The position numbers and the translations under genes were made by a program. Positions 1 to 45,765 of a stretch of DNA of 45,765 nucleotides are shown here, in pieces; positions within the stretch are counted from its first letter, which is position 1; each line of letters starts with the position of its first letter. The notes beneath the pieces were generated by a model. The model searched no databases. It saw nothing but the letters and a program-made list of their open reading frames with translations, and was not told the origin of the DNA. The DNA is from a virus, in IMG/VR virus record IMGVR_UViG_3300017767_000027, positions 1 through 45,765 of that record; one strand, written 5' to 3'.

Positions 1-611
1 ACTTTGCAGGTACTAAAGCTATGTTTAATCAAGGCTTTACTATTGAAAGACCATTTGAACGCATGATAGACAATGAAAAACGTGAGTTCAATTTGGAATA
101 TGCCGAAGCTGAATGGCAATGGTACTTATCAGGTGATAGATCAACTGCTAAGCTTGGTGAAATATACGGTAAGATACCTCAGATATGGCAACGTATGTCT
201 GATGGTAATGGTAATGTCAACTCTAACTATGGTTGGCAATGGGAAAGAGGCTGGCAGCTAGATAAAGTTGTAGCACAGTTAAAAGAAAATCCCGATACTA
301 GACAAGCCACAATATCTATATATGATGGTAAAGAAATATCTAAGTATAAATACGACACGCCTTGTACTTATGCTGTACAATTTACAGTTTTAAAAGGCAA
401 AATAAATATGTGTGTTGTAATGCGGTCTAATGATTTATGGTATGGCTTTTGCAATGATCAATATTGTTTCAGCAAACTACAAGAGTTAGTATCAGAAAGA
501 ACAGGATATGATATAGGTACATACTATCATTTTGCACACAACTTACACATATATAATGATAAATTACCTGAACAAAATGTGTTAACATCAAGAGCTAGAA
601 CTTATGGATAA
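1..611 (+). CDS. Thymidylate synthase / dCMP hydroxymethylase family protein, 5' truncated by window
   Basis: This enzyme family transfers a one-carbon unit from methylene-tetrahydrofolate to C5 of dUMP or dCMP, feeding phage nucleotide synthesis. The frame is open from base 3 and the N-terminal end of the domain is missing, so the first in-frame ATG (21) is probably internal. Numbering from that Met, the conserved blocks are an F-T-I-E-R-P-F-E-R start, the W-Y-L-S-G segment, the catalytic cysteine in T-P-C-T-Y-A-V-Q-F, R-S-N-D-L-W-Y-G, and the H-I-Y block near the end. An Asp (C-N-D-Q-Y) falls where classical ThyA has the uracil-binding Asn, as in dCMP hydroxymethylases. The choice between dUMP and dCMP is an inference from an alignment by eye. 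It overlaps the next gene by 8 bases, as expected for an operon. Family call is firm, substrate is not. Confidence 0.85.
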   Translation, partial: FAGTKAMFNQGFTIERPFERMIDNEKREFNLEYAEAEWQWYLSGDRSTAKLGEIYGKIPQIWQRMSDGNGNVNSNYGWQWERGWQLDKVVAQLKENPDTRQATISIYDGKEISKYKYDTPCTYAVQFTVLKGKINMCVVMRSNDLWYGFCNDQYCFSKLQELVSERTGYDIGTYYHFAHNLHIYNDKLPEQNVLTSRARTYG

Positions 612-1485
612 AATTAATTATTATTTATACCATATACCGGGTAAAAAAATAGGTGTTACACGTGATCTTATATCCAGAGTCGTAGACCAACAAGGTTACA
701 GCTTAGACGAAGTAGAAGTTCTAGAACAAAGTACAGATATAGATTATATATCTGACCGCGAGTTAGAACTTCAACAGTCTTACGGTTACCGAGTTGATAG
801 ACAAAAATATAAAGATCTATATATTAATAAAATAAAATCAAATACAATGCATATAAACGCGACAGAGCAGACCTCCACATTTCCAGTGCCAGTAACTAAA
901 TTAAAAGGCAGGTTATTAGACAACATGGGTAAAACTTGGTTAACATCTCACGGAAAGTTTGAGATAAACAATGATACTATAAGGTGGATAATGAATAATG
1001 TAACAACATCTCAATATACAATGGAGAGATGTTATATATACAATAAAGCATTTGCTAAATATTTTAAAACAAGTAAATTTCCATTTGGCGAAGATGCTTA
1101 TCAAGCTTATTATGATACTATCAATAAAAGAGCAAAAGCTAATGGCAACTGGAGATACGATAGTGTAGATCCTATTATAGCTAATGAAGCTACTAGGTTT
1201 CAAAAGATAAGAGACTGGGCAGGCGAAAGAGGCTTATATACTAAAGGAGATACTAAAACACAGTTTTGTAAATTAATGGAAGAAGCTGGTGAATTAGGTA
1301 GAGCTGTACTTAAAAATGATAATGAAGAGTTTGTTGATGCTATAGGTGATATGGTAGTCGTATTAACTAATATGGCTCATCTTGGCGGTACAACTATTGA
1401 AGAGTGTATTGACACAGCATACAAGGTAATATCAAAACGTACTGGTAAAATGGTTAACGGAACATTTGTTAAAGATGAAAAGTAA
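604..1485 (+). CDS. Fusion protein: GIY-YIG-like N-terminus and MazG nucleotide pyrophosphohydrolase C-terminus
   Basis: The C-terminal third (about residues 195-290 of 293) is a MazG-type NTP pyrophosphohydrolase. It has the metal-binding pattern E226-E227-x-x-E230 followed by E242-x-x-D245 and D249, which hydrolyses (d)NTPs to the monophosphate and pyrophosphate. The first 70 residues (Y-Y-L-Y-H-I-P-G-K-K-I-G-V-T-R, then an S-D-R-E-L-E-L-Q motif) look like a degenerate GIY-YIG fold, a weaker call made by pattern only. The middle (about 80-190) is not recognised. It starts inside the end of the thymidylate-synthase-family gene and overlaps the next MazG-like gene, so all three are probably translated together. 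A house-cleaning or dNTP-pool role is likely for the MazG part. The role of the fused N-terminus is unknown. Confidence 0.85.
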   Translation: MDKINYYLYHIPGKKIGVTRDLISRVVDQQGYSLDEVEVLEQSTDIDYISDRELELQQSYGYRVDRQKYKDLYINKIKSNTMHINATEQTSTFPVPVTKLKGRLLDNMGKTWLTSHGKFEINNDTIRWIMNNVTTSQYTMERCYIYNKAFAKYFKTSKFPFGEDAYQAYYDTINKRAKANGNWRYDSVDPIIANEATRFQKIRDWAGERGLYTKGDTKTQFCKLMEEAGELGRAVLKNDNEEFVDAIGDMVVVLTNMAHLGGTTIEECIDTAYKVISKRTGKMVNGTFVKDEK

Positions 1486-1813
1486 GACTATATTATTCAG
1501 AGATCCTGTCGTAGAAAGAGTCTGCGATAAGTTCGTTAAACGTTCTGATGTTGGTTATGCTAAGTATGGTAGAACATTACACGATGAAAGAACTGGTGGA
1601 CATAAAGATCTGGCTGGTTATTTAAATGATGTACAAGAAGAGTTAATGGATGCAATACTTTATATTCAAGCTGCTAAAGAAGAGTTAACTGAAGATGGTA
1701 GAGAAAACATCTTAGGTGTTAACAAGCCTTTGCCAGAAACTTTTAGACCACCACATCCTTCACACGCTTCATCTGCGCAATTAGACTGGGACGATCATGT
1801 CGCGCCGGTTTAA
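1475..1813 (+). CDS. Small MazG-like protein
   Basis: A protein of about 112 residues beginning M-K-S-K-T-I-L-F-R-D-P. It has the phage MazG-like signature of V-K-R-S-x-x-G-x-x-K-Y-G-R-T-L followed by D-V-Q-E-E-L-M-D-A-I-L-Y. The E-E-L-x-D-A part matches the helix that carries acidic metal ligands in the all-alpha NTP pyrophosphohydrolase superfamily. The tail is Pro/His rich (P-P-H-P-S-H) and not conserved in any family I know. I chose ATG 1475, overlapping the upstream stop by 11 bases, over an upstream TTG at 1466. Together with the preceding fusion protein, two MazG-type proteins are encoded side by side, which suggests different nucleotide substrates. Activity is inferred. Confidence 0.8.
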   Translation: MKSKTILFRDPVVERVCDKFVKRSDVGYAKYGRTLHDERTGGHKDLAGYLNDVQEELMDAILYIQAAKEELTEDGRENILGVNKPLPETFRPPHPSHASSAQLDWDDHVAPV

Positions 1814-2246
1814 ACGTAAGAAAGGTCCGGTAAGATCTAAAAAAGTTAAACATGATGGCATACAATTTGCATCAGGTTTAGAAAAACACATGTACATAGC
1901 TCTTAAAAAAGCTAAGATAAAAGCAAAATATGAGGGGCAAACTTACGAGCTTGTCCCTTCTTTTGACTTCCAACAAGAAGCTTATGAAAGACAAAGTAAT
2001 GGAAAAGGTGAATACCGTAATCGAGGTAATAAAAAAATACTTAATATCAAGTATACTCCAGATTTTGTGGGAGATGGCTTCATCATTGAATGCAAAGGAC
2101 GTGCTAATGAATCTTTTCCCATACGCTGGAAGTTATTTAAAGCTTATGTACACAAACACTTACCGAAAGTTACGTTATACAAACCTCAAAATCAAAAGGA
2201 ATGCGAAGAAACCGTGAACTTAATTCTTGGGAAAAGAAAGACTTAG
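1797..2246 (+). CDS. PDDEXK nuclease, DUF1064-like (endonuclease/resolvase candidate)
   Basis: This 149-residue protein has a strongly basic N-terminus followed by a restriction-endonuclease-like core. Visible landmarks are G-I-Q-F-A-S-G-L-E-K with a conserved Glu at 29, Y-T-P-D-F with Asp 89, and I-I-E-C-K-G with Glu 98 and Lys 100. These form the D...ExK catalytic set. A conserved R-W-K-L-F-K-A helix follows. The arrangement matches the DUF1064 family, found widely in phages and related to Holliday-junction resolvase or T7 endonuclease I-type enzymes. The likely role is debranching of replicating phage DNA before packaging. It overlaps the upstream MazG-like gene by 17 bases. Family membership is from memory of the motif layout. 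Confidence 0.85.
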   Translation: MSRRFKRKKGPVRSKKVKHDGIQFASGLEKHMYIALKKAKIKAKYEGQTYELVPSFDFQQEAYERQSNGKGEYRNRGNKKILNIKYTPDFVGDGFIIECKGRANESFPIRWKLFKAYVHKHLPKVTLYKPQNQKECEETVNLILGKRKT

Positions 2247-2377
2247 CCCGAAGAAAATACGCTGAAAGACAACTGCAAAAGTTTATAGACTGGAGCATAC
2301 AATCTAAAGGTTATTTAAAATATAAAGATTTAATAAAATACTCAGAAAAATATGGCACGTCAACAGATAAGCGCTAA
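2201..2377 (+). CDS. Hypothetical 58-residue basic protein
   Basis: A short frame starting with ATG 2201 and overlapping the end of the nuclease gene by 46 bases in another frame. The product is highly charged and helical (R-R-N-R-E-L-N-S-W-E-K-K-D-L-A-R-R-K-Y-A), with a second half rich in Lys, Tyr and Ser. It has no motif I recognise. Its place in an unbroken chain of overlapping genes, and the continuation of coding-like codon use up to the next start, support it as real. An A-G-G-A stretch lies directly against the start codon, too close to act as a standard ribosome-binding site. Confidence 0.55.
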   Translation: MRRNRELNSWEKKDLARRKYAERQLQKFIDWSIQSKGYLKYKDLIKYSEKYGTSTDKR

Positions 2378-2486
2378 ACTAGAAAAAATAAAAGTTAGAA
2401 GAAAAGGTGTACATGCTAAGACTAAAACATCTAGTTCTACATCTAGTAAATTATATAAAAAGAAATACAAAGGACAAGGAAGATGA
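2352..2486 (+). CDS. Conserved-type 44-residue basic phage protein (R-K-G-V-H-A-K-T-K-T motif)
   Basis: The 44-residue product starts M-A-R-Q-Q-I-S-A-K-L-E-K and contains R-R-K-G-V-H-A-K-T-K-T-S-S-S-T-S-S-K followed by Y-K-K-K-Y-K-G-Q-G-R. I recall near-identical short basic proteins from many marine and Bacteroidota phages, always without a known function. The Lys/Arg/Ser-rich composition suggests nucleic-acid binding. It starts within the preceding small gene and ends in an ATGA overlap with the next one, so it is translationally coupled on both sides. Confidence 0.65.
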   Translation: MARQQISAKLEKIKVRRKGVHAKTKTSSSTSSKLYKKKYKGQGR

Positions 2487-2710
2487 AAGAAAGTACTCTG
2501 CTAGAGATGCAGAATAAAATTGCGGCATTAACTAGAGTTGTGCAACAAATGATAAATGAAATGAATATACTTAGTACCGCTGCAATGGGTACTTTAGAAA
2601 CTGTAAAATTAATGCCAGGTTATGATAAGGCTATAGAGTTCTTAAAAAAAGAATCTGACGAATTAAAAAAAGAAAACAAAGATGGAGTTAAGCAACAAGA
2701 TACTAAGTGA
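2483..2710 (+). CDS. Hypothetical coiled-coil protein
   Basis: A 75-residue helical protein with heptad-like spacing of Leu, Ile and Met from residue 5 to 65, and a charged Lys/Glu C-terminus (K-K-E-S-D-E-L-K-K-E-N-K). No enzymatic motif is visible. It starts in an ATGA overlap with the preceding gene and runs 29 bases into the ribonucleotide reductase gene. It could be a small regulatory or scaffold-type partner, but nothing in the sequence defines a function. Confidence 0.75.
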   Translation: MKESTLLEMQNKIAALTRVVQQMINEMNILSTAAMGTLETVKLMPGYDKAIEFLKKESDELKKENKDGVKQQDTK

Positions 2711-4544
2711 TATAACAGTTTATATGAAGTACGCTAAGTTTGTACCTGAGTTAAACCGTAGAGAGACTTGGGCCGAGTTAGTTACAAGAAATAAAAACAT
2801 GCATATTAAAAAATATCCTGCTTTGACTGATCAAATTGAAGAAGCTTATAAATTAGTATATGAAAAGAAAATTTTACCAAGTATGCGTTCGCTACAGTTC
2901 GGAGGTAAACCGATTGAGATCTCGCCTAATAGAGTCTATAATTGTGCTTATCTACCTATTGATAGCGTTGAGTGTTTTCATGAAATAATGTTTTTATTAT
3001 TAGGTGGAACCGGAGTAGGTTACTCTGTACAGCAACACCACGTAGCTAAATTACCTATAGTTAATAAGCCTTATGTTAAAAGAACTAGAAGGTTTTTAAT
3101 AGGTGATAGTATTGAAGGATGGGCTGATGCTATAAAAGTTCTTATGAAGTCTTATATGGGTAATAAGAGATCATCTAGCGTACAGTTTGATTTTTCTGAT
3201 ATTAGACCAAAGGGAGCTCAATTAGTAACGTCTGGAGGTAAAGCACCAGGACCACAACCATTAAAAGAGTGTATACTTAAAATTAAAGGTATATTTGATG
3301 GTAAAGAAGATGGAACACCATTAACAACTTTAGAAGCACATGATATTGTTTGCCATATTGCTGATGCTGTATTAGCAGGCGGTATACGTAGAGCAGCTTT
3401 AATTAGTTTGTTTTCTGCAGGTGACGATGAGATGATCTCGGCTAAGTCTGGTAATTGGTGGGAGACAGATCCACAAAGAGGTAGATCAAATAATTCTGCT
3501 GTTCTAATGAGACATAAAGTAACTAAAGAGTTCTTTATGGATTTATGGAAACGTGTAGAGCTATCAGGATCAGGTGAACCAGGTATTTATCTTAACAACG
3601 ACAAAGACTGGGGCACAAACCCTTGCTGTGAAATAGCATTAAGACCTTTTCAGTTTTGTAACTTATGTGAGGTAAATGCTAGTGATCTTGAATCACAAGA
3701 AGACTTTAACGATAGAGTTAGAAAAGCAAGCTTTATAGGCACACTACAAGCAGGCTATACTGACTTTCATTATTTAAGAGATGTATGGAGAGAAACGACA
3801 GAGAAGGACGCCCTTATCGGTGTATCAATGACCGGGATAGGGAGTGCCGCTGTGCTGCAGTTGGATATGAAGGCCGCTGCAAGTATAGTAAAAAGAGAGA
3901 ATACAAAGACAGCTAAGTTAATTGGTATTAACCCAGCTGCAAGATGTACAACCGTGAAGCCTGCTGGGACGACATCTCTGGCATTAGGAACTTCTTCGGG
4001 TATTCATGCGTGGCATGCAGATTATTATACGCGTAGAATCAGAGTTGGTAAAAATGAATCTATGTATAAGTATTTAGCAGCTAATCATCCTGAATTAATT
4101 GAAGATGAGTTTTTCAGACCTCATGATACTGCAGTAATTAGCATACCACAAAAAGCTCCTAAAGGTTCTATACTTAGAACTGAGTCACCATTTGATCTAC
4201 TTGAACGTATAAAGAAAGTAGCTACAGAGTGGGTTAAACCTGGCCATAGGAAAGGCTCTAACACTCACAATGTATCTGCTACTGTTAGTTTAAGGCAAGA
4301 TGAGTGGGATCAAGCTGGTAAATGGATGTGGGAAAATAGAGATCATTACAATGGATTATCTGTATTACCATACGATGGCGGAACTTACACTCAAGCTCCA
4401 TTTGAAGATATAAGTAAAGTTAACTACGATATGGCTATGAAACATTTAAAAAATGTTGATTTAACTAGAATATCAGAGACTGAAGATGAAACAGATCTTT
4501 CAGGTGAATTAGCTTGCGCAGGAGGCGCGTGTGAAATAACATGA
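2682..4544 (+). CDS. nrdJ: Ribonucleoside-triphosphate reductase, class II, adenosylcobalamin dependent (monomeric type)
   Basis: This 620-residue enzyme reduces ribonucleotides to deoxyribonucleotides. Cysteine 88 lies in N-C-A-Y-L-P-I. The radical-site block is N313-P-C315-C-E317, matching the N-x-C-x-E triad of the family, and C326 follows in F-C-N-L-C-E-V-N. The flexible C-terminal redox pair is C612 and C617 (A-C-A-G-G-A-C-E-I-T), the C-x4-C spacing of the Lactobacillus-type monomeric class II enzyme. No ATP-cone is visible at the N-terminus and no NrdB radical subunit lies nearby, which agrees with a cobalamin-dependent mechanism. Length fits the monomeric class. It closes the nucleotide-metabolism operon that also holds the ThyA-type and MazG genes. 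Host-derived vitamin B12 would be required. Confidence 0.93.
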   Translation: MELSNKILSDITVYMKYAKFVPELNRRETWAELVTRNKNMHIKKYPALTDQIEEAYKLVYEKKILPSMRSLQFGGKPIEISPNRVYNCAYLPIDSVECFHEIMFLLLGGTGVGYSVQQHHVAKLPIVNKPYVKRTRRFLIGDSIEGWADAIKVLMKSYMGNKRSSSVQFDFSDIRPKGAQLVTSGGKAPGPQPLKECILKIKGIFDGKEDGTPLTTLEAHDIVCHIADAVLAGGIRRAALISLFSAGDDEMISAKSGNWWETDPQRGRSNNSAVLMRHKVTKEFFMDLWKRVELSGSGEPGIYLNNDKDWGTNPCCEIALRPFQFCNLCEVNASDLESQEDFNDRVRKASFIGTLQAGYTDFHYLRDVWRETTEKDALIGVSMTGIGSAAVLQLDMKAAASIVKRENTKTAKLIGINPAARCTTVKPAGTTSLALGTSSGIHAWHADYYTRRIRVGKNESMYKYLAANHPELIEDEFFRPHDTAVISIPQKAPKGSILRTESPFDLLERIKKVATEWVKPGHRKGSNTHNVSATVSLRQDEWDQAGKWMWENRDHYNGLSVLPYDGGTYTQAPFEDISKVNYDMAMKHLKNVDLTRISETEDETDLSGELACAGGACEIT

Positions 4545-4696
4545 AACGATTAGCAATTATAGGAGGTATTGGTATGATGACAATGGCTGGTACTAATATG
4601 ATTTGGCATAAACAAAAGCCAAACTTTAATGCAAACACACTTGCGATAGCAAGCGGCGCTTTTATAGTGTCAATAGGTATAACTATTAAAATATAA
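4541..4696 (+). CDS. Small membrane protein, two predicted transmembrane segments
   Basis: A 51-residue frame whose ATG overlaps the reductase stop (ATGA). It contains two hydrophobic stretches: one at about residues 4-21 (L-A-I-I-G-G-I-G-M-M-T-M-A-G) and one at about 34-50 (L-A-I-A-S-G-A-F-I-V-S-I-G-I). A short polar K-Q-K-P-N-F-N loop joins them, giving a helical-hairpin topology. No family is recognised. Small hairpin membrane proteins in phages can be holin-related or superinfection-exclusion factors, but nothing here decides that. Confidence 0.6.
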   Translation: MKRLAIIGGIGMMTMAGTNMIWHKQKPNFNANTLAIASGAFIVSIGITIKI

Positions 4697-4699
4697 GGT

Positions 4700-4750
4700 A
4701 TGATGTGTCCATTATGTCTAGGCGGTATTTGCGAATACTGTAACAGTTAA
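4700..4750 (+). CDS. Possible 16-residue microprotein with two C-x-x-C pairs
   Basis: The frame M-M-C-P-L-C-L-G-G-I-C-E-Y-C-N-S has two C-x-x-C pairs separated by four residues, the spacing expected of a miniature zinc knuckle or metal-binding peptide. It starts 3 bases after the previous stop and ends 6 bases before the operon terminator, so it would be the last gene. The frame is very short and could be chance. The doubled cysteine pattern is the only support. Confidence 0.25.
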   Translation: MMCPLCLGGICEYCNS

Positions 4751-4756
4751 AATAAT

Positions 4757-4788
4757 AAAAGGGGAGGTCATTACGACTTCCCCTTTTT
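4757..4788. terminator. Bidirectional rho-independent terminator between convergent operons
   Basis: A 13-pair stem (4757-4769 with 4775-4787, one G-U pair) with the loop ATTAC is followed by T's on the plus strand. The same hairpin read on the minus strand is followed by TTTTATTATT. It sits after the plus-strand nucleotide operon and beyond the end of the minus-strand cargo gene, so it can stop transcription from both sides. Confidence 0.9.
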
Positions 4789-4833
4789 GGTTACAGGAAC
4801 TTTTGGGTATGGTGCCCAGTTTTTTTTTGTTCC

Positions 4834-7800
4834 CTATATTTGGATTTTTAATTTTCTAAACTTTGGACTTTTTATTTTGAGTTTCTTTTTATCTTTTTCT
4901 TTTTTAGCTTTAATTGCTTCTTTTATTTCTTCATCTGTCTTACCTTCTTTCTTCATCTTTTCTTTCATCTTTACTTCCCAAGGCTTGTCAGAATCTAAAG
5001 GTTTAAAAACTTTATTTTTAGATTTTTGTAATTCTAATATCTTCTTAACTCTATCTTCTTCGTTTTTAAGCTTACTTAATTCATACTGCTTTAAATTATA
5101 CTGTTTTAATATACTTATTTGTTCCCAAGCATTATACTTATTAGGTTCTTGTTCATATATTTTTTCTTGATCTTCTAACTTCTGTTTAGAAGTTTTTAAC
5201 TGCCACTCAGGCCAACCACCTAACATAGCTATTCTTTGCCACATATCGTTATCTTCATCTAAAGATCCTTGTATATTATTAAATTTATTTAATACTCTAT
5301 CTAGAGGAACGTTAGTAATTGCAGTTATAACTTTAGCACTAGCTTCATAAGCAGGATTAGTTAATGCAAATCCCTCTGTGGTCATCATCTTTCTTCTTTT
5401 TTTATTATCAAAGTTCCAAGCGGCATTTTTTAATTTAGATATTTTAGAATATATAGGTGGAGACAACTTAGTAAATTCCCAAACAGAGTCAACATACTCA
5501 GGCCTTTTTCTTCCAGATCTTTCATAAATATCTAATAAAAAGTTTTTACCTACAGATACTGCAGCTCCACCAATACCTAAACCTCTTAAAGTAGAATCTA
5601 ACATACTGTTAAGAACTTTAAAGTATTTTTTACCTTTATCTTTTTCGTAAGCTTCTAGCTCTTTATCTGTCATTTCATCTTCATCATCTCCAAAACCTAA
5701 AGCAAAAGTAGCTTGTTGTAACATGTTAAATATTACATTTTGAGCAACTCCGTAATACACTATTTTACTTATATTTGTTTTAGCATCTCCTCTACCATTT
5801 ACTAAATCTTGAATAGCTCTTTTTTGTATTCTAGCATATTGCATAGGTGTGTTTGCCCACGCTAGTATTATTCTACCTAAATCACTAGATTGTTGAGCAG
5901 ATATTTTACTTGGATCAGAAGACTGTTGAGATATTTCTGCTGTCTCTTGCCACTCTAACATAGCTTGTTCTTCAGCTGCTTTTTGATCCATACCTTGCTT
6001 AACTAAATCATTAACTCTATTTCTATAAAAAGTAGCACCACCTGAAGCTATAGCAAAGCTATCAGCATATTGAGTTGGCAAATAACCTTTTTGTAGTATA
6101 TAAGCTATTGCAGCTTTAGCTTTGTTTTTGCTTGTAGCAGCAGCATCAGCTATTTCAGATTCAGATATATTAAGTCTTAAACCGTTACGTCTATCTCTAA
6201 GGTAAGTAGAGTTCATTAACATAGTAAAATCTTTCCAATACTGCTTTTGATTAGCAAAAGCTTTACCAGCTTGTATAGGATTATTAAAACTCCAATTCAT
6301 AAAGTTTACTGCAGATATTGTTTGAAGAACTGCTGATCTAGTATTAAAGAACATAACAGCTCCAACAGATCCGTTTATATAATCTAAAACTTGATTACTT
6401 AATCTATTACCTGTCTCTAGTCTATTTCTACCAGCTTTCATCCTAGCTAGTATATTTTCCATTGCTTCTCTATATTTAGTACCGTATAAAGCTTCTAACT
6501 TGTTTAAGTTTTCTTCAGAAAACATAGCGTTAACATTGTCGGTATATCCAGATTCAGCTAAAAATTTAGATCTCTTTTCTTTATTTATTATATCTATTAA
6601 ATCTCCAGTAATACTACCAGCTAACCAACTCTTAGTAGGATCAGTATACTCTTCTTCTTTAGTTAAAGCTTGTAGTTGATCTGCAAAAAGTTTTAATTTA
6701 GGATTATTTTCTATTGCATCTGATAATTCCTTTAAATCTCTATTAGATAAACCAGGAATTGTTTTGCCAGACTTATTCCATAAATAAACTCTAACTGCTT
6801 GCTCATTTGTAAATCCAGAATCATTTTTCTTTCTTAAATCTTTAGGAACATCAAGAGATTTTTTTAATTGTCTAAAATCATCCATCATATTTATTCTAGC
6901 AGCTCTTAAACCTTCCATAGCTCTAGCGTAAGGATCAAGTAAATTTTCTTTATACCAAGCCATTTGAGCGTCACCTTTAGTTCCTTTAGCAAGAGTTGTA
7001 TACAATAGACCAGTTAAATCTTCAGCTGAATAAGGTATAAAAAATTTAAATTTACCTTTATTAGCTCCAATTGTTTGAGCTTTGTTAGCTGAATACTCTT
7101 TGAAAAATTCTACACCCGTTGATTCTTCTAGTAGTTTATTAAAATCTTCACTAAGCTGTTTAGATTGTTTTATTTTAGCTTGTTGAACTTTAGATTTAAC
7201 ACCTATAACACTTAACACATCTTGTACAGCTTTAACGTTTTGATAAGCATCATCTGCAAAATAAAAATCATTATATCCTTCTGCCGCTTTATCTATTATC
7301 CAGTTTGCTTTAGCTTCACCAGGAGACTTACCAAGCCCTACTATATTTTCTCTTTTAAACTCTAAACCTTCAGCTTTTAAGAAGTCATATATAGCTGTCT
7401 CAGCATTAGGACCTCTTGCTGTGAGTACAAACAAATCTTCATTGCCTCTTGCTTCTTTTATAGTTTGTGCAACTTTAAATAGTGGCCCACGCCCTCCTTC
7501 AGTAACATTATCAAAGTCGCTAAAGTCCATAGTCCACCCATCTTCTATCATTTGAGCTGCGTCAGTTGCAAACTTTTCTGCGTTCATTTCAACTCTTTCA
7601 TTTCCTCTTGTAGCAAAAACTTTATTATTACTAGTTGCTAATGTATCGTCAAAGTCAAATACTCTAATTTTTTTAATAGGTTTATCTAAAGCATTAGCGT
7701 TTGCTAAAGCATCGTCAATACTAGCAGCTTTACTTAGCAGCTCACCCATACTCAAATCTCCTTCATCAATATCTAAAACTTTAGATTGTTTTAAAGTGTT

Positions 7801-10800
7801 ACTAGTATTTTTGTTAGCATTATTTTGAGTTTGAGCTAAACTAGGATTATTGTTATTAGGGAATTTAGTATAATCAGCTAAAGTCTGTTGAGCTGTTTTT
7901 AAATCACCACCTAAAACTACATCTCTTATTAGTTGTCTTTGTAATGCTACAACATTAGGCATTGTATTAACTGAAGGAGCTACACCTAAACCAAAGTTTT
8001 CAGCTAAGCTTTTACCAGTAACTGGATCTATTATTTTATTTAAATTAATTCCAGCTTCAGATAATCTTATGATAGAGTCATCTAATATACTAAAACCTTT
8101 TGGTAATCTCTTATCTAGCTTAGCCTTGTCTAATAAGAAGTCATCAGCTTTAGATAATTGAGTTTGAAAATAATTTTTTCTAATAAAAGGAAATATCTCT
8201 CTAGTCTTGTTGTTAGCAATAGCCCATATTAAAGAAGCTCCCACTGTAGAAGCTGGTGGATTATGCTCTTCAATAAAAGGTCTTTTCTTTTTATTACCTT
8301 GCTTAGATCCCTCAGGTCCATAGTTAAAATCTGTAGATACTTGAGTGAAAGGAGCAGATATTTTAATTAAACCTCCCGTAGCTTGATAGCCTTGAGCTAT
8401 TATTAAAGCAGCGGTTGAAGCAGGCATACCGGCTTTTACTGCATCATCTAACTCAAATGCTACATCTTCTAACACTTGCATGTTATCTTGAGATCTTTGT
8501 TTAAATTTATTTATAAAAGCTTTAGTTATTCTCTCTCTAACAGAAACTTTTTTAGGTACTAAAGCGTTCTTATCAGTATTTTTTTGAGCTGCTTCTAAAG
8601 CTGTAACATAATTAGGATCATCTTTACCATAATATAATCTACCTCTTGATGGCACTAAGTTTGTTACGCCATCAGGATAAGTTACTCCTTTTCCAATACT
8701 TCCATCTTTTTTTCTAACTGGCACCGACTCCACCCAATTTCCATTTGTTAGCTCATAAAAGTAAACTCCATCTTTTGCTTTTATTTTATTCTTTTTTAAA
8801 TAAGCATCTAATCTTTTAGCATCAGGTGTTAAATCACCATTTGGTTTCTTCTTATTAACCTGCTCTCTAACTGCTCCTGCTGAAGCTGGCATAGATGATT
8901 CAAAAACATTTAATGATAAACCAAAAGTTTTAATATCACTAAGAACTTGCTTTACTTTAGCAGCTCTATTACTATTAGTTACAGTTATACTTCCTTTTGG
9001 TAGTCCAGCAATAACTCCAGCAGCATTAATATCACTAGCCTCAGCAGCTAATATTAAATCATTTACATCTTTAGTTGAAAAACCTTTCTTAAATAAAGCT
9101 CTAGGATCTCTTTGTATTTTTCTACCTACTTGAGCCATTACTTTAGGATCTGTAGCAGGTTTAAATATACTAGGTATCATATCTTTACCTAGCTCTATAG
9201 CTAAACCAGAACTAACTTGAGTTTTCTTATTACCTCTCGCGCCACTACGAGCACCTGTTTTAGGATTTTTTAATGGTGGAAATATATTTTTTAATAAATC
9301 TTCAGTTGTAAAATTTTTAAGTGTATAAGAATTTACGCCTTGTGCTGTATTTTCTACATAAACTTTATCATCAAGCATAGCTTTATCTATGTCAGCTTGT
9401 TTAGTAAGTCTTTTAGGTGGAGTAGTAAACACTCTATTCTCTGGCTTTATTTGAGATTCTAAATTAACAAAGAATTTTACAGGCATTTGCTTAAGCTTAG
9501 GAGCAATTTTCTTTATGTTCTCTTCATACGTTTTACCTGTTCCTAATGCTTGCTTTATCTTCGGTGTTAACTTTTCATCTAATACTTCTTTTATAAAAGA
9601 TTTAAAGTTTTTATCCATAACATCTGGCTTTACACCAGCTTCTACTTCTAAAACAGCTGCTTCAATAGCATCTTCTAAGTCTTGAGTAACTAAAGAAGGT
9701 AAAGCTTTTTTCATAGTAGATCTTGGAACAGCTTCATCTCCTCTATCTATGTCTCCTTCTATATCTATAGTTTCATCTTTTAAATCAAACCCAGGACCTT
9801 CATCTGTTTGTTGATCTAATCTAGTATTTCCGCCTCTAGTGGTAGGAGCTTTAGCATATTCTTTTTTAACATCAAGTAAAGACTTATTTATAATAGGATT
9901 TTTACCTAATAAATAACCAAATAAACTTTCATTTTTACTTGGATCAAAATTCTTTAGAACTCTAAGCGATACATTTTCTTTTACTTTTCTTATTATATCA
10001 TTTCTAACTTCTTCTGGGTTATTAGCTAAAGATACAGCTTCAGATAAAGCCTTGTCACTACTTATAATTTGATTTATAGTACCGTCTAGTAAATTAGTAT
10101 TTTGAATAGCATTATAAGCAGTAAAGCTAGCTTCTGGGTCTGACTGAAACTCTTCTTTAGTTTGAAACTTTCTTTCTCCATTTGGCTCTTGAACTATTAC
10201 GTCTAATACATCTTTAATTTGCTTGCTTTGTTTTGGAGGCACTGGTACTTCTTCTTCTATAACAACTTCTGTATCTTGTTCTATTTCTTTTAATTGTTGT
10301 TCTCTTTGTTTTTCTTTTCTCTCTTGTATCTCTAAACCTTTTTGAAGTTTGTCACCATCGAAAGTTACTAAACCAGCTCTTACAGCTTGCATACGCTTAC
10401 TATCTACTCCGTCTACAACTGCTTTTCTATGTTCTTTTATAAGATCAATTAAATCTCTTTCATTTCTAATTTGAACAGGTATATTAAAAGTGTTTCTAAA
10501 CATTGTTCTTATATTCCTAGAAATACCACTTAAAATACCTTCATTTAAATCTAGCTTAAACATGCCATCATTAGAAGTGTCATCTATAGCATCTCCAAAG
10601 AACATTACTAATTCCTCTGCTAACATTGAAGCTGTATACTTTGGATCTTTTTCGTATTGCTCTCTAAGGTAATTTATCTTTTGTTTAGCCCTTAAGTTTT
10701 GAGGATTATTAGGTAATGCATTTAATTGATTCTCTATTAAATTAGCTAAAGCAAATACTCCTCCTTCGTTTTTAGGATCTTTTAATATTTTAGATAAAAA

Positions 10801-13800
10801 CTGATGTCTATCTTCATGAACTATAACATCTATAGCAGCATCTTTATCTATTAATATAACACCATTAGCATTATCATTATCTATAAATACACCACTCTCA
10901 TTAAGTTCTTTCTTTTGCTGCTCATCTAAATTAAACTTATTTGTAACTTCTTCTTTGTTAGAATCGTCTAAAACAAATACTTCTCCATCAGGGTTTTGTT
11001 CTTGAATATTTTTAATAGCTCGTGAAGCTACTACTTTCTTTTGTAATAGCTCAGCTTTCATACCTCCAGCTGCTTGATCTTCTTTTACTACTTGTTCAAT
11101 AGCTAACTCTCTGTTTTTTATCTCTTCATTTATAGCAGATGAAGCTGGACTATTTTCTGTTTTTTGCTTTTTTAAATCACTTATTTCTAGCTCTAATTGT
11201 AATACACTTTTTTGAGCTTTACTAGATAAATTATCAGGTAAAGATTCTAATATACCAGAAACATTACTTAAAGTTTCTAAGTTAAGTTTCAATTGCTTCT
11301 CTGATATTTTGTTTTGAGCGAACAATTGTTCTTGCTGAGTTTTATATGCTTTTCTAAGTTCTGGAGTTCTAGCAAATGCTGAGAAAGTAGCTATTTTTTT
11401 AGCAGAAGCTTTTTCTAAATTAGCTTGCTGTATCATACTTATACCACCACCAATACCAGCTAATGGAGCTGTAGCCATAGCAGTAATTGCAGCTGTTTCA
11501 TACCATCTATTATATGTATCTTGGTCAAACTGTTGTTTATCAAAAAAGTCAAACTGATCACCTTCTCTCCAAGAGTTAACAGTGAACTTACCTAACATGT
11601 CTAAACCATCTTGAGAAAGTTCAGTAGTTATCTCACCTCCTACACCTGTAACAAACTTAAAAAATCCTTGTTTAGTTAAGTTAGATACCTCACGTCTAAC
11701 TAGTCTTTGAAAAGTAAGTGGATTAAGTTTTTTACCACCTTTAAGAACTCTACCTACTATATAATTAGCTACTTTGCCTTTACTAAATACTCCTAAACTT
11801 TCAAAACCAATTTTTTCTAGTACAGTTGTTCCTATAACTATAGCAGATTTATAAGCAAGCTTCTCATTTGGACTTAAAGGTTTGTAATTAGGGTTTTCAA
11901 CTTTAACAAATTTACCATCTTCACCTATAATATTGTTGCCATTAGCATCTTTTTGAAATACAAAATTACCATTTTCCTCTTTTAAAAACTTTGATTCTTC
12001 TTCTATGTTTTCTATTTCGGTTTCTATACCTTCTGCTATTCTACCACCAGCTGATAAACCAACTCCTAGACTCATAGCTCCTCCTGTGGCTAAAAAACCA
12101 AATCCCATATCAACCATCATGTCTACAAAAACACCGTAAGCTTGCCCAGGCATTGTTGATTCAAAATCTTTAATATAAAAATCATCTATATCTGGATCAG
12201 CCCATGTTTTTCTAAAGTTTTCATCAGCTATATCTCTTGCTCTTTTTTTAGCACCTTCCCAGTATTTATTTGCAGATTCTGGATCGTCAGAAGCTAATCT
12301 ATTAGCGGCATTCATTAAATCAAAAACACTTCCAACTCCACCTTTCATTATGTCTTTAACTCCTGTTTTAGCTCTATTTATTGTATACTTTAAAAAATCT
12401 CCTCTACCTGAAGTATGTTCTGCCCAGTCCATAAAAGTAGCAGTAGATCTCATTAAACTACTATTAGCATCTTCTAAAAAGTCTTCTTGTAGAAATGATT
12501 GCTCAATTAAAGTTTTATAATCTTCATTTAATCTAGTATCTACATCATTAAATCTAGTTTGTAGATCAACTCTATATTCTTCACCACTTTCAAAACCTTT
12601 TCTTTTCCAAGCTTTTTCAAAGTTTTTATTTGATTTTTCATATGGTTTTAACTTTTTATTTATCAAGTTAATCATAGGTTTAGCTTGATCTTGAAGTTGT
12701 TTTATGTTTTCACTTATTTTCTTTTGTTCTTCTATTAATGGTTTTATTCTCTCAAAAGTTTTAGTATCAACTTGCCCATCGCCGTCAGGGTCTGCTTCTT
12801 TTAATATAGTATTTATTTCTACAAACCTATCATTTTGTTTAGTAATAGATTTATTTAACTCTTTTAAATTATTGTTTGTTTCAATATACTCTTGATCCTC
12901 ACTTAAACTGGATACAGCTTCATTTATTTCTTTTAAAGGTTTTGAATCTTTTTCAATTTGGCCATAATCTTTTTCTATTTTACTTCTTACACTTTCTATT
13001 ACTTTACTATTGCTAATTATAGAGTCCATATAACCTTTAGTCTGCTCTTCAGTGGCCATAACTAAAGCAGGTGAAGGCGTTAAGCCTGAATCTAAAGAAT
13101 CTGTATTTATATAAGCCTGATCATACCCACTTGTATTTTTATGGTCTTGAATAGACTTTAGCATAGCATCTTTAACTAATTGACTACTTTTGTATGAATT
13201 ACCAAGATCTTCCTGAGCATCGTCTAGATACATTATAGATTCGTAACCATCACCAGCTATTGATTTCTTAGCGAAAGGTCCTCTTATGCCTAGTATTCCA
13301 GGTTGACGACTACCTTCACTATATTCCTCTGTATTAACACTATATGAAGCTATCGGCGTTTGACCATCTTTAACAGACGCTTGTTGCGTGTATACATCCA
13401 TAAAGCTAGTAACTCCTTCGTTCATTAGATTACCATCTTTATCTAGCATAGGTTTGTATTCTGGTCTATAGTATATATCAATACTTTTATCATCGCTATT
13501 TTCAACAGCAACAAAACCATACGCTTCAAAAGTTTCATTAAATAACTTTGCAGAAGTGTTTTGTTTTAGATTTACTGGTACATTTGATACATTTAAAAAA
13601 TCATAACTTAATTGAGGGTCACTAAATATATTTTCAATTAGCTGTTCTGGTTTTCTAACATCATCTAGTTTTATTTTTTCAGCATTAGGTATTATTATTT
13701 CATCTACACCTGTTGTTAAGGCATTTTTTATTCTAGAATTATAAGTAAATGTTTGATCTTTTATTGCTTGATCTTCTACTTCTTGACTTATACTAATAGT

Positions 13801-14847
13801 TCCATCTGGTTGGTCAGAGTCTATTCTAGCTTCAGGCAACGGAACATCATAAAAACCTGCATCTTTACTAGTGTAAATTCTACCGTCTAAAGTTCTGTAT
13901 ATAGGAGTTATTTTATCAAATCTCATTTCACCTTCTTCATAATCAGGGTAGGCAAATTGTTGAGTTAGCTTTTCGTTATTTGAGTTTATTTGTTTATTAA
14001 TTTCATTTATTTGATTAATAACTTTTTTATAATCTAAATCTCCTTCATTTAAGTTTTCTAAACTTTGCTGCAATTGTTGAACTTCTTCATTGAGTCCATT
14101 AGTAGTTTCTTGTAACTTTACAAACTTGGCTTGATCTAATCTTTCACCTTCTAACTTATCTAATTCAGCTTGTTTTTCTGGATCTAAAAAAGAAAGAACG
14201 TTAGGAGATTTATAATCTACTTTAAAACCTTCTTCTACAAATTCTTTGGTAGCATAACCTATAATTTCAGAATTAGGAATTTCAACTTTATTTTCCTCAT
14301 TCCATTTAGCATAATTTTCTTTTTCTTCTTCTGGTATTTGATCAACTGTTATTACATTAGTTAAACCATTGTCTTGCATTATTTTTTTAACTTTCCTATT
14401 CTTTTTCTGCATTTCTTCATAGGTCAAGTCAAAGTTTACGTCATCTACAATACCTAAAGCTTTTTGTTTAGCTTGCTCTTTTTGTAGTTTTTTACGTCTT
14501 AATCTTTCTAGAATAGATATTGGAGGATCTGTATCATCTACTTCTACCTCACTTTCATCTTCTGGCTGTTCAACTTTTATATCTGTTTGAGCTATCTCAA
14601 CTGGCTTTATCTCTTCTGGTAATTCCAAAGAAATACTTTCCTGCTCTGATACCGTATTCTCTTGTGCTGGAGTTTCTGATGCTACATCCGCACTCTCTGC
14701 AACATCTACTGGCTTTTTTTCGTTTTCATCTTCTAAGACTTCTATTTTGTTTTCAGATAGATATGTATCTAGATCTTGTCCTGTTGCTTCTAAAGCAGCG
14801 TCTATGTCTTCTCGAGTGTACTCGTTGTTGTTCCAAATATATTTCAT
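4834..14847 (-). CDS. Giant polyvalent internal virion (cargo) protein, 3,337 residues
   Basis: The largest gene in the window ends the structural operon, where ejected internal proteins usually lie. Several regions are visible. Residues 1-40 have the pattern W-N-N-N-E-Y-T-R-E-D-I-D-A-A. Hydrophobic Gly/Ala-rich stretches occur near 915-935 and 1115-1138. A zinc-peptidase-like H-E-D-R-H lies near 1343. E-H-N-P-P-A near 2190 weakly recalls an HNH-type site. A HAD-like domain begins at V-F-D-F-D-D-T-L (about 2394) and runs to about 2540, with the later motif D-F-Y-F-A-D-D. A conserved polyvalent C-terminal region (about 2830-3050) contains Q-Q-S-S-D, N-T-P-M-Q-Y and N-I-S-K-I. The C-terminus is very Lys-rich and ends K-S-P-K-F-R-K-L-K. 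It resembles large polyvalent proteins of marine phages. No D-x-D-G-D RNA-polymerase motif was seen. The role in ejection or early takeover is inferred. Confidence 0.85.
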   Translation of the reverse strand: MKYIWNNNEYTREDIDAALEATGQDLDTYLSENKIEVLEDENEKKPVDVAESADVASETPAQENTVSEQESISLELPEEIKPVEIAQTDIKVEQPEDESEVEVDDTDPPISILERLRRKKLQKEQAKQKALGIVDDVNFDLTYEEMQKKNRKVKKIMQDNGLTNVITVDQIPEEEKENYAKWNEENKVEIPNSEIIGYATKEFVEEGFKVDYKSPNVLSFLDPEKQAELDKLEGERLDQAKFVKLQETTNGLNEEVQQLQQSLENLNEGDLDYKKVINQINEINKQINSNNEKLTQQFAYPDYEEGEMRFDKITPIYRTLDGRIYTSKDAGFYDVPLPEARIDSDQPDGTISISQEVEDQAIKDQTFTYNSRIKNALTTGVDEIIIPNAEKIKLDDVRKPEQLIENIFSDPQLSYDFLNVSNVPVNLKQNTSAKLFNETFEAYGFVAVENSDDKSIDIYYRPEYKPMLDKDGNLMNEGVTSFMDVYTQQASVKDGQTPIASYSVNTEEYSEGSRQPGILGIRGPFAKKSIAGDGYESIMYLDDAQEDLGNSYKSSQLVKDAMLKSIQDHKNTSGYDQAYINTDSLDSGLTPSPALVMATEEQTKGYMDSIISNSKVIESVRSKIEKDYGQIEKDSKPLKEINEAVSSLSEDQEYIETNNNLKELNKSITKQNDRFVEINTILKEADPDGDGQVDTKTFERIKPLIEEQKKISENIKQLQDQAKPMINLINKKLKPYEKSNKNFEKAWKRKGFESGEEYRVDLQTRFNDVDTRLNEDYKTLIEQSFLQEDFLEDANSSLMRSTATFMDWAEHTSGRGDFLKYTINRAKTGVKDIMKGGVGSVFDLMNAANRLASDDPESANKYWEGAKKRARDIADENFRKTWADPDIDDFYIKDFESTMPGQAYGVFVDMMVDMGFGFLATGGAMSLGVGLSAGGRIAEGIETEIENIEEESKFLKEENGNFVFQKDANGNNIIGEDGKFVKVENPNYKPLSPNEKLAYKSAIVIGTTVLEKIGFESLGVFSKGKVANYIVGRVLKGGKKLNPLTFQRLVRREVSNLTKQGFFKFVTGVGGEITTELSQDGLDMLGKFTVNSWREGDQFDFFDKQQFDQDTYNRWYETAAITAMATAPLAGIGGGISMIQQANLEKASAKKIATFSAFARTPELRKAYKTQQEQLFAQNKISEKQLKLNLETLSNVSGILESLPDNLSSKAQKSVLQLELEISDLKKQKTENSPASSAINEEIKNRELAIEQVVKEDQAAGGMKAELLQKKVVASRAIKNIQEQNPDGEVFVLDDSNKEEVTNKFNLDEQQKKELNESGVFIDNDNANGVILIDKDAAIDVIVHEDRHQFLSKILKDPKNEGGVFALANLIENQLNALPNNPQNLRAKQKINYLREQYEKDPKYTASMLAEELVMFFGDAIDDTSNDGMFKLDLNEGILSGISRNIRTMFRNTFNIPVQIRNERDLIDLIKEHRKAVVDGVDSKRMQAVRAGLVTFDGDKLQKGLEIQERKEKQREQQLKEIEQDTEVVIEEEVPVPPKQSKQIKDVLDVIVQEPNGERKFQTKEEFQSDPEASFTAYNAIQNTNLLDGTINQIISSDKALSEAVSLANNPEEVRNDIIRKVKENVSLRVLKNFDPSKNESLFGYLLGKNPIINKSLLDVKKEYAKAPTTRGGNTRLDQQTDEGPGFDLKDETIDIEGDIDRGDEAVPRSTMKKALPSLVTQDLEDAIEAAVLEVEAGVKPDVMDKNFKSFIKEVLDEKLTPKIKQALGTGKTYEENIKKIAPKLKQMPVKFFVNLESQIKPENRVFTTPPKRLTKQADIDKAMLDDKVYVENTAQGVNSYTLKNFTTEDLLKNIFPPLKNPKTGARSGARGNKKTQVSSGLAIELGKDMIPSIFKPATDPKVMAQVGRKIQRDPRALFKKGFSTKDVNDLILAAEASDINAAGVIAGLPKGSITVTNSNRAAKVKQVLSDIKTFGLSLNVFESSMPASAGAVREQVNKKKPNGDLTPDAKRLDAYLKKNKIKAKDGVYFYELTNGNWVESVPVRKKDGSIGKGVTYPDGVTNLVPSRGRLYYGKDDPNYVTALEAAQKNTDKNALVPKKVSVRERITKAFINKFKQRSQDNMQVLEDVAFELDDAVKAGMPASTAALIIAQGYQATGGLIKISAPFTQVSTDFNYGPEGSKQGNKKKRPFIEEHNPPASTVGASLIWAIANNKTREIFPFIRKNYFQTQLSKADDFLLDKAKLDKRLPKGFSILDDSIIRLSEAGINLNKIIDPVTGKSLAENFGLGVAPSVNTMPNVVALQRQLIRDVVLGGDLKTAQQTLADYTKFPNNNNPSLAQTQNNANKNTSNTLKQSKVLDIDEGDLSMGELLSKAASIDDALANANALDKPIKKIRVFDFDDTLATSNNKVFATRGNERVEMNAEKFATDAAQMIEDGWTMDFSDFDNVTEGGRGPLFKVAQTIKEARGNEDLFVLTARGPNAETAIYDFLKAEGLEFKRENIVGLGKSPGEAKANWIIDKAAEGYNDFYFADDAYQNVKAVQDVLSVIGVKSKVQQAKIKQSKQLSEDFNKLLEESTGVEFFKEYSANKAQTIGANKGKFKFFIPYSAEDLTGLLYTTLAKGTKGDAQMAWYKENLLDPYARAMEGLRAARINMMDDFRQLKKSLDVPKDLRKKNDSGFTNEQAVRVYLWNKSGKTIPGLSNRDLKELSDAIENNPKLKLFADQLQALTKEEEYTDPTKSWLAGSITGDLIDIINKEKRSKFLAESGYTDNVNAMFSEENLNKLEALYGTKYREAMENILARMKAGRNRLETGNRLSNQVLDYINGSVGAVMFFNTRSAVLQTISAVNFMNWSFNNPIQAGKAFANQKQYWKDFTMLMNSTYLRDRRNGLRLNISESEIADAAATSKNKAKAAIAYILQKGYLPTQYADSFAIASGGATFYRNRVNDLVKQGMDQKAAEEQAMLEWQETAEISQQSSDPSKISAQQSSDLGRIILAWANTPMQYARIQKRAIQDLVNGRGDAKTNISKIVYYGVAQNVIFNMLQQATFALGFGDDEDEMTDKELEAYEKDKGKKYFKVLNSMLDSTLRGLGIGGAAVSVGKNFLLDIYERSGRKRPEYVDSVWEFTKLSPPIYSKISKLKNAAWNFDNKKRRKMMTTEGFALTNPAYEASAKVITAITNVPLDRVLNKFNNIQGSLDEDNDMWQRIAMLGGWPEWQLKTSKQKLEDQEKIYEQEPNKYNAWEQISILKQYNLKQYELSKLKNEEDRVKKILELQKSKNKVFKPLDSDKPWEVKMKEKMKKEGKTDEEIKEAIKAKKEKDKKKLKIKSPKFRKLKIQI

Positions 14848-14864
14848 TAATTATAATTTTAAAA

Positions 14865-16736
14865 TTATGCCATACCGGGTAATGGTGGTAATGTTGGGTT
14901 TGTAGAGCCTCCATCAGACTCTTGGTTAGAAGCTATAGGTTGAGTTCTATCTATATTATTTTTAGCTTTATAGTGAGACTTGTCGGTAATTCCTTTTGCG
15001 TTGTCGTTAATTTCATCTATAAAAGCATCGAAATCTTTAGTAATTTTAGGTTTAGGTATTATATCATCACCTTTAAGTTCATAAACCATATTAGCGTCTA
15101 CGTCTTCTATGGTAAAAACCTTTGGAAATGCTGCAACTAATTCTACCCCTGTGTAATATCTTCCTTCACCAACGCCATTTAAGACTGCTGTTATACCTTT
15201 ATTATTACTTTTACTACTTAATGAATCAAAGTTTTGATAAAGTTCATTATAGTTATAACCAGCTTTGTTATCAGTTCCAGCCGCTGTCTTTTGTAATCCA
15301 GGTGCATACTTGTTTATTTCTGTAACGTCTAATTTTATACCTTCACCAGTAGATAAAGTTACACTCATGTCTTCATTAAAATCTTTTAAATCACTTACTG
15401 TTACTCCATTTCCAACTATACCAGTATCTCCACCTTTTTCTCTTTTAACATATTGATACATGAGTTTCTTAGCTCTAGCTATTTGTTCTGGAGTTCCTTT
15501 ATATATCATTTCACCGCCTTCTTCGTTTTCATCAGGACCACCAAGCATTTGCCAATTACTTTGTTGTAAGTTTGGATCGTAATTACTAGCTAAGCCTTTA
15601 GAGTCTATGAATAAATTTACTTTATCTTCTAGCATTTGGTTAGCATTTTCATAATTTTTTATTCTTTGTGTAATTACTTTTTTCTTTTCTTCTTTAGTTA
15701 ATGTCTCTTTAGAGCTAGATGTTGTTACTAATTGTTTGTATTGATTTTTTGTGCCATCATCAAATATAGTATCTACTACGTCTTTTAAATATTTACCATC
15801 TGTTACGTTTACTAAGCCTCCTACATCACCACCTTCAACAGCTTTTTTATAATCTCCTTCTTCAATTAATAGTTTATTCTTACCATTAAAAGACTGAGCT
15901 GAAGTATATTCTACATAAGATTTTCCATCTTTATATATATATTTAAACCTACCTTGATTTTGTTTTAAATGTATTTGTTTAGCGGCATCTTGTCTTAATT
16001 CAAAGTCAGGCTTGCCATCATAAAGTAGTAAACCATTCATGTTAGCAGCAGGCTTTATAACACTTCCATTATAATCCCAAGCTGTAGAAGTGTTGTCTAC
16101 TGTTTGATTTAAAGTAGCTATAAAACCAGGCGCTTGTTTTAGTATAGTGTCTATGTTCTTTTTATATTCCATATACTCTTCTGACCCTTCATCAACTTGA
16201 GACATCTTTTCCCAATAACTTTCTATTTCATCTTTAATATTATCTACCGGTCCACCATGTTCTTGTAAATACATAGATTCTATATCAAAACCTGGCTCAT
16301 ATATAGGATTAATATCTTGAAGAGAAGCATTAGGATCTTTAGCTAAAGCTTCTTGATAAGCATTATAATCTTCTTCTAATTGATCTTTAGTTATTTCTAT
16401 CTGCTGCATTTCAGTATCATAACTTCCAGGAATTAAACTAGATTTACGATTAGCAGTAGTATAATCATTTATAGTTAACACGTTATCACTAAACTTTGAG
16501 TTAAAATTAGCAACACTTTCATCTACTCCTTTTTTATAAGTATATTCTCTTCTTCTTCTAGCATTAGCTTCTTTTTCTTGTCTCTTTATTTCGTCAGCTT
16601 TCTGTTTGTCTGATTTTTGTCTTTCTTTTTTTCTTGCTTCAATTTGAGCAAGTATTTGCGTTCTGTTAGCATCTAATGATTTTACAGCTTCGCCAAGAGA
16701 AGTATCTAATATTCGTGTGGGATTTTCGTAACTCAT
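14865..16736 (-). CDS. Probable internal virion / cargo protein
   Basis: A 623-residue soluble protein with no recognised enzymatic motif. Residues about 25-70 form a very basic coiled-coil (repeated K, R and E, as in A-R-K-K-E-R-Q-K-S-D-K-Q-K-A). The middle is acidic and rich in Asp, Asn and Tyr. The end is Pro/Gly-rich (N-P-T-L-P-P-L-P-G-M-A). It lies between a small Ala/Gln-rich membrane-active candidate and the giant polyvalent protein, in the position of internal proteins in T7-, P22- and crAss-like phages. Function is therefore inferred from position and composition only. The leader before the start is A/T-only with no Shine-Dalgarno sequence. Confidence 0.8.
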   Translation of the reverse strand: MSYENPTRILDTSLGEAVKSLDANRTQILAQIEARKKERQKSDKQKADEIKRQEKEANARRRREYTYKKGVDESVANFNSKFSDNVLTINDYTTANRKSSLIPGSYDTEMQQIEITKDQLEEDYNAYQEALAKDPNASLQDINPIYEPGFDIESMYLQEHGGPVDNIKDEIESYWEKMSQVDEGSEEYMEYKKNIDTILKQAPGFIATLNQTVDNTSTAWDYNGSVIKPAANMNGLLLYDGKPDFELRQDAAKQIHLKQNQGRFKYIYKDGKSYVEYTSAQSFNGKNKLLIEEGDYKKAVEGGDVGGLVNVTDGKYLKDVVDTIFDDGTKNQYKQLVTTSSSKETLTKEEKKKVITQRIKNYENANQMLEDKVNLFIDSKGLASNYDPNLQQSNWQMLGGPDENEEGGEMIYKGTPEQIARAKKLMYQYVKREKGGDTGIVGNGVTVSDLKDFNEDMSVTLSTGEGIKLDVTEINKYAPGLQKTAAGTDNKAGYNYNELYQNFDSLSSKSNNKGITAVLNGVGEGRYYTGVELVAAFPKVFTIEDVDANMVYELKGDDIIPKPKITKDFDAFIDEINDNAKGITDKSHYKAKNNIDRTQPIASNQESDGGSTNPTLPPLPGMA

Positions 16737-16749
16737 ATTCTAGTTTTAT

Positions 16750-17397
16750 TTACATTTTACCAAGTGCTCCAGTAAGCCCAGTAGCAGCACCAGTAAAAGC
16801 GCTCATAGCTTGAGATTGATACGCCATTTGTTGTGCTAAGTTATTGTCGTACATAGCTTGAGCTCTGTTAAGTTGTTGCATGTCTCTTGCATCTTGCTGT
16901 GCGTAAACAAACGCAGCTCCATCAACTTCAGCTTGTTGAACTCTTTGTTTTTCAGCCATAATTTTTGACTGCAATTGTTGTTCACCTTCAGCTCTCATTT
17001 TATTGTTAGAAGCTTCTTGACTCTCAATATCAGCCACTACGCCTTGTTTACTTTTAGCAGCAGCCATTGCTAGAGCTGTAGCGCCACCGCCACCAAATCC
17101 ACCAGCCCTCATGGTGTCTAGACTATTTGCTAAAGCTATGTCTGCTTCTTCTATTTTCATTTCAGCAGCTTGAGTAGCTACTCCTAAATTTGCAAAAGGA
17201 TTAGATAATTTTCCACTTAAATCTTCAATATTATCATATGGATTTATTATAGGTGTTCTAGCATTTTCTAAGTCAGTTATATTTTGCGCTAAACTTAAAC
17301 CATCTTTCTTAGCTTTATTAGCTTTACTAGCTGCTACTCCACCTACCGCTGCTGATATTCCAGCGCCTATTAAAAGTGATCCTACTATAAATGCCAT
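16750..17397 (-). CDS. Small Ala/Gln-rich internal virion protein candidate
   Basis: This 215-residue protein has a hydrophobic N-terminus (M-A-F-I-V-G-S-L-L-I-G-A-G-I-S-A-A-V) that could insert into a membrane. A Gly-rich patch follows near residue 100 (A-G-G-F-G-G-G-G-A-T-A), then a long helical Ala/Gln/Met-rich second half. This composition is typical of short internal core or DNA-ejection proteins such as T7 gp14 and P22 gp7. The similarity is one of composition and genome position, not of sequence. It precedes two much larger cargo candidates and follows the tail genes with only one or two bases between genes. Confidence 0.8.
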   Translation of the reverse strand: MAFIVGSLLIGAGISAAVGGVAASKANKAKKDGLSLAQNITDLENARTPIINPYDNIEDLSGKLSNPFANLGVATQAAEMKIEEADIALANSLDTMRAGGFGGGGATALAMAAAKSKQGVVADIESQEASNNKMRAEGEQQLQSKIMAEKQRVQQAEVDGAAFVYAQQDARDMQQLNRAQAMYDNNLAQQMAYQSQAMSAFTGAATGLTGALGKM

Positions 17398-17398
17398 A

Positions 17399-17815
17399 TT
17401 ATTTATTTTTATAATTTTTAAATTCTTCTTCAGTAAAAGATACTATTTCTTTTTCTAGTTCTTCAATGTTTTTAGTATTGCTTGGATTTTTATGAACGTT
17501 TACAAATATTGATTGTTCATGCGCATATATTAACCTTTTAGTTCCTGGCTCGGAAACAACATAGCATGGAGCTACATAATCTTCTAGTTTGTTATTTGAA
17601 TATATGCTTAATTTTCCAGTTAATAAAAACCAAACGTGTTTGTGGTTATGTATAGCACCTACTACTACAGAGCCAGCTACCATATCCATGCGTCTTATAT
17701 AAAGTTGATCAGCAAAGTCATGTATTAATGGAGCGTGAGGAGTTTCTACTATACTCTCACCATTGCCATAACTTTCTAAAACTTTATTGTTTTCTATTAA
17801 TTCTTCTATATTCAT
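17399..17815 (-). CDS. Cupin-fold protein embedded in the tail gene cluster
   Basis: A 138-residue protein with a beta-barrel signature. G-A-I-H-N-H-K-H-V-W-F-L-L-T-G-K-L-S provides the first cupin motif with its His cluster, and A-P-C-Y-V-V-S-E-P-G-T-K-R followed by F-V-N-V-H gives the second. I recall very similar proteins from marine phages, where they also sit beside tail genes. Cupins can bind metal or sugars, so an enzymatic or a virion-structural role is possible. The sequence does not settle which. It lies between the tail protein ending at 17828 and the cargo proteins. Confidence 0.8.
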   Translation of the reverse strand: MNIEELIENNKVLESYGNGESIVETPHAPLIHDFADQLYIRRMDMVAGSVVVGAIHNHKHVWFLLTGKLSIYSNNKLEDYVAPCYVVSEPGTKRLIYAHEQSIFVNVHKNPSNTKNIEELEKEIVSFTEEEFKNYKNK

Positions 17816-17827
17816 ATTTAATTAAAT

Positions 17828-19546
17828 TTAAGATGATCTTACAAATGTAGATCCTACTGACCAAAGCTCTTTAACACCTCCTATATTAGTAGACTCATCA
17901 GTTGATATAGTTACGGTAGCAAAAAATCCTTTTATGCCTGATTTTTGAGCTCCAAAAGAAACTTCATAAGGTGCAACTGGAGATGAGTTTATTAAATTAG
18001 CAGTGTATAAATTTTCTTTTAAATGAAAGCCAGCATGTTTAGGTTGGCCTGTTATACTATCTACATAGTAACCATCTTGTAAACTTTTAACTACAGCACT
18101 TGTATCAGAAGTTTCTAAAAAACTATTATCATAATAATTTTCTACTTGACCTGTTGCACCACTTTCAAACTTATCAACTTGCCATCCAGCTGATCCTTCG
18201 TAATTAACTGTTAAAAAATTCTTTTTAAGACTAGGTGATTGATTAAACAAAAACGTTATACTAGACTTAGATGGGCTTGAGCCATAAAAACTATTATGAG
18301 GTACTGTTTGATCATAGTGATCCCAAACTTGATTCTCAAAAGTTGATATAAAAGAATTGTTTAGACTATCCATAAGTATAGGCGTGTAAGTATAGAAACT
18401 AGTCCAACCTAAAGCACTCTCATCAAAAGATAAAGTTTCAGAAGCTCTTTTCATGTCTACACCACCTCCATTAACAACACTATTAGGTGTTTGTATAGAT
18501 AAAGTATAAACATCTTGATACATATCGTAAGCTCCAACAACTTTATTATTATCCCATTTAGATATAAAAAAAGGAGTTTTACCTGATATAGTTATCGCTC
18601 TATCTATAATCACTTGTCTTTTGTTATTATTACTACCACCTTGGTCACTAACAGCTCCTAAGTCTAATATAGTATAAACATTACCTTGATATGTAAAGTT
18701 CATACCTATTTCTAAACTTCTAACTGCATTGCTAATTACTTCAAATTCAAAAACATTATTTAACGGAGAGTCACGATTAGCAACTTGAATTCCGTATTTT
18801 TGAAAATCATTATTTATTACTTCAAATTGATCTCTAAAATAATCTTTCATACCATATTGTGATACTTCAGTTATACCATCCATTGATAACCTACACACAA
18901 CACCTTTATTATTGTCTACAAAATAACTTCTAAAACCTTTTTTAGCAAAAGATTCTGGAAAATTACCAATACCATATTCACCTGCAAAAGGTAAATTTTG
19001 ACCTAATACTAAAGTAGAAGCTGTTAGCTGTGGATTACCGTCAGCTGTAAAAATAGCGTCTTTATCCACTAGCGTTCTACTAACTTTTAAATCTTGAAAA
19101 ATTCTTAAATCTGTATCTGTTGCGTAAAATTTTCTTATACTACCATATCTAGGATCTACTTCTTTAGTTATATTTTCAGCAATAGAAAAAACATTAGTTG
19201 CATTAAAACCAGTTGCTGAATTAAATACTCCTGAAAATATTATACCATTATTACTAGTTTGCCCACTATTATTTTCTGTAGATAAATAAGCTCTAGGCCC
19301 TAATTCAGTTTGATTATTATTATAACCTCCTCTTATTCTAGATTCTTCAACATACCAAGATTGATCTTTGACAGTAGTATTAAGATTTGCAAGAGCTGGA
19401 AATGTAGGGTATCCAGTAGGGTTCCAAGGTAGACCTGGCCACTGTGCAATAATATCACCCCATGGTGGTCTACTAGAAGTAGGGTTTATACCTGCTTTCT
19501 TTAATAAAAAAGAGTTGAAATAAGATGTTTCTACAATAGTACTCAT
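17828..19546 (-). CDS. Tail structural protein, C-terminal-muzzle-like
   Basis: A 572-residue beta-rich, Asn/Ser/Gly-rich protein. The most recognisable segment, about residues 130-245, contains Y-G-S-I-R-K-F-Y-A-T-D-T-D-L, then V-S-R-T-L-V-D-K-D-A-I-F, F-A-G-E-Y-G-I-G, P-E-S-F-A and R-S-Y-F-V-D-N-N-K-G-V-V. I recall this block as conserved in tail (muzzle or stabilisation) proteins of crAss-like and marine podovirus phages, where it can lie in one long chain. Here it is a separate gene, 9 bases after the stop of the larger tail protein and in the same frame. The A/T-only leader before its ATG looks like every other start in the operon, so I treat it as an independent gene. Confidence 0.8.
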   Translation of the reverse strand: MSTIVETSYFNSFLLKKAGINPTSSRPPWGDIIAQWPGLPWNPTGYPTFPALANLNTTVKDQSWYVEESRIRGGYNNNQTELGPRAYLSTENNSGQTSNNGIIFSGVFNSATGFNATNVFSIAENITKEVDPRYGSIRKFYATDTDLRIFQDLKVSRTLVDKDAIFTADGNPQLTASTLVLGQNLPFAGEYGIGNFPESFAKKGFRSYFVDNNKGVVCRLSMDGITEVSQYGMKDYFRDQFEVINNDFQKYGIQVANRDSPLNNVFEFEVISNAVRSLEIGMNFTYQGNVYTILDLGAVSDQGGSNNNKRQVIIDRAITISGKTPFFISKWDNNKVVGAYDMYQDVYTLSIQTPNSVVNGGGVDMKRASETLSFDESALGWTSFYTYTPILMDSLNNSFISTFENQVWDHYDQTVPHNSFYGSSPSKSSITFLFNQSPSLKKNFLTVNYEGSAGWQVDKFESGATGQVENYYDNSFLETSDTSAVVKSLQDGYYVDSITGQPKHAGFHLKENLYTANLINSSPVAPYEVSFGAQKSGIKGFFATVTISTDESTNIGGVKELWSVGSTFVRSS

Positions 19547-19555
19547 ATTTATATA

Positions 19556-22500
19556 TTAATTACCAATAAAAGGTGAAATGTTGACAAGTAGATCTTGCTC
19601 AACGTCTAAAGACAAAGCTGTTGGTATATTCACACCACCAGTGGGAGAATAAGTAGCGTCTGTTAATCTAGTTTTTATTTGGAACTTGGTAGTGTATTGA
19701 GCTTGTCCTGCTTTTAATGAGGTTGGAGCTCCTGAAGGAGTAGCTGATGGAACACCTGGAAAAGTTACACCTTGCTGCGCTCCACCACCTGGAAAATCCC
19801 ACCAGATTTGATATTTAGGATTTCCATAAACAACACCACTCCACGCTGCAGCGCCATTTGTAGGACTAGATTGCCCACTACCGCTTCTAGAAATAGGAGC
19901 AACGCCAGTTTGACCTGCTGCATTTTTATAAGGCACGTATGGTAAGAGAGCGTCTGGTAAATAAGTAGCACTAGGTACTGAACTTGAAGTAAATATATAA
20001 GGCCACCAAGGATTAATAGCTTGCAGTCTATGGTAGACAGTTTCATAGATACTACCGCTTTCTTGAGTTTGAGTTTGTGCTGGATAACCTACCGAAGTTG
20101 GTACAGCGCTAGTGTTTCTCATCTCTAAACGAGGTACATAAGTTCCAGAACCATTATTAACTTTAAAGCCTCCAGGAGCGTCTATAAAAACATTGTTAAC
20201 TCTCCATAAGAATTTATAATGATTACCTATTGGAATAATCTCTCCAGCAAATGCCCCAGGATCAAAAACTTCCCAATACAAACCTGCCTTAGCATTAAAT
20301 GGAGTTATAGCAGGATCGTCAGCGTAAGCACCATTTCTACCAACTATAACACCAGCTGCTAAAGCATCTGAATCTAATGTGTTTGTGGGTACACCACCTG
20401 CACTAGCAGGAGCTCCAGTAGGGTTCCAAGATCTATTACTTGGTAAAACAATTTCACTATTTACTAAACCTACAACACTAGGTGTTATATTTGTCAAAGA
20501 ATTATTATTAGTAGGAGGACCATAAGATATATTACTACTTAAAACTATTCCTGCTAGATTAGTGTTTGTTACAGTAAAGTTAAACTGATAATTTTCAAAA
20601 GATCCATTTGAAGTAAAAACAAAAGTTCCATTTGGAAAAGTTGCTGTTTTAATTCTATATTTAAAACTTACAGCATCTTTTTCTACTATAAATTTATTAG
20701 TAACATCTACACCTAAAGCGGTAAAAACAGACGCTATTTGACATGTAGTATTAGCGTTAGTTAACTCTAGTCCACCAGCACTAACAGGTACAAAATCGGT
20801 ACTACACACAGTATTAGGCGCTACACTTTCAGGTAATGTAAACACAAAATCAGTAATAGACCTAGGAGAATCAACATCTCCTTTGTTTATATCTATATTT
20901 AATTGCTTTATAGTTCCAGTTGTAGGAGTTTCATAAAATATATCTAAATTAGATCTCGTAGGATTTGTTTCATATATAGCTAAACCTGGAAATAAATACC
21001 AAAGTTTTTCAGCACCACTACTAGCGGTTAAAGTCATTGCTGACGCAAACTTACCACCTGCTATACCTATAGATTTTCTTGTTGATATTTTACCAATCAA
21101 AGGACTAGCATCTTCATTTAAAGTTATAAGTGGTGATTGAGTGGCATCTCCTTCTATATTGTAAAAAGGTGATAAATTATATCCACCTTGTCCAGCTGTA
21201 GTTGAAAAAGAAAACCAAGGTCTACCTATTGTTGTGGTTAAACCTAAGTCTTTCATGCTGCCTATAGTAGTAACTATATCAGGTAAACTCAGCGGTCTAT
21301 ACTGAGTGTTTTTATTTTTTTCTTGTGTAGAGGTACTTCCTCCAAAAAATGTATTAGTTACTCTTCCAAAAATCTCTTCAGAAGAAGCAAACTGAGACTG
21401 AGTAGGCCCAACCTCTTGTAAATCTCTTGGTATTTTATTTATATTATCGCCATGAAGAACTATATAAGCTTCACTGCCACTAACTTCAGCAGCAGATTGA
21501 GGACCTAAATTTAATATTCCAGGTAAATATGCATTATAATAATCTTGTTGTTGTTGTTTAACTACAACTTTGTAAGTATACCAACCTAAGGGATTAGGAT
21601 TTAATAATTTTCTTACAGTCATTTCACATGGTATAGTAGAACTATTAGAAGTAAAACTTAATACGTCTCCTATATTGTGACCTTCACCTGGATCTATAAC
21701 GGTAAAAGAAACTATTGTACCACCGTTACCTACTGAGTTAATATTTATTTCTACTCTTTTACCAGGATCACCAGCTGAAACTGCAGCTCCAACTACAAAT
21801 CCGGCTCCTCCAGGATCACTACTAGGTCCTGTAACTTGCATTGTTTCTACAGCACCTATAGGAACGTATAAACCACCATATGTTAAATCAGAAGTTTGAG
21901 ATGGTATAGGTGTTGAGAATAAAAGCTTTATAGAATCACCAGGCCAAACGCCATTAGCTATAGTTGTATTACTATTGTAAGTAAGCAGTTCATCACCTAA
22001 CGCTCTGTATGGATGATTAACTGTTGAACCTGAAAAAGTAAGTCCACCAAAAGTAGCTAACGACTCATCTAATGAAGAAAGTACAACATCCGAAGATCGT
22101 CCATACTTGTCTTGAAATATAATTCCAACTTGATAACTTCTGTTTTGTTTTACTGTATGGTTTTGAAATTCTTTAGATAAATAAGGTAATGTGTTTAAAT
22201 CATTAAGATTACTAGTTTCAGGCATTTTAGGACCTATAGATAGTCTATAATCATTAGAATCAATAGAACCTAGTTTAGAAACATAATTACCATATAAAAT
22301 TCTATTACCAGTTATCTCTTGAGATTGAGCTCTTATAGGTGCTTTATCAGCGACCCTTGTTAAATCAGATGTTGGTAAAGTTCTTATAGCATTTCTTGAT
22401 TGATATATATATTTAAATTCACTTGAATTTAAGTTAGCTAAAGTAGAATTTTCAATAGTATCTACAACTTTAAAACTTTGATCTTCTGAGTCTTTATATA

Positions 22501-23779
22501 TTATTTCAATAGCCTCTATACCATACTTAGACATAGCTACAGACCAGTTTTGACCATCTGGAGAGTCTATATAAATATCTGCTTCATCTACTTTATTTTC
22601 CATAAAAGAAACTACTGTAGATTCATAAGCGTCTATTTCATCTTTGTATTCTCCACCGCTTCCATATTTACCACTTATAAAATAACCATCTTGAAGTGGT
22701 ATGAATATTGAAGGCGATAAAGGAGATATTAAAGAATATTCGTTGTCTCTAAATTTAAATCTATAACCAAACTTAATAAATTTATCTTTTAAAAATTGAG
22801 AATCACCAGGCCAATTAGCATTATAATCAGGGTTTAAGCCTACATCTATTGGGCAAGAAGTACCAGCACTTGGAGTACCTGAATTACCTTGAGGTATAGT
22901 AAAACTAGATGTAGAACTAGGCCAAGTAACTTTTATTTTATTAAAAGCACCACCACCAACTACCTGTGAAATTGTAGTATCAGGAGGTGTTAATGTTATA
23001 GGAGGTGTAGCAAAGTTTTGTATTTTAACTCCAACGCCTACCCAGTTACTCGGTACGTTAATATCAAGAGTTATTTCAGTATTGTTTTTACTAACTGTCA
23101 AATCACCGCTAGCAGTATCACATAATCCTTCTAGGTAAAAAGGTAAAAATTCATTACTAACATTTCTCATTGTAGACTCTACAACATTATTATTAATGTT
23201 ATAAAACCTCATAGTTTTCCAAGGATTTATTTTTAATATACTTACTGTTTCTTCACAGCTATAATAATTAGGGTTCTCAACAGCTGTTTTTATATTTAAT
23301 TTTCTAGGTTGATTTCTATTATCTGTAAAATATAAAAAACCTTGTAAAACGTTAATACCATCTATTCTGTGAGTTTTAGAAAAATTTAAAAAACTTCCAT
23401 TTGCTAATATACTATCAGTTCCACTATTTAAATCTCGCATTGCTATATAGCATGTAGATTTAGCAGCAGCAGCGTGCATTCCTAATCTAGTTGGAGTAGT
23501 ATCTGTGTAGTTAGTTGCAAAAACAAATATTCTTTGGGTCTCGTCATCAGTGTGAAGACCTATTGCTTCTATATTTAATTGATCTAAATCTCCATTAGAT
23601 ATATTAAAATTAGTTAATAAAGAGTTGCCTCTTACATTTTCTAAAGCGCCAACATCAGCTCCTTCAGATTTATTTATATTTACGTTTTGCGCATCTCTAT
23701 ATTCTCCGGCAGGTACTATTCTATCGTCTAAGTCTTTATTCATTTTAGACTTAGTAAAAGTATTTTTTAATTCAGCCAT
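19556..23779 (-). CDS. Muzzle-like / tail stabilisation protein, 1,407 residues
   Basis: The N-terminus carries the signature D-D-R-I-V-P-A-G-E-Y-R-D-A-Q-N-V followed by G-A-D-V-G-A-L-E-N-V-R-G-N, which I know from the large tail-nozzle (muzzle) proteins of crAss-like and marine short-tailed phages. The body is beta-rich with many Thr, Ser, Asn and Gly residues. It includes S-R-N-A-I-R-T-L-P-T, Y-Q-V-G-I-I-F-Q-D-K-Y-G-R-S-S-D and a G-E-G-H-N-I-G-D copy of the G-x-G-Y module near residue 700. The last 300 residues look like variable, possibly host-facing domains rich in Pro and Gly. It would form the distal tail opening through which cargo and DNA pass. The call is by motif and gene order. Confidence 0.85.
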   Translation of the reverse strand: MAELKNTFTKSKMNKDLDDRIVPAGEYRDAQNVNINKSEGADVGALENVRGNSLLTNFNISNGDLDQLNIEAIGLHTDDETQRIFVFATNYTDTTPTRLGMHAAAAKSTCYIAMRDLNSGTDSILANGSFLNFSKTHRIDGINVLQGFLYFTDNRNQPRKLNIKTAVENPNYYSCEETVSILKINPWKTMRFYNINNNVVESTMRNVSNEFLPFYLEGLCDTASGDLTVSKNNTEITLDINVPSNWVGVGVKIQNFATPPITLTPPDTTISQVVGGGAFNKIKVTWPSSTSSFTIPQGNSGTPSAGTSCPIDVGLNPDYNANWPGDSQFLKDKFIKFGYRFKFRDNEYSLISPLSPSIFIPLQDGYFISGKYGSGGEYKDEIDAYESTVVSFMENKVDEADIYIDSPDGQNWSVAMSKYGIEAIEIIYKDSEDQSFKVVDTIENSTLANLNSSEFKYIYQSRNAIRTLPTSDLTRVADKAPIRAQSQEITGNRILYGNYVSKLGSIDSNDYRLSIGPKMPETSNLNDLNTLPYLSKEFQNHTVKQNRSYQVGIIFQDKYGRSSDVVLSSLDESLATFGGLTFSGSTVNHPYRALGDELLTYNSNTTIANGVWPGDSIKLLFSTPIPSQTSDLTYGGLYVPIGAVETMQVTGPSSDPGGAGFVVGAAVSAGDPGKRVEININSVGNGGTIVSFTVIDPGEGHNIGDVLSFTSNSSTIPCEMTVRKLLNPNPLGWYTYKVVVKQQQQDYYNAYLPGILNLGPQSAAEVSGSEAYIVLHGDNINKIPRDLQEVGPTQSQFASSEEIFGRVTNTFFGGSTSTQEKNKNTQYRPLSLPDIVTTIGSMKDLGLTTTIGRPWFSFSTTAGQGGYNLSPFYNIEGDATQSPLITLNEDASPLIGKISTRKSIGIAGGKFASAMTLTASSGAEKLWYLFPGLAIYETNPTRSNLDIFYETPTTGTIKQLNIDINKGDVDSPRSITDFVFTLPESVAPNTVCSTDFVPVSAGGLELTNANTTCQIASVFTALGVDVTNKFIVEKDAVSFKYRIKTATFPNGTFVFTSNGSFENYQFNFTVTNTNLAGIVLSSNISYGPPTNNNSLTNITPSVVGLVNSEIVLPSNRSWNPTGAPASAGGVPTNTLDSDALAAGVIVGRNGAYADDPAITPFNAKAGLYWEVFDPGAFAGEIIPIGNHYKFLWRVNNVFIDAPGGFKVNNGSGTYVPRLEMRNTSAVPTSVGYPAQTQTQESGSIYETVYHRLQAINPWWPYIFTSSSVPSATYLPDALLPYVPYKNAAGQTGVAPISRSGSGQSSPTNGAAAWSGVVYGNPKYQIWWDFPGGGAQQGVTFPGVPSATPSGAPTSLKAGQAQYTTKFQIKTRLTDATYSPTGGVNIPTALSLDVEQDLLVNISPFIGN

Positions 23780-23781
23780 AT

Positions 23782-25200
23782 TTAAAATTTAATCCATTTA
23801 GATTTGCCTCGCATAACTTGAGTAAATTCTTCTAATTTTATGTTGCTTAATCTTATTTTAGCATTTCTTAGTTTAGCACTTTTTTCTCTTTTATATCTTT
23901 GAACTACGTACTCTGGAAAGTTAGATCTTACCGCTATTATATTATATAATATATACATATATAAAGCTTCTTCAGCTAATTTAGGTATTTTGGTATCTTC
24001 ATCATACGCTAAACCATCAGATATGTATTCTAATATTATAAGCTTATTAGCTAAGTTGCTACTAAAAGCAAACACACCTCTTCTTTCATCAATAGTAAAC
24101 CATCCATTAGTTTGTGTTGTTTCTGGATTTAATCCATATCTTTGGCCATAAGCCATTTTCCACCAAGCCCAATTATAAACACCAGGATTTGACTGAGCAT
24201 CTAAATTAAATTGTCCATTTAATAAATCTTGATCTTCAGCTCTCCATCTGCTGTTAGTAAGTGATTGAACAGCTTGTATATTATTACCATATATATCTTG
24301 AGTAGGAATACCTTGGTCATCTTGTAAAGGTACTTGTTGAGGGTTACTAGTTAAACGGGTTGGATATATAATATGTTTTATACCAGCATCGTCTATATAA
24401 GAAAGTTGAACGTAATTTACATAATCTTGAGGTAAGACTAAAGATAAGCTTGGTGGTATTGTTAACTCTTGAGATTTAACACTTCTTAAAGTATCGTAGC
24501 TAAACTCTTGTAATCCTCGCTTAGCATGGAATATAACATCAGATCTTTTAACTCTAGGAACTATTTTGTCAGTACCTACATAAGCAACCATAAAGTTATT
24601 TACGATGTCTATTAAGCTAGTATACTGATAGCTTTTATAATTGTCCCATAAAGAAGGATTATTAAGCTTAATTGTTATATCTGATCCAGCTGGTATAGCT
24701 GTCTGAGTAACAGTAACAGCAACTTTAGCACCACCGTTACCACTTGTTAGTGTTACTACATTTCCATTTGTATAACCAGAACCTGCTTCATATATAGTTC
24801 CATTGCCATTAGTATTATTTATTAATATACTTAATCCAGTTCCACTACCTCCAGTTGTCTGTGAAATACTACCAATTTGATAACCAGCACCTGTAACTGT
24901 TTGGTTAATTGCTGTAACTTCAGGAGTTGAAGTAAGTGTTAATTGTTGAGTTGATACTCCGTTAACAATAGTTGTAGATAAACTTCTTGTTAAAAAATAA
25001 GGTGATGTTTCTATAGTTTGTTCAACATTATCTACAAATACTTTATAATTATCTATAGATGTTTGAGTGGCTGTAGCATCCCATATTAAAGGAGTCATTG
25101 TATTAGGCCATGTTAAAACATTTGTATTATTAGCAGCTGCCGGAGTATAATTTACTTGACCATCATAATATTGTGAAGCTGTTTGTTTTATTAGTCCCAT
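23782..25200 (-). CDS. Tail tube / ring protein, crAss-like
   Basis: A 472-residue protein. The C-terminal two thirds have the pattern I associate with crassvirus ring or tail-tube proteins: F-S-Y-D-T-L-R-S-V-K-S-Q-E-L, S-L-V-L-P-Q-D-Y-V-N-Y-V-Q-L-S-Y-I-D, and a helical C-terminus with Y-M-Y-I-L-Y-N-I-I-A-V-R. Residues about 95-170 hold an inserted Gly/Thr-rich region with two copies of a G-x-G-Y beta-repeat (G-A-G-Y-Q-I-G and G-S-G-Y-T-N-G-N). It follows a smaller adaptor-type gene and precedes the muzzle gene by 2 bases, matching the expected head-to-tail assembly order. Confidence 0.85.
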   Translation of the reverse strand: MGLIKQTASQYYDGQVNYTPAAANNTNVLTWPNTMTPLIWDATATQTSIDNYKVFVDNVEQTIETSPYFLTRSLSTTIVNGVSTQQLTLTSTPEVTAINQTVTGAGYQIGSISQTTGGSGTGLSILINNTNGNGTIYEAGSGYTNGNVVTLTSGNGGAKVAVTVTQTAIPAGSDITIKLNNPSLWDNYKSYQYTSLIDIVNNFMVAYVGTDKIVPRVKRSDVIFHAKRGLQEFSYDTLRSVKSQELTIPPSLSLVLPQDYVNYVQLSYIDDAGIKHIIYPTRLTSNPQQVPLQDDQGIPTQDIYGNNIQAVQSLTNSRWRAEDQDLLNGQFNLDAQSNPGVYNWAWWKMAYGQRYGLNPETTQTNGWFTIDERRGVFAFSSNLANKLIILEYISDGLAYDEDTKIPKLAEEALYMYILYNIIAVRSNFPEYVVQRYKREKSAKLRNAKIRLSNIKLEEFTQVMRGKSKWIKF

Positions 25201-25206
25201 GTTTTA

Positions 25207-25974
25207 TTATCTTTTTGTATTTACTTCTTCTTCCGCTAACTCTCTTGTTGCGGCTTGAATAACTTGTGGATCTCTTATTATAACACCAGAGTATTTTAAT
25301 ATTTCAAGAATAACTTCAGTTTGTTGAGTTTCATCTATCTCAAAATTTACAGATCCAGTACTAGGAATAACACCAGTTCCCGTAGTAGTTGGTTCATATA
25401 CATATTGACCTGCTGTACCTATACTAAAAGCCCAAACAACATCTTTTGGTTTTCTAATATAATTAAAAGTTACATCAGTTACAGCTGGTGTTCCTGTAGA
25501 AGGAGGATAAACCGTTATCTTATTATTAGTATATATACCTATTGGAAAATTAGAAGTAGGTAAAGTCAGCGGTGATAAAGTTTGCTGTGTATATTCGCTT
25601 CTACCTACTAATTCTATTTGAGGAGCACCTTTGCCTAAATTATAGTTTATAGAGCCTAGTCTATGAACAGGATTAGCATTAGCAGGTGTACCTTCTATTG
25701 GTTGATTATATATATTTCCATTTACAGCTGAAGCTGAGTTGCTTTCTATAAATAATTGAAACTCTTCATATATGTGATCCATACGTGAAGCATAATCAAC
25801 ATCTGTTTTTGGCATGCGTAAATATTGGTTGTAGTCTTCAAAAAACTTTTCAAATATTTCTAATTGAACTTGTGTAGCAACTTTATTAAACTCATCTGGA
25901 GTTAAATAACCACGTTGCTCTTTATTCAATATGCTAAGTACTGTTGTATATACCGTATTTACGTTTATTGCCAT
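25207..25974 (-). CDS. Head-tail adaptor / ring protein, crAss-like
   Basis: This 255-residue protein starts A-I-N-V-N-T-V-Y-T-T-V-L-S-I-L-N-K-E-Q-R-G-Y-split by a helix break, then L-T-P-D-E-F-N. A similar opening is found in a small ring or adaptor protein encoded next to the tail-tube gene in crAss-like phages. A beta-rich middle (residues 90-200) is followed by a helical C-terminus (E-I-L-K-Y-S-G-V-I-I). It is the first gene after a terminator hairpin and is followed at 6 bases by the tail-tube gene. The exact ring number in the particle cannot be fixed from sequence alone. Confidence 0.8.
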   Translation of the reverse strand: MAINVNTVYTTVLSILNKEQRGYLTPDEFNKVATQVQLEIFEKFFEDYNQYLRMPKTDVDYASRMDHIYEEFQLFIESNSASAVNGNIYNQPIEGTPANANPVHRLGSINYNLGKGAPQIELVGRSEYTQQTLSPLTLPTSNFPIGIYTNNKITVYPPSTGTPAVTDVTFNYIRKPKDVVWAFSIGTAGQYVYEPTTTGTGVIPSTGSVNFEIDETQQTEVILEILKYSGVIIRDPQVIQAATRELAEEEVNTKR

Positions 25975-25983
25975 ATTAATATT

Positions 25984-26014
25984 TTTAAAAAAAGGTGGCG
26001 ATTAAACCACCTTT
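25984..26014 (-). terminator. Rho-independent terminator after the 265-residue head gene
   Basis: On the minus strand an 8-bp stem, AAAGGTGG paired with CCACCTTT, with an 8-base loop is followed by a run of T's (the A run at 25984-25990 on the plus strand). It lies between the stop at 26029 and the next start at 25974. Confidence 0.85.
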
Positions 26015-26028
26015 ATTATAATCACTTG

Positions 26029-26826
26029 TTATTTAAGTTTTTTCTGTATAGAGTTATAAACTTCAAGTCCTTCATCGGTTTTAAACCAAGCAGCCATAGC
26101 TGAATAAGGACTTTCATCAAATGGGGTAGTCATTAATTTACGACCATTCGCCGCCCATTTAAATGTTCTTTGATCACCATCTAGAGTAATAATTCCTTGT
26201 TCTCTAGCTACAATAGCAAAGTTTCTAAGTTCTACATTTTCATCTTCTGCTAATGAAATAAATAATACTGGATTTCTTTTAGCAAATAAAAGTATATCTC
26301 TCTTAAGCTCTTTAGAACTTAATTTATTTACTTCTGAACCTATTTCTGTTCTTAATATAGCTTCTGATTTATCTATATCCATTTCATAAGCTAAGTTTAA
26401 GGCTGTCATTTCGTATTCTATATATTCTAACTCATCAACAGCTTCTAAAACAGGATCAAATTCTTGAAAAATAATACCTTTGTGAGGGTGTTTATTTAAA
26501 AACTCTTGCAAATTTCTTTGTTGTTTTGGGACCGTTAACATACCTTTTTCAAAAACTACATGTTTTAAAGTGCAAGGACCTTGTTGTTCATCTACAAAAC
26601 AAGATTTTTGATTAGTAGCATATCTCATTTCTCTTTCATAACCTAGCTCTGGATCAAACCAAACCAAACTAAATCTACGAGAGTGCCTACTAGGTAACGT
26701 ATATGTTAAAGGCGTTTTATTACCCATTAAGTAATAATTTCTATCTTTATATTCCCAAAGATCTTTTTTTACTTCAGGTTTTGCTGCAGCCTTTGGCGCA
26801 GTCTTTTTCTTTTCTTTTGTTTCCAT
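26029..26826 (-). CDS. Head-associated protein of unknown function
   Basis: A 265-residue protein. It has a disordered basic N-terminus (E-K-K-K-T-A-P-K-A-A-A-K), then a beta-rich section with R-R-F-S-L-V-W-F-D-P-E-L-G-Y-E-R-E-M-R-Y, and two cysteines in N-Q-K-S-C and G-P-C. A helical section (residues 125-200) includes L-A-Y-E-M-D-I-D-K-S-E-A. No enzymatic motif is visible. It is flanked by terminators on both sides, so it is effectively a single-gene unit between the capsid and tail blocks. Its position suggests a minor head or head-completion protein. The leader before the ATG is a pure ATAAT repeat. Confidence 0.75.
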   Translation of the reverse strand: METKEKKKTAPKAAAKPEVKKDLWEYKDRNYYLMGNKTPLTYTLPSRHSRRFSLVWFDPELGYEREMRYATNQKSCFVDEQQGPCTLKHVVFEKGMLTVPKQQRNLQEFLNKHPHKGIIFQEFDPVLEAVDELEYIEYEMTALNLAYEMDIDKSEAILRTEIGSEVNKLSSKELKRDILLFAKRNPVLFISLAEDENVELRNFAIVAREQGIITLDGDQRTFKWAANGRKLMTTPFDESPYSAMAAWFKTDEGLEVYNSIQKKLK

Positions 26827-26846
26827 AATATAATATAATATAATAA
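26825..26846. repeat. Tandem ATAAT repeat at a start codon
   Basis: About four copies of the 5-base unit ATAAT abut and include the start codon of the 265-residue head gene. Read on the minus strand the leader is (ATTAT)n running into ATG. Shorter versions precede the starts at 30605 (three units) and 44182 (two units). Confidence 0.7.
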
Positions 26847-26850
26847 ATAA

Positions 26851-26876
26851 AAAGACCCCGCCGAAACGGGATCTTT
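26851..26876 (-). terminator. Rho-independent terminator after the 213-residue head gene
   Basis: A 10-pair stem (26851-26860 with 26867-26876, one G-U pair) with a 6-base loop is followed on the minus strand by TTATTTATT. It begins 6 bases beyond the stop of the gene at 26883. Confidence 0.88.
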
Positions 26877-26882
26877 ATTTTT

Positions 26883-27524
26883 TTAGTCAGTATAAGTAAC
26901 GCTAAGTCCAGAATTACCGCTGTCTACAACAGCAGAGTTCCAAACTATCTCAGGCACTAAATGCCCTTGAGCTTCTTTAACTAATGCGCCATCAGCGTCA
27001 TAAGCTAAATCACCCTCGTCAGATATAGCTGCACCACCAGTAACTTTAATAGTGTAACTAGTGACATCTGCGTTAGCGCCACCGTTAGTTCCAGTATTCC
27101 AGTTTCTTGTAATTAAATCAACTTCATCGTCATCATTTGGCTGTGCAAATAACACATCGCCAACTGGTATTGTTTGATCAGTTGAATCTCCAATTAAGTC
27201 TCCATCAACTATAGTGTAAAATGCTACCGCATCAGTTTTTGTTGCGGTACCACCTGTAATAGCTGGTATTGAAACAACATCTCCTATAGAGTAGTTATCA
27301 CCTGCTACAGTAACTGTTATAGTAGCAGTTGCTATAGTAGCATCACCACCTTTTGCAACTGTTACTTTTCCACCTGATCCAACTCCTGTAACAGCAGTTA
27401 AATCTTGAGCAGCTGACGCTCCAGTTCCAGTAACCGTGCCACCGCCAGTAGCGTTAGCAACATTTTTAAGAGCTGAAGTAGCTAATGGTTGATCTTTGTC
27501 TATTGGTACTAATATATAACCCAT
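26883..27524 (-). CDS. Beta-rich capsid-associated protein (head fibre or decoration candidate)
   Basis: A 213-residue, Gly/Thr/Ala/Val-rich acidic protein with almost no Lys or Arg in its middle. It contains a copy of the G-x-x-Y-x-x-G-D repeat (A-G-D-N-Y-S-I-G-D-V-V-S-I) near residues 80-92. The N-terminus M-G-Y-I-L-V-P-I-D-K-D-Q-P-L could anchor it to the capsid. It follows a small capsid-associated gene and lies just after the major capsid gene, the usual place for decoration or head-fibre proteins. Function rests on position and composition. Confidence 0.75.
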   Translation of the reverse strand: MGYILVPIDKDQPLATSALKNVANATGGGTVTGTGASAAQDLTAVTGVGSGGKVTVAKGGDATIATATITVTVAGDNYSIGDVVSIPAITGGTATKTDAVAFYTIVDGDLIGDSTDQTIPVGDVLFAQPNDDDEVDLITRNWNTGTNGGANADVTSYTIKVTGGAAISDEGDLAYDADGALVKEAQGHLVPEIVWNSAVVDSGNSGLSVTYTD

Positions 27525-27534
27525 AATAATTGTT

Positions 27535-27906
27535 TTATACCGCGTCTCCTCTAAGAGCTGTGAAAGGCGTTTGCTTTTCTAGTCTAAAGTTTGCAGGTGT
27601 AGATACACCAGGGACGTCGTCAGTTAGTTTAAATATAGGACAACTACCAGGTTGTTGTTGAACTGTTTTTATAAGATTCATTAGTCTTGCTGCATCTGCG
27701 ATGATAGCTTTTGATCCAACGTAATCTAGCTCCACTTTTAGTGATTTGCCACCTCCCATTGTATCTTCGTAATGAACGAAAAGATTTCCACTATCTTGGG
27801 TAACAGCATAAGCACCATCTACGTTTAACGACAAAGTCGTATTTGCGTTGTCAGGGCTAACAGCTGTTGTAGTTCCATTGTAAGGAAATTTAATTCTACT
27901 TGCCAT
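27535..27906 (-). CDS. Small auxiliary capsid protein candidate
   Basis: A 123-residue protein beginning A-S-R-I-K-F-P-Y-N-G-T-T-T-A. It has alternating hydrophobic/polar beta-strand segments and a central helix (A-D-A-A-R-L-M-N-L-I-K-T-V-Q-Q-Q). There is no catalytic motif. It directly follows the major capsid gene and its terminator, and is followed at 10 bases by a beta-rich decoration candidate. A role as an auxiliary or cementing capsid protein is likely from position but not proven. Confidence 0.7.
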   Translation of the reverse strand: MASRIKFPYNGTTTAVSPDNANTTLSLNVDGAYAVTQDSGNLFVHYEDTMGGGKSLKVELDYVGSKAIIADAARLMNLIKTVQQQPGSCPIFKLTDDVPGVSTPANFRLEKQTPFTALRGDAV

Positions 27907-27933
27907 AATTTTTATTATTTAAAGATTAATAAA

Positions 27934-27951
27934 GTGGGGATTGCTCCCCAC
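27934..27951 (-). terminator. Terminator hairpin after the major capsid gene
   Basis: A perfect 7-bp stem (GTGGGGA with TCCCCAC) and 4-base loop are followed on the minus strand by TTTATTAAT. It lies 12 bases after the capsid stop. The T tract is short, so partial read-through is likely. Confidence 0.8.
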
Positions 27952-27963
27952 ATTATATACTAT

Positions 27964-29439
27964 TTAAGCTCCTTTAAACAATACGAAATTGTTAGCAGCT
28001 TGAGTAACTAAACATCTTTCAGATAAGAAGTTTACTCTCATTGTATCTAAATCAGAAGTGAAAGCACCACCAACAGATCCAGTGATCCAAGACTTCATTC
28101 TACGATCTTCAGTTTCAGAAGCTCTATATCTTACGTGTAAGAAAGGACGTCTGATATTAGATCCTAGCATTTGATCGTATACTGTAGTAGTACCAGCCGG
28201 TACCATTACACCATCAATCTCATTATCAAGACCTCTAGTAGTAGCATCATTTAGATATTTCCAGTCAGTTTTATAGAAGTCATAAGAACCTCTTCTGAAT
28301 CCAGAAAATCCAAAGTTTAATGCCATGTCGCCATCATTCTCGAATAAACCATAAGAAGCAGCTTGAGTAGAAGCAAATCCACCGTTAGTAGCAGCTAACA
28401 TATCGTCAAAATCAAGAGCAGTAGCTCTAGATAAGAAAAGCATGTTTTCTTCAATAGCACCTTGCTTGTCTAAGTTTTTAAGTATTTCATCAAAATCACC
28501 TAAAGCACCAGAACCAGGAGCAGCAGCTCCAGCAAAACCAGAGTATACATTTCCATTAGTTTCTATAGCAGAAAATAAACCAGTACTTCCATATATAGCA
28601 GAACCATTTGCTCCAGTAGGACCAAAATTAGTTCCAAAAGTAGCAGCATTGTCATTAGGTACAGATTCTACCATTGCCATTTCTAGATAATCTTGAAACC
28701 TTAATCTAGTTTCAGATTCAGCTTTTAAATACCATAAGTATCCAGAAGTTCCGTCTTCAGTAGCAACTTCGATCCAGCCAATTTGAGCAGCATCAGAACC
28801 ACTTATCTCATAATTATCTTTCATGATAATTGGAGAATTTTTAAAAGTAGTTAACTGTGGCTCAAGAGCTCCTTCCATTCCTTGACTTCCTTTTGGAAAC
28901 ATAGAACCATAAACAAATAAACTGTTAGAACCAGCACCAGTTACTAAAGCACCTGGTAAAGCTCCTCCTTCATATGCGTGACATGTTAATGTATATCCGT
29001 TGTTAGCTAAAGCAGTTACTAATAATTTAGTAGTAACTAAACCAGTAGCGTTATCAGAAACTAAAATTGTAGCACCAACTCTAATACCAGAAGTAGTAGG
29101 GTTACTAGCACCTTTAGTAATAGTTGCTGTAACTTCAGGAAAACCACCACCACCATTTGCTAATTGAACAGTGTCATAAGCAATGTGTAGTCTATTTTGT
29201 TCAGACCAAATTACTTGATCAGATGTCATAGGCATTTCAGCGCCTACCATTCTCAAGAAACCTCCGATTGTTCGGTTTCCGTATCTTTCTATCTCAGCTT
29301 CATAAAGCTCAGGTAGATATTGTTGTGACCATTGTGCAAAACCAGCTTCCTGAAAGTCAATATAATTGTCTTGTACAGTAACTTTGCTTGGCATAGGTAC
29401 GATTGATGCGGGAAAAGACCCACCTATGTTAAAACTCAT
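27964..29439 (-). CDS. Major capsid protein, crAss-like HK97-fold type
   Basis: At 491 residues this matches the length of crassvirus major capsid proteins. The most telling segment is near residues 340-420: A-L-D-F-D-D-M-L-A-A-T-N-G-G-F, then S-Y-G-L-F-E-N, M-A-L-N-F-G-F-S-G-F-R-R-G-S-Y and D-F-Y-K-T-D-W-K-Y-L-N-D. I recall this block as conserved in the family. The N-terminal part has P-E-L-Y-E-A-E-I-E-R-Y-G-N-R-T-I-G-G. Residues 100-190 form a Gly/Thr-rich inserted region. Gene order terminase, portal, scaffold, capsid supports the call. It is followed by its own terminator, and the leader A-A-A-A-C before ATG lacks a Shine-Dalgarno sequence. Confidence 0.9.
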   Translation of the reverse strand: MSFNIGGSFPASIVPMPSKVTVQDNYIDFQEAGFAQWSQQYLPELYEAEIERYGNRTIGGFLRMVGAEMPMTSDQVIWSEQNRLHIAYDTVQLANGGGGFPEVTATITKGASNPTTSGIRVGATILVSDNATGLVTTKLLVTALANNGYTLTCHAYEGGALPGALVTGAGSNSLFVYGSMFPKGSQGMEGALEPQLTTFKNSPIIMKDNYEISGSDAAQIGWIEVATEDGTSGYLWYLKAESETRLRFQDYLEMAMVESVPNDNAATFGTNFGPTGANGSAIYGSTGLFSAIETNGNVYSGFAGAAAPGSGALGDFDEILKNLDKQGAIEENMLFLSRATALDFDDMLAATNGGFASTQAASYGLFENDGDMALNFGFSGFRRGSYDFYKTDWKYLNDATTRGLDNEIDGVMVPAGTTTVYDQMLGSNIRRPFLHVRYRASETEDRRMKSWITGSVGGAFTSDLDTMRVNFLSERCLVTQAANNFVLFKGA

Positions 29440-29450
29440 GTTTTATGTTT

Positions 29451-30605
29451 TTAGTTGTTGTTTTTATTTTTTACTTTAAATTTCAACTTAGAACTATCTG
29501 CACCACTAATTGCTCTTACTTTTAAACCATTAACAAACACATCACCTCCAGCTTGTGGCCTAGGTTCATTTGTTATATTTTTAGATTTAGCCATAACATC
29601 TTTTAAAGCATCGGCTTTGCCTTGCTCATAAAAATGATTAGCAATAGTATCTGCGTTATCAGCGGCGTACATAGCTTTGTGATAACCTACAGCATCAACA
29701 ACTTCACCCTCATTGTTTAAGAACTTCTTAACAAAAGTGTTTAAGTTTGACTGTTTTTCAACAACATTAGATGTGTTTTGAACATTATAATGAAACTTCT
29801 TTTCTGCAAGATTAAATTCAAAACCTTTGAATTCATCAGAAAATATTTTATTTGTCTGCTCTACAAATCTATCATGTCGCTCTTCAGCTACTTTTTGTTC
29901 TTTGTTGTATCTATTGAAAAAGTCCATAGCTTTTTGTTGTTCTTGAGTTACGCCGGGTCTCAACTTGATTTCGTCGTAATATTTACTCTTTGTTTCTTCC
30001 AAAAAGTTTTTGGCTTTAGCAATTTCTTCTTTAGCGGCTAACCGCTTTAATTTAATTTCTTTTTCATCATCCACATCTTCGTCAAAAGAAAATTTATCTT
30101 CTAATAAAAAGTTTATTTCTTCTCTATCTAAATGTGGTTTTGTTTGCTTGTAATACTCTTGTAGCAATGTGTCATTATCTACTTTGCTGTAATCAGCATT
30201 TAATCTAACATAATCTTCAACTGTTCCACCAGTTTCTTCCATAAATGAAACTAGTTTTTCAATATTTTCAGGTAATTGCTTACCTAATAATTTTTCGTCT
30301 CTTTTAGCTTCTTTTACTTCTCTTTCAAGCTCATCAGTTTTTTCTTCTACTATTTCTGTAATAGGAGATTTTATTTCTTCTTCTTTACCCTCAACGGCAG
30401 TAGTTTGTTTTTCGTGTGTTTCTCCCACTTTCTCGCCATCTGCGGATCGTTGGCCCACATCCACTTTCGTTGTGCTTGACTCTTGAACGGCATTTTCTGG
30501 TTTTTTAGTTAAATCTACTTTGTATTCTTTGTTTTCTATTTTTTTAAAAGAAGGTTTTTTAATTTTTAAAGGTTCAACCTTCTCTTCTTTAAGTTTTTCT
30601 GACAT
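29451..30605 (-). CDS. Capsid scaffolding protein candidate
   Basis: A 384-residue, highly charged protein dominated by Lys and Glu, predicted mostly helical with coiled-coil stretches (residues 75-115 and 185-260). Residues 1-80 look disordered, and a basic C-terminus (S-S-K-L-K-F-K-V-K-N-K-N-N-N) could bind capsid subunits. It lies between portal and major capsid genes, the standard scaffold position. No protease motif was seen, so a separate maturation protease, if any, lies elsewhere. It contains one K-S-P-I-T-E copy of the motif discussed in the findings, possibly by chance. Confidence 0.75.
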   Translation of the reverse strand: MSEKLKEEKVEPLKIKKPSFKKIENKEYKVDLTKKPENAVQESSTTKVDVGQRSADGEKVGETHEKQTTAVEGKEEEIKSPITEIVEEKTDELEREVKEAKRDEKLLGKQLPENIEKLVSFMEETGGTVEDYVRLNADYSKVDNDTLLQEYYKQTKPHLDREEINFLLEDKFSFDEDVDDEKEIKLKRLAAKEEIAKAKNFLEETKSKYYDEIKLRPGVTQEQQKAMDFFNRYNKEQKVAEERHDRFVEQTNKIFSDEFKGFEFNLAEKKFHYNVQNTSNVVEKQSNLNTFVKKFLNNEGEVVDAVGYHKAMYAADNADTIANHFYEQGKADALKDVMAKSKNITNEPRPQAGGDVFVNGLKVRAISGADSSKLKFKVKNKNNN

Positions 30606-30627
30606 AATATAATATAATAATTAATAA

Positions 30628-33060
30628 TTACATTGGTTGCTCACCACCAATGCTAGGTGTAACTCCTTGTGTTGAATCAACCAAAGAGTTAAAAGGATCT
30701 TCAAAGTCAATAGACGCAGAGTTATTAGCTCTTTGACTAATCATTTTACTTTGTTGAGTTCCTTCTAGTTTTGTTCTTTTATCTTTTCTATCTTCAATAA
30801 ATTTTTCTCTTGTAGCTATTTCTTGCAAGTCCATTTGTTTTAATTGCATATCATAACTAAACTTAAGTTCCATCAACTGCTTATCTATTTCAGCTTTTTT
30901 CATCATCTCACTTATATCTAGTTGAGATTTAGCTTTTTCAACATTTACTGTAGTTTCTGCTATACCTTGTTGCTTTTGTAACTCTGCTAATGCCGATGCT
31001 TCTGTAGCTTTAGCGTTTGCTTCTGCCTGTGCTTGAATATTAGCCTGTTGATTTCTTTGATCTCTTTCTGCTTTTCTTCTTCTTCTTTCTTTTAGCATTT
31101 GATTTGCTAACTTAATATTCTTTATCTCTCTAAGATCTATAGCATCTTCTAAATCTATTCCTCCAGATTGTAAAGCTATTTGGATATTCTTTTCTAATTG
31201 AGCTTGTTGCTCTTCGTCTGGTTCTAGCTCTATAAATATTCCAAAATCATGAAGATTTAAATCGCTTATTTCTGATAAAGTAGCTAGATTATATCTTGAT
31301 ATACTATTCTCTAAAGCTTGCTTTGTAAAAGGAAATTCTAATGAGTCGCTTATTCTTAATGATACATTTTCTGCTGTTCTAACAGTTAGATACGACATCG
31401 CTTGTACTAAATGTCTAGTTGCTGTATTAGATGCATTAGCGGCTAACTTTTGTAATCCTACTAACGTATCTTTACCAGGAGTTGAACCGTCTCTAGCTTC
31501 ATTTAAACCTGTTACATCTCTTATCATCTGTAAATAATATTGATAAGTTTGTATTAGCGTATTTATTTTACCACCACCAGATCCAGTTTGTAATTCTTGT
31601 ATTGGAACTTTACCTCTGTTAGGATCACCATCTTGAGTTAAACTTCTACCAACTATACTACCAGTTTGAAAATACATGTTTAAAGCTTCAGCTGGATTAT
31701 AATTTGTACCATTACCTAAATCAACCTCAGCTAAACCATCCATATCTAAGAATACACCATCAGGTACCATTCTAGCTAATACTTGTTGTATCTTTAAATG
31801 AGTCAACTGTATCATGTCAGCAAAACCTGTAATTCTACTAACCACTGACTCTATACGGCCTTTATACATCCTAGGAGCACATATGTTATAATTCATTTTA
31901 ACTCTAGTTGTATCAGCAAAAGGTCTTGTCATGTTTTCAGCTAATCCCCATTTCAACATAAGAGGGTGACCTAATATTTTAGCTCCACTATATAAAGTTT
32001 CTATAGTTCTAGATACAACTTCAAAATTATCATTTTCAGGCGGGTTAAAAGTATCAGGTTTTTCTAAAGCTTTTTCCAGTCCTGTAGCTGTTTTTTTAAC
32101 TTTAAATACTTGATCAGAATAAGTTTTATATTCAAAATACATAACTTGAACTGTTTGTTGATCGTTTCTACCACTCCAGTTTCTTAGATATTCTGAATTG
32201 CCAGGATATTTTTGTATTTGTTCCATTTCCTCATCTGAAAGATATGGAAATTGAGTTTTTAAATCAGCTAAATTTATGCTTTTAACTTCTCCTACGTAAT
32301 ATATGTCTTCAAAATTAGGATCATCTGTGTAAGAATATATTAGTGTAGCAGGATCAACATAATCTACTATTATACCTTTTTCTTTACTCCAGTTAGTTTT
32401 TACAGCACCTATTCCTAACACTGTCAAATCTTGAGCTAATCTTCTTCTAGTTAAATCGTATTTATTTCTATTTAGCACATCTTCTAATAATTCTTCTTCT
32501 GCTATTTCTACAGACTGCTTATAATCTAGTTGTAAATGTAGTTTAACTTCTTCATCGGACTCTAGTCCTAATTCTTTAAATTGAGGTGACGTAATGGTTA
32601 TACCTAATGTTTGATTAACTTGTTCTGCTAATTCTCTTTCTTGAACATCACGCATTAAATCTCTAGCGTATTTAGTTCTTTGTTGTATTGAAAATGGATC
32701 TACTGCAAAAGCTTTTAATTCGTAAGACTTTTCTGACATACCATTAACAACTATATCTACAAATTTAGCAATAACAGGTACTGGTTTCCAGTCTATATTT
32801 AAATAAGACAAATCTCCATTAATTGCTAATTCATCTTTATATTTTTGTACAGACTGTTCGCCTCTTGCATAAAGCCTTAAGTTATGATAGTTATTATAGT
32901 TAATGGCATAGCCACTACCCATTGCCCCACCTCTATAGTTTCTGAACCACTCTCCTTCTATAGCTCTACCTACAGCAAGACCATATTCTAAAGTAGCTTT
33001 TTCTGCATCTGGTACTACCTGACTGGGAAAAGAACTATTAGTGTTGTATGAAATTTGCAT
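30628..33060 (-). CDS. Portal protein, crAss-like
   Basis: This 810-residue protein forms the DNA entry and exit channel at one capsid vertex. It starts with an N-terminal region containing Y-N-N-Y-H-N-L-R-L-Y-A-R-G-E-Q-S and the segment L-N-I-D-W-K-P-V-P-V-I-A-K-F-V-D-I-V-V-N, which I recall from crassvirus portals. Later blocks include Y-V-D-P-A-T-L-I-Y-S-Y-T-D-D and R-D-V-T-G-L-N-E-A-R-D-G-S-T-P. The C-terminal 170 residues are Gln/Lys/Glu-rich coiled-coil (Q-Q-A-N-I-Q-A-Q-A-E-A-N-A), fitting a portal barrel. It lies directly after the large terminase and before the scaffold candidate. Confidence 0.9.
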   Translation of the reverse strand: MQISYNTNSSFPSQVVPDAEKATLEYGLAVGRAIEGEWFRNYRGGAMGSGYAINYNNYHNLRLYARGEQSVQKYKDELAINGDLSYLNIDWKPVPVIAKFVDIVVNGMSEKSYELKAFAVDPFSIQQRTKYARDLMRDVQERELAEQVNQTLGITITSPQFKELGLESDEEVKLHLQLDYKQSVEIAEEELLEDVLNRNKYDLTRRRLAQDLTVLGIGAVKTNWSKEKGIIVDYVDPATLIYSYTDDPNFEDIYYVGEVKSINLADLKTQFPYLSDEEMEQIQKYPGNSEYLRNWSGRNDQQTVQVMYFEYKTYSDQVFKVKKTATGLEKALEKPDTFNPPENDNFEVVSRTIETLYSGAKILGHPLMLKWGLAENMTRPFADTTRVKMNYNICAPRMYKGRIESVVSRITGFADMIQLTHLKIQQVLARMVPDGVFLDMDGLAEVDLGNGTNYNPAEALNMYFQTGSIVGRSLTQDGDPNRGKVPIQELQTGSGGGKINTLIQTYQYYLQMIRDVTGLNEARDGSTPGKDTLVGLQKLAANASNTATRHLVQAMSYLTVRTAENVSLRISDSLEFPFTKQALENSISRYNLATLSEISDLNLHDFGIFIELEPDEEQQAQLEKNIQIALQSGGIDLEDAIDLREIKNIKLANQMLKERRRRKAERDQRNQQANIQAQAEANAKATEASALAELQKQQGIAETTVNVEKAKSQLDISEMMKKAEIDKQLMELKFSYDMQLKQMDLQEIATREKFIEDRKDKRTKLEGTQQSKMISQRANNSASIDFEDPFNSLVDSTQGVTPSIGGEQPM

Positions 33061-33064
33061 ATAT

Positions 33065-34549
33065 TTATTCTATTATTTTTGAAATTGTTCCTGAGTTATT
33101 ATATCTACTTATACCTAGTTTAATAGGTTTGTATTTTTTATCAGGATTTGGTTTATATCTATTTTTATTACAAGCCATAATTGCTAAGCCAGAACTAATA
33201 GTAGCATCAAACTTGGTTCTATTATTTATATTAAAACCACTCCAATCTTTTAATGTTTGTTGAAAATACATATCTCCATATCCGTCTTGTAATTGACCAA
33301 CGTATTCTTCAATGTAACTTTCTATAGCGGCAGCGTGTGCCTGTTTAATATCTTCACTTGAGTTAGGTATTCCACCTATTTCCTTTTCAGTTGTAGAAAG
33401 CTTATTCCAAATTTTATCAGGACGATTCATAGAATAACCTCTGTAACCTCTTCTTTTTAAGTAATATAATAACCTTGGTTTGTTATTTTCAGCAAGTATT
33501 GGCATACCATAAAAATGCAATGCCATTAATACATCTTCAAAGAATATCTCAGCTGTTTGTGGCCTTGATATATATTCTAAAAAGAAATGATTTGGTGGAG
33601 CGTCTTCCATTGAAAACTTTGTTAATCCATGAAGTGCTCCTTTACTGCCCTTACCATCAACAGTACCGCTAATGTCGTAACTGTCACAGCCAAAAGCTCC
33701 AATATGTTGATTACCAGGGTATTTAATTCCATTTTTTATAATCACTTGATTTTGTAGATTTTTAGGAGGTACCCAACTAATAATAAATCTACCATTTGTA
33801 CTAGGCACGAAAACAACTCTAGTATCTTTTATTCCATCTTGCCACATAAAATTACCTTGTGTTATTGATGCAGCGTTATTTAATTCTTCGTTGTAATCTA
33901 TTTGCTGGTATATTTTAGTTAAATTAAATAAACTATCTTTAGCTTCATCTCTAAAAGCATGTGCTTCTGTTCTTGGAAACTGCCTGTAGTATTCATTTAA
34001 ACTATCTTGATCAGATTTTAATCCTTCTACTTCGTTTTGCCAGTGTTCAATAACTCCTGTCGTAATTTCGTAACCATCAACTCCTTTGATTGGAGCTCCT
34101 TGTCTAACGAAGACAGGTAATCCAAAAGTATCGATGAATCCTTCGTAGCTCCATTCCATAGGGATGAAAAGAGAGTAGAGGCCAGAAGATGTTTGCCCGT
34201 TTCTATTTCTTTTTGTAACGTCTGAATTGTAGTATAATTTTTTGAAGTTGCTTCCACCTTTATCTAATGCGTTTGAAGTTGAGCCCATCATACACTTGCC
34301 TACAATTCTAGAACCAAGACGTAATGTAGTTTTTGTAACTCTCCAGTTATTTAATATATTATCAGGTCTTTCCCATTTTCCACTTTCATCATGAGCTAAT
34401 AGCTTTAGCTTTTCACCATCATAAGAGTTGTCACCTGTATTTTTCCAGTCAATAGTTGTATCAAGTCCGTCTAGTTCTCTAAGCTGTTCATTCGATTCAA
34501 GCTTTCTTCTAGTAAGTTTCGATGCTGGAACTCTATAAGCCAATTCAGT
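33065..34549 (-). pseudogene. terL: Terminase large subunit, C-terminal part (Walker B and nuclease), after in-frame stop
   Basis: This open stretch continues the upstream reading frame without a frameshift after the TAA at 34550-34552. It begins T-E-L-A-Y-R-V-P-A-S-K-L-T. The only nearby start is a TTG at 34543, which would give 492 residues. It contains K-L-K-L-L-A-H-D-E-S-G-K-W, the Walker B site, then M-G-S-T-S-N-A-L-D-K-G-G-S-N-F, a coupling-type motif. An RNase H-like nuclease domain follows, with acidic residues in G-A-F-G-C-D-S-Y-D and F-D-A-T-I-S-S-G-L-A. Together with the upstream part the protein would be about 742 residues, the usual length for crAss-like large terminases. The portal gene follows at 4 bases. 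Confidence 0.85.
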
Positions 34550-34552
34550 TTA
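34550..34552 (-). other. In-frame TAA codon interrupting the large terminase
   Basis: The minus strand reads ATG-GAC-AGG-CCA-TAA-ACT-GAA-TTG-GCT-TAT, so the stop sits inside one continuous frame (M-D-R-P-stop-T-E-L-A-Y). A single A-to-T change from AAA (Lys), or a C-to-T change from CAA (Gln), would explain it. All three stop codons are used normally elsewhere in the window, so a global code change is unlikely. Confidence 0.85.
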
Positions 34553-35290
34553 TGGCCTGTCCATACCATCTTGAATGGGTTTAAAAAAGAACGGGTAGTT
34601 AACTGATATGGGTACAACTTTATCCGTAAACATTTTCTTGGCATCTGCTCCAGACTTGGAAAGTATTCCAAATCTAGCATCGGAAGATATTGTAGCCTGG
34701 TTGACAAGCTCTGCGCTTGACATAAAAGAGAATCCAGATCGTCTGTTTTTAAGGTAGCACATACCATAACATCTTGTATCTGCTTTGCAAGCTTCCCAGA
34801 ATATAAAGAAAAGTCTGTTTGACTCTCTAAAGTCTGGTGCTCCAACGTCAATTTTTGACCATTGCAAGTACATGTAATGAGTACCAGTAATGTAAGTATC
34901 AATACCATTATTACAAAACCAAAATCCTTTTTCTCGTCTAGTAAATTCATTATCAATATAATCGTACCATTTTTCTTTAAATTCAGCTGGATATTCATCC
35001 CAATCAAACCTACTTTTAATTTTACTTAATTCTTTTGGGTATTCTTGTTTTTCCCAATATTGTTCCGCTTTTTTTTCGCTTCGTTTAAACGGTTCATCTG
35101 CTGTTGGTAAAGCAATCCTGAGATTCTGTATTTCAATGATTTGTCCAATTTTACCTGTTTTACTTATTACTATAAAATCATAATCAGAATTATAACCATA
35201 ATCCCATTTTTTAAACCTATTGTTTTTAGATAATATTTTAGGGTTTACAACATCTTTAACTTCTTTCCAAAGCGTTTGTTCGTGAGTCAT
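34550..35290 (-). pseudogene. terL: Terminase large subunit, N-terminal part (Walker A), ends at in-frame stop
   Basis: The 246-residue open part carries the start of the packaging ATPase. I-T-G-T-H-Y-M-Y-L-Q-W-S-K-I-D is a crassvirus-type adenine-region block. Residues 180-190 (L-K-N-R-R-S-G-F-S-F-M) form a deviant Walker A with K181 and G186-F-S188. It ends F-K-P-I-Q-D-G-M-D-R-P at TAA. The Walker B site and the whole nuclease are beyond the stop, so this part cannot hydrolyse ATP productively alone. It starts in an ATGA overlap with the small-terminase candidate. It may be read through, mutated, or a sequence error. Confidence 0.88.
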
Positions 35291-35562
35291 TTGCTTCTCC
35301 CTTCTGCAAAGCCTTTAAAAGTTTTTTCTACTTTAACTTTTTTAGTTTTTTCATTTAACATATCTTCTTCTTCTTGAATACGTTGTAGTATCTCAAAAGC
35401 ATCCATTATAGCTAATTTTTTAGTAGCGGCAGCATTTTTAAGTCTGTCAGCGCTTACGTCGTCGTCTGAGTCTACGATCTTTTCTTTTGCTACCTTAATT
35501 AGTTCTTCAATTGCCTTTTGCCCAGCTTGGATTATTTTCTTTTTCGTTTCCTTGGTATTCAT
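35287..35562 (-). CDS. Terminase small subunit candidate
   Basis: A 91-residue helical protein with A-D-R-L-K-N-A-A-A-T-K-K-L-A-I-M-D-A-F-E near the centre and a basic tail. I recall this central motif from short proteins encoded just before the large terminase in marine phages. Position and helical, DNA-binding-like composition make it the best small-terminase candidate here, but no helix-turn-helix is clear. It overlaps the preceding gene by 56 bases in a different frame and the large terminase by the ATGA arrangement. Confidence 0.7.
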   Translation of the reverse strand: MNTKETKKKIIQAGQKAIEELIKVAKEKIVDSDDDVSADRLKNAAATKKLAIMDAFEILQRIQEEEDMLNEKTKKVKVEKTFKGFAEGRSK

Positions 35563-36100
35563 GCGTTAAAGCTATATCATTTAATTTCATACAATAAAGT
35601 CGTTCACCCTCTATAATAAACTCAAACTCTGAGTTGGGTGTAAACGTAATAAGTGTTCCAGGTGTTATTCCTAGAGCTTCTAAGGCATTATTAGTATATT
35701 TTACTATACCAACATTAGGTTGTTCTTTCCTAGCCTTTAATAAGTTTTGGTTTTTAATTGGCTTTATAAAACAATAATCTAAATGAGGTTTTAAATTATA
35801 CATATAGATTTGTTCAGGAGTAACAAAGTAAAGGTCTTTTTTAAAATAAGTCGAGCTATTACGTTCATTTCCTTTTTGATCATACCATCTTCTAAATATA
35901 TTATGGTGAATATATAATTCATCTCCTATATTTATTTTAGTAGTATAAGCTGCAGGAGTCGAAACTACTACAGCTTTTTTACTAATAAATCTATGATCTT
36001 CAATGCTAGTATTGATAATAAGGTTATTATCATCAACTCTTCGTATATTGTCATACCTGTCTTTAAATGGTTTAACAATGAAACTATATAAGCTTTTCAT
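35507..36100 (-). CDS. Tandem GroES-like (co-chaperonin-like) protein candidate
   Basis: A 197-residue protein that seems to contain two GroES-type beta-barrels. The first spans about residues 5-102: F-I-V-K-P near 7-11, A-V-V-V-S-T-P, then I-N-I-G-D-E-L-Y-I-H-H-N (57-67) and V-T-P-E-Q-I-Y-M-Y. The second spans about 108-178: Y-C-F-I-K-P-I, P-N-V-G-I-V-K-Y, then G-I-T-P-G-T-L-I-T-F-T-P-N and G-E-R-L-Y-C-M-K-L-N-D-I. The spacing of strands matches a GroES monomer repeated, but mobile loops are not obvious. Together with the groEL and groES genes upstream in the same operon, it may serve capsid folding. The fold assignment is by eye. Confidence 0.85.
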   Translation of the reverse strand: MKSLYSFIVKPFKDRYDNIRRVDDNNLIINTSIEDHRFISKKAVVVSTPAAYTTKINIGDELYIHHNIFRRWYDQKGNERNSSTYFKKDLYFVTPEQIYMYNLKPHLDYCFIKPIKNQNLLKARKEQPNVGIVKYTNNALEALGITPGTLITFTPNSEFEFIIEGERLYCMKLNDIALTHEYQGNEKENNPSWAKGN

Positions 36101-36321
36101 TAGTATTTTAAATCATACTCTACTGATATAGCCATATTTTTATTAAACTTTTTCCAAGGTAAAACTTCATCATCTTTACTTATAAATATATTGTATGATT
36201 GATCTTTATCTTCAAAAAGAATATCGTTAATAATATGACCTCCGTACACCTCTTGACCAGTAGAATAATGCATAGCTTCATTCTTATAGTCAGAGCCTAT
36301 ACTAATCTTCCTTATTTTCAC
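36100..36321 (-). CDS. Hypothetical small phage protein
   Basis: A 73-residue protein starting from a GTG at 36321, overlapping the upstream gene by 20 bases and the next gene by TAATG. It reads K-I-R-K-I-S-I-G-S-D-Y-K-N-E-A-M-H-Y, then Q-E-V-Y-G-G-H-I-I-N-D-I and a beta-rich acidic end. I have a sense of similar proteins in phages next to chaperonin-like genes but cannot name the family. No catalytic motif is visible. Confidence 0.75.
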   Translation of the reverse strand: MKIRKISIGSDYKNEAMHYSTGQEVYGGHIINDILFEDKDQSYNIFISKDDEVLPWKKFNKNMAISVEYDLKY

Positions 36322-36541
36322 TGTACTCTCCAGTTTGTAGGTTTATATTAACATCACCATATTTTTTTTGTAATGTAGATTTTTCAGCTTCTATTTCTTG
36401 TCTTACTTTAGCGAGTTCAATTAATAAGTCTTGCTTATTTAATTCTAAATTACCTACATCTGATGTAAGTCTAGAATATTTAGTAGATACTTCTTGTACA
36501 GATTCTAACTCTTTTTTAGTTAATTTTTTTACTTTTGCCAT
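36302..36541 (-). CDS. Small coiled-coil protein
   Basis: A 79-residue protein whose residues 5-62 form a long amphipathic helix with regular Leu/Val/Ile spacing (K-K-E-L-E-S-V-Q-E-V-S, L-L-I-E-L-A-K-V-R-Q-E-I). A short polar tail with a G-D-V-N-I-N-L-Q-T-G-E-Y strand follows. Similar small coiled-coil proteins are common in marine phage structural operons, without known function. It overlaps the next gene by 20 bases. Confidence 0.75.
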   Translation of the reverse strand: MAKVKKLTKKELESVQEVSTKYSRLTSDVGNLELNKQDLLIELAKVRQEIEAEKSTLQKKYGDVNINLQTGEYSENKED

Positions 36542-36580
36542 TTTATTTGATTTTATTTAATTTAATTGTTTGTTTTTGTT

Positions 36581-37156
36581 TTAGTATACCGCTATCAAAT
36601 TTGATCCCGATATAACACCTTTTGCTAAAATAGGAACTTTATCACCTACGACTGTTCCTGGTTGTACTAGTGGAAATGTTACTGCATTACCTGCTTCTGT
36701 TATTATTTTAACACTTTGTGCTGCATTTCCATTATATATAACAGCTCCTCTATCTTCTACTGATAGGCCTGGTAAAGTTAAGCCATTAGCTAAAACTTTT
36801 ACTTTTAGTCCAGTTCCACCACCAGCTGAATTGTTTAAAGTAATCACATCATCTATATCATAGCCACTACCAGCTGCAGTTATTTCAACAGATGCTACGC
36901 CGTATACATCTGGATTTGTACTTAAAAGTACTAATGAACCTATTTTAACTTTCATACCAGTTGCACCTGAAGGTGCTACAGACGACTGAGTTAGTTCATC
37001 GCCTACTTCTGATAAAGCATAACCTGTTCCTACAGCAGTTATTTCAACAGCTTGTATAGCTGGTATTGATGTATTTATTGCTCCAACTGTAACTATTTTA
37101 GCGTCGTGGCCAAACACTCTTGGTTGAGCCATCATATTTCCTTCTAAACCTTTCAT
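36581..37156 (-). CDS. Beta-repeat structural protein with G-x-G-Y modules
   Basis: A 191-residue, Gly/Val/Thr-rich protein with two copies of a beta-repeat: V-E-I-T-A-V-G-T-G-Y-A-L and V-E-I-T-A-A-G-S-G-Y-D-I-D-D-V, the second followed by a G-G-G-T-G-L-K-V-K-V strand. The repeat recurs in three other structural proteins in the window. A C-terminal block (V-V-G-D-K-V-P-I-L-A-K-G-V) recalls decoration-type proteins. It lies immediately after the GTA-type holin gene (spacing 2 bases), far from the tail genes, so it could be a minor head or fibre protein. Confidence 0.8.
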   Translation of the reverse strand: MKGLEGNMMAQPRVFGHDAKIVTVGAINTSIPAIQAVEITAVGTGYALSEVGDELTQSSVAPSGATGMKVKIGSLVLLSTNPDVYGVASVEITAAGSGYDIDDVITLNNSAGGGTGLKVKVLANGLTLPGLSVEDRGAVIYNGNAAQSVKIITEAGNAVTFPLVQPGTVVGDKVPILAKGVISGSNLIAVY

Positions 37157-37158
37157 GT

Positions 37159-37608
37159 TTATTTATTTATCTTTGTTATTTTTTCAGCACCACGACTTCC
37201 GAAGTATGCTACATAAACTGTTACCAGTAATGTTTTTAATAAGTTTATCCAAGCATCATCAACTTGAAATTGCAAGTGAAAAGAATCTACAGCCATCATA
37301 AACACAGCTGATGCTGTTAAAAATATAAGAGCTAGAGGTCTTGTGTTTTTACTAAGCCAAGAGTCTGATTTCATATCAGATCTCCACCTACTTGACACTT
37401 CTTTCATTTCAGCTATATCTTGCTCTATAAACTTCATAGCTTGCTCTTTATCAACAGCCTTAATCTTATTATCACTTGATATAAGATTTTTTACTACACC
37501 AAGAGTTCCTTGGTTCGGTAATATGTCTCCTATAGCATCTAAAACCTTAGGAGCTTTACTAGCTAGAAAAGCCCCTACTTTAGTTTCTTTAAATGTTTTC
37601 TTTTCCAT
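37159..37608 (-). CDS. Holin, GTA-type three-helix family
   Basis: A 149-residue protein with an amphipathic N-terminal half and two clear membrane segments, about residues 93-112 (L-A-L-I-F-L-T-A-S-A-V-F-M-M-A-V) and 121-140 (L-L-K-T-L-L-V-T-V-Y-V-A-Y-F). They are bracketed by D-S-W-L-S-K-N-T-R-P and F-G-S-R-G-A-E-K, the signature of the holin family first described for gene-transfer-agent release. Holins make lesions in the inner membrane and time lysis. The start overlaps the previous stop as TAATG. The amidase it would release lies 4.5 kb upstream in the same operon. Confidence 0.85.
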   Translation of the reverse strand: MEKKTFKETKVGAFLASKAPKVLDAIGDILPNQGTLGVVKNLISSDNKIKAVDKEQAMKFIEQDIAEMKEVSSRWRSDMKSDSWLSKNTRPLALIFLTASAVFMMAVDSFHLQFQVDDAWINLLKTLLVTVYVAYFGSRGAEKITKINK

Positions 37609-38123
37609 TAGTTTGCAGCTTCATAATTTCCAGCCATACCTTCTCCTTTTACTTGAGCAGTCATTGATTGATTAAGAGCTCCTGACATATCTCTTTCTGC
37701 TACATCTTGCGCGCGAGAAAAAGGATATTTTTTCGTTCTATCTCCTTCACCCCTTGATAAAAGATTTCTATATGTTTCTTGATCTATCACTTGATGTAAC
37801 TTACCTTTCGTAGTAGGAGTGTTATTAAACTTATGATATTGAGTATCGCCTTTTTTATTCATATATTTGACAATTCTAGTGCCTTTATCATTAACAAACT
37901 CACCTTTTGGTTGATAACCATCTCTAATCATATAATTGACATTTCCGCCAACCTGCTCTGCCGGTCTATCTACTAATTTAGCCTGTCCTTCTTCTTCTTC
38001 TTCACCAGTACTAGAAACAGTATTGCCACTTAGTTTAACTGGAGAATCTGATATTAAACCTCTTTTCTGCATAGGAGAATAAGAACACTTTTTCTTACCT
38101 ATTGGTGACATTTTAAAAGCCAT
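37608..38123 (-). CDS. K-S-P-motif protein, function unknown
   Basis: A 171-residue soluble protein starting M-A-F-K-M-S-P-I-G-K-K-K, followed by Y-S-P-M-Q-K and D-S-P-V-K-L, three S-P motifs in the first 31 residues. A Glu-rich patch (G-E-E-E-E-E-G-Q) and a mixed globular part follow (N-Y-M-I-R-D-G-Y-Q-P-K-G-E-F). No enzyme motif was seen. Its N-terminal motif is shared with at least four neighbouring proteins that are otherwise unlike it, which suggests a common targeting or packaging signal. It is TAATG-coupled on both sides. Confidence 0.8.
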   Translation of the reverse strand: MAFKMSPIGKKKCSYSPMQKRGLISDSPVKLSGNTVSSTGEEEEEGQAKLVDRPAEQVGGNVNYMIRDGYQPKGEFVNDKGTRIVKYMNKKGDTQYHKFNNTPTTKGKLHQVIDQETYRNLLSRGEGDRTKKYPFSRAQDVAERDMSGALNQSMTAQVKGEGMAGNYEAAN

Positions 38124-39877
38124 TATCTATTGCTTTTGAAATGCTTAGATAATACACTTCCTAACTTTTTAAGTTGTCTAGCTGGAGCTGCCATATTCTT
38201 AGCTGCATATCCACCACCATCTTGATTACTTTTCATTTTAGTAGGTGAAGCTTCTTTCATTGGCTTCATTCTTTTAAAGGTCGCCATCTCATGTTTCTTT
38301 TCATACGGTACCATTTTCATTGGCTTAAACTCAGTGTTACCTGTACGTTTACCTGGTCTAGCGCTAGAACCTAGTTTAACTGCCATTTTTTTAACTTTAC
38401 GTTTTTCGCCACCTTTCATCATACTTGGAGACTTTTTCATTTTAGCAGCAGAATCAATAGCCATAACTTTAGACATTTTTTTATCAGCTTTTTTAAAACC
38501 TTTATCAATTCTTTTATCGTACCTTTTTGCTGAGACGTCTTTTTTTCTAGGTTTTAAATTTCCAGGTCTACCTCTAAAGTTAGATAAGTTATCAAACTTT
38601 TCTACCTTATCCATCAATTTAGCTCTTTTCTTAGAAGGATTTTTCATTTTAGCAGGAGATTCACCAGCTGCCATTTCTAAAGCTTTTTTCTTTTCGTACT
38701 TAGCTTCTTTTTTCTTTCCAGACTTATAATCAGCAATAGCATTTCTAGCGTAGTCTTGCTCTACTTTTTGCTTTGATTTTTTAATTGGTGCAGTTCCTTT
38801 TGTTTTTACTTTAGATGGATTCTCTGCTAAGGGTTGAGCATTAGAAGCATATGTAGTTTTCTTTACATATCTTTTTTTACCTTTTCTTTTAACTGTTGGA
38901 TTTTCAGCTAAAGGCTTAGCATTAGAAGCATATTCTCTTTTTACTCTTGTAACTTCTTTTTTCTTGTTACCTTTTACAGTCGTCTTAGTAACATTACCAT
39001 GCGCATCAGTGCTTTTTGATTTTTGTTTTTTCATTGGCGCTTTCATTTTAGCAGGTGATTTATCCATCATTTTAATTCCTGACTTAGATAACATTTTAGC
39101 AGGAGCTTTTAATATTGCTTCTTGTAGTTCTTTTGGTAATTTCTTTTGTCCGCCAACCAAAGGTTTTTTAGCAGGTGACTTCATTTTAGCCGGTGCTTTA
39201 CCTTGAGCACTAGACTTGTTTCCAGAAAACTTCTTATTTTTCATTTTCTTTTCCATACCTTCAGATTCATCTCTACGAGATTTCATTGATTGTTTTTTCT
39301 TACCGTTTTTAGCTCCTAAAGAGTCATCTAAACGTGCATTATATCCTTGTTTTTTCATTGTTGTTGGTGATTTTCTATTTTCGACAATTACATCAGAAGA
39401 GCCTTCTTTGTTTTTTCCTTTAGCAAATTTAGTATGCAGTCTTTGTGATTTTTTAGTACCACCTGCAGCTCTTTTAACTTTAGTTTTAGTAGTTCCGTCT
39501 TTTTTTGTTTTTGTTTTGTGTAGTTCAACAGTGTTTGATAATCTTGAAGACTTTCTTTTCTGGTAAGGCTTGTTAGGATCATCTTTAACACCACTGTCAT
39601 AAGCTTTTTCGTGCTTGAAAGTTTTTATTTCTACTTTTTTACCTTTTTTATCAGTGTAAGATCTACTTTTATCAGCTACTCTATTTTTGTCTCTTATAAC
39701 AGCTGTTGGCTTACGTTTTTTAGTAGCTGGTGACTTTGCTCTAGCTTTTTGCTTTGCAGTTGGCCCTGAGCCAGCACCTTTCATTTTAGCATTAGCTACA
39801 GATCCAGCAATTTTAGTAGCTGCTGTTTTGCTTTTGCCTTCTTTCATTAATTTTTTTACTAAACTTTCAAAACTCAT
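38123..39877 (-). CDS. Lysine-rich protein with many S-P-A-K-M type motifs (DNA-binding candidate)
   Basis: A 584-residue, extremely Lys-rich, low-complexity protein. The N-terminus S-F-E-S-L-V-K-K-L-M-K-E-G-K-S-K-T-A-A-T plus an A-K-M-K-G-A-G-S-G-P segment is a pattern I recall from marine phage proteins. The body carries repeated K-S-P-A-K-M, K-A-P-A-K-M, E-S-P-A-K-M and related copies. A duplicated segment, Y-A-S-N-A-K/Q-P-L-A-E-N-P, occurs twice in the middle. The S-P-x-K pattern resembles the tails of linker histones and would suit binding to AT-rich DNA, but no folded DNA-binding domain is apparent. I chose ATG 39877 because it overlaps the upstream stop as ATGA. An upstream ATG at 39910 is less likely. 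Confidence 0.8.
   Translation of the reverse strand: MSFESLVKKLMKEGKSKTAATKIAGSVANAKMKGAGSGPTAKQKARAKSPATKKRKPTAVIRDKNRVADKSRSYTDKKGKKVEIKTFKHEKAYDSGVKDDPNKPYQKRKSSRLSNTVELHKTKTKKDGTTKTKVKRAAGGTKKSQRLHTKFAKGKNKEGSSDVIVENRKSPTTMKKQGYNARLDDSLGAKNGKKKQSMKSRRDESEGMEKKMKNKKFSGNKSSAQGKAPAKMKSPAKKPLVGGQKKLPKELQEAILKAPAKMLSKSGIKMMDKSPAKMKAPMKKQKSKSTDAHGNVTKTTVKGNKKKEVTRVKREYASNAKPLAENPTVKRKGKKRYVKKTTYASNAQPLAENPSKVKTKGTAPIKKSKQKVEQDYARNAIADYKSGKKKEAKYEKKKALEMAAGESPAKMKNPSKKRAKLMDKVEKFDNLSNFRGRPGNLKPRKKDVSAKRYDKRIDKGFKKADKKMSKVMAIDSAAKMKKSPSMMKGGEKRKVKKMAVKLGSSARPGKRTGNTEFKPMKMVPYEKKHEMATFKRMKPMKEASPTKMKSNQDGGGYAAKNMAAPARQLKKLGSVLSKHFKSNR
38817..38932 (-). repeat. Duplicated 35-base unit within the lysine-rich gene
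   Basis: Two units, 38817-38851 and 38898-38932, encode Y-A-S-N-A-Q/K-P-L-A-E-N-P and differ at only a few bases. They are separated by a Lys/Arg-rich spacer. Confidence 0.75.
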
Positions 39878-40236
39878 TTTTTCTCTTTTTTGTATGCTTC
39901 TTGTTCCCACGGAAACGACTTACTACCTTCCATGATCCATTTGCCTTTGTATTTTATTTTACCGTTTTTACGTGGATAAGATTTTCCTTCCCACTCTATA
40001 GATGTATCAGAATAGTTTAAACCTTTTTTACCATTTGATTTTTCAAATCTTTTAAATTGATTAACATGAACTTCTTCATGATCTATAACTTCCTCAAGTT
40101 GCTTAGGATCATCTATTCTATTATTAATAGTTATAGTGCCGTTATTGTTAGCTCTACCTAAAACATCGTTCTCGTCATCTACCATATATATTGGCGTTGT
40201 TTGTTTCTCATAAGGAGATTTTAATTTAAATGCCAT
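39874..40236 (-). CDS. HExxH metallopeptidase-like small protein with N-terminal K-S-P motif
   Basis: A 120-residue protein that starts M-A-F-K-L-K-S-P-Y-E-K-Q and contains V-I-D-H-E-E-V-H-V-N-Q-F (about residues 50-61), a zinc-peptidase H-E-x-x-H motif. A later P-W-E-Q-E-A-Y provides a possible third Glu ligand. W-E-G-K-S-Y lies between them. I recall marine phage proteins with the same order (H-E-x-x-H, W-x-G-K-x-Y, W-E-x-E-A-Y). Whether it cleaves proteins is untested. A missing ligand would make it a degenerate relative. It overlaps the lysine-rich gene by ATGA and shares its S-P motif. Confidence 0.8.
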   Translation of the reverse strand: MAFKLKSPYEKQTTPIYMVDDENDVLGRANNNGTITINNRIDDPKQLEEVIDHEEVHVNQFKRFEKSNGKKGLNYSDTSIEWEGKSYPRKNGKIKYKGKWIMEGSKSFPWEQEAYKKEKK

Positions 40237-40245
40237 AATATATAT

Positions 40246-40998
40246 TTAACAATTCCATCTACGTCTAGCAGCTCTACCTCTTTCACCAGTCCATCCTTTT
40301 GATCTAGCACAAAATGATTTTCTACGTTTTGCATCTTTACTACCAGGTTTTAACTTTGAAGGATCTTTTGTTACTGCAGTTTTTAATTTACTACCTGGAT
40401 TTTTTCTTTTGTATTCATTAACACCTTTTTGTGTCATACCACCACCTGCTTTAGCTCCAGTTCCAGTAGGATTAGCTTTATTAAAGTTTTTACCTCTACC
40501 AATAGTTTTTCTTGGCTCTGCTTTTTTAGCAGGCGATTTTTTACAACTACCTTTTGTACCTTTAGCAGTTCCTGGAACTCTCTCATAACCTTGCCAACAT
40601 TTAGCTGGAGATTTTTTCTCACCTGGCGCTTTTTCACCACATTTCAAACTAGGATTAGCAACTTGTCTCCAATCTTGTTTTACCCAGTTTTTTAAACTAC
40701 CTCCACTACTAGTGCCTGTAGTATTACTTTTAGAAGATCTTTTATATTCACCTGCTGCGCCTGCTTTTCTTTTAGCTCTAACTATTTTGGATTTTTCACC
40801 AGAGCTCATGCTTCTAATTTTAGCTAAAGGTAAACATACTTTTTTAGTACCACCGCCTTTTGCTCTAACTTTTCTCATAGCAGGACTTTTATCTTTAATG
40901 CTACTTAAATAACCATCAATTATATTAGCTTGCTTTTCGTGAGCTTTAACTGATTTTTTAAGCTGTGATGATACTTTTTTTAATTTACTTGCTTCCAT
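40246..40998 (-). CDS. Basic Cys-containing protein with K-S-P motifs and R-R-K-S-F-C-A-R C-terminus
   Basis: A 250-residue Lys/Gly/Ser-rich protein. A helical N-terminus is followed by D-K-S-P-A-M-R-K, K-V-C-L-P-L-A-K-I-R-S-M-S, S-L-K-N-W-V-K-Q-D-W-R-Q-V, two K-K-S-P-A-K copies (one as S-P-A-K-C-W-Q), and a C-terminal block R-R-K-S-F-C-A-R-S-K-G-W. The N-W-V-K-Q-D-W and R-K-S-F-C-A-R blocks remind me of short basic domains of unknown function (DUF5872- and DUF6321-like) seen in phages and large viruses, a recollection that needs a profile search. It overlaps the PAP2 gene by 14 bases. Confidence 0.75.
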   Translation of the reverse strand: MEASKLKKVSSQLKKSVKAHEKQANIIDGYLSSIKDKSPAMRKVRAKGGGTKKVCLPLAKIRSMSSGEKSKIVRAKRKAGAAGEYKRSSKSNTTGTSSGGSLKNWVKQDWRQVANPSLKCGEKAPGEKKSPAKCWQGYERVPGTAKGTKGSCKKSPAKKAEPRKTIGRGKNFNKANPTGTGAKAGGGMTQKGVNEYKRKNPGSKLKTAVTKDPSKLKPGSKDAKRRKSFCARSKGWTGERGRAARRRWNC

Positions 40999-41524
40999 TT
41001 TGTTTTAAGTGGTTATACATAGCTTTTCCTAATTTTTTACCCATATCAGAATCATATTTATAATGAGCTCTTGCTACATTTCTAGCGTCTGATATTTCGT
41101 TTCCTACTTGCAAAAACTCATCGTTGTCGTATTTATCAGCTAAATAATTACCTATTAACACGCCTTGGGCAGAGTGACCTGAAGGATAAGATGGTGTTTT
41201 CATAGAAGCTAGTTCTAAAGTATCTATGTCAATACCATATTGTTTTGCTTGATCTTTTGGCCTAGGTCTATTATAATATTTTTTTAGCTTTAATATAACA
41301 CTAGCAGATCCATCTGTTAATTTATCTATTTCCTGTTTGTCTAGTTTTATATTTTTTTTATCTGCTACTTCTTTGAAAGATCCATATATGTTGTCTCTCT
41401 TTTTTACAAAGCTTTTGTTAATAGGTATGTTTTTTAAAGATTTTATCTCTGATAAAGTTCTTAATGAACCATCTGCAGGAGGAGGCATATTCTTAAATTG
41501 AGAATAATCAAACTCTTCAAACAT
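40985..41524 (-). CDS. PAP2-superfamily phosphatase (soluble acid-phosphatase type)
   Basis: A 179-residue protein with all three PAP2 signatures: K81-x6-R88-P89, P-S-G-H at 114-117, and R148-x5-H154-x3-D158 (an Ala replaces the usual leading Ser). These form the phosphate-binding and His-nucleophile site of phosphatidic-acid phosphatases, bacterial acid phosphatases and vanadium haloperoxidases. No signal peptide or membrane span is visible, so it is probably cytoplasmic or a virion component. The substrate could be lipid phosphate, isoprenyl pyrophosphate or nucleotides. I start at ATG 41524, 1 base after the preceding stop. A longer N-terminal extension to 41593 would overlap another gene. 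Confidence 0.85.
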   Translation of the reverse strand: MFEEFDYSQFKNMPPPADGSLRTLSEIKSLKNIPINKSFVKKRDNIYGSFKEVADKKNIKLDKQEIDKLTDGSASVILKLKKYYNRPRPKDQAKQYGIDIDTLELASMKTPSYPSGHSAQGVLIGNYLADKYDNDEFLQVGNEISDARNVARAHYKYDSDMGKKLGKAMYNHLKQNGSK

Positions 41525-41525
41525 T

Positions 41526-41666
41526 TTAACACTTACCTTTACCTTGTTGTTTAGAAGCCCACATATTAGCATAAGCTGATGGGTAAACATCAAACTTTTT
41601 TCTAGCAGCAGCCTTACAAGATGCTGATAGTTTTCTTAACGCTGGTGAGTTATTTACTTTTTTCAT
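41526..41666 (-). CDS. 46-residue basic protein with Y-P-S-A-Y-A-N motif
   Basis: A short protein reading K-K-V-N-N-S-P-A-L-R-K-L-S, then A-A-R-K-K-F-D-V-Y-P-S-A-Y-A-N-M-W-A, ending with a single Cys. The D-V-Y-P-S-A-Y-A-N block is one I recall in phage and large-virus proteins as a small conserved basic module (DUF5872-like). It carries an S-P motif near its N-terminus and belongs to the same cluster of small K-S-P proteins. Start and stop fit exactly between the neighbouring genes. Confidence 0.75.
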   Translation of the reverse strand: MKKVNNSPALRKLSASCKAAARKKFDVYPSAYANMWASKQQGKGKC

Positions 41667-41669
41667 AAC

Positions 41670-42083
41670 TTATAATTTTCTACCTTTTTTATCAACTTTT
41701 ACTTCTTTTACTATTACTCTAGTATTAGGTTTTTTGTTCTGTAATTCTTCTAACTGTCTATTAAGCTCTTCTAGCTTACCATCAGCTTCTGTACCATCTT
41801 TAATCATACTAGCAGTTATACCAATTTCTTCTTTTAATATATCTTGAGTCTGCTCAAGCATTTCTACTTGATCTTTTAGTTGGATTATCATCTTCTCGTT
41901 CCACTCTTCTTTTAGTTCATATTCTAAGCGAGTAACTTCTATAGGTGGTAATTTTCTAGCTTCTTCAATATCTGCTTGTAGTGTATAATACATACCTACA
42001 AAAGAGGCTGTAACCATTATTATCGCTACTACAGTTTTTAAATCAAGTTGTATGTTAGTGTTTTCAGAGATCTTTGTACTCAT
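41670..42083 (-). CDS. Membrane-anchored coiled-coil protein (spanin-like candidate)
   Basis: From ATG 42083 the product is 137 residues. It has a short N-terminus, one membrane segment at about residues 17-33 (V-V-A-I-I-M-V-T-A-S-F-V-G-M-Y-Y), then a long acidic coiled-coil (residues 35-115) and a basic tail. Topology and placement, overlapping the end of the amidase gene by 20 bases, resemble an inner-membrane spanin, though no lipoprotein partner is apparent. A tail or membrane-tether role is also possible. Confidence 0.75.
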   Translation of the reverse strand: MSTKISENTNIQLDLKTVVAIIMVTASFVGMYYTLQADIEEARKLPPIEVTRLEYELKEEWNEKMIIQLKDQVEMLEQTQDILKEEIGITASMIKDGTEADGKLEELNRQLEELQNKKPNTRVIVKEVKVDKKGRKL

Positions 42084-42477
42084 TGGTTGCATCAAATGAT
42101 GGGCATGCTTTATTAGCAAACTCATTGTGTGAATAAATAATAGCATCTGGATACATAGCCTTTAACGTTTTAAGGACATGTAACAGACTTTCTTTTTGTA
42201 TTTGTGTTCTAGTATCCTTCGGAGTCTTACCATCTGCTTCAACGCCTCCACAATAACATAACCCTATGCTATTTCTATTATGCGACTTGCAATGAGCTCC
42301 GACACGATCTATATCTCTACCTTTTTTAATAGTTCCATCTAGTTCGATGTAGAAATGATAGCCAATGTCGCTCCACCCTCTAGAGTTAACATGCCAGTCT
42401 CTTATTGTTTCAACTGGTATGTCTTGTCCTTCTCTAGTAGCAGAGCAATGTATAATAATTTCTTTTATATTTCTCAT
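42064..42477 (-). CDS. N-acetylmuramoyl-L-alanine amidase, T7-lysozyme type (endolysin)
   Basis: The 137-residue protein matches the amidase-2 family, which cuts the bond between muramic acid and L-alanine in peptidoglycan. Zinc ligands are visible at H10 (I-I-I-H-C-S-A-T), H117 (Y-S-H-N-E-F) and C125 (K-A-C-P-S-F-D). Lys 123 matches the T7 catalytic Lys two residues before the Cys ligand. The fold blocks G-W-S-D-I-G-Y-H-F-Y-I, D-G-T-I and N-S-I-G-L-C-Y are in order. There is no cell-wall-binding domain, as in T7. It sits beside membrane-protein genes that could act as holin and spanin. Confidence 0.93.
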   Translation of the reverse strand: MRNIKEIIIHCSATREGQDIPVETIRDWHVNSRGWSDIGYHFYIELDGTIKKGRDIDRVGAHCKSHNRNSIGLCYCGGVEADGKTPKDTRTQIQKESLLHVLKTLKAMYPDAIIYSHNEFANKACPSFDATNEYKDL

Positions 42478-42478
42478 T

Positions 42479-42910
42479 TTATCTATTTACGAGTTCAGTC
42501 ACACCTGCTTCTTCACTAGCTAAAGCTCCTCCTTTTAAACCTGATTTTATTTTTTTATCTGCTTCTTGATACTCTGCATCTTGTACTCTAAAATTACCTG
42601 CAGCATTAAAATAATCTCTTTTAACTTTCTTAGTTTCACCAACGTTTACTAAGTTTGTTTCTCCAGTCATTCTATTTACAACCTTTATCATGCCTGTCTT
42701 AGGATCCATCTTAGCGCCGTCTGCTACTTGATTGTTCATATACAAGTTATACGCAGCTTCTCCTTCAGGTGTTTTGTTAAACCTTTTAAATGATTCTTGC
42801 TCTGCTTTATGAAAATCCATATTTGCTTCTCTTCTAGCTCTAGCAGTTTCCGTTTCTCCTTCAGTGATTTTTATAGGGCTCTTGCTTAAAAAACTATCTC
42901 TCCAGCTCAT
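42479..42910 (-). CDS. K-S-P-motif protein, function unknown
   Basis: A 143-residue soluble, charged protein starting W-R-D-S-F-L-S-K-S-P-I-K-I-T-E-G. Its middle has K-T-P-E-G-E-A-A-Y-N-L-Y-M-N-N and beta-like G-M-I-K-V-V-N-R. A Gly-rich stretch (S-G-L-K-G-G-A-L-A) precedes the C-terminus. The K-S-P-I-K-I near the N-terminus is one of the shared motifs of this cluster. It lies between the small holin-like gene and the amidase, with one base between its stop and the amidase start. Confidence 0.75.
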   Translation of the reverse strand: MSWRDSFLSKSPIKITEGETETARARREANMDFHKAEQESFKRFNKTPEGEAAYNLYMNNQVADGAKMDPKTGMIKVVNRMTGETNLVNVGETKKVKRDYFNAAGNFRVQDAEYQEADKKIKSGLKGGALASEEAGVTELVNR

Positions 42911-42913
42911 ATT

Positions 42914-43072
42914 TTATTTTTCTTTTTTCTTTAGTAAATACCATTTGTGAGCAGTATAACCTAAAGTGGTTAATAACAATAGTATAGACAATACAGGCTC
43001 TAGCCATCCTAGACTAACAACCGTAGCTGATGTTATATTTAAACAGTACAGCTTTAAATCTTCTAAACCCAT
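42914..43072 (-). CDS. Small single-pass membrane protein, holin candidate
   Basis: A 52-residue protein with a polar N-terminus, one hydrophobic stretch at about residues 26-41 (P-V-L-S-I-L-L-L-L-T-T-L-G-Y-T-A) and a Lys-rich end (Y-L-L-K-K-K-E-K). An amphipathic segment precedes it (C-L-N-I-T-S-A-T-V-V-S-L). This layout is common in small phage holins, and the endolysin is two genes downstream. It begins in a one-base TAATG overlap with the preceding small gene. It competes with the 149-residue GTA-type holin for the same role. Confidence 0.65.
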   Translation of the reverse strand: MGLEDLKLYCLNITSATVVSLGWLEPVLSILLLLTTLGYTAHKWYLLKKKEK

Positions 43073-43230
43073 TATCTTTGAGCTAATAATGCTGGATTAC
43101 CTTTATATTCGATATTATCGATTTGTCTTAATGTTGGTGTGATTGTAGAGTTATTACTTTTCATAACTCTCGTGCCTAGCTTACCGCATCCGCATTTTAA
43201 TTTTACTCCTGTTCCTGTAATTGGTTTCAT
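43072..43230 (-). CDS. Hypothetical 52-residue protein with C-G-C-G motif
   Basis: The product starts K-P-I-T-G-T-G-V-K-L-K-C-G-C-G-K-L-G-T-R-V and ends N-P-A-L-L-A-Q-R. Two closely spaced cysteines (C-G-C-G) could bind a metal but are too few to define a zinc finger. Its start at 43230 follows the stop at 43245 by 14 bases, and its stop overlaps the next gene. No family is recognised. Confidence 0.6.
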   Translation of the reverse strand: MKPITGTGVKLKCGCGKLGTRVMKSNNSTITPTLRQIDNIEYKGNPALLAQR

Positions 43231-43244
43231 ATCTTTGTTTTTGA

Positions 43245-43754
43245 TTATCCAAAAGCTGGTCTTACACCTTTGCCTTTTTCAATTTGTTTTTGATTTTTTT
43301 TATACGACTTAGCAGGGTTTTTCATATCTTTTTTATATTTTTCCTTTGCTTTATCTAGTTTTTTTTTATCTTCATCTTCTCCATCTTCTTCATCATCTGC
43401 CATTAAAGCTGCCCTTTGTGCTGCTAAAACACCTTCTGCCGCACCTAAAGAATTATCTATGGTTTGCGCTGTTCCTGGATCATCATAGTTGTTAACTGGA
43501 GACTTCATTTGAGTTGGAGATGGTGGCATGTTCTGAGCTATATTATTAAACTTTTGAAAAGCTTGAGCTTGCTGTGCTGACTGCATACCTGGATCTACTA
43601 TTGTTCCCATAGGCTGCATACTATTTAAACTTCTATCAGGTACACCTGCTCTATTTGGCATAGGCATTTGGCCTGGTACCATTTGACCTGGTACATTAAC
43701 TGGAGCTCCACTAACTGGGTCTACAATTTTAAATGGTGATTTTCTATTTTTCAT
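43245..43754 (-). CDS. K-S-P-motif protein, Pro/Met/Gln-rich, function unknown
   Basis: A 169-residue, probably largely disordered protein. The N-terminus K-N-R-K-S-P-F-K-I-V-D-P-V leads into Pro/Met/Gly repeats (V-P-G-Q-M-V-P-G-Q-M-P-M-P). A second copy M-K-S-P-V-N-N-Y, an acidic patch (D-D-E-E-D-G-E-D-E-D) and a basic tail with M-K-N-P-A-K-S-Y-K-K follow. It is the first of the K-S-P proteins after the chaperonin genes and ATGA-coupled to the preceding gene. Confidence 0.75.
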   Translation of the reverse strand: MKNRKSPFKIVDPVSGAPVNVPGQMVPGQMPMPNRAGVPDRSLNSMQPMGTIVDPGMQSAQQAQAFQKFNNIAQNMPPSPTQMKSPVNNYDDPGTAQTIDNSLGAAEGVLAAQRAALMADDEEDGEDEDKKKLDKAKEKYKKDMKNPAKSYKKNQKQIEKGKGVRPAFG

Positions 43755-44182
43755 AACTTATCTTTATTTGCAAAGCCTATAGCTTTTGCCATAACCTTGT
43801 AACTATATTTATTATTCTTATCTAATATTTTAGTAGGCATATCTTCTTCACCTAACATAATACGATACATTCTACTTATTAACTGTTTGCACTTGTAGGA
43901 TACTTTATATATGTGATATTTTTGAGTGGTGTGGTTTCTTTTCCTCCACACTGTAATCCACCCTTGTTTCAATAATCTGTTCCAGCGCCTGTTGTCCCAG
44001 CTATAAGAGTACGTACCTTTCTTAAAATCATCCTTAGTAAACATATTTAATGCGTCTAAGTATATCAATAACTCAAGGTCTGCATCATTAAGATTACATG
44101 TTTTGCAAGCCCATTTACGTATTATTCTGTAATGTTTTAATAAATTAAGATCTTTAAGATCAGAAGAAGTTAATTTTCTCAT
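43751..44182 (-). CDS. Winged-helix-like protein candidate
   Basis: A 143-residue basic helical protein. The central part (residues 30-105) has helices followed by W-D-N-R-R-W-N-R-L-L-K-Q-G-W-I-T-V-W-R-K-R, a recognition-helix-then-wing arrangement as in MarR-type winged helices, with Y-H-I-Y-K-V-S continuing the wing. Two Cys (C-K-T-C) lie near residue 28. It could be a transcriptional regulator or a DNA-binding packaging factor. The fold is inferred by eye. It is ATGA-coupled to groES on one side and to the next gene on the other. Confidence 0.75.
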   Translation of the reverse strand: MRKLTSSDLKDLNLLKHYRIIRKWACKTCNLNDADLELLIYLDALNMFTKDDFKKGTYSYSWDNRRWNRLLKQGWITVWRKRNHTTQKYHIYKVSYKCKQLISRMYRIMLGEEDMPTKILDKNNKYSYKVMAKAIGFANKDKL

Positions 44183-44439
44183 AATATAATAACTACATCA
44201 TGTTCTTTAATAACTTTATATTCTTCTTTTTTTATTTCAATATTAAATCCAGATGATTTGTCGTAATAAACTTCATCTCCTTTTTTTAATATAGAAACAT
44301 CAGAGCCAGGTTCTACAACCATAGCTCTTCTGTATCTAACGTCTTCTCTTTGCTTTTCAGCTAGAATTAAACCTCCTTTTGTAGTTGTATCAACTTCCTT
44401 AATAGGATTTATAACTATATATTTACCTATTGCTCTCAT
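44179..44439 (-). CDS. groES: Co-chaperonin GroES
   Basis: The 86-residue product has the compact GroES beta-barrel: R-A-I-G-K-Y-I-V-I-N-P-I at the start, a mobile loop T-T-T-K-G-G-L-I-L-A (the G-G-I-V-L-type GroEL contact), V-V-E-P-G, then K-K-G-D-E-V-Y-Y-D and a final strand E-H-D-V-V-I-I-L. It caps the GroEL ring during folding. The gene follows groEL with an ATGA overlap, the reverse of the usual bacterial groES-groEL order. Its neighbours show it belongs to the phage operon. Confidence 0.92.
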   Translation of the reverse strand: MRAIGKYIVINPIKEVDTTTKGGLILAEKQREDVRYRRAMVVEPGSDVSILKKGDEVYYDKSSGFNIEIKKEEYKVIKEHDVVIIL

Positions 44440-45765
44440 GCTCTAATATTATTTATAACACAATCAGTAGATAATATAGTATTAGCAACAGAGGCAGCAT
44501 TTATTAATGCGCTTTTAGTAACTAACAAAGGATCTATTATTCCGGCTTTTACCATATCAACCGTTTTTCCTGTAACCACATCTAAACCTTTACCATCTTC
44601 AAGTTTAGTTAAATTTTCTATACCAGCGTTTTTAAGTATTAATTCGTAAGGTCTCCTTATAGCTTGGTATAATACTTCTTCACCAATACAAATTGGTTTC
44701 AAATTAAAGCTAGCGTTTAATAAAGCTACTCCGCCTCCAGATACTATACCTTCTTTTATAGCAGCTTTTGTAGCACAAATAGCATCTTCAACTCTATCTT
44801 TTTTCTCTTTAAGTTCTATTTCAGAATTAGCGCCAACCTTAACTGTAGCAACTTTAGCTTTTAACTTAGCTAATCGTTTTTCTAGTCTGACTATAATGTT
44901 AGGATTTTTAGTATCTTTAATTTGACTTTCAATTAAACTAATCGTATCATTTACCTCAGTATTGTCTGAAAGATCAACTTGTAATATAGTTTCCTCATGA
45001 TTAGTTATAGCTTTTAAACATGATCCTAAATGTTCAGGTTGTATAATATCCATGTCATCTCCTAAATCTTCGTTAATAAGAGTTGCTCCTGTAACTGCAC
45101 ACAGATCGCTTAACACATCTTTTTTGCTAATACCATAAGTAGGCGCATCTAATATATTTACCTTTATATTACCTTTAGACTTATTCATAGCTAAAGCTGA
45201 AACTACTTGTTGATCAACATCTGCAATGATAAGAAGACTCTTACCATTTTTAATAATAAATTCAAGGACCGACTGAATTTTCCTTATGTTGGTTATTTGT
45301 GACTCTACAATGAGCACGAGCGGATTATCTAATTCAGCCGTTCCTTTTTGTTTGTTGGTAATAAAATGGTTGTTCTTTAACGCTTGGTCATATTGAACAC
45401 CCTCTATTAACTCAACTACAGTCTCTGGCTGCTCGTTTGTTTCCATCATAACAATGCCAGTCTCGTCTACTAATCTGAATGCTTCTCCTATAACCTTGCC
45501 TAGCTCCTTATCATTATTAGCTGATATAGTAGCTACTTGGTCTATCCTTGCTCCACTTACCTTTCTACTTTTTTTATTTAAATATTTTATAACTTTATCA
45601 ACACCTGATGTAATACCGTTTTTCATTGCTCTAGTATCATCTAACAAAGAGTGTTCGTTAGCTTGATCTAATATTGCTTTAGCTAATACTGTAGCTGTAG
45701 TAGTACCATCACCAGCATCTGACACTGTTCTTTGAGCAGCTTCTTTAATTAAAGTTGCTCCTATA
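44436..45765 (-). CDS. groEL: Chaperonin GroEL, N-terminus beyond window
   Basis: About 440 residues are visible and the frame is still open at the window edge, so roughly the first 70-80 are missing. The ATP-site block A-G-D-G-T-T-T-A-T-V-L-A is present, as is V-E-D-A-I-C-A-T-K-A-A-I-K-E-G-I-V, whose Asp corresponds to the catalytic Asp 398 of E. coli GroEL. G-G-G-V-A-L-L follows. The apical domain runs from about M-M-E-T-N-E-Q-P-E-T to the region after residue 290. The protein ends N-N-I-R-A without the Gly-Gly-Met tail of bacterial GroEL. The codon bias (A/T third positions) matches the rest of the phage, so this is phage-encoded and probably folds capsid or tail proteins. Confidence 0.93.
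   Translation of the reverse strand, partial: IGATLIKEAAQRTVSDAGDGTTTATVLAKAILDQANEHSLLDDTRAMKNGITSGVDKVIKYLNKKSRKVSGARIDQVATISANNDKELGKVIGEAFRLVDETGIVMMETNEQPETVVELIEGVQYDQALKNNHFITNKQKGTAELDNPLVLIVESQITNIRKIQSVLEFIIKNGKSLLIIADVDQQVVSALAMNKSKGNIKVNILDAPTYGISKKDVLSDLCAVTGATLINEDLGDDMDIIQPEHLGSCLKAITNHEETILQVDLSDNTEVNDTISLIESQIKDTKNPNIIVRLEKRLAKLKAKVATVKVGANSEIELKEKKDRVEDAICATKAAIKEGIVSGGGVALLNASFNLKPICIGEEVLYQAIRRPYELILKNAGIENLTKLEDGKGLDVVTGKTVDMVKAGIIDPLLVTKSALINAASVANTILSTDCVINNIRA

Follow-up and report, generated by a model that had tools for sequence, protein, structure and literature searches.

A short N-terminal leader common to many unrelated small proteins of flavobacterial podoviruses, a candidate virion-targeting tag

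Background

Encapsulin cargo-loading peptides are short and disordered, and bring varied cargo into an HK97-fold shell. In phage T4, unrelated internal proteins are directed into the head by a common leader alone, and several of them disarm host restriction (PMC3012670, PMC12373910). The crassvirus virion likewise holds protein cargo, in both capsid and tail, and a search through the text of that study for a targeting signal found none (PMC10172136).

The window, i.e. the whole 45,765-nucleotide stretch of viral DNA analysed here (IMG/VR record IMGVR_UViG_3300017767_000027), encodes a portal (phrog_6547), a major capsid protein (phrog_13704) and a terminase (phrog_6681), which by their similarities place it among flavobacterial podoviruses. 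Its relatives among named phages are MW202828, Maribacter phage Panino, the Flavobacterium elemo phages and Cellulophaga phi38:1/Calle, and one of its tail proteins displays a crassvirus muzzle C-terminal domain. A cluster of small-protein genes, including a holin-type gene, sits between the phage GroEL/GroES genes and the terminase gene, which it adjoins on the upstream side; its tagged genes are called late here from strand and position alone. An earlier note had singled out a K-S-P motif in these proteins, which to it looked more like a portable signal than like a domain.

Results

The K-S-P-type peptides listed in that note were all present, and all on the minus strand: FKLKSPYEK (residues 3-11 of 39874-40236), FKMSPIGK (residues 3-10 of 37608-38123), RKSPFKI (residues 4-10 of 43245-43754), SKSPIKI (residues 9-15 of 42479-42910) and NSPALRK (41526-41666), together with KSPAMRK, KKSPAKC and KKSPAKK in a 250-aa protein and several KSPA/SPAKM copies in a 584-aa one. 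The cluster was indeed enriched in K-S-P, with 12 copies versus 1.2 expected, a number reached by none of 2000 per-protein shuffles. By the same shuffling, four copies were left versus 0.4 expected once the two Lys-rich proteins were set aside (p=0.001), and the remainder of the window held four versus 2.3 (p=0.2). The giant protein had been said to end in K-I-K-S-P-K-F; the peptide exists, but RKLKIQI follows it, so that it lies near the C-terminus and not at the end. No C-terminal KSP copy was seen in those of the relatives' giant proteins that were readable. This copy, rejected as part of the tag system for want of support from relatives, is probably outside it.

K-S-P itself did not hold as the core unit: the near-invariant part is an N-terminal [A]-[F/Y]-K-[M/L/Q]. 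The conserved unit is a leader starting with M-A-[F/Y]-K-[M/L/Q]-[K/x].., usually continued by S-P-[hydrophobic]-K-[K/Q/M]. It spans 6 to 25 residues, occurs in forms such as MAFKMK.., MAYKQSPGR.. and MAFKLK.., and has S/T-P-x-K as a secondary, degenerate element. KSP was rejected as a core motif, the tagged set showing no enrichment of it outside the leader (4 versus 3.4). K-S-P is just the visible edge of a larger feature.

Loci of relatives were fetched solely by terminase or portal similarity, then split at the terminase gene; gene calls throughout were simple ORF picks, and several contigs were fragments. Upstream of terminase, MA[FY]K[MLQI] started 38 proteins versus 0.1 expected, related sequences in this and the other counts not being independent events, and it started none among terminase and the genes that follow. 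Rearranging the four residue classes into their 23 other orders gave 0-7 starts each and 12 in all, versus 38. The pattern SP[ALMFIVY][KNQR][KQMHNRCI] occurred 50 times upstream of terminase (8.6 expected, sd 2.8; six for the reversed pattern) and 20 times in terminase and later genes (19.3 expected), the corresponding figures for KSP being 48 (27.6 expected, sd 5.4) and 35 (48.5 expected). The N-terminal tag and the SP[hydrophobic] pattern are the stronger signals in these loci. Of the 41 loci that extend 4 kb or more beyond terminase on the upstream side, 27 contained a tagged gene. In the Panino, elemo and phi38:1 relatives the small proteins had no such leader, and leader peptides found no match in a phage-isolate collection, with the limited sensitivity of such short queries.

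The metallopeptidase-like protein, cited earlier among the motif bearers, does contain an HExxH signature. Among 50 aligned metallopeptidases only M1, the catalytic residues H53, E54 and H57, and E111 were invariant; F3 and K4 of the leader were at least 90% conserved, i.e. nearly as well as HExxH, and residues 6, 7 and 10-12 varied freely. A start of the type M[AS][FY][KTI][MLQIV] was displayed by 113 of 154 family members, and homologues in Xanthomonas phage XacN1, Methylophilales phage Melnitz-3 and Ochrobactrum phage OC had different N-termini. In the AlphaFold2 model, pLDDT was 60 at residues 1-10 and 81-94 elsewhere, and secondary structure was absent through residue 15; in this protein, the only one for which a model was made, the leader is predicted to lack structure.

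When public viral contigs were scanned with a DNA pattern encoding MAFKMK[ST]PF, 29 stretches matched, in which these nine residues head several unrelated proteins; none matched with S and P exchanged. MAYKQ[ST]PG gave 73 stretches and about 37 distinct proteins; MAFKMKG gave at least 120, with roughly 100 distinct proteins among the matches listed. The scrambled peptide MKAMFGK occurred in 31 stretches, and all 26 placeable copies were internal to a few homologous proteins. Pooled tagged proteins among the matches listed (402 distinct), stripped of their first 25 residues, fell into 113 clusters (E<0.01), an approximate number since Lys-rich members of low complexity may merge or divide clusters. 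Of 50 contigs that carry the tag and are 30 kb or longer, 48 encoded portal phrog_6547 (the other two measuring 120 and 232 kb); none of the 31 scrambled-peptide contigs did. The 79 MAFKMK copies in 43 contigs with the portal all lay on the portal strand, versus two occurrences of the reversed pattern. By gene content, the tag is bound to one head lineage. The phages of the tag-bearing lineage are abundant, uncultured and aquatic. A scan of bacterial genomes retrieved five metagenome-bin stretches, in none of which a simple gene caller placed a tagged ORF, and a full-text literature search found no paper on the leader peptide.

Tagged proteins had a median length of 124 aa and a Lys content of 16%, and 87% of them were Cys-free. 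None displayed a membrane-like segment, versus 14% of other small proteins, and SP.K was enriched among them (26 versus 3.1 expected). Codons for Ala, Phe, Lys and Gly of the tag all varied, and Ala codon use within it differed from the average. Ahead of their start codons, tagged genes had an A-rich context (A at -3 and at -13 to -11) with no clear Shine-Dalgarno signal, which presumably suits a Bacteroidota host.

The proposal of a transferable signal was strongly supported by these core clusters, which are unrelated to one another behind one kind of leader. Between 37608-38123 and L089:3892-4548, 24 of 25 leader residues were identical and the remaining ~190 residues of the latter were unalignable. 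Conversely, the same core occurred with and without the tag: a DUF6321-type core in L302 and L272 (84% over 90 aa), a DUF5872-like core in tagged L175:6711-6875 and in 41526-41666 of the window (90% identity over 40 aa), and a KGGGTTKTC core (KGGGTKKVCLP-type) in L394 and part of L352 (91% over 110 aa). At the level of predicted proteins, these comparisons show a short N-terminal leader that recurs on many small late proteins without mutual relationship, within one lineage, and is exchanged as a module.

The 250-aa protein illustrates how such modules may be joined. Its segment SIKDKSPAMRKVRAKGGGTKKV can be aligned with AFKMKSPFAKKTKAKGGGTTKV, which belongs to a tagged protein in its own right, and it shares 71% identity over 91 aa with a separate 92-aa protein of L171. 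Its internal KSPs directly precede modules that are found elsewhere as separate, often tagged, small proteins, which suggests that they are former leaders at fusion joints and not independent signals.

Within the window (Table 1), the full tag appears on 37608-38123 and 39874-40236, and what we infer to be reduced S-P versions on 41526-41666, 42479-42910 and 43245-43754. Relatives of 41526-41666 carry MAYKMKGCSLLKKKSPVKR at the same place as its MKKVNNSPALR. No confident family match was obtained for 37608-38123, only weak relatives for 43245-43754, and a search for a relative of 42479-42910 found none.

Table 1. Tagged, leader-like and related features of the window
Feature	Position	Strand	Evidence or remark
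25-residue leader MAFKMSPIGKKKCSYSPMQKRGLIS of 171-aa protein 37608-38123	38049..38123	-	24/25 identical to leader of L089:3892-4548
Small tagged protein, leader and unrelated payload	37608..38123	-	no confident family match
584-aa Lys-rich protein, several SPxK copies	38123..39877	-	parts match separate small proteins of relatives
Tagged zincin-like metallopeptidase (HEEVH)	39874..40236	-	AlphaFold2 model; fold weakly resembles that of small HExxH peptidases
Tag MAFKLKSPY of HExxH metallopeptidase-like protein	40210..40236	-	50-sequence alignment
250-aa Lys-rich multi-module protein	40246..40998	-	DUF6321 at residues 184-239 (Pfam PF19846, E=3.4e-11)
Internal KKSPAKC and KKSPAKK of 250-aa protein	40522..40617	-	KKSPAKK just before DUF6321-containing module
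Internal KSPAMRK of 250-aa protein	40870..40890	-	aligned with tag MAFKMKSPFAKK of L171 92-aa protein
46-aa DUF5872-like protein, short leader MKKVNNSPALR	41526..41666	-	core matches tagged L175:6711-6875
Leader-like N-terminus MSWRDSFLSKSPIKI of 42479-42910	42866..42910	-	sequence
Leader-like N-terminus MKNRKSPFKI of 43245-43754	43725..43754	-	sequence
Tag-like LKIKKPSFKK near N-terminus of putative scaffolding protein 29451-30605	30540..30569	-	encoded between the portal and major capsid genes
LKIKSPKFR near C-terminus of giant protein	4855..4881	-	present in window; not seen in the readable giant proteins of relatives

A resemblance to the leader was observed in the putative scaffolding protein, whose N-terminal motif reads PLKIKKPSFKK in the window and QEG[ED]FK[IML]KKKTPKKL in relatives. 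Among 120 relatives, 91% of scaffolds displayed [FL]K[MILV]K versus 13% in shuffles, and 58% a broader motif within the first 40 aa versus 2% in shuffles. The FK[IML]K..P-like motif occurred in 25 of 27 contigs with other tags versus only 5 of 18 MAFKMK-tagged ones, where scaffold mimicry thus fails as a universal rule; the resemblance is limited to a clade, that of the window, and a lead only. The portal also displayed [FL]K[MILV]K in 76% of relatives, which may reflect no more than the usual conservation of a single homologous position.

Discussion

The reading that we favour, with a rough probability of 0.55, is that the leader serves as a virion-targeting address tag on interchangeable payloads. 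It would be read by a component of virion assembly, most likely the scaffold core, the portal or the inner capsid surface, and proteins that are soluble and mostly basic would be packed into the particle as cargo, in a set that changes, probably to be delivered along with the DNA. The leader might mimic a scaffold contact. The position of the tag upstream of terminase, its lineage and strand, its conservation and its modularity agree with an address that is recognized as virions assemble; tagged proteins are also small, basic, nearly all Cys-free and lack membrane segments. The crassvirus-type muzzle domain of the window, given the cargo of the crassvirus virion, and the T4 precedent speak for the same reading. 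Counting against it are the lack of any leader match among phage isolates, the small proteins of Panino, elemo and phi38:1 without it, the clade-limited scaffold resemblance, the T4-type cleavage site that was no commoner than its reversed control, and the tag in only 27 of the 41 loci.

A tag implies merely a common binding partner, which might also lie outside the virion: phage GroEL/GroES, the machinery for replication or for lysis, or some target in the host. The location of the cluster between GroEL/GroES and terminase, with a holin-type gene inside, would suit such recruitment; we nevertheless consider it unlikely since tagged genes are confined to the late strand and bound to one head lineage and, as far as GroEL is concerned, chaperonin clients are to our knowledge not usually chosen by a six-residue N-terminal peptide. 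Alternatively, KSP and SPxK could be histone-H1-like S-P-K-K DNA-binding motifs, whose bearers coat the packaged DNA. Their repeated S-P-basic-basic pattern fits the Lys-rich 250- and 584-aa proteins, the SP.K enrichment of tagged proteins points the same way, and small Lys-rich proteins of related Cellulophaga phages bear a structural annotation. Yet this leaves unexplained both the strict N-terminal A-F-K-M core and the tagged enzyme domain, and the unenriched KSP outside the leader also makes it improbable.

A single fast-evolving paralogous family, the leader being its residual homology, is already disfavoured and in our view very improbable. Many tagged proteins are basic, of low complexity and of a fold not known, and some clusters merge at lax thresholds, as such a family would have it; however, the bearers span an HExxH peptidase, DUF5872-like and DUF6321 proteins and others, their cores also occur untagged, and a 25-aa leader can be 96% identical where the remainder is unalignable. 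Finally, the residues might be incidental to a translation-start or recombination element acting at the nucleotide level, to which the A-rich preference at -13 to -3 and the unusual Ala codon use of the tag would correspond. This is extremely improbable, since codons vary for Ala, Phe, Lys and Gly alike, shifted copies retain the peptide (e.g. GSFKMKY, KPFKMKGFP, SPFKMTPGR) and three tags within a single genome show synonymous differences.

Should the leader indeed target virions, sequence alone would pick particle-borne proteins among hundreds without known function in this abundant aquatic group. It would thereby nominate candidates for injected effectors, much as the T4 leader did for the anti-restriction internal proteins, and the leader would offer a portable handle to load proteins into phage heads. 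The odds are about even for the broader proposal that a universal N-terminal tag, having evolved independently of T4, loads more than 100 interchangeable protein families into virions and allows injected effectors to be detected. Even without a proven function, one short leader spread over more than 100 unrelated protein clusters of one lineage is unusual.

Among described systems, crassviruses are likewise podoviruses with a muzzle domain and a giant protein, both of which the window shares, but their cargo (phi-crAss001 gp45, gp46 and RNA polymerase subunits) is large whereas the tagged proteins of the window are small. Encapsulin peptides, unlike the present leader, are usually C-terminal and do not belong to phages. 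The T4 capsid targeting sequence (CTS) of IPI-IPIII was also considered with regard to cleavage, the earlier note having listed a processing site among possible roles. This role was not borne out: the T4-type [LI]xE site, searched as [LIV].E in tagged proteins, occurred 29 times versus 18.4 expected, no better than its reversed control (26 versus 18.1), and Pfam scanning of ten late proteins revealed no protease. The leader was kept out of the T4 CTS family because a matching protease site was tested and not found. The two also differ in phage lineage and leader sequence, and packaging into the head is presumed for the tagged proteins. In both cases, an N-terminal leader alone is common to unrelated small proteins (PMC3012670, PMC12373910), the genes lie on the late strand, as judged here by position, payloads are basic and soluble, and the payload set changes between related phages. 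We infer that the leader is analogous to the T4 capsid targeting sequence rather than a member of its family.

Terminase and lysine-rich proteins

The terminase large subunit is divided by one in-frame TAA into frames of 246 and 492 aa, and both pieces share one reading frame. This stop stems from a nonsense change carried by this record or else from misassembly. The 584-aa lysine-rich protein is a mosaic; different small proteins of relatives match separate parts of it.

Features of the window
Feature	Position	Strand	Match
Muzzle C-terminal domain (crassvirus), tail protein	17828-19546		PF25729, E=3.7e-7
Portal protein	30628-33060
In-frame TAA, terminase large subunit	34550-34552	minus
584-aa lysine-rich protein	38123-39877	minus
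PAP2-like phosphatase	40985-41590		weak, E=3e-5

Other proteins of the window and its relatives

The PAP2-like gene adjoins the tagged genes (those sharing the N-terminal leader M-A-[F/Y]-K-[M/L/Q]); the relative L352 has a longer protein in which the KGGGTKKVCLP core lies farther downstream. Giant proteins of several relatives (loci L192, L211, L327 and L402) end in a Cys/His-rich module, e.g. RCKNKTENKNKKCYAHQ; this, too, has the look of a portable module. Among portal proteins, the tetrapeptide [FL]K[MILV]K was kept in 76% of relatives, versus 11% in shuffles. The podovirus bearing the muzzle domain otherwise has its nearest kin among flavobacterial phages.
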